Shown here: positions 1 through 38,969 of the stretch, in pieces | Position numbering within the stretch: the first letter of the stretch is position 1 | Layout of the letters: the number at the start of each line of letters is the position of its first letter | Source: Spirogloea muscicola | Taxonomy: Eukaryota > Streptophyta > Zygnematophyceae > Spirogloeales > Spirogloeaceae | DNA: 38,969 bases | Assembly (NCBI GenBank): GCA_009602725.1 | Contig: WELB01000069.1 | Location: forward strand, 5,742-44,710 | Reading direction: 5' to 3' | Program-made: the position numbers and the translations under genes | The notes under the pieces: generated by a model | What the model saw: the letters and a program-made list of their open reading frames with translations, nothing else | Told to the model about the DNA's origin: nothing | Database searches by the model: none

Positions 1-126
<126 letters not shown>

Positions 127-214
127 ACTCGGTCTCAACGCGCTCTGCCTCTCCCTGCTCACGCTGCGCCGCGGCGCCATCCCGGAGCCGCCGCAGCCGC
201 CGCCGCCGCCGGCG

Positions 215-342
215 ATGGCGACCGCCGCTGTAGGCGCCGGCCTCCGCCCCCGCGTCGTGCTCTTCGGCGACTCTATCACGCAGCACGGCTTCGCTCCCGG
301 CGGCTGGGCCGCCGCGCTGCAGGACGAGTACGCCCGCAAGGT

Positions 343-380
<38 letters not shown>

Positions 381-2083
381 AGAGCCTCCGCCCGAGCCAT
401 TGCTGATCCCGCTGACCGCTCCCCTCGCCTCCGCCGCCGCTGCGTCAGGTGGACGTCGTGCTGAGGGGTTACAGCGGCTATAACAGCCGCTGGGCGCTCT
501 ACCTGCTCGACCACATCTTCCCGCCGGTACGTGCGACTGAGCTCCAGCTGACTTGAACCAAGACCTCAAGGTTAGTAAAAACATAGACCCCTGAACGTTC
601 AACATAACCCTAACTGCGAAGCTCAACCCAACATAAGCCCTGGATATGAAGCTTGACCCTCGCACTGCACCAGTGGCGGCGAACGCAAGCCTTGTTGCTG
701 GTCCTTGACGAGCGCGGCCCTCGTTGAGCATGACCTTGGCGACGAACCTTGGGCGGTGCTGACTCGCTGATGTGGGCTTGTCCCTGCTGAAGCCCGTTTG
801 CTCGGCCACCCCCCCCGGCGGTGGCGGGTTTTGGGTTTTGGCAGGAGTCCGTGGAGCACGCGCCCGCACTGGTGACAATCTTCTTTGGCGCAAACGACGC
901 TGCATTGCCGACCGGTGACAGTAAGCGGCAGCACGTTCCCCTTTCGGAGTACAAGGCCAACCTCCGCTACATTGTGGAGCACATTCAGGTCATTGGGCAG
1001 AGCAACGAAGAGAGTGGCGCTAGTCTGGCAACGAAATTGGGTCAGGCGCTTCCATGTGTATTATGTTATTACCTGGTTGTTACCTGTGTAAGAGATGTGC
1101 GGCTACAGACAAATACAATTCCAGGGAGACACCTACGCATTGTGATTTGCTTGATGGGCGGCTTTCTCAGAGAGTGTCCTCCTCAACAAAAGTCATATTG
1201 ATCACGCCACCTCCAATCGACGAGGAAAGTCGCAGGATCTATGCAAGGTACATCTTGAACTTAGGTGGAAGCACGCATGTCGCGTCCAGTTGGAATCGGA
1301 ATCCTGGTCTTCACATGAGTCTATACTGCTTAGGCTGAGAGTCCGACATGCATACTGATGTACACGTGGAGGCACAGGTACAAGGTTGTTGCCTGTGCCT
1401 CCACATGAAGATCAGTATGCATGTCAGCCTAGTAGTATAGATTGAGCTTCTGAAGAAAGGCGCTGCACTAAGACGTGCTACATTGAGTGGCCATGCACCT
1501 TGTTTGGATCTCATAGCTCACATTGAGACCTAGATTGATCAGCTGACAAGTCCGTCTCACCTTGTCCTGCAGGCAGAAGTACGGCCACTTGGCTTCGGGG
1601 ATCGCCGAAAGGACCAATGATGTGACAGGGGACTATGCTTCCACTTGTCAGGAAGTTGCATTAGAGATGGGCCTTCCAGCAGTGGATCTTTGGACTCGAA
1701 TTCAAGAGCAGGAGAACTGGTGGACGACATGCCTCAGGTGGGTTACTCAGAGACGTCTGTGATCTGCACTGTGCCAACAGCTGCTTGATGCTTAACTTAT
1801 GAGGATGTGGTTATGACTCTGAACAATAACGTTGATCGTATGGACATTGCATAAGCTTGTCCTGGGCCTGACTGCACCATCAAGACACTTGTGCAGCGAT
1901 GGGTTGCACCTTGCTCCGGCGGGCAATCAGGTCCTCTTGATCGCGCTCCTGCAAACCATTGCGGAGCAGAACTGGCAGCCGTCCCTTGTACAGGCTAACC
2001 TGCCATTTGACTTCCCTGAGCACGGGGAAATTGACTCTGAGAATCCCAGCAGGACTTTCAAGGGGCTGGCAAAGGGCATGTGA
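215..2083 (+). CDS. IAH1: SGNH/GDSL esterase, isoamyl-acetate-hydrolysing (IAH1) type
   Basis: Six exons: 215-340, 449-526, 845-988, 1171-1247, 1573-1737 and 1897-2083. All are joined by GT-AG introns in compatible phase and give 258 residues, the usual length for IAH1-type esterases. Block I is FGDSITQHGF, with the nucleophile serine near residue 19. Block III is FFGANDAALP, and block V is SDGLHLAPAGN with the catalytic Asp and His. These are the SGNH catalytic and oxyanion-hole residues. The family hydrolyses small acetate esters and other acyl esters, probably in the cytosol because no signal peptide is visible. The ATG at 215 is chosen because the domain begins about 12 residues later. 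Intron 1 opens with a CGG run, and intron 4 carries a long hairpin. The gene converges on the BC10-like gene. The exact substrate is unknown. Confidence 0.9.
343..380 (+). repeat. (CGG)n microsatellite in intron 1
   Basis: About 12 CGG units lie directly after the 5' splice site of intron 1 of the esterase gene. Similar CGG or GCC runs sit at or near the first exons of several other genes here (about 5985-6060, 13975-14003, 20395-20410, 25029-25056 and 32515-32585). Confidence 0.85.
1318..1446. repeat. Long imperfect hairpin inside an intron
   Basis: Arms 1318-1378 and 1392-1446 are reverse complements. Perfect blocks are 1366-1378 with 1392-1404 (13 bp) and 1346-1359 with 1411-1424 (14 bp). 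Pairing then continues outward through the 1321-1340 segment. The apical loop is 13 nt. It lies in intron 4 of the esterase gene. It could be a foldback element or a small-RNA precursor. Confidence 0.8.
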
Positions 2084-2468
2084 AAGCAGAAATTCACTCT
2101 CTGGCGGCGCTACTGTGCACAGCTTGCACGGAGCCTGTTCTCAGATCATTACCAACAATTTCTTGACCTGCCTTCATTCGTAAGCTTTATCTGCACTTAC
2201 TGCAGTGAGATAGCTCTCCTTCATTGCCGCGGACCTACTGACCCTGAATCGGGGGTCCTGGTCAGCTTATACCGTTCCAGACGCCTATGCGCACAATGTG
2301 TGCTGTGGGGAAACTGTGTTAGCACTTTGTACACGGCCTACGCAAAGCTTAAGCGTGGCTGCTACGGATGGTGACTTTCACCAATGTGGTTGCAGTCATG
2401 AGATGGGGTCGCAGATCTTGGCACCTCCACAGCTAGAGATTTCCATCGGACTGCAAGGTGCACCAGGA
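2084..2468. other. Intergenic, between convergent genes
   Basis: This stretch holds the 3' ends of the esterase (+) and the BC10-like gene (-). I see no coding sequence that fits either neighbour and no clear repeat. Confidence 0.6.
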
Positions 2469-5400
2469 CTAGTATCCAAGGACTTCGGCAGGCAGCTGGA
2501 GGAGGGCGTCGAGGCAGGCGCCAGTGAACTTCCTCGCAAAGAGGAAGCATGGGGCCTCTGCACCGTTGTGACGGCACTCACAGCCTTTGCCCTCAAGCTG
2601 CAGCATTGGGGCACATGCAATGTGCTGATTGTGCTCAGTCAAGGGGGAGGCAACAGCAGCCTCCAGAAACGCATCAGATGCGCGATCTGTCAACGAGCCT
2701 GTCCGACAGTGACATCCGTGAGCTCTAGCCATGCACTGGCTGCTTGCGCAGGTGTCAGCAGAAAGTGCAACCTACGGCCCGGCTACAGAAGGGCCTGACA
2801 TTCCCACAGCCTCAAGCACTGCCTCCTGGTAAGCTGCCTAGGCTAGGCGCTCGTGAGTGGCAACTTTTACCTTGGCCAGGAGCTCCTCGAGTGGCGGGTC
2901 TGTCCACGTGAGTGTGCCGAGGTCTATCTTTGCAGTGTGCGGCCGATCAGCGAATGTCAGGCCCTGTTCCAAAGCAAGAGCCCGCAACATGCAGCAATGA
3001 TGATGTAATGAGCTAGCTGCGGCCTATGGGTGTGCACAGGCAACCCCTTTAGAGCACAGACGACAGACAGTACATGCTTCAACCAGAAAAAGAAGCAATA
3101 CTTTCCCACATCAAAAATCTGTAGGACGATGAGTGCCTAACACAAGATTGTGAATACAAAGCCCTACAGTGCCCACTATCAAGCATGGAATGCTAGGCTG
3201 CCAACAACCGTGCTGTTAGTGAGAATTAGGTAAGAGAGAGGCTGCATTACCTGGAGGTTCTGCACAGTTTCTTCCGTGCAGTCCTCCAGGGCGAATGACT
3301 TGGGGTGCCAGCTGCGCGCGGACCAGTCGGCAAACGTGACGGAGAAGTTCGAAATCTCCGCGGCGGCTGTCATCTGCCAGCCACCACCCCGCACTCTGGA
3401 GTTACCTCAAACGTCAAGTAGCATGAAGAAGCAAGCTCGCCGCACACTGAACCCCCCAGTGGGCAGGCCGCCAATTGTCGTCATCAGTGGCCGACTCACT
3501 AGGCACGCGCAGCAAAGTATCTGGCAGTGGGGGGGGGGGCTCGGCTGCTGCCTTCTATCGCACGTGGAGGAAGGTCTGAATGTAGTGCTCGTCGGCGTAG
3601 CAGTGGTACGACGGGTGGTTCTGCATGGGCAGCATGCACGCCACAGGGCATGAACACAGCTGCTGCTACGGAGGCAGATCCCTTGGTGGTGCTTACAAAG
3701 GGCTAATACAACCAGACTGTCGGGCCAGGAACCGACAGTCCTGGGACAGAAACGATAACGTACTTAAGTTTCTTACATTCAGCAATTCGGCAGGTAGAAG
3801 AATAGCTCACAATGACTTGTCAAATTTAAGCTGAGCCACCTCAAAGCTTACCTTGCAATCCCAGCGGAACTTGCTGAAGATTTTTCTGTCAGCCACAACA
3901 GCTTTCGCATGCCGTCGCTGCAACGCAAACCACTGCGCCGCCGCAGCGAAGTATCTGAGTCGAGGTGGGTACACGTCAAGTGGACGCACCCCTTTCAATG
4001 CTGTTACTTGCCAGTAAATGTCCTGCACCTCTGGGCACTGTGCACCTTGACAATGGCTGCCAACTTTCACTAGCGGACGGTATAGTCAGAGCTCCTGCCT
4101 TGGCAACGTCAAGTCAGCTTCAAGTATTCAGATGCAAGTTTGGTGGTTAAGAATTGTGTAGGCACCTGCGAGCCCTTTCGCCAGTCGCTCTTTCGCACCT
4201 CGGGCAGCATGTCGCGCTCGTGGTACCGCCCTGCACCATGTGGGCCGTAGTCAATATAGCTGCCATGCACCGAAAATAGAGGGGGTTAGAGACGGGAAGG
4301 GACGGAGGCAGAGAGGAGGGAGGGGGGGAGGTTTGATGCAGGGGCTGATGAGCTCAGCTTGGTGTCAACATGTCCGTGAGCCGCCTTATGCGTCTGCAGC
4401 TTGACGGGTTTCGCATCCAAGGTGGGCAGCCCTCACCTGTCAACGAAGCTGGTCTCTGCGCCAAGCAGGTAATCATACGCGTAGTCGAAGCCTCTGATGG
4501 GGATGCATCTGCACAGAAAACCAGGTTCTGGCCGTTTTCTGAGGCAGGGCACCGGCCGCTCAAATGCCTGCGCTGCTCACGGCAAGGACCTGGCAGGATG
4601 ATCAAATAGGGAGGCGAGTCAGAGCTCACGACTCGGAGAGGAGCAAGAAATGTGTGTTCCGGGGGTCGAGGAGCGCAACGGCCAGCAGCCGCAGCTCGGC
4701 TTCCACCACGTCCAGGTCGCCCCAGTGGACCTGCATTAAATTTCGGTATTGCCGATCGCGGCCAGACGTCATGGGCTGGCTGACCTTGGGGCTACCTTCC
4801 CTGCCAACTTTCAGCGGAGTTCTTGCAGCAGCAACACGCTATGATTTCCATAATGAGGTGTCAAAATCCTTTGTCATTTTTGGTATTTCTACTTGCAAGT
4901 AACTCAACAGCTGACAAATTTATTGCACTATTTCTTTCTCAGGGCTTGGGGTTTGTAGTTGACATGTACCATCCAGGTCATCACCAAGATGGGGGACTTA
5001 AGACCTACCTGGCCGGTCTGCGCAATCTCCGTGTCGATGAAGAGGTCGCTGGTCAGCGCCATGGTTGAACGGTTGTACATGAATCCCGGCGGCGCATGCA
5101 CGTAGATGCGGAAGCGACCTGCACCCGGCTGCGCGAGCGCCGCCCACGAAGCTGGTCAGTGGAGGCGCCGCTGTGCCTCGGAGCAAGACTGGGCGGCGAT
5201 GTGACGAGGGAGGTAGCAAGGACAAGGAAGGGGTGATGAGAAGCCCCTCTTGGTTGATGCTAAGCTCAAGATCACAGGGGCTTGAGGGCAGGGGAAGACA
5301 CAACGGCGACAATGGGAACCAAGATTGGGGGGTTTATACAGTTGGCTTTAAGTGAGAGAACGGACTCAGAGTGAAGAAGGAATGGCGTAGGGCAGGCGGG

Positions 5401-6112
5401 CAGAGGGCGCGTGGGGTCGGAACATGGTGAAGAAGGGGTGATGAAACGAGGGCAGAAGAAGAGGCGGAGGAGTCGGAGGACTGCGCGGGGAGGGTCGAGG
5501 AGAAGGGGCTGAGAGAAAGGAGGCAAGGAGCAAGGAGTCGGACGAGAGCCGGGGAGAGGCTAGACGAATCGAACGAGAGAAGGCGCGCGGTGCGCATGAG
5601 ATACCAGGGAGGCCTATTCAGTCGAAGCCATGGAACATTGTTCGGCAGAACGAGAGATACGCGCACCGCGGGGGGTGATCAGGAGCGGTGGCGAGGCGAG
5701 TGGCACTTGAGTGAGACGAGGGCGACAGAAGGACTGCTCAGTGGCGGGAGCCACTAGGCAGTGGCAGGAGGCCCACCGCGAAGAAGCGCGCCCAGAGGGG
5801 CTCCAGCGGCATGGGCCCGCGCGTGAGGAAGAGGAAGGCGAGCCTGGCGGGCCCGCCGTCGCCGGATCCGCCGAGCAGCGTGCCGTTGGCCGCCAGCTCC
5901 GCGGCCTCGGCGGCGCTCAGGTCACGCTCCGTGCGGCCCTGGATCTCGTCGAAGCGCCGCCGCGACGGGTCGAGCCGCGCCAGCGCCGGCGGCGGCGGCN
6001 ACGCCGCGCCGCCGGCGGCCTCGGCGGCGGCGGGGCCTGGCCATCGCTGCCGGCGGCGGCCGCTCGGGAGGGAGCTGCCCGCTGTGCATGGCGGGAAGCT
6101 CTCTCCCTCCAC
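2469..6112 (-). CDS. GT14 / DUF266 BC10-like glycosyltransferase (core-2/I-branching family)
   Basis: Ten exons, in transcription order: 6112-5777, 5128-5009, 4730-4630, 4508-4437, 4259-4166, 3932-3852, 3620-3564, 3373-3251, 2963-2871 and 2597-2469. All phases agree and give 401 residues, typical of plant BC10/DUF266 proteins. Family signatures in order: RLAFLFLTRGPMPLEPLWARF, RFRIYVHAPPGFMYNRS, HFLLLSESCIPIRGFDYAY, GAGRYHERDMLPEVRKSDW, KGSQWFALQRRHA, CYADEHYIQTFLH, TFADWSARSWHPKSF and CFLFARKF. Plant members are Golgi type II membrane proteins that affect cell walls. No N-terminal membrane anchor is visible from the ATG at 6112, so an upstream exon may be missing. An N at position 6000 lies in exon 1. 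Intron 1 (5129-5776) is long and strongly pyrimidine-rich on the coding strand. The substrate cannot be read from sequence. Confidence 0.88.
5170..5610 (-). other. Extended pyrimidine-rich tract within intron 1 of the BC10-like gene
   Basis: On the + strand this is about 440 nt dominated by G and A, so the transcript is C/U-rich. It contains a segment at about 5575-5600 that matches part of the dispersed repeat family (shared also with about 13393-13415 and, inverted, about 26243-26265). It creates long spurious ORFs. Confidence 0.6.
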
Positions 6113-6299
6113 TACCCCTCTCCCCGCGGCCCGTTCATTCGCTTACTGGCCCCTTTCCCCCGGATTCTTTCCCGCGCGCCCCCCCAGCGGACAAGTGTTC
6201 GGTACCGGGCGACGACCGGCCGGGGCGAGCCGACGTCGGACGCGACGGACGGACGGGAGAGCGAGCTAACGGAACGGTGTGGGTGCAGGCTCTGAGATG
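6113..6299. promoter_or_regulatory. GC-rich 5' region of the BC10-like gene
   Basis: This GC-rich stretch lies directly upstream of the ATG at 6112 on the minus strand. No TATA-like motif or other defined element is recognised. It could hold an unrecognised first exon encoding a membrane anchor. Confidence 0.4.
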
Positions 6300-7045
6300 A
6301 CCATTAAGAAAGCAAGCGCGGCCAGATTAACTGGTGGCTGGGAGAGGCCAGCCCAAAAGAATCGACAAGGTCTGAAGGAGTCGGAGTACTGAGGACTGAG
6401 ACAGCAGTAAGCGAACTCTCAGTAACCTCTCGTCAGTAGATGCAAATCTGAATAGCTAGCAGGCGGAAAGCCGTCGCCCTGACGGAAGCCGGAGGTCGCC
6501 GACTGGGACTGCTCACTGGGACCATTGGGGTCCCAGTGAGCATGAAGTGGAAGAAAGACGCTTCCAGTAGAAAGGGAAGTGGCTCTCCCAATGGGGGCAA
6601 GGGTTGTGAGAAGGTAGAGGGCGATGGCTGTGAGTGGCCAGCCCAGAATAAAGAAAGAACACAGTCCGAAGAGGCCAAAGGGAGGCCAAACAATCCAACA
6701 CAGTGTTCTCAGAGAGCTGGTTCTGTGAGAGACAAGAGAAACAGCTTTTCCAATATAAGGCAGTGGCTCTGAAAGGCCAGCCCGAAGGAATGTCTGAGAA
6801 AGGAAAAACAAAACAGCTCTTCCAATGAAAGGCAGGGGCTGTGAATAGCCAGAGAAAGAAAGGGGCTTTCGCGAAGAGGAAAAATCCAGTAAGGGCGATG
6901 GCTGTGGTTGGCCAGCCCAGGAAAAGGAGTGGACAGAAAGTGGACGAACGGCCGTGAAAAGCCAGCCCATTAAACAACGAACAAGGTCCAAAGGGCCAAA
7001 AGGCGCTAAAACCACACAGCTATGTAACACCACCAACAACAGCTA
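6300..7045 (-). repeat. Dispersed repeat family, minus-oriented copy
   Basis: This block shares long stretches with 19780-20060 (same orientation), 12464-12740 and 25290-27540. Its hallmark is a short palindromic core, GGCTGTGAGAGGCCAGCCC or its complement, seen here near 6630, 6765, 6838, 6898 and 6950. It ends with a conserved reading-frame tail FPPASYSDLHLLTRGY followed by a stop at 6419-6421. All three minus frames are open for long distances, which warns against reading the 206-residue ORF as an ordinary gene. The type of element is unknown: no transposase or reverse transcriptase is visible. Confidence 0.75.
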
Positions 7046-7352
7046 CTGCTTTTTCATCCCGCATTAGTGAAGGCAAGCCCATGTGAAGCCTTTGATCTTG
7101 CAAGGCAATCTATACTTTGCAATGCATGCAACCTGCTCGAGCAATGAAGGTGCTGGCAGTTGCCCCCAGGATCAATAGCTCAGGTCCATGCTCTTGTCAA
7201 TACAGAAGAAGTGCTGCCAGAATGTCCAAGTTCAGTCCAGCAAGTCCGTGTCACAAGGCCATCAACACAAAGCCCTCACTTTTGCTTTTACTTGTAGGTA
7301 GGTGGAATGAATCTGCTAGGCAGAGGGTGCTCGGATCTTGTTGCCCATAATA
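7046..7352 (-). other. Putative 3' UTR of the WASH gene
   Basis: This is the sequence between the WASH stop codon (7353-7355) and the dispersed repeat. No ORF or structure stands out. Confidence 0.4.
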
Positions 7353-10300
7353 TCAATCACTCCAGTCCGACTCCTCATCCACCTCATCCTGGGGCTTGCC
7401 TGCCTTCTTGGCAATTGAAGCATGCAGCCTTGCAATCTGCACAGATCAAGGTGAAGTTCAGCTATGGTGCGGACATCTTTCAGCGGACATAAGTGCATGC
7501 CGTGAGATATCTGCAGATGCTTCACTGGGGAGGGCCAAGAACTCACTAGCGATGGGGGTTCAGGGCTGGTTCGAGTGCCACAGACAATCATTAACACAGG
7601 AAGCTGTCAGCAAAAAGAGATATAGAGGTATATCCCATGGATGTTGCAGCAAGGCCAGAGAAGTGAGGAGGGCGCAGCGACAAATGCCAAAACAAGCTCC
7701 TCATTCCAGTCTGTGAATTCTATCTTCCACTTTGTGCACATCTCTCTGCATCATTCTATCCGTGCAACAAGAAGGAGGTCACATTTTCAACCTGGCACTG
7801 GGTAATTGCAGAGGGGGTCCTGCACGCTTGACAGCTGCTGCAATGGTTGCTTGAGAGGGTGCGCCCTGAAGCATCAATCAAGTCTGAGCAAATAAGTTGT
7901 CCTTCATATATACACCTTCCCAAATAAGACATCACTACCCAGGACGATCAAAATTGTGCCTGGCATGCAACTTATGAGCAGTGCTTTGAATTTTCTTGCT
8001 GCTTGTAAGGAGGTCGCCTCTTCAATTATTCAGCTTCTCCATCAATGGGCATGGCTGTTCTCCAGCTCACACACCGCAATTTTCTCCTCAGAAGCAGTCT
8101 GCATAGCAAGCCTCCTCAACCTGAGGACATTTGTCATCTCCGCGAACATGTCCATGCTCTGCGCCAGAGGCGCAAGAGGGAACAGTCTTAGTAGCAACTC
8201 AAACCATGTCATTGTTACCACCTGCCCTTCTCATTCTCGTCCCGAAGGCCGTAAGAACCACAGCGAGTCCACTGTTGCCCAATAGGAAAGCTAAGCAAGT
8301 CTTGACAAGGCCGACAAAGCACCCCTCAGACTAAGCATCCTCTGATGTCCCCGTTTAGATGTTGAGATGCCATGATGTAGTCTATGAAATACACGCAGAG
8401 CTTTTATGTCACAGAATGCATCATGCAAGCCACCCACACACATACCATATGGCAGGCTAATCCAGTAAAAAATGAGTTCATTGATATCCAAATTTGATTT
8501 AGCCCCAGTGCCCCTCACCGGCACAGTTGGACTCTGCCGAGCTTGGCCAGTGTCATTCACAACTGGTGCAGAAGTCCCCTCCACATCTCGATCATTGGGT
8601 GGCCTTTTTTTTACTTCGCCCACTGAGTCTCTCTGTGCAACACATGTAACATGTCATTAGCTCAGGAATATTTATGTGAATGACATTGATCTTCTCCTCT
8701 CAAATCAAAGGTTGAGAGGAAAGTAACACACATCTGCCAGCATATCTCTAAGAGCCAGTCGTATGTACTCATACATGTCCTGAAAAGCTGCGACAGTCAT
8801 AAAGAGACTGATATACATGGTCGAAAGTCCAAGAAAACAAAGAAATAGTGAAGACCTTTCTCAAAATCAAGCCAGGGTTACGAATGGACTCCATGAGAGC
8901 AGCCCGCAGAGGATCTGTCAGCATCTCAAAAAGCAGAGAATTACTGATATTGTCAAGCTAGCAGCAGACGGATGCAGATAGATTCAGCTTCTTCAGATAA
9001 TGTACATGTAATTTCAGACCTCAAATTCAGACAGATTTTGCATGTCTAGAAGCTCAATGCCTAACAGCTAGCAGAGGTCAGTTATTTCAATCTCAGTCAT
9101 CTGCAAGTCCAGGACATACCAGAAGAAATAGCAGGAGCAGGGCTCTTCACTGTTGGTTGTCCAGCAGTTCTTTGGTCCTTGTCCACTAGACGACTGGATG
9201 AAGGACCACTTTCAGACAGGGGCTTGATTTCTTCACTGCCCAAAGCCGTGGAAGTGGCGGCAGGAACTCTGTGCAACTCAGCACTACGCTGAGGCTGCTG
9301 AGAAGTGTCCAACGTGATAGGAAGAGGCGATACAGAGGCCGCCATCCCTGACGAATTGGTACGCAACTGTTACCACATATTCGGTGTTGGCGCAATGTTA
9401 CCGCATCTTATAGCAATACAGGCATGCAGACTGAAGCCACACCAAGGTCCCTCCTGCCCTCACCCACCTCTTCACCCACACATCCACCCCTGGAACCCCC
9501 CCCTCCCACCCCAACCTCAATACATTGGCCTTGCCACATCTGGACGCTTTAAGTGACTTGGTACATTCGTCAGGCCTTTGGATGAGAAATTGCAATTCAA
9601 ATAGTCAGGAATCACTGCCCCATTGCTGCAAATCCATGGGGCCAGCCTGCACAAGTCAATGTATCAGCAGCCACTCCATTCCTCACCTTGAGTGGATGGA
9701 CCTGGACTAGGTGGGGTCAGGGCTGGATTAGGCAAAGTCGTTGCTCGCAAGACCGCTGATGGTGCAATAGGTGGTAAATCTGGCAACAAGCTTCTTCCTC
9801 CTGAGACAGCCCAATAGACATAATAAGCAATAAGCTTGTCTTGAATTGAAGATCACAACATCTTTGCTTGCCTGCAGATGCATGTAGTCTAGCTTTTGGA
9901 ATTAGGATTAGGGTCCAGCGTTAGGGTTTTAGGATCATTTTCTCTTGCAATTTCAGCTGCGACGGACAATAAGAGATGACTCTTCAATGTGTGTGCCTTA
10001 CCCCAGTTTAGATCTGCTATCATTGGAAGGTTGGGCAGCGAGGGGGGAAGGCTGATCTCAGGGACTGTCCCAAGAACTGGACGGAAGCCAAAATCTTCTG
10101 GCACTTCGCCAAGCTGGAAGTGACATGCTGTCAGATTCTGAAGTAATGCATCCTTCTCTCTCAATCTGCTACTATGTGTGCAGCGAATTTGCCTGAGTTG
10201 TCCTCTTGAAGCATTCTGAAAACGGGAGCTTAAAAGTTCTTCCATGAGGCATGACTGCTTACAAGCACATTCTTACAATCTGAGCCTCAGCTTGACAGCT

Positions 10301-11989
10301 GCGGTACCTACTTCTGACTCTCTTGTGAGAATGCTGGAGAAGCCAGTGTCATCGTCCATCTGCAATTCTTCCTTTGCATCCTTGAGTGGCATTGTGAGGT
10401 TGTCAATGTGACGATAACTTCTGAAAAGACCCTCAAAGCAGCAAAATCCTTGATAAGTGATATGCAAGGGAGTCCACAACAGAGACCTATTCAGACGCAG
10501 TGCAACAAGCTGGAGCTGTTGTGAAAGTGGCAACACCATGGAAGCTGTGCTTTTGTCATACCTGCCATACACAACCTCTGTAGTATTGAAGAGAAGGAGG
10601 CTTGTGGCAGAATCAGTGTCCTGAGGAATGTCACCCAAGCCATCCTGAACGGCATTGAAAAGAAACGTTAGCGTGCCTAACCATGTGGCACCGGCACAAG
10701 AAGATTAATAGATATACATGAGCTTACCTAACATATTTCTACGGATATGAGTATACATTCGTATAGAAGACTAGACTCCAAAAGCCACACTAGTGAAAAG
10801 CATTGGTGAAGCCACACGTGCACTCACAATGTGCTCATTTGTTGTAATGAGAGGTTCCTGAGCAGTCTCAGAGAAGAAGCGAAAGAGTTCCAGGGCCTCT
10901 TCGGCACCTCTTGGCTCCTGCGACAGGCCAGAGCTTTAAATTGTACAGCTGCAATCGCAGATGCAAAGCGATGAACTGAGTGTAAGGTGAGGTATACATG
11001 AAGGAGATGCTGTCTGTCACCTAGCCGAACCACGGCTGCCAGCAAATGGCCAATCATTAAGCACCTGCTCTTCTGGAGCATCCACTATGCCACTCAGGCG
11101 CTGGGGCGTGCAAGTCTTGCTGCCCGCTCGGTCTCTGAAGACGCTGACGTAGTCAACGTCCACAGGGTCGACCACGGGGTACTTGGATGGCGAAAAGATC
11201 GTGAGGGCTTTCTGGGAGCCCTCGATGTTGTCAATGCTGGCCTGCAGGTAATGCGCAGCTGACGTGCCGCCTCTCTTGTCAGATACCTCCGCTGAACCCC
11301 GCGGCCGAAAACGTCACCGCAGGCGGTCAGGACGCTGCTGCCAGCCTGCTGAGGTATATCCTCAACCAAGACTGACGCTGCAGTGCTTAGAGCAGGTCCA
11401 TGAGCTCCTTGTCGCCGCCAGCCTTCAGTCGGGCATTCATAGGCCTATCGAACCCTGCAAGACCGAAGCCCCACCTGCACGGCTCGGATACGACGCGAGA
11501 GGCCCTGCAGCCGCTGCTGCTCCTCATCAACCTGGCATCGCCGAGGCAGCACAGCAGCGCCAGAGAGACACAGTGCACTATGTCAGATCGGGACTGACGA
11601 GGTGCAGGTGCAGCTCTGCATCTGCGGCTTCGCAGGCGACATCCGAGTCGGCCGATCGGAGCTACCAGGAGACGGGCCAGTGCCAGTGACAGAGCTGCGG
11701 TCAGCAGGCTCTTCACCCGCTCCCCCAAGGCATCGAAGACGGCGGTGGCGGCGTCGCGCAGCGCGAGGAGGCTGCCGCACAGCCGGTCGTACGTCTCGGA
11801 CGGGCGCAGGTCCTGCGCTACAACTGAGGAGGCAAGAGCGTGGCGCGGCTGGTGGAGTGTCAGCGATGAGGCAAACCCTAAGCTGCTCTGGCTAAGCCTG
11901 GCTGGCCAGTCTGCCCCCGCCGGACGCAGGCTGCAGGTCCCCCTTCCAGACGGCGACGCACCGGAGACCTCGAAGGCCTGCGCCGCCAT
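7353..11989 (-). CDS. WASHC1: WASH complex subunit 1 (WASP/SCAR-family actin nucleation-promoting factor)
   Basis: Phase-consistent exons: 11989-11962, 11823-11717, 11531-11475, 11241-11065, 10917-10828, 10644-10562, 10420-10312, 10215-10002, 9800-9687, 9347-9120 and 8622-8519. A probable exon is 7865-7792, and the last exon is 7436-7353. WASH hallmarks follow the family order. First comes an N-terminal WAHD1-like region (DLRPSETYDRLCGSLLALRD). Then come EGSQKALTIFSPSKYP, SLLLFNTTEVVYG, FGFRPVLGTVPEISLP and LPNLPMIADLNWGG, followed by proline-rich segments. The protein ends in an acidic tail DEVDEESDWSD with the Trp that contacts Arp2/3. Animal and amoeba WASH activates Arp2/3 on endosomes. 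The WH2 segment (7865-7792, AVKRAGPPLQ) is weak. A helix MDMFAEMTNVLRLRRLAM (about 8151-8099) may be the C motif but lies before it. The join from 8519 to 7436 is unresolved. Confidence 0.82.
9899..9936 (+). repeat. Degenerate telomere-like repeat
   Basis: Within a WASH intron, ATTAGGATTAGGG and GTTAGGGTTTTAGG occur close together, resembling plant/algal TTTAGGG units. It is too short and too degenerate to be a telomere. Confidence 0.4.
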
Positions 11990-12245
11990 GGCCGCCGCGC
12001 CCGCCAGTCCCGCCGCGAAGCCCGGAATGGGAGGAATGGCAGCAGAACACCGAGACAGATGCTGTCGCGTGACGATCCATACAACGCGGCTGTAAGCGCC
12101 AGCCGGATGAATGCAGATGGAGTTTATATGGAAGAAAACAGTTCACGTATAAGTTAGCGGAGCAACAGCCTTGGAAAGGTTATCTTTGAGTCATTAAGTG
12201 AGAGAACACAAACTATTGAGCATTGTTTTGTGAGGCTATATTGGC

Positions 12246-12775
12246 CTGACCTGAGGTTGCTTAGCAGGGGTTACTGAGGAAGAAGTGGCTCTCTGAGTGC
12301 ATCGCAGCACTTAGTTTCTTCTTGTGCTTGTTGTTCCCAGTGCTTCCCCTAGCCCCTTCTCGTCCTTTGTTCATTCTTTTTTGGGCTGGCTTTTTCTCTT
12401 CTTTTCCAGCCCCTAGCCTCTTTCTTTCTTTCTTTATCATCTTCAGGCCCCCTTCGTAGCTGCTTAGCGCTCTTTGGAAGAAAGGGGCTCGCCCATTGAG
12501 GATAGAAGAAGTGGCTCTCCTAATGGGGGCAAGGGCTGTGAGAAGCCAGCCCGAGAAGAATTGACAAGGTTCGAAGGGGCCAAAGAACGAGCTAGGCAGC
12601 GACTGCGGGGCCTGAAGAGGCTATGGCAGAACGGGGGAGGATGGACCACTTAGTAGTTACGAGTGAGGAGCCTCACATCCGACAGACTAGCTGCCGGTAA
12701 ACTATCCCCCTGACGAAAGCCGGAGGCCGCAGCGAGAGCACGGCCAGCACGCAGATGCAAGGCGTGGGCCATGGN
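12246..12775. repeat. Dispersed repeat between the duplicated WASH 5' exons
   Basis: 12246-12277 (+) reads PDLRLLSRGY then stop. 12464-12740 carries the family core (GGCTGTGAGAAGCCAGCCC near 12534) and, on the minus strand, ends LPAASLSDVRLLTRNY then stop at 12650-12652. 12340-12460 is pyrimidine-rich. 12736-12770 matches about 26655-26690. The block separates the two copies of the WASH 5' exons. An N lies at 12775. Confidence 0.7.
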
Positions 12776-13286
12776 AGACGAGAGGCCCTGCAGCCGCTGC
12801 TGCTCCTCATCAACCTGGCATCGACGTGGGAGCAAAGCAGCGCCAGAGAGACACAGTGCACCATGTCAGCTCGGGGACTGACGAGGTGCAGGTGCAGCTC
12901 TGCATCTGCGGCCTTCACGAGCTATATCCGAGTCGGCCGATCGGAGCCACCAGGAGACAACGGGCCAGAGCCAGTGGCAGAGCTGCGCGGCAGCGCGCTC
13001 CTCACACGCTCCCCCAAGGCGTCGAAGATGGCGGTGGCGGCGTCGCGCAGAGCGAGGAGGCTGCCGCACAGCCGGTCGTACGTCTCGGACGGGCGCAGGT
13101 CCTGTGCCACCACTGAGCGTGGCGCAGCGGGGGGGAGTGTCAGCGATGAGGCAGCTGTCGTTGTCTGAGCCTGGCCGGCGGTCTGCCCCCGCCGCACGCA
13201 GGCCCCCTTCCCGACAGCGACGAGGCCCGCCCGCGCGTCGAGGACGGCGGCGACGCACCGGGGACCTCGAAGGCCTGCGCCGCCAT
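12650..13286 (-). pseudogene. Duplicated WASH 5' exons (truncated copy or alternative first exons)
   Basis: Exons 13286-13259, 13112-13006 and a third starting at 12814 match WASH exons 1-3. Exons 1 and 2 have identical lengths (28 and 107 nt) and the same splice phases. Among shared residues I see Val to Ile in the ATAIFDALGER segment and Ser to Pro at the end of exon 1. Exon 3 keeps VDEEQQRLQGL, then loses similarity near the N at 12775 and stays open into the dispersed repeat. It stops after LLTRNY at 12650. Read straight through, it would encode about 99 residues carrying only the WAHD1-like N-terminus. It may be a decaying copy, an expressed short paralogue, or a second 5' end spliced to the full gene. 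Upstream flanks also match (11990-12253 against 13287-13572) but are clearly diverged. Confidence 0.7.
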
Positions 13287-13572
13287 GGCCGCCGCGCCGG
13301 CCAGTCCCGCCGCGAAGCCCCGAGTGGAGGGAATGGAAGCACCACGGCTGACTGGTGCTGTCGTTTGAAGATTCATACAAAGCGGCTGTAAGAGAGAAGG
13401 CGCGCGGGGCGCATGAAATGAAAGGGAGGCTGTAAACGACCAGCCGGGTGCATGCAGATGGGGCTCATATCGACGTGTAAGTTAGCGGGGCTACAGGCTA
13501 GGAAAGGGATATCTTAGATGGGAGAACATGGGATGGGGTATTGAGCATTTCCGTGTCAGGCTATATTGGCAC

Positions 13573-14115
13573 TGGTGATGGCATCAAATAGCAGTGGCAC
13601 TAACGGCAAGCCTCCGTTCCTTCTTGTTCGCCCCGCACGGCTGTGCGCCCGTCGATCAGGGCGCCCGCATCGGAGGGCCAAGCACCGTGGACGTGGCCGC
13701 GCCCGAGGGGCGTGGCCGCTTGTTCTCCGACAGCTTCTCGGCAACCTCCGAGTCGGTGGGCTCCTGCCGTGGACACATCAACAGTGCCTTGCAGCCATCT
13801 ATTTGACGGCAGCCGAGGCGCAGCCCGTCGGGGTCGCATAACGGTGACTGTCCTCGATAAACCAGCTGCCGATAACCTCCACCCGGTTTGGGATGAAGCT
13901 GCTGGTAAGACCTGTAACACCAAATTCCACTTCTGCCGACGTCGACTGCGCCTGCGTGTCTCCGCGCCACTCCCCGCGGCGGCTGCGGCGGCGGCGGCGG
14001 CGTAGCAGCAGAGAGGGGAGTAGAGAGGCGAGGGACGAGGGCGCGCACGAAAGCGATTGAGGCTGGGAGGCGCTACGGACGATATCGTTTTGCTGGTGCG
14101 GCCTGCGGGGCGGCC
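13573..14115. promoter_or_regulatory. Divergent GC-rich intergenic region upstream of FtsH
   Basis: This region lies between the duplicated WASH 5' end (-) and FtsH (+). It is GC-rich with a GCG/GGC run near 13975-14003. Several overlapping ORFs are open on both strands. One on the minus strand (13656-14048, 130 residues) has a fairly natural stretch, QEPTDSEVAEKLSENKRPRP, but no family is recognised. I treat it as promoter with a low-confidence ORF. Confidence 0.35.
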
Positions 14116-17100
14116 ATGCAGGCCCTGCAGGCGCAGCGGTCGGGCCGCTCGCTGCTGGCCCACGCCCTGCGCAACTCTCCGCTCTCGCAGCAGGCAAGCC
14201 TGCTGCGGGAAAGGCTCGCGTCCGGCCTCACAGCGGAGACTTCGTCGCAGATAGCGCCAGACCTGGGAGCCGGCCTGAGGGGCTTCCGGTGTGGGGCTTA
14301 CCATACTACGTCTCGGCGTGCTGGAGCCACGCCACCGCACCTCGGGTCTGTGCCACTGGGGTACTTGGATGCGGCTGCCAGTAGGCGGCCTTTCCATGTC
14401 CTCCTCGGCCAGGCAGGGTCTGCGGTAAGGAATTACAGTGGAGGCGGACTTGGTGTCAGGGAAGCTCTTGAAGCTGCGCAGCAGTGGCGAACTCGCCTAG
14501 TCTCGCAGCTCCAACAGAGAGGCAGCAAGGTGAGATACCTTCTATGTGTACCCTTCTGTACTCTACAAGAAGACGGATGAAGCATCAATCGGATATGTGC
14601 CGAAGTAATGAATCTTGTTGTCGTCCTCACTTATACAGCATGATGATGTATTGATTGCAATTTTCTAGTCTGATGTTGGGATTATGTAGCTGCAGTGGCA
14701 GACAGGAGTGGGGCATCCGGGGAGATCATTGAGAAGATTCTCCTCTGAAGGCCCTAAGAAGAAAGGTACAGCATCTTCTCACCATCTTTGCACCATATTT
14801 GCAGCCTCTTTGCAGCATCATCAACAAGTAGTGTGCCGCCATTTCAAGCGGAACAATGAGGAGGCCACAGGCCAATCCACCCTGCCTGATGGAGTCTGTG
14901 GTTCTGTCGCCGTTGACAGACTATGAGAACTTTTATCCCAAGAACAAGAAAGAGCTACCAAGGGGCCAGCGGGAGCACAAAACTGAGGGAAGAGGTAATG
15001 ATACAATCACAAATTCACTTCTCCCTTGTATACAAATATGGCTTGTATTATTGGGGCACGGTGCCAGCTTCTGGCACTGCTCATTTCATGCCATCATGGA
15101 GAGCATATAATGCTCTCTGGAATTACCTTCTTGTCACTTGCAGAGGAAGGGAAAAGTGAGCAGCAGAAGGGTTTTGACAACATGTACAAAGAGTATGGTG
15201 GACAGATGCAATCACTGGTCTTAACTTCCCTGGTTACTGCTGCCGTGTTGGCAAGCCTTTCTGTTGGCCGACCAGAGTCGCAGGAGGTAAGTCGAGCCTG
15301 CACTCGTTGGCTGCAATGATAAGCTAACAATCAGGGCACTAGGTCTTGTTGGTCTTTTAGAACCCCTTCTCAAGTACTGCAGCCTGTTGTTGTCAAGTCA
15401 TGCCATTAGAAAACAGCATCGCACACATGCACGGTAATTTGCACAATTCAGCTTTGCCCCCCCCATGTGAGAGGTGTTGCAGCTCAATCTATGCTGTGGA
15501 GCTGTTCTGTGAGTGCAGATAAGCTTCCAAGAATTCAAGAACAAGCTGTTAGAGGCTGGAGTGGTGGACCGCATTGAGGTTTCTAACAAGAATACAGCAA
15601 AAGTATATGTCTATCCGCAAAAGCTTGCGACAGCCAAGAGCGAGTTTAGTGATCTGAGTCCGTCAGAAACCAAGCCGCCGCAACAGCAGAACCCAAGTCA
15701 GTACAAGTTCTACTTCAACATTGGTAGCATTGACTCTTTTGAGCGAAAGCTGGAAGACGCCCAGGATGCGCTGGGCATGGACCCCCATGAGTACGTGCCG
15801 GTCACCTATGTAACAGAAATGAGCTGGCAAAATGAGCTCTTGAGGCTGTCGCCAACTCTCTTGTTGGTTGCTGCGTACGTCTTCTTCACCCGTCGCATGC
15901 AAGGCGGCCTTGGTGTTGGAGGTGGAGGAGGAGGAGGAGCTCGGGGAATTTTCAATGTTGGCAAGGCGCAGGTTACGAAGGTGGATAAGAACTCAAAGAA
16001 CAAGGTCAGTCATTCATTAGCACAGTATGAAAATAGTCTGTGGTGGCTACATAAGGCGACATGTATCTGCTAGCAACCTGCATGGCTTTGGGAAGAGGAA
16101 GAGTTTTTTGGATTCTGGCAGCTGACGCTGACAAGGTGTGGACTTGTTGCTATCAACCATCAGGTCTACTTCAAGGATGTTGCTGGTTGCGACGAAGCAA
16201 AACAGGAAGTCATGGAGTTTGTGCATTTCCTGAAGAACCCAAAGAAGTATCAAGAGCTTGGTGCAAAGATTCCCAAGGGTGCCCTCCTCGTTGGCCCTCC
16301 AGGGACTGGCAAAACGCTTCTTGCAAAGGCAACGGCAGGGGAGGTAAACCCTCTTTGATTGTTGCTACTTTCCTCAACTTGACAAAGTATCGTCTCTCAT
16401 TCTCGGTAAGCTGCTGACAGGCCTTGGTTGCAAACTGAATGGAATCTCGGCTTTGTGTTACTATTATGCCATTATGCAAGTCTGTCATTATCTTAACCAG
16501 AAACGTCCTCCTTGTACCTTTGACAGGCCGGTGTTCCCTTTTTATCGATTAGCGGGTCGGATTTTATGGAGATGTTTGTTGGCGTGGGCCCTTCCAGAGT
16601 CAGAGACCTTTTTGCTCAGGCCAGGTCAGCTCAGCCAAGCATCATCTTCATTGACGAGATTGATGCAATCGGGCGAGCACGAGGCAGGGGAGGTTTTGCT
16701 GGAGGGAATGATGAGCGGGAGAACACATTAAATCAGCTACTGGTGGAGATGGATGGCTTTGCGTCGACCTCTGGGGTTGTCATACTGGCGGGAACAAATC
16801 GGCCAGACATCCTTGATCCTGCCCTCCTCAGGCCAGGGCGATTTGACCGCCAGATAGCAATTGACCGGCCTGACATCAATGGACGCGAGCAGATTTTCCA
16901 GATCTACCTGAAGAAGCTGAAGCTTGACAAAGATGTGCGGACGTAAAGCATTTTTCATCAGACCATATGGCTTGCTTCACGTCTATGTCATATTCTTTCT
17001 CCTGCCATAATGTAGATGCCAGCAGATGACCTGCTTATGGTTTTTCTGTACTGACACCAAGGCTGGCAAATGCAGGTGACTTTCTATTCTCAAAGGATGG

Positions 17101-18580
17101 CTGCACTGACCCCAGGCTTTGCTGGGGCAGACATTGCAAATGTAGCAAATGAGGCTGCGCTGATTGCTGCTCGTCATGATCGAGCAGTGGTTATCATGGA
17201 CGACTTTGAGGCAGCAATTGACAGAATAATTGGAGGTTTAGAGAAGAAGAAGAAGGTAAGTGTGCTGCCCATGGTAATATTGTGGATGTACAATCGGGCA
17301 TTGAGCTTCAAGCTGTAGGAGGCTGTGAGCCTTTCCGTCTCTTATCCAGAGGTGCATTGGGAATTTATGTGTTATTGCACAGGTCATTAGCAAGGAGGAG
17401 CGGAGAACGGTTGCTTATCATGAAGCAGGGCATGCCGTCGCGGGATGGTTCCTGGAGCACGCCGAACCTCTGCTGAAGGTGTCTATTGTGCCTCGCGGTA
17501 CAGCCGCCTTGGGATTTGCCCAGTACCTTCCCAATGAAAACCTCCTGATGACTAAGGAGCAGCTTTTGGACATGACCTGCATGACACTGGGAGGGCGGGC
17601 TTCTGAAGAGGTGAGGCTGTTGTGCAGAACGCTTTCTAGGCAGTGTTGGAGAAGGGGCCCCCTTATATTGGTTAATGATTACGTATCTTTCAGTATCTGT
17701 CCACCAAAAACTCAAGCTCCCACACTGCTGTAGCATTTGGGTATCACAAACTCAATAGCGAGGATTCATTGCTACTGCTCAGGGCTGAATACTTGTGTTT
17801 TGAGTTGGCAGATCTTGCTGGGGAAGATTTCTACAGGTGCTCAGAATGATCTGGAGAAGGTCACTAAGATGACATACGCTCAAGTAGCCATATATGGCTT
17901 CAGTGACAAAGTAGGTCTGCTGTCCTTCCCTCAGAGGGATCAAGGTGGGCTGGAGGGCCTCAACAAGCCATATGGCAACCAGACTGCTGAAATTATTGAT
18001 GTGGAGGTATGTTATGATTTGCTGATACAGTTGCATGTCACTCGTCAACCATTCATGCTGCTGCTTTGAAGTACTACCTGTTTAGTACTGAGACAGCCTG
18101 TAGTGATTTTGGTGGCATGTCATGCTGGTCAAGCTGGATGTTGCTACTTTTTATGCTAGCCATTCTTACCAACCTACAATATATGAATATGTTGCTCATG
18201 GCAAGTTGCTTGTCAGCTCAAATCTGATGGAATGTTGGCAGGTGCGTGAGTGGGTGGACAAGGCATACAAACGGACTCTGGCTATTATGAAGGAGCACAG
18301 GGCTGGAGTGGAGGCGCTGGCACAGCAGCTACTGTTGCGAGAGGTCCTCCACCAGGAAGACCTCGTCAAGATCCTGGGTCCGCGGCCTTTCACAAGTGCA
18401 GAGCTCACAAATTACGACAAATTCAAGCAGGGCTTTGCTGGAAATGAGGAGCTGAACCAAGGCAAAGACAAGGGCGAGGAGGTGGAGGAGGACAGCGGCA
18501 AGGCGGAGTCCCCTGGGGGTGGCAGCGGTGGCGGCCTCTTAGGCGTGCCAGTGCTTGCGGCCGTGCAGGGCACCCTTTAG
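14116..18580 (+). CDS. FTSH3: Mitochondrial FtsH-type AAA metalloprotease (FTSH3/10, m-AAA type)
   Basis: Eleven phase-consistent exons: 14116-14529, 14702-14765, 14920-14994, 15144-15286, 15519-16004, 16164-16343, 16527-16934, 17076-17255, 17383-17610, 17812-18006 and 18242-18580; 903 residues. The N-terminus is Arg/Leu/Ser-rich with few acidic residues, as in a mitochondrial presequence. [11 protein letters not shown] then [11 protein letters not shown] follow, as in plant FTSH3/10. Two membrane segments flank the intermembrane domain ([20 protein letters not shown] near 212, [17 protein letters not shown] near 345). Walker A GPPGTGKT is about 438-445, Walker B IIFIDEID about 493-500, and the zinc site HEAGH about 663-667. 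Such proteases degrade and process inner-membrane proteins from the matrix side. Exon 7 is ended at a GTGCGG donor because this restores KLDKDVTFYSQR at family length. Exon 2 could instead start six bases earlier. The tail is Glu/Gly-rich. The paralogue (3 or 10) cannot be told. Confidence 0.93.
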
Positions 18581-20288
18581 AGACAGCGAATTGGCCTCAC
18601 CTACGCCCATTGTGCCGTTGGTTGCAACGCTCGTGTCAGCGGGGCCAGAGATGTCCCTGTCGTGCTGGGCGTGGCTTCCTAGGCAAACCTCAGTTGCTTC
18701 AGCAGAGTGGCTATCTAGGCTCAGGCTCTGGGTATCTAGGTTCAGGCTCCTCAGAACCTTGGCAAGCAAGTCCTTCTGCTTCCACACTGTTGCTATTTCT
18801 AGCTCGGCATTGCTTCTGGCGCAGCCCCTTGCATGTTTCACTGTGTGGCAGCGGTGGGGCTGCCAGCAGATGTGCAGACCTGTGCACAATCACCTCTGAA
18901 AAGCAGAGTCTATGTCGCAGCAAAGTTGATGCTAGTGACTCATTGGCAGCGTCATTGCAGCTCGATTAGGCCTGCCCTCATCAGTGTCTTGTCGCAGCAC
19001 TTTGTGATAAAACGTGAAAGGCCCTTGTACAGCATATGCTCATCAAAGATAGGGATGGTTAACAGCGCCATTGACAAGCGTGGTTAATGCGGTAGCTCGT
19101 CTGTTGTGCTTGGGTTTTGGAACAATTGAAAATCAATAGCTCACTGATATTCGCTTTATGTGCACTTTTGCTAGCTGTTCAAGTAAGAGGCTCAAGTGCC
19201 ACATGTCCCTTACGAGGTAAGGCCGACCGAGCAGGGCCCACATAGCTCACGACAGACGCCTACATCCTGGTATATTGCACTGGTATCTTGCATGCACCTG
19301 TCCAAGTCAGAGCAGGGGTCAGGCATCGCCTCGTAGGACCCGCTACTCGGAGACTAGTTTCTCTGACCTGCGCATGGGGGGATATAGAGCACCCAGTGCT
19401 TGATTCCCTGTGTGCTTTAGCTCATTCCAAGCCCCTTTGCTTTTTGTACATTCTCTTTCCTGCGCTGGCCAATCACAGCCACCGCCAGTTACTGGAGGAG
19501 TTTTTCTCTATCGTTTACACGGTGGAGGTTACCTGCGGGAGGGCCACTGAGAGCTGCTAACAGTCTTTCATGATCTGACACAACATCCTATGACAGCTGG
19601 CCTTTCTCAACCGCCGCCTGTTCTTGGAGGAGCTCCTTCCTCTTGGTTGCTCTTCCTCCACTGAGCTCGTCTGACTTCCTACAGCTGACACGGGGTTACC
19701 AAGAGCGCCCTGTCTGCCAAGCCTCTGGCTCCGCTAGACTCATGAACATTCCTCTGTATCGGCTGTAGTCTCTTGCATAAGAAGCAAGCGCGGCCAGATA
19801 AAACTGGTGGCTGGGAGAGGCCAGCCCAAAGCAATGGACAAGGTCTGAAGGAGCCGGAGTGCTAAGGACTGAGACAGCAGCAAGCGGACTCTCAGCAACC
19901 TCTAGTCAGTAGCTGCAAGTCTGAATAGCTAGCAGGCGGAAAGACGTCGCCCGGACTGAAGCCGGAGGACGCCGCCACATGCATAGCTGTGTGGTTTAGG
20001 CGCCTTTGGCCCTTTGGACCTTGTTCAATCTTTCTGGGCTTGCTATTAACAGCCCCTGCCTCATAATGGAAGAGCCGTTCAGTCTGTATACACCTGGCTG
20101 GCTTCAAAGCGAGTCCAGTGGCCACTGGCTGCTGTATATGGCTTAGCCCTGTCACAGCCGGCAGTCGTCCTCTTAGACCTCAGGGGTTTAGAAAACCCTC
20201 GTTGCTCAGTGCCAAGCTCCGCCGCCGCCGCCACCGCCATTGCTGCTGCCGAGCGCAAGAGGCTCTGCCGTCGTCGAGGCGCCAGTCC
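18581..20288. other. Intergenic: FtsH 3' region, repeats and BUD23 promoter
   Basis: 18690-18750 has an imperfect tandem of about 20 nt. 19312-19371 resembles 26012-26075 at protein level (RTRYSETSFSDLR against GTRYLETIVSNLR). 19440-19500 carries the core GCTGGCCAATCACAGCC. 19780-20060 is a full dispersed-repeat copy. The last 100 bases are GC-rich promoter or 5' UTR of BUD23. Confidence 0.6.
19780..20060 (-). repeat. Dispersed repeat family, copy near BUD23
   Basis: 19780-19975 matches 6310-6505 almost base for base, including the segment ending FPPASYSDLQLLTRGC then stop at 19892-19894 on the minus strand. 19985-20055 matches the complement of 6955-7025, with the repeat core degenerate there. 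The two outer parts of the longer copy at 6300-7045 are therefore kept, but one is inverted relative to it. Confidence 0.75.
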
Positions 20289-22804
20289 ATGGCGGCCCGC
20301 CCGGAGGCGCAGGCGCCGCCGGAGGTGTTCTACTCGGCCGCCGAGGCGCGCAAGTACACCACGTCGTCGCGCATCGTCGACATCCAGGTGCGCCGCCGCC
20401 GCCGCCGCCAAAGCTGACTCCAGGCTCGCCGCCGCCCCTGACGCTTGCTTGCCTATCTACTGGAAGCGTCTGTCTTCTTCCTGCTCGTTCACGGCGACCG
20501 CGATTGCAGGCAAGGCTGACGGAGCGCGCGGTCGAGCTCCTGGCGCTGCCCGACGACGGCGCCGCACGCCTGCTACTCGACGTGGGTGAGGCAGCTGCCA
20601 CGCCCTGAGCCTCGAAACCCAACTATCAGAATGATCAAGCCTTGTGCGATGCAGCGAGTAGGGCCGGGACTCTATACCTCGGAGCTCGAGGTGCGCCACT
20701 CGTTGTTGCCGTGGCGGCTGTGTCGGCCGTTCACGGACTAAAACCCAATTCATTGTTCTCAAAGCTAGCTGCTGATTCACCGGCGCCTGCGCTGCTGTGG
20801 CGGCCCTGCACGGGTCAATTCGTGCTTGCAGGCTGCGGGTCGGGCCTGAGCGGCGAGGCGCTGACAGAAGCCGGCCACCACTGGATTGGCTGCGACATCT
20901 CCCCGGCCATGCTCGGTACGCGGCCACAAGGGACTCCGCCAGAGGCAAGGCCGAGGGCCTCTTTCACCTTGCGGCAGCGCTTTAGCACCGTGGGGGCCCT
21001 GCAATGCATATTGGCTCCGCTGATATACTCATGACCGCCCTCTGTATGCACCTGGCTGGCTTATACAGCCGCTCTTTGGATATCAGCAGCCGCACTCTTC
21101 TGATGCACACGCTCTCTGCCCTTCATCTGACGTGTAGCGTTGCAGTTGATCAGAAAGCCTTCATAATATCAGGGTGGTCAATTTGCTTATTGCTGCGTGC
21201 GGACAGATGTGGCCCTGGATCGCGAGGTGGAAGGCGACCTGCTCTTGGAGGACATGGGCCAGGTGTGTGCCGGCGAGGCGTCTTCATTGCCAAGCTCCGC
21301 TCTTACTACATCGGGCTCACGGAGTATATGGGGCTTTGCACGTCATCCGTGAGAAGTGACTGTTAGGGTTCGGATGGCTTCACTTAATCTGACAGGTCAA
21401 TGTGATAGTTGCCTATGGTCTGAGGGTGAAGAATCAAGTACAGTCCTATTCTATGCATTACTTTTCTACTACTTTCTCATAAGGTGCCATTGCAGTGCTC
21501 AAGTGAAGTATGCCATGTTTGTCGCTGGACAGGGCCTGGGCTTGAGGCCGGGCGTGATCGACGGCGCTATCAGCATATCCGCTGTGCAGGTAAGCGAGTT
21601 GACAGAGCAGAGCTGCAGGCTGCATCCGCTTGTTTCCAGGGCCCCTGCCAGCTCTTGAAATGAAGGCTGTTCAATCTGTAAATCTGTCACTGAAGCCCTT
21701 GAGGAACTTTCTCATGCTGGCTGATGGCTCAATGACTTTAACCTGAAAAAAAATTCTCATACTTGGAACCTTGGCTTCTTGGGAATCCACTGTGATGTCT
21801 CTGACAATTCTGGCCAGACAGTCACGTTTGGATGTGCAGCACTGGTGAGGTTCTGATATTTTGAGCTATTGTGCCTCTTTTTGTATGCAGTGGCTGTGCA
21901 ATGCTGACAAGACTGCAAATGAGCCCCGATTGCGACTAAGGTTGACTTCCACTTGTACATCTTGACAGATTGCACAGCAGGCAGAGTTGCTCATGGTGGC
22001 CATCATCTCAGGGGTATCACATGCCTGAGATGCAAGCTTGCAATATTGCAATGATGCAGGGCTTTTTTCCAATCGCTTTACCGGAGCTTGGCTAAGGGCG
22101 GGCGGGCTGTGCTCCAACTATACCCAGATGGCCAGAAGCAGCTAGAATTGATCTCGACTGCTGCAATGAAGGCTGGATTTGCCGGGGGCCTTGTCATTGA
22201 TTATCCTCACAGGTGAGCAGATCTGTACTGCCCAACAAGTGAGAGCTTCAAAAAAAGTCTTCACAAATAGTCTATTGCTTACACTGATTTCAGTTGCTTG
22301 CTCTTGCTTGGTAATGAAGCACGAAGGCAAAGAAGTACTATCTGGTTCTGGCGGCCGGGCTACCGGCTGCAGAAGCAAGGCTGCCAAAGGCTAGGGGTGA
22401 GGATGGCGGCAGCGGCAGCGAAGACGAATCCGATGGGGACGTGGACAATACTCAGGTGAGGGGTCGGGAAAGCTAATGGCAGTTGGTCATGCTTTACCTT
22501 ACTGGTTGACTGCTCTTGCATGCCTGCACTTTGTTCAGGGTTTGGAAATTGTACATGGGAAAGAGCAAGGCGTCCCAAGAGTTTGTCAAGAGGTGCTGAA
22601 TGCTCAATGCTTTTGGCGACTTGGCAGGTGATCGTGGCTGAGCGAGAGCGCAGCAAGAAGCGGGCTTCAGGGGGTGCACAAAACAAGCGCGGAAAAGGGC
22701 GCGCGTGGCTACTGAGGAAAAAGGAGCAGAGAAGGAACAAAGGCTTTGCTGATGTTCCTGGAGACACCAAGTACACAGGACGCAAGCGTAAAGATCGTTT
22801 CTGA
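20289..22804 (+). CDS. BUD23: 18S rRNA (guanine-N7)-methyltransferase BUD23
   Basis: Nine phase-consistent exons: 20289-20387, 20510-20585, 20832-20915, 21207-21262, 21533-21589, 21891-21940, 22060-22212, 22320-22455 and 22628-22804; 295 residues, close to the family norm. The N-terminus [20 protein letters not shown] is typical. SAM-binding motif I is [16 protein letters not shown] (about 55-70), followed by [38 protein letters not shown] and [16 protein letters not shown]. The basic tail ends [11 protein letters not shown], the conserved BUD23 C-terminus. The enzyme makes m7G in 18S rRNA helix 44 and acts with TRM112 in 40S maturation. A short acidic insert (about 226-235, [11 protein letters not shown]) lies before the basic region. 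The start is fixed by the GC-rich first exon. The 3' end converges on the 2Fe-2S/TPR gene. Confidence 0.94.
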
Positions 22805-23365
22805 ATTCCTGTTGCACACTCTGCAGCCATGCGTCAGTTCTGCACAATCAGGTATTTGAGGTTTCAGCGTGCCTCCACTATAACAAGGTCCTGGGCAGAG
22901 CTGTTGCAGCTTCGGGCCTTTCTGCTCTGGTTAACATAAGAAAGGCTGCTTTAGCTCATCCAGCATCGTCAGCGTCATGTAGATATTGGAGCCATGGCAG
23001 TGCATGAAGTATTGCATGGGCTCATGTTGTGCTTGTACATTTCATTACTGCTATGTGAAGCTCCCGCATTGCTGGCATGTCATTCTAGTGCTCATTACAA
23101 TCCCGACGCAGAAGAAGAATCGAAAAAGAACTGTTGTAAATGAATGTTGGGGCATCTTCTTAGCTTGCTCCCAGGTTTCTTCGGGAGTCAAAAAAATTGA
23201 AGAAATTCCAGAGTAGACCTAATGAGTGATTTATCTGAAGAGTCAAGATCAGGTGTTACATCCTGTCAATAGACAAGGCAGGGTATACTTACAGAGATGC
23301 ACAAACAAGCAGCACTGAGGCCGTGCTGCGGGCGTGCAGGATGCTCGCAATGGCAAGCACAATCA
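22805..23365. other. Convergent intergenic region
   Basis: This holds the 3' ends of BUD23 and the 2Fe-2S/TPR gene. TGTAA, the usual green-algal polyadenylation signal, occurs near 23134 on the + strand, though it is 330 bases from the BUD23 stop. No other feature is seen. Confidence 0.4.
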
Positions 23366-25084
23366 TCAGGCTGCAACTTCGACAGAGAGCATCCTGTTCT
23401 GCAGTTCCCGCAGCTTCCGCTGGCCACACAAAGTCCAGACGCACGGTTGATGATGGAATCAGTACAAATGCATACTCCACTAGAGACAGATCAAACAACC
23501 CCTGCAGTGATCCAAGCATTGAGGAGACCTAAGGAGGCCCCCTAAGGAGACCTATGTTGCAATTAAGAGCTAATAAAGCATATGCCTTTGCCGCCTTCCG
23601 TAGACTTGGTCAAATGTCATTGCCACCGCAAACAGCCATCCGTACCTGGACTGACTTGGATCGTCTCAAGGAGGAGTCAAGATAGATTGCTTGGTTGTAG
23701 CTATCCATTGCCCTCTCCAAGTCACCCCTGGCTGAGTGTGCTTCTGCTGCTCTGAGATGGGCCTACTCATTCCCACAGCGATGACGATCATTTATGGCTC
23801 CTCTGTAGAAGGTGCAAGCTCAAAGCTCCTAGCAGCATTTACTTCCATGCCCGCTTTGCTTTTGGCAGTAATGATGTTTTCCAAGGATGGTGATGCTAAA
23901 CCAGCCACACCATCTAACTGTTTGACCAACCAAAGACACCAATGTGTGTGCCATTCAGACAGAACAATGAGACGGTGTGGGAGGGCAGTGAGGACCAAAG
24001 GTCTATCTACAAGCTGGCTCACCCCTGCCCAGCTTGGTCCAACAGCAGCGGCAGCACGGGCGTCGTCAATGGCCCCACTAATGTCGCCCCTGTGAAGGCG
24101 TACAGCGGACCTGCAAGTGCTAACATGAAAGCTGCATGACAAGTTCCTTGAGCAGGCTCAAATGACGGCTTTCCCAGCAGCCGGTAAGGTAACAGACAGA
24201 ATCTGCAATCCCTGGAGGACATAATCACTCAAGTCACCTTGGGGTGCAAGTCGGTCAGCTCACGCACACCTGTTACCGTATATGAAGTGCAGTGCACCAG
24301 AAGGCTGCAGATTGATGGCCTGCAGCCGCACAGATGAAGCACTAACTGAGAATGTTATGTATAATCAGACCTCACAAGTCCAACTTCATGCCACGACTTG
24401 GTACTTGAGGATAGCACTGATATAGGCGGTGATATAGGCCAAACGACCCAATTAAAGTGAATTCTGCTCTTAATCGGCCTGCAGCTTGCTGATAAGCGAG
24501 CTGCCCCTGCCTGAGTGTACAGGTCCTCTGCCAGGCCCGGGTTGCCGGCCTCGAACACCGCGTTGCCTCGGTTCTTGAGCTCCAGCGCCCGCAAGTTGGT
24601 CTCGGCGTCGGCGGCGCCGCACTGGAGCTCCAGCAGGCGCGCGACGTGCGCCGCCGTGCTGCAGTGGCTCACCACGAGCTCGGTGGGGAGCATCACGGCG
24701 TTGGGCCCGTTGCCACATCGCCCTGCGGGCGGAGACGACACGGCCATCCCGCAGACGAGTGTGAGACGGAGTTCTCTGAGCTCCTCAACGTCAAATTACA
24801 TGGGATAGAAACGACAGCCAGAGTTAACGAGAGCAGAGGTGAGCGGTGCGGTGGTGAGGCCATGGCGGCTCACACCGAGGCAGCCGCAGGGCTCGACGGC
24901 GATCTGCGGCGGCGCGAGGCCGCGGAAGAGCTCCAGGCTCTGCGCCGCGCCCTCGCGGCGGCACGCCTTGCCGGTGCACACCCGCACCTCCGCGCCGCCA
25001 GCCAGCGGCGGCGACGGCAGCGCCGCGACGGCGGCGGCGGCGGCGGCGGCGCGACCGCCACGTGGTGGCCAGAAATGGGGAGAC
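23366..25084 (-). CDS. Thioredoxin-like 2Fe-2S ferredoxin domain fused to TPR repeats
   Basis: Exons: first exon ending at 24876 (open from about 25084), 24722-24511, 24319-24270, 24110-24023, 23762-23646 and 23419-23366 (stop). The N-terminal domain has VCTGKACRREGAAQSLELF and EPCGCLGRCGNGPNAVMLP. These are the four cysteines of a thioredoxin-fold 2Fe-2S cluster (C-x4-C, then C-x-C-x3-C). TPR motifs follow: LKNRGNAVFEAGNPGLAEDLYTQAINLQPSG, split by an intron, then FIYGNRSAVRLHRGDIS and AHLRAAEAHSARGDLERAMD. Algal and plant relatives are chloroplast or soluble proteins of unclear function. The 24511 donor is GC rather than GT, and phase and TPR continuity require it. No ATG opens the first exon in frame, so the start lies in an unseen upstream exon or is not AUG. 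A GCC run (25029-25056) encodes an Ala tract there. Confidence 0.78.
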
Positions 25085-27660
25085 TAACTCTGACGGCAAG
25101 GCTTTAGCGCTTTCTGATGGAGAGCTTTTACCGTTTGTCTGGCCCCTTCGAACTTTCAGCGAATTTTTGCTCCGCGGCTGGCCAATCACAGCCATCGCCC
25201 TCTGCTGGAAGAGTCTCTTCGGGAGCAACTTGCAGAGTTAGCTTGGATACACCGTTACGCGTAACGCAATCCGAATACACCGTTACTCGAAGTGGCACTC
25301 CAAATGGGGGGCAAGGGCTGTGAAAAGCCAGCCCGAAAAGGAATTGACAAAGGTTCGAAGGGGCCAAATGTTGGAGGGGCCTAAAAAGCGCCAAGCAGCT
25401 ACTAAGGGGCCTGAAGATGCTACCTTTGCTGCCTCCGGGTCCCGTTAGGGCGACGGTTCTCAGCCCTCTAGTTATTCAGACTTGCACTTACTGACTAGAG
25501 GCTACTGATGAGAGCCCACTTGCTGACGTCTTAGCGCTTAGTATCCTGCTTTTTGCGCAGTTCGGCCCCTTCATACCTTGTCCATTCCTCCGCTTGCGCA
25601 GATATTCCGCATGCGGCTGGCGGTCTCGTCCCACCGCTCCCTGGCTCACGCTGTCCACTCAACAGCCGGCCGCGCTATGGCTGCTGCATCTGGGTCTAGG
25701 CAGAGTGCCTCTTTCCCAGCTGCGAGTTATTTAGACTTGCTGCTGCTCACTCGTGGGTACTGAACTTCCCTTTACGTCGTGTTGTGTCTAGCTATGTAGT
25801 CTCTCTTTTCAGCATCTTTTGGCTCTTTAGTCCACTCTTTTAGGGCTGGCCTCTGCCAGCCCCTCTTCTCTATGGGCGCGCAATTTCTTTGGGCTAGCCT
25901 CTCACAGCCACTGCTGTCAATCTGGAATAGCTGTTTCATTGCTACCTTAGCATAGGGCCTCGCTTGAAGTAGCCCCACTTTCTGCACTAGCTTCTGCACG
26001 AACGCTGACCCTGGCCAGGGGACCCGCTATCTGGAGACCATTGTCTCCAACTTGCGGCTGCTCAACAGGGGTTACTGAGTGCTTCGCGGCTACTTCATTC
26101 GCAGTGTGCTATTAGCGATTTCTCTGGCCCCCTCCGACATTTTCCATTCTTGTTTCCAGGCTGGCCTCTCACTGCCACCGCCCTCTCCTGGAAGCACCGC
26201 CCTCTCTCTTCTGCACGAACTGTGTGTTGGCTTGCCACCTTTCCATGCGCACCGCGCGCCTTCTCTCCTCGCTCGGAAAGAGAGGAGCGACTTTGTCGGT
26301 GCTCAGACATGCGAAGGAGAGCAAGCCAGTACACCCTTTGTCACATATGCGGCTGCTGTCTTGGGGCGGATACGCTCCTGATCGCTCTACGCACATACGT
26401 AGCTGTGTGCTTTTAGCGCCTTTCGGCCCTTCAGACCTTGTCCTATCTCAGGGCTTGCTTTCACAGCCCTCGGCCCCTTTCAGAAGTAACAGCTCTTCCA
26501 ATGCGAGGCATTGCTGTGAGAGGCCAGCCCACAGGAAGAGCTTCCTCACGAAGGATGGTCAAATCTAGCAAGCAGAAGCAAGTCAGGAAGACCAACAGCC
26601 AGACAGAGAAAGCACTTCCGAAAAGCAGTCCCCTTGCTGATAGCCAGAGGCGGCAGCTAGAGCACGGCCAGCTCGCAGATGCAAGGCGTGGGCCAAGCCC
26701 ATACTTCACAGTCGCTTTTGCTTAGAGAGCGTATCGGCATGCTTTGGCCTCCCCTTCATTTTATGCAACGCGCGCCTTCTCTCTTCTTAAAAAAAGTCAT
26801 CCGAAAAGGGGCGATGGCTGAAAGAGATAGCTTCAGAAGAGTGAGCTCTTCCGAAGGGGGCGGGGGCAGAGTAAACGGCCAGCCCAGGAAGAATGAACAA
26901 GGTCCAAAGGGGGGGGGGGCGAGAGGCGCCAACACCATACAGCTATGCTTCAGAAGCTCTTCCATTCAAAAGAAGGTGACGATGCTGTGAAAGGCCAGCC
27001 CCAAGTGAGTTTAAGATGGTCCTTATAAAAGGTCCTTTGGACCTTGTCCACTCTTTGTTGGGCTGGCCTCTCGCAGCAATTGCGATTCCAAATAGAAGGC
27101 GATTGGAAGAGTTGTGTTTTGGACCTTGTTCAAGCTTTCGTGGACTGCACTTTCTACAGCCTTATCACTTTGAAACAGCTGCTTCTGCTGCTTCAGGGGC
27201 TGGACAAGGTGACGGCTGCTAAATACAGATGCTCTTCTTCCGTGGTCTCTACGATGTCAGAGTCCTACGGACCTTGTTCGTTCTTTGCAGGCTGGCCTTG
27301 AACAGCCTTCGACCCGGTTTTAGGAGCTACTTCCTCCACAAGGAGCAATGGCCGAAACATTTTATTTTCTTCCCCGAAAGTGACGATGGCTGGCAGGCCA
27401 GCCCAAAAACGAATGAACGAGGCCTGAAGGGGCTGGAAAGCGCTTTACCACCCAGCTATGCAAGCATCACTACGAATGGGTGCTCAACAACCCCTAGTCA
27501 GCAGCCGCTTGCAGCCAAAGAATTGGACACCACGAGAAATTAGAGCCAGCACTCAATGCACGTCTGGAAGAGTACGCACTGCAAAGCCTGGAAACGTAGG
27601 ACATGAATGTTTCACATGCAGAACACCTGAGCAAGCGACACAACGGCACTGAAGCCGGGC
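25085..27660. repeat. Dense cluster of the dispersed repeat family
   Basis: This block is built of partial units, mostly in + orientation up to about 26450, then mixed. The core GGCTGGCCTCTCACAGCC or its complement occurs near 25180, 25317, 25847, 25890, 26158, 26512, 26983, 27060, 27289 and 27388. Tails with a stop occur at 25508 (SYSDLHLLTRGY), 25763 (SYLDLLLLTRGY) and 26078 (SNLRLLNRGY) on +, and at 27484 (CKRLLTRGC) on the minus strand. Each tail is followed by a related spacer and then another core. No transposase, integrase or reverse transcriptase is visible, so the elements look non-autonomous. Confidence 0.7.
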
Positions 27661-28705
27661 TGCTTATTGTGCTGGCCTTGCTGTCAGTCTGTCGCGTACC
27701 GTCAAGCTGCTGGAGAAGGTCTATCCACCAGATTGTGACATTCTAATATCCTATGCACACCCAAAATCACGTTCTAGCAGCCACCCACCAATCAGCTGAC
27801 CCTTCTTGATCTTGTACTTGGCAATGTAATGAGAGCGCTCGCTTCATATGCAGAAAGTAGTACAAGTTGCGAAATTTCTGCAATGTCTGCAAGAGCCATG
27901 AGGAAAATCTGCGCTCAAGAAGCAGCAGCTAGTGGAGAGCTTAGATAGGCAATTCCTGTTTGAGTAACATCCTAAGGTAGCAACCTATACTCAAGCTCCA
28001 TGCTTGTTGGAGTTACTTATGTACGGGGTAAGGCACAAGCCTGCAGTATACTAATACAATGTTGGCTGAACTTGTTCATGCCAGATGCCAACCAGCAGTA
28101 AAGTGATCATGTGACCTGCCGCCAGTATAGACAGGCCTCACGAGAAGAGCAGCCTCGAGAGCCTTGAGAGGCCTCATTCCAAAATACAATAATCGGCGAT
28201 TTAGCAGCAAGCCTTGAGTCAAAGTAAAGATCGAACTAAAGACCTACCTTAGGAAAAGTTGCCTACCTAAGCACTGTGCTCCTTGCTAAGTAGCCCACAG
28301 CTTGCGACTGCGAGCCAGCTAAGTCATTGTACAACTCTGTCGCCGGCAGCTTGCTTGCAGACGCCCTCCAACGGCCTGCATTCAGCCTCCACTCTGTTGC
28401 TGACCTGTTCTAGGGAAAGGTCTGCCCAACATTGCAGCATCTCCCTGCTGGCGAAGTACAGCCTGCATGCCCGCCTGACTTGCAGTTGGTGCCTCACTGC
28501 CCCACCTTTGCATCGAGCTTTTCTCAAGCAGCTGAAATTTATAAGCTGCGATCGTTATACAGCCTCCCTTTGCAACTCATGTGTGACCTTCATTGAAGGC
28601 TCCACTTGCAAGACACCAGGGCCCAACTCTCTAGCTGTCAAGTGCCAGCTCGAAGGTCTGTCCAACGAGGCTCGAAGAATGCCAACAGATGCTCAACCAA
28701 GAATG
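27661..28705. other. Intergenic, downstream of mannosylglycerate synthase
   Basis: This is AT-richer than its surroundings, with no exon I can connect to a gene. Opposed ORFs (28283-28771 on +, 28324-28527 on -) have no recognisable motif and are taken as chance or 3' UTR. Confidence 0.4.
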
Positions 28706-31700
28706 TCACATGAGGACTGTGCACATGTTGGAGTCTGCATTGTCAAGGGACCACTTGCTCTTCTTTCTTGATGCTTTGGACCCTGCAGTTGCGAGACCCT
28801 CCATAGCAGAGTGCCCTGTTGCTATTGGATGAGCAGCAGCTGCTGCAGCAGCTGCAGCTGACGCGCGAAGCTGGAACAGCGACAAGTAATAGGTCAGTCA
28901 TCTTTGGTGCCATGAGGACACCTGTTTTCAGCGCAGCACGTCAAGTGAAAATGCCTTCATTCACGGGCAGCCATTCACCGCAGTGCAGATGCTACAAGCG
29001 AATAAAGTGAATGCTGAAGTTCAGAGACTTATCTAGCTGGCTGTCTACCTGCATGGCGGAGCGATGCTGTGTGCCTCGCACAAGATCGCGCAGTGTACCA
29101 AGGGCCACATCATAGCCCCTGATCACGTTCCTGCAATGTAAGAACCCATTGTTTTAAGCAGCACTAAGCACCATGTAAATCTAAAGGAGACACGCACAAT
29201 GCTGAGAGTGGATAGGATTACAGCACTCTGAAAAGCAATGTGCGATGAACATGGATCAGCGTCCTGCTGGAAGTAAGCGGCAGCAACTTACTTCAAGGTG
29301 TGATTGATGACGCGCGCAACCCAGACTTTGAAAAGGAGCTCTTCCCAATCCTCATCCCCCTTGTCAAAGTGATCCAGGAAGCGGGGATAGGCCGCTACCC
29401 ATGCATCCTCGTCACAGAAGCTCCAACATGGCCACTCACTTGCATGGAGCAGGCCCTGCTAGGGGAGACGAGGTGAAAGATCGTTCTTAAGCAGCAATCG
29501 ACGAAATACAAACGATTGGGGACAGCAAAACACAACAAACCTTTGAAACTTCCTTATAACATTCATTTGAGCTCCAAGCAACTTGAGCTCCAAACACATC
29601 TTCGGAGAGACAAGTACCTACCTTGACTAAGGCAGGATCAAAGTGCTGCTGGAGCAGCTCCTTCTGCCGTGGACTCCAGTTATCCCGCAGCAGCTTCAGT
29701 GTCTTCTCAATGTCATAACCAACCTTCTGCTTGATGTTCTCAGGCACGGGCTTGGCGAACTCAACGTGATGAACTCCAAGTATGTCGTCAAGCTTCTCAT
29801 TGCGAAGAGTCTAAGCCATTCCAATACAGCAAAGCAGTCAAGCAAGGCACATGACACTGTCGAGACCCAGGGTCAGCGCATAGTCCACTGCTCTTTGACT
29901 GCTACAACAGTGCAACTTATCAGGGTGGATGCGATCAAATGCGGAAGCCACTATCTGTGCCCAATGAGGCATTTAAAGAGTAATAGTTTTTCTAATTTCT
30001 GGTTTGGTACATATTTATCAAGAACCTGCTTCCAGTATAGCATAGTGCAGCCAAGACACAGGAGTCAGTGATACTTTCATAGCAACTATGACCGAGCAAA
30101 ATGTGACCAAGTCTCACAACTATGAGCCCATACCTGTATTGCAGTGAAGCATTCCACCAGCATGGTACGCAAGTCCCGTAAGCCACCGTACAGAGCATGG
30201 ACTTTCCCTGCTGCAATGTATACTTCTGCAACTCTTAGCCCAGCCTGTGCTGTCACGAAGGTGTAAAGTGTGTCGATACCCCAGTCACTCTGCAACAACA
30301 GGGAGAGCAGTGAGTCTATTTTGTACTCCTACACCACCTTCTCCAACTGCAACTGATGTCAAGACCTTCTTCATCTTGGACAGAGAGCATAGCCACCCCA
30401 GAAAGATGTGTTCTTCTGGTGTATTGCAGCCTCCCAATACTCATATCAAGGAAACCAGTTCAGTAGGAGCATTCTATGTGCACCTGAGCGCGGACTCTCT
30501 GATCAGCCATAAGCACTTCGGCAGCCTTGCGAGTAAGTAGCAGTTCACCCCCCAAAGGCTGCTCAATTTGTGGTAGCACAGAGTAGGGCCAGATGAGGGC
30601 AACCCCAATCTTTGTGACCAACCATGTTATCATGGCATCTGTGCTGCAAACAATAGAGATGATACGTGTAAGGAGGATGCTTACTCAATCCCCAACATTG
30701 GACAGTTCCAGAGTTGGCACACGTAATTGCATCCCTTGCAGCGCACCAAGCAAGCAGAGTATAACACGCCTCTTATGACCTGTAATCTATGCCTAGGTCT
30801 TGATAGAAACACAACACACACAAAACTTAATGCTATCTAAAGTGAACTGACCTGGACCGAGGGAAGTAATGCCGTACTACATCGTAGTCCATGTCTGCTT
30901 GCTTCTCTGCCTTTGTTATCCATTCTTCCGTGAAAGATACAATGTCTATGTCATAGAAGTGGAGGCGACTGCACCAGGAGATGCTTGCACATATTTCAGC
31001 AGCATATTATCAAAATTTTTTACTCTTTGCAACTGCTTCAAGAGAGAGGTAGTGCTCATCCTGGCTGCCTCAGATCTGAGATCGAAGACAGTAGCAACTC
31101 TAGCACACTGAAGCTGTCCACTCATAACCATCTTCTCTGAGTCAGCACCGCCTCATCCACAGAATGATGCCAGCTTGCTTGCTACATGGCCACCTCCTTT
31201 ACAGGCAATATGGAGGAAACACCTTGTTGGGGAACACACCTGTACTCAACATTCTCCAAAAAATACAGAAGAGCTGTATTCATGCCATCACCCTTGCCTG
31301 GCCGCAGATTGAGCCCGATCCTTTTCTGCTGCAGCAGAACAACCTTGGCGTTGGTGGCCTTCTCAATGCTTGGAGCTGCAAGCTCTATCGCATGCCAGGT
31401 CTCGCCACGGCTGTAGCCCACACACAGCACACTGCCCATCCACAAGATTCATCCAGGTCAGCACAAATTGAGGACCTCCTTTTGGAAGACGTAGGAAGGG
31501 TGACGCTACAGCTCTCTATGCAGCCCAGTCTAACAGGTGTGTGCCAGCTAGTAGTGCCTGTATCCTGTCTAATCATATGTGAAGATGTTTCTAAGCAAGT
31601 CAGGACAACACACAGTACTGATGACTTTCAAGATACCGATGACTTTCAAGAAACCACAATAAGAAGCTGGAAAGGCTCATGCCAATCATCAACTAGGGCA

Positions 31701-32310
31701 TCGATAAGGACAATATTGTAGGTGCTAGTCTCACAGGTGGCAGCTAAGTGACATTTTTGTCAGCCTTGACAAGTAGATACCACGACTGAGAACATTATTA
31801 CCCTAGCCAACCTAGTGCTACTACCAAGAGACAGACCATGGTCAAGAAAATCAAGCAGACTACTGACTTCGCACAATATTGGCCACTAATGGTGGGGAAT
31901 CCACACCATCATGTGTCTAGCTTGAGCTGAAGCATGACAATAATGATAACAAAATATGTTGTTGTCCTGGCAGCACAAATATGTCGTGACTTTCCTGAGG
32001 TGCTCTGAGCATATTAGACCCAATAATACGGAGCATGTTGTGCAGCGCAAACAGATCATTATGCACTCCTTGACAAAACATGCTATCGCTTATGGCAAGC
32101 AGCCAGACCGCCAGTTGCGAGCTTGACACTCTCTCTCACTGACACCGTTTCTGCAGAGCTAAGGCTACAAACAGCACGTAGTAAGGTGGCACAGATAGAG
32201 GCAATGGGAGGTGATTACCAGGTAACACGGGGATGCTCGGCAGCCGTCTGCACGTTCCTCACCACCACAGCGACATCTTCCTCCTTGAAAGGGAAGCACA
32301 CCAGAGACAT
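28706..32310 (-). CDS. MGS: Mannosylglycerate synthase (GT78)
   Basis: Nine phase-consistent exons: 32310-32219, 31431-31240, 30968-30852, 30643-30484, 30289-30134, 29810-29622, 29455-29292, 29130-29049 and 28870-28706; 438 residues, against about 400 in the bacterial enzyme. It follows the Rhodothermus-type synthase along its length. The N-terminus is MSLVCFPFKEED, then VLCVGYSRGETW and LRPGKGDGMNTAL (about 73-85). HFYDID gives the metal-binding D-x-D at about 101-103, followed by VRHYFPRSSTDAMITW. IEQPLGGELLLTR, SDWGIDTLYTFVTAQAG, LYGGLRDLRTMLVECF and DEDWEELLFKVWVARVIN then follow. The enzyme joins mannose from GDP-mannose to D-glycerate, giving the compatible solute mannosylglycerate. The C-terminus adds an Ala tract and a basic tail absent from bacteria. 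Intron 1 is long (787 nt). Exon 7 may start three bases earlier. Confidence 0.9.
31622..31657. repeat. Short tandem duplication (18 bp x 2)
   Basis: Two adjacent 18-base units beginning GATGACTTTCAAGA differ at one base, inside intron 1 of mannosylglycerate synthase. Likely replication slippage. Confidence 0.7.
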
Positions 32311-32650
32311 GCTACTCTCGAGAAACCTCCTGGTGCTCCTCCGATATGGACCAAATCGAGGCACGCCGCTCCTCTTAACGCTGCCGCTGGCACGGCCGCT
32401 GCCGCTACTTTTGCTGCTTCGCTATCGCTGCAGCCAAGGTGCTCAAGACGGCAGGCTCGGAGTGCGACCAGCCGAGGCGGCCGCCGGCGAAAGTTGGCCC
32501 GGCTGCTGGCAGGACGCCTGTTGCGGCGGCGGCGTTGGCGGCGGCAGCGGCGGCGGCGGCGGCGGCAACGGCGGCGGCAGCGGCACAAGGTCAGGAATTG
32601 TCGTGCGCCAAGAGCGTGCAGGTGGGCCCATCTGGCGGACCTGTCGATAG
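32311..32650 (-). promoter_or_regulatory. GC-rich 5' region of mannosylglycerate synthase
   Basis: Directly upstream of the MGS ATG is a stretch that becomes a run of GGC/GCG units (about 32515-32585). ORFs through it are Ala-, Gly- or Arg-rich on both strands and look like composition artefacts. No specific promoter motif is recognised. Confidence 0.45.
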
Positions 32651-33213
32651 AGAGCCTGCTCCGAGAAGCTCCGCATCCGGTTGCATGAGCCCGTCTCACA
32701 CTTGGTACGCCACGAAGAACACGACCTTGTGTGTGTCAAGAGTGCAGTTGCCGAACGTCGTCTTGAGCTGCTCAGGGACTGCTGCATACCACTGCCTCAG
32801 CCACACTACTTCGCGATCACATTGGTCAACGAGGGTATTCCTTGCCTTGACTTCGTTTCGGACTCTGGTTATGTGCGTGTGGCTTATCTAACGACCTCTT
32901 TACTGGGTTGAGCATAATCTTCGGCACAGTCTTCCCTCTTAAGGCCGAAGAGTCATCTCGGTACAGTAAATGAGGTTGGGAGGCAAGCCACACTCTCATA
33001 GCAAGAACTAGAGTCCGGAAGGAAGTCAAGGAAGACCCTTGAAGATCGATGTGCTCTCGAACACAAGTGTTGCTGAAGCAGTAGTATGCAACAGCCTCTA
33101 GTAGCTTGAGACAACGTTCGAGTACTGCACTTTAGACACACACGAGGACATAATCTTCGTGACGTACCAATTATGAGCTGGTCTCACGATGCGGAGCTTC
33201 TCGGAGAGGCTCT
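32651..33213. repeat. Large imperfect inverted repeat (foldback)
   Basis: 32651-32925 reads the same, with mismatches and small gaps, as the complement of 33213-32943. Shared blocks include GAGAAGCTCCGCATC (32663-32677 and the complement at 33187-33201), GACTCTGGTT or GACTCTAGTT, and GAGTGTGGCTT-like segments. At the centre CTTCGGC (32920-32926) pairs with GCCGAAG (32944-32950). Each arm is about 270 bases with a spacer under 20 bases. On the + strand the first arm keeps an ORF (32681-32911), while the second arm has stops in the matching frame. It lies between MGS and the LRR gene. Confidence 0.75.
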
Positions 33214-33661
33214 TTAGCAACTTGGGGAGCCGGAGCTCTGCCGGAGGTCCGCCGCAGAAGCCAGTGGCCTGGCTTAAAAGCATGCGCCCAGCACGCTGAT
33301 GCATATGAAAAGCTTGAGCGCTGCCAATTGAAGCAAAAGCCGCATCCTAAATCATGCAATGTATCCACAGACAAATTGCACACGCTATGCCTGCAATACT
33401 TGCTAGCTGGTCTTGCTCACAACTTTGAGAGCGCCTTCATCAAGAAGACCACCACCCCAAGTGATAGAGACATCAGCTTGGAAGGTCTGCAGGGAGCAAC
33501 TGCCGCTCGTATAGACTTGCTGGACGCCATAACTCGTATGTGCCTGCTCTCCTCAATAAAGGCGAGCAAGAAATGTGCGGCAAAGCTCCAGAATGGTGGA
33601 GCTTTACCTTCTGTGCTGTCAGATATAGAAAGCATGCCCACAATGTGGAAAACCTTGCAAC
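33214..33661. other. Region downstream of the LRR-ARM gene
   Basis: A possible minus-strand exon reads ELRLPKLLKSLSEKLRI and ends at a GTGAGA donor next to the inverted repeat (about 33187-33250). It is not connected to a gene by phase. The rest shows nothing recognisable. Confidence 0.3.
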
Positions 33662-35303
33662 TTAGAGCAGCAAAGTTGCTCCATGCATGAGTATCTGCTC
33701 AGCTCCTTGTTGCTCCCACGTGCTTATCCATCCACTCGACTGCGCATTCGCTTGCTTCCGCTCATTGTTATCCATCAGCCTGGCACTCGCCCAGCCCAGG
33801 GCCGTGCACCCGCACGCTCCTTGGAGATGGGACATGAGGACAGCACTCGACCTGGCCAACAGCTTCGCGTTGTCGGGAACCGCGACTAGGTTCAGTAGTG
33901 CTGCCACTCCAAAGAGGAGCACAGCGTTAGTCGTCAATCTGCACTTCAATCTCGTGAACATGCAGACCTCCAAGTGTGCTCTCTGCGCTTGCAAGCTTCT
34001 GCCTGTGCATGGATCACAACAGTTGGCACAACTGTATTAACGATCTATGTAAAGCAAAGCTCACCTCGTAGTGGCTGCAAAGCTCGTCCAGTCACGTCAG
34101 TCTGGCGCACATCCAAGAGTACCAGATTCTTAAGAGCTGCAATGACCATGACTCCAATGCTGGTTAATAGTTCCTTGGTCTCTGGTGTAGCAGTGCAACA
34201 AAGCTCCCCTTTGAAGCCCTGAACATTCAAGAAGCAGGCTGCACGCTTACCAAGTAAGTGAGAGACTGATGAAGGGTGGACAGGCGCTTTCGCCAGGCTA
34301 AGGTACTCCAATCGGCACAGTGGCCAGTAGCTCTCAGCCGGTTCCTGAGAGTGCAGCTACTAAGAATAAGAAAACAGCAGATAAGCCAAACCTCAGTATG
34401 CAGCATCACCTTTGATGACAAGTGACTTCATCTTTGAAGGCTGCCTTCTTGCGACACTCCTTGAGAGGATGCATATGTATGGGACAACATACAGCGTAAC
34501 ATAGTACATCAGAGCTGGCATAGCCAACACAATATATGGTCCTGCAGCTTGCCTTGCCTTGTTCACATTGCCACATCCTCAGTCGCAAGCCGTATGTTGC
34601 AAACTCAATGAATCTGGTACCAATGGTTGTTCCAGATGCATTCAGCGCGATGAGAGACGACATTCCTGAGAAGAGGAGACTGGACTTCGTCATCATGGTG
34701 ACATACTGGAAATAAGAACCTCGTATACTGAAGAAGTTGGAATGTGGAGTACCAGGCAAGAAGCGTATGGCACTTGCTTCATTGACTTGTACTGCATTCT
34801 CCAGGTCCAGGCACCTTAGCTTGGGAAGAGCTGACATGACCCAAAGGCTTGGTGTCAATGGTTGCCTGGGAGCAGCAAGACCTCTGCATGATGCTTGCTG
34901 AGAGGCTTAGTGAGTGTGATACCATGCTTTTTAACAAACAGAGACTTCTCAGGGCCTCTTGCCTGCCACATGCTCCAGCTGATCGCCTCGCACGTTGCTG
35001 CAGTTACGTATTCTTAAGCACTCTAAGGCTCTGAGAGCTGCCCGAAGGTACATAAGAAGAACAGAGAGGGGATGAATCTCAGAATGTATAGCAAGAGCAG
35101 AGAAGACCGGAAAAAGGCATGGATTTGCCACGAAAGCTTGGACATCTTCTGTACTATCATATCTCCAGCAAAGCGAAGCAGTGGCTGCGTGTCGCATGCG
35201 CCGATAGTGCAACTACTGATCCAGTGACCATCAATTGTACCAGCAATGGGCACGAGGTCCTCCAGCCAAGCGCAGTTGCTCAGGTCCAGCCTCATTAGAG
35301 AAT
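33662..35303 (-). CDS. Leucine-rich-repeat protein with ARM-like tail (partial model)
   Basis: Exons: 35303-35241 (ATG at 35295 possible), 35037-34963, 34830-34753, 34665 to about 34560 (donor uncertain), 34344-34251, 34136-34065, 33900-33852 and 33779-33662 (stop). Repeats are visible as LMRLDLSNCAWLEDL, ALRALECLRIRNCSNVRG, ALPKLRCLDLENAVQV, MSSLIALNASGTTIG, LCRLEYLSLAKAPV and ALKNLVLLDVRQTDVTG. They match the cysteine-containing AMN1/F-box type LRR. ALLNLVAVPDNAKLLA is ARM-like, recalling LRR-ARM proteins such as ZYG11 or F-box ARM proteins. Introns after most LRR exons share phase 1, one repeat per exon. The 34963 donor is GC (AG|GCAAGA). No F-box is seen, and the 5' end may be lost at the N near 35426. 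Function is probably substrate recognition for ubiquitin ligase, by analogy only. Confidence 0.6.
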
Positions 35304-35419
35304 CTGCACCGTGACAAGTCTATTTGGGTGACCCCAGGAGTTTGCTTGGCAACAAGCAAGGCAACGTATGACATGGAATGGCATGACCCGGCTAGCTTGA
35401 CTGCCAGTGGCCTTCAGAT

Positions 35420-35745
35420 GCATTGCNGACGGCAATGTGGGCGGCGGCGGCGGCGTTGGCGGCCGCGAAGCCCAGCTCGCCTGCGTCGGCGTCATCAGCT
35501 GGCGAGTGCTGTGGCAGGCCTTCCACAGCAAGGTGCTGTACGTGGACGACCTGGTGACGGCGCCCGCCGCGCGCTCCCGCGGCGTCGGCGCCGCCATGAT
35601 CGCCGCCGCCGAGGCCACCGCGCGCGCCGAGGGTTGCCACTCTCTCACGCTCGACTCCGGCGTCCAGCGCGCCGCCGCCCACAAGTTCTACTTCCGCCAG
35701 GGCCTCGCCATCGATAGCTTCCACTTCAGCAAGCGGCTCACGTAG
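35420..35745 (+). CDS. GNAT-family N-acetyltransferase, 3' part
   Basis: The last exon opens after a CAG acceptor near 35419 and stops at 35743-35745. Motif A is VLYVDDLVTAPAARSRGVGA, with the acetyl-CoA pyrophosphate-binding RSRGVG. LTLDSGVQRAAAHKFYFRQG and a final DSFHFSKRL follow. These are typical of small GNAT enzymes. The N-terminal strands before GREAQLACVGVISW are missing: upstream exons are not visible, and an N lies at 35426 where composition jumps from about half GC to very GC-rich. The acceptor substrate is unknown. An ATG within 35407-35420 exists but would not give a complete domain. Confidence 0.7.
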
Positions 35746-36254
35746 CTGCCAGCCGCTGCCTGACGCTGCCCCTAACGGCTCCCACTTATGACTCGTGATT
35801 ACTGAGTTGGTCAGCTTAGCAGCAGGTGATGTAGTTCTGCCTATGTGCTTGCCTTTGTACTTGGCCACTCAGGCCATCCATCACTCAGTACCCTAAACCC
35901 TTATCCCTTAACCCTGAAGTCACTTCACCGAGTGAAGGCCGGCCTTGCCCCACTTGGAGTTGCTTGCCCACAAACTGCCGGTTGGGGCCACACAAGGTGG
36001 CCTTGTTGCAAATTATTGCACCAGCTTCAGGGCTCGGCGAGCCAATTTATTGACTCAAGTTGATGCAGCATCGCCACTTGATCACCTACATGAAGGCCTG
36101 TGGCTGATAGCTGAGGCGTCTGTGCAAGCTGCGGGGATTATAGCCAACTGCATCACAGTGTCATGTTGCGACCATGTCTGAAGCTCACACCCTTGACTTA
36201 ATGAAGCGCAGCTTGCAACTGTTTCCACCCCACACCGAATAAGCTCGCGGCAAG
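35746..36254. other. Intergenic, with telomere-like motif
   Basis: This holds the 3' ends of the GNAT (+) and coiled-coil (-) genes. 35893-35917 reads CCCTAAACCCTTATCCCTTA, close to plant/algal CCCTAAA telomere units but degenerate. Nothing else is seen. Confidence 0.5.
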
Positions 36255-37723
36255 TCAAGTCTGGAGGCTCCTCCCCTGGCCGGCGGCGTCGGCCTTGAAG
36301 CGGAGCAGCTCGCGGAACGCATCCTCTAGCGCCAGACGCACCGCATCCCGCTCCTCGTGTGCCGCCTGCAGCGCAACTCGAAGCTCTTGGGCACTCATGT
36401 CCGCTAACGATGGCCCGCTGCCTTCCATCTTGGCACCAGCCCCGTGGACCAGAAGATCATCCTCCTCGGTCTCACCCATACCCCCAATTATAACATTGCG
36501 CCCTGCCTGCGAGCCCGTTACCACTTCTGTGGGCCCCTCCCCACCATCTTCTGGCACCTGATCATGGTCAGCATCAGCGCTGCGCTTGGAATGGCCAGCA
36601 GCAAGCTCCGACGTGGCAACAGACAGCTCCATCAACAGGTTTTCTCGCTCGCGGTTGGCGGCCGCCAACGACGCCTTCCACCCATCGCGCTCCTGCGTCA
36701 CCTCAGCGAGCATGCCCGCCAGGCCGTCCCGGTCCCGCCGCACCTCTACCAGCACCGCCTCGGCAGCCGCCACGCCATCCACGGTCGCCGCGACCTCGAC
36801 CCGCAGGCCGTCGCGCTCCCTCCATGCGGCACCCAGCCGCCGCTTGAGGCGCTCCCGCTCCTGGGCCAGCGCCGCCGCCTGAGCCCGCAGCTCCTCTGCC
36901 TCCTTGTGGCGGCCCTCTGCCAGCGCTACCAGCGCCTGTTCATTCTCTGCGAGCTCCACCGCTAGCTGCTGCCGTTTCGCCAGCTCATCCTCCGCGACAG
37001 CTCGAAGAGACATGCACTCAGCTCTTGCAGTCAACATGGCAGCATGCAGCTCCTCCAGTGTCCTGCATCACTCACGCCCACAAGAACCAGGGTCCAGCTT
37101 TGCATCACAATTGCTGAACCTGGAGACTTCAAGAAACTGAGAACAAGGAGTATATGCAGCAAGTGCTCACCTCGCCATGACCTCCTCCTTGCGCTGCGCT
37201 GCGACCTCCTGTTGCAACCGCCACTGCAAGTGCTCCTCACGGAGCTCCTGCAATTGCAGCACCCCCTGCCGCCACTTTTAGATTCCTCCTTCCTTGAACA
37301 GGCAGTGCAGATCGACCCAGAAATGTGACTTGATTCCCCGTGAACAGCAGGTTGTGTCAAGCACAGACCTGCATGTTTTGCTCCATCACATGCACCTGCA
37401 CCTGCGCGCTTGCAAGCTCCGCGGCGATCTCTACACACTGTCACAGACAAGGACAATGGTCGATAACCTTTGCCTCAGAGAGCCTCAGTATCATAAACCT
37501 CAAGAATCAGCCCTGACGCCTGCATCATGGACCCTAGATTGTACATGTACGGTAATCCAAGCCTGCAATGCCAGATGATGCTGCACAGTCCTTTAAAGTT
37601 CCGCCTTCGCAATGCTGTGCTTGTAGATGCTGTGACCAGTAGTGGTGCATCAGTGATTGCCTTGGCAACCGACCTGAGCTCGCAGGCGCAGAACCTCGCC
37701 CTCCGGCGCCGCGGCGCCGACTG
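36255..37723 (-). CDS. Coiled-coil protein, C-terminal exons
   Basis: Exons: 37723-37674, 37437-37369, 37247-37171 and 37062-36255 (stop at 36255-36257), with matching phases; upstream exons are not resolved. The protein is Ala/Glu/Leu/Arg-rich with heptad-like repeats, for example EIAAELASAQVQVHVMEQ, ELREEHLQWRLQQEVAAQRK, LAKRQQLAVELAENEQALV and RDGLAGMLAEVTQERDGW. It ends with another helix (ELRVALQAAHEERDAVRLAL). A Gly/Asp/Glu-rich break lies about 100 residues from the end. No catalytic domain or membrane segment is visible. The large last exon is very GC-rich, unlike the introns. Function is unknown; a structural or cytoskeletal role is only a guess. Confidence 0.6.
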
Positions 37724-38441
37724 CTGGCGGGCCAACCTTACCGTTTATCACCTGCCAACAATAACTACCATGTCACTTTTGACGGCTGCAGCCTCATCTG
37801 TGCAACTTCTCCATATGGTCCCCTGCCTGGAGGACGACAAGCTGGGGTGCCTCGTCTCAGTTGCCAGGCGAGCATCACAAACCTCAGAGTGCAACCCGAA
37901 GGCAGCCTCAAGCTTGATCACAGAAATTTCTGTGCTATAGCTGCCCTTGCAACGCGTCTGGCAGCACGTGGGCGACACTCACTCTGGACAGCCGAGTGGT
38001 TCCTTTCAGGGGCGATGGGCTGTCTGCGGCAGGCCTTGTGGGGGCCCTCGACCTGCTGGCGGCTTCAGGCACCTGGCCCGGCACACCCTGCAGGCAGCCC
38101 AGCTGGGCTCAGAGCGTCCCCACGCAGCGCACTAGCTGTGCCCCAATTCTCGTCAAGAGGTAGCCAAGTTGTCAAGCAGTCGGTCTCAGTGACGCTGTCG
38201 AGTCAGTCTTGTGTTGGTGAGGCTCTCACTTTCTTGGCGTGGGCTGTCGCACCGTTGGCGCCCACTTGGCTGCGCTGTGGTCGCTGGTGGCCAGCGGCCG
38301 GATGCGGCTGAGGCAGTGGCGGCGGCTTCGTGGGTGGAGTGCATGGCGACTGTGGCCCTGCAGCTGAAAATTCCGGTGAGACCGTGCCAGTGTAATATTG
38401 AACGACAGTGCGTGCAGCTCTAATATCTAATGATGTCCTCC
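37724..38441. other. Unresolved region, possible further exons
   Basis: This probably holds 5' exons of the coiled-coil gene (one candidate, KLEAAFGLHSEV, about 37910-37870 on the minus strand). It may also hold + strand exons of an unknown gene (GLSAAGLVGALDLLAASGTW near 38020-38080; AVAAASWVECMATVALQLK near 38308-38370). None can be joined with confidence. Confidence 0.3.
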
Positions 38442-38515
38442 TATCGCTTACGGGTTTTGAACCCGTGTCTGCACAATGAAAAAGCGACGTCCTAACGCTG
38501 TAGACGCAGCCCTTG
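38442..38515 (-). pseudogene. tRNA-like sequence, degenerate tRNA-Glu(UUC)?
   Basis: On the minus strand a perfect T-arm, 5-bp stem plus TTCAAAA loop, occupies 38466-38450. A D-arm-like GTC-TACAGCGTTAG-GAC and an anticodon-like loop TTTTCAT (anticodon TTC) precede it at about the right spacing. The acceptor stem does not pair: the 3' strand AAGCGAT has no partner at the expected 5' end, though TCGCTT near the anticodon could pair with it. A pseudo-tRNA or tRNA-derived repeat is more likely than a working gene. Confidence 0.4.
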
Positions 38516-38599
38516 CGGGGCCTTTGCCCAATGCCACGGCACATTCGGCAGTGGCAAAGAAGGCTGGCTTGAGCGGCGCACGCCGAACCTGCGCCGGCG

Positions 38600-38752
38600 T
38601 TAGGGCCGGCCGGTGATGGCGGGAGGACGCTCGTAGGCGAGAGCTCCGCGGCGGGCCGACGGCGGGACTTTGCGGCCGGCGCCGGCTGGCCTTCCTGCGG
38701 CGGCGGCGGTGGCAGCGGCGGCGGCGGCGGCGGCATTTGCGGCGTGAGCCAT
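38600..38752 (-). CDS. Ala-rich ORF or first exon at the contig end
   Basis: This is a 50-residue ORF from the ATG at 38752. It starts MAHAANAAAAAAAT, followed by a basic Gly/Pro/Arg-rich part with KVPPSARRGALAYERPP. GC-rich first exons with Ala runs are common in this window, so this may be the start of a gene with a targeting peptide. No family is recognised, and the alternative is chance coding in a GCC run. Confidence 0.25.
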   Translation of the reverse strand: MAHAANAAAAAAAATAAAAGRPAGAGRKVPPSARRGALAYERPPAITGRP

Positions 38753-38849
38753 GACAGCGCTCTTGTTGGGGCCTTGCCAAGAGAGGAGCTGGACAGCCGG
38801 CAGCCGGACGGCAGCGGAGGCCGCGGCGGTGGCGTCGGCGGCGGCGGCG

Positions 38850-38969
<120 letters not shown>

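Follow-up and report, generated by a model that had tools for sequence, protein, structure and literature searches.

A stretch of DNA of 38,969 nucleotides from Spirogloea muscicola (hereafter, the window) contains what we interpret, with a probability of about 0.82, as a WASH (WASHC1) gene that is functional, belongs to a zygnematophyte alga and occurs in its genome as three homeologues. The predicted orthologue runs from 11989 to 7353 on the minus strand of the window (contig C69) and comprises 15 exons and 1524 coding bases, for a product of 507 residues. This product matches the Pfam profile PF11945 (WASH_WAHD) with E = 6.3e-41 (141.2 bits, against a cut-off of 24.2) over profile positions 2-281 of 292, and the two homeologous proteins do so with E = 1.9e-39 and 9e-40. 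WASH_WAHD is the sole Pfam family above its cut-off in the window protein, and the identification as WASH put forward by a previous sequence-only reading is hence borne out over nearly the full length of the profile. A search of PDB sequences with the same protein returned no solved WASH; its two matches at E up to 1 (best E 0.0055) are unrelated engineered or repetitive proteins.

Gene model and domain architecture

The 15-exon model was built by combining three-frame reading of the sequence, comparison with the two other copies and splice signals, and every intron in it has GT-AG borders. The predicted coding sequence follows a single frame from an ATG at 11989 to a stop at 7353 and has DEESDWSD as its C-terminal end, so that the gene ends and the order of motifs originally proposed both hold exactly. 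The predicted features are the following:

11962-11989, minus strand: exon 1, with the start ATG (common to the three copies)
11717-11823, minus strand: exon 2, AQDLRPSETYDRL..., where the WAHD begins (model and PF11945)
11475-11531, minus strand: exon 3 (model and PF11945)
11065-11241, minus strand: exon 4, KALTIFSPSKYP (model and PF11945)
10828-10917, minus strand: exon 5 (model and PF11945)
10562-10644, minus strand: exon 6, SLLLFNTTE (model and PF11945)
10312-10420, minus strand: exon 7 (model and PF11945)
10002-10113, minus strand: exon 8, GTVPEISLPPSLPNLPMIADLNW (acceptor from the three-copy comparison; PF11945)
9687-9800, minus strand: exon 9, LLPDLPPIAPSA, where the WAHD ends and a Pro-containing linker starts (model and PF11945)
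9151-9347, minus strand: exon 10, linker, with an uncertain 3' end at a weak donor (model)
8856-8957, minus strand: exon 11, putative WH2 (V) segment LRAALMESIRNPGLILRK (PF02205 below cut-off; core pattern)
8519-8632, minus strand: exon 12, linker under weak constraint (model and dN/dS)
8075-8158, minus strand: exon 13, C (connector) segment MFAEMTNVLRLRRLAM (C-segment rule)
7792-7865, minus strand: exon 14, linker (model and dN/dS)
7353-7428, minus strand: exon 15, with the stop codon preceded by the acidic A segment DEVDEESDWSD (protein invariant in the three copies)

Even by itself, the open frame that spans the beginning of exon 4 exceeds the PF11945 cut-off. The weak point of the model is the exon 10/11 junction, where the reading phase requires a GTGAAG donor; a stronger-looking GTATGT donor downstream was rejected for breaking the frame. 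Exon 8 had formerly been given a start at 10215 and was shortened to begin at 10113, the other copies carrying indels upstream of this position. Two open frames were discarded as candidate exons: 8779-8729, which contains deletions in the C36 copy, and 9060-9020, whose GT donor is gone in both other copies. The segment 7436-8519, which the sequence-only reading had left unresolved, is now assigned to exons 13 and 14 and their introns, flanked by exons 12 and 15, an arrangement predicted from comparison and splice signals.

Toward the C-terminus, the WH2 (exon 11), C (exon 13) and A (exon 15) segments appear in the usual order in all three copies. For exon 11, Pfam lists PF02205 (WH2) alone, with a score of 13.8 bits (E 0.05) that lies below the cut-off of 23.1, and WH2 was absent from the result when the longer tail was scanned; the WH2 core pattern is found in each of the copies. 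Exon 13 presents in all of them the three large hydrophobics spaced by four, the basic doublet and the further large hydrophobic that make up the C-segment rule of Kollmar 2012, and the acidic, Trp-containing C-terminus DEVDEESDWSD is identical throughout. Using W, C and A patterns that were composed after the protein had been seen, we found the three together and in order in every copy. When the 149-residue tail was shuffled 20,000 times, this combination came up in 0 shuffles, and the single patterns in 2571 (W), 123 (C) and 17 (A). A human WASH tail likewise matches these patterns. An earlier description of the WH2 and C segments as weak or rearranged is thus correct as regards the low WH2 score and incorrect as regards rearrangement. 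The suggestion that the acidic, Trp-containing C-terminus could engage Arp2/3 finds support as well.

Companion genes and possible composition of the complex

Companion genes were sought in a genome of 153.1 Mb in 471 contigs, the published assembly of Spirogloea muscicola CCAC 0214 being of 174 Mb (PMC11096116). SWIP (WASHC4) was matched at three loci by PF14746 and CCDC53 (WASHC3) at three loci by PF10152; ARPC4, the sole Arp2/3 subunit searched for, and CYFIP/SRA1 (PF05994) were each located at three loci too. Since CYFIP/SRA1, a SCAR-complex gene, is found at three loci, the SCAR complex is likely to be present as well. Six of ten SWIP open frames from contig C110 exceed the PF14744 cut-off and run consecutively over profile positions 64-333 of 346, the remaining four comprising one match to PF14746 and one to PF14745, both below cut-off, and two frames without a match. 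Eight CCDC53 frames were taken from two of the loci: seven give a match at E up to 1, including four that exceed the cut-off, and one has no match; the third locus carries the same four segments. At the SWIP locus on C104 (L026 1-2713), a 519-base unit that holds a candidate SWIP N-terminal exon forms a head-to-tail array of about five copies. The unit is single in C110 and C176, and the repeat is absent from the output of Tandem Repeats Finder, which reports periods up to 500 only.

The set of companions anticipated by the sequence-only reading was recovered in part. With the WASH complex of five subunits known from animals and Dictyostelium, the alga shares the genes for WASH, SWIP and CCDC53, and it differs from that complex in that strumpellin (WASHC5) and FAM21 (WASHC2) were not found in the 153.1 Mb searched. 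For strumpellin, none of four queries (the PF10266 profile, a human protein and two fragments of it) gave a candidate. The human query is sound, since it scores 1676 bits to PF10266. One of the fragments has 171 residues, as does a human SWIP fragment that served as control and gave ten matches at 41-55% identity (best E 8.8e-16), with each of the three SWIP loci represented; because this control detected the three loci, a partner conserved to the same degree as SWIP should be visible to the fragment method. For FAM21, a PF15255 profile search of the genome produced one candidate and no matches, and since it had no positive control the absence means little.

These two results leave the case for a full five-subunit complex incomplete and count against our preferred reading. 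The alternative that survives best, one compatible with that reading, is a reduced complex of WASH, SWIP and CCDC53 that lacks strumpellin and perhaps FAM21 too. Its support lies in four strumpellin queries having come back empty while the SWIP fragment matched every SWIP locus. However, the search proceeded exon by exon with a loose first pass, strumpellin may be more diverged, and it could sit in the remainder of the 174 Mb published; moreover, the positive control was SWIP and not a plant strumpellin, and FAM21 had no control. Strumpellin, furthermore, matters in Dictyostelium, where a mutant emerged from a screen for exocytosis defects, and where WASH is described as non-functional in swip mutants and as active but unregulated in fam21 mutants (PMC5450189). 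The Dictyostelium mutants make a WASH-SWIP-CCDC53 core conceivable, without proving it. We consider the reduced complex a real possibility with the odds clearly against it. Somewhat more tentative still is the proposal that strumpellin, and perhaps FAM21 too, has been lost from an alga in which WASH, SWIP and CCDC53 are all retained at three loci; it might then operate a reduced complex, or one in which another large subunit, such as the SCAR-complex NAP1, takes the vacant place.

Homeologous copies, selection and host genome

A WASH_WAHD profile search of the genome's contigs identified two more WASH loci, on C36 and C19. The three copies have the same 15 exon lengths, 507 residues each and zero coding indels, and they lie on contigs of 0.67, 0.90 and 1.15 Mb in which the adjoining stretches are collinear. 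A genome triplication has been reported for Spirogloea muscicola (PMC7994812), and WASH, SWIP, CCDC53, ARPC4 and CYFIP/SRA1 each occupy three loci. We interpret the WASH trio as homeologues, matching the expectation from such a triplication; the probability stated at the outset applies jointly to this interpretation and to a functional WASH gene in a zygnematophyte alga.

Whole-gene dN/dS (Nei-Gojobori) amounts to 0.227, 0.370 and 0.299 in the three pairs, and exon 15 shows no amino-acid change among the copies. Exons 12 and 14 are loosely constrained, with dN/dS of 0.39-1.23 based on few sites. The weak constraint on these linker exons, together with the two complex subunits that were not found, could be taken as signs of a WASH remnant in decay, akin to the N-terminal fragments of some monocots, but the open frames of identical length in three copies, the whole-gene dN/dS of 0.23-0.37 and the unchanged protein sequence of exon 15 make such decay improbable. 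It is less probable again that the window encodes a SCAR/WAVE or other WASP-family protein instead of WASH. The CYFIP/SRA1 gene leads us to expect a SCAR protein somewhere in the genome, but the WASH_WAHD match extends over almost the whole profile and no other family reaches its cut-off. The plant SCAR/WAVE regulatory complex, to which CYFIP/SRA1 provides a link in this alga, has a subunit architecture described as analogous to that of the WASH complex (PMC8047104); the window protein differs in that its N-terminal domain is of the WASH and not of the SCAR type.

In all probability the host is Spirogloea muscicola, a streptophyte alga (Streptophyta, Zygnematophyceae): GRAS genes are present, and the genes examined come at three loci each. 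The green-lineage origin surmised earlier is supported. Contamination by a protist or another eukaryote outside the algae, in favour of which nothing was found, can be dismissed as the least probable account, given three homeologous WASH copies on contigs of 0.67 to 1.15 Mb with collinear neighbouring stretches and a large GRAS family in the genome. The GRAS family is represented by 92 exon matches, several of which seem to come in threes, on contigs C53, C160, C91, C10, C239, C162, C27, C28, C180 and others.

Upstream of the WASH gene, the window includes one further feature that bears on copy number:

12776-15470, no strand assigned: about 2.7 kb at 100% identity to C19, beginning directly after a single N at 12775

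Beyond about 15470, identity to C19 is 96-99% for a few hundred bases; for the WASH gene proper of C69 it is about 86%. Within the stretch, 12779-13286 duplicates WASH exons 1 and 2 together with the greater part of exon 3. The most likely account of the stretch is an assembly join between homeologues, not a second WASH gene, although a recent gene conversion may provide an alternative; the WASH gene at 7353-11989 needs no part of this stretch to be complete. At both ends of the window (1-123 and 38850-38969) there are runs of A longer than 100 bases, which may be assembly gaps written as A. On the plus strand, frames at 15513-18580 match FtsH_ext, with Peptidase_M41 just under its cut-off, and for this reason the adjoining gene is probably an FtsH/AFG3-type protease.

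Distribution and proposed role of WASH

WASH has been reported in Ostreococcus, Physcomitrella, Selaginella and Picea; in the same survey, some monocots retain N-terminal fragments, eudicots have lost the gene, and Chlamydomonas and Volvox are given as having neither WASH nor WAVE (Kollmar 2012). According to a 2013 review, all five subunits have been reported among plants from Ostreococcus lucimarinus only (PMC3689024). To say of land plants in general that they lack WASH is therefore too broad, as the moss Physcomitrella, Selaginella and Picea have it in the same survey (Kollmar 2012). Because of its occurrence in Ostreococcus, moss, Selaginella and spruce, a zygnematophyte WASH is expected by descent, and the gene of this alga adds to an already known family rather than founding one. 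It has in common with those proteins, by their description, the WAHD, the conserved middle motifs, a proline-rich part and a VCA tail; it departs from the survey's finding of one functional WASH in nearly all species in that the alga retains three homeologues (Kollmar 2012). Among the literature matches listed for green and streptophyte algae (titles and abstract starts), we encountered no report of WASH in Spirogloea or other Zygnematophyceae.

WASH switches on branched-actin assembly at internal membranes. In the alga, the WAHD part would assemble with SWIP and CCDC53 into a complex located on endosomal or TGN-like membranes, where the VCA tail would pass actin to Arp2/3 and so give rise to branched actin for membrane sorting or fission. 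This system would coexist with a SCAR/WAVE complex at the cell cortex, as suggested by CYFIP/SRA1.

Should the alga indeed operate a reduced or hybrid complex, it would be an exception to the all-or-none manner in which the WASH complex is reported to be lost, and would provide the first hint of a WASH/WAVE hybrid, of which none is known according to PMC8047104. If strumpellin is truly missing, the alga would constitute a natural test of the subunits that WASH actually requires. Zygnematophyceae are the algal sister group of land plants. The co-occurrence of an intact WASH with SWIP, CCDC53, ARPC4 and a SCAR-complex gene in an alga very probably belonging to this group agrees with a scenario in which both WASH and SCAR/WAVE were present in the algal ancestor of land plants and the loss of WASH came later, among flowering plants.
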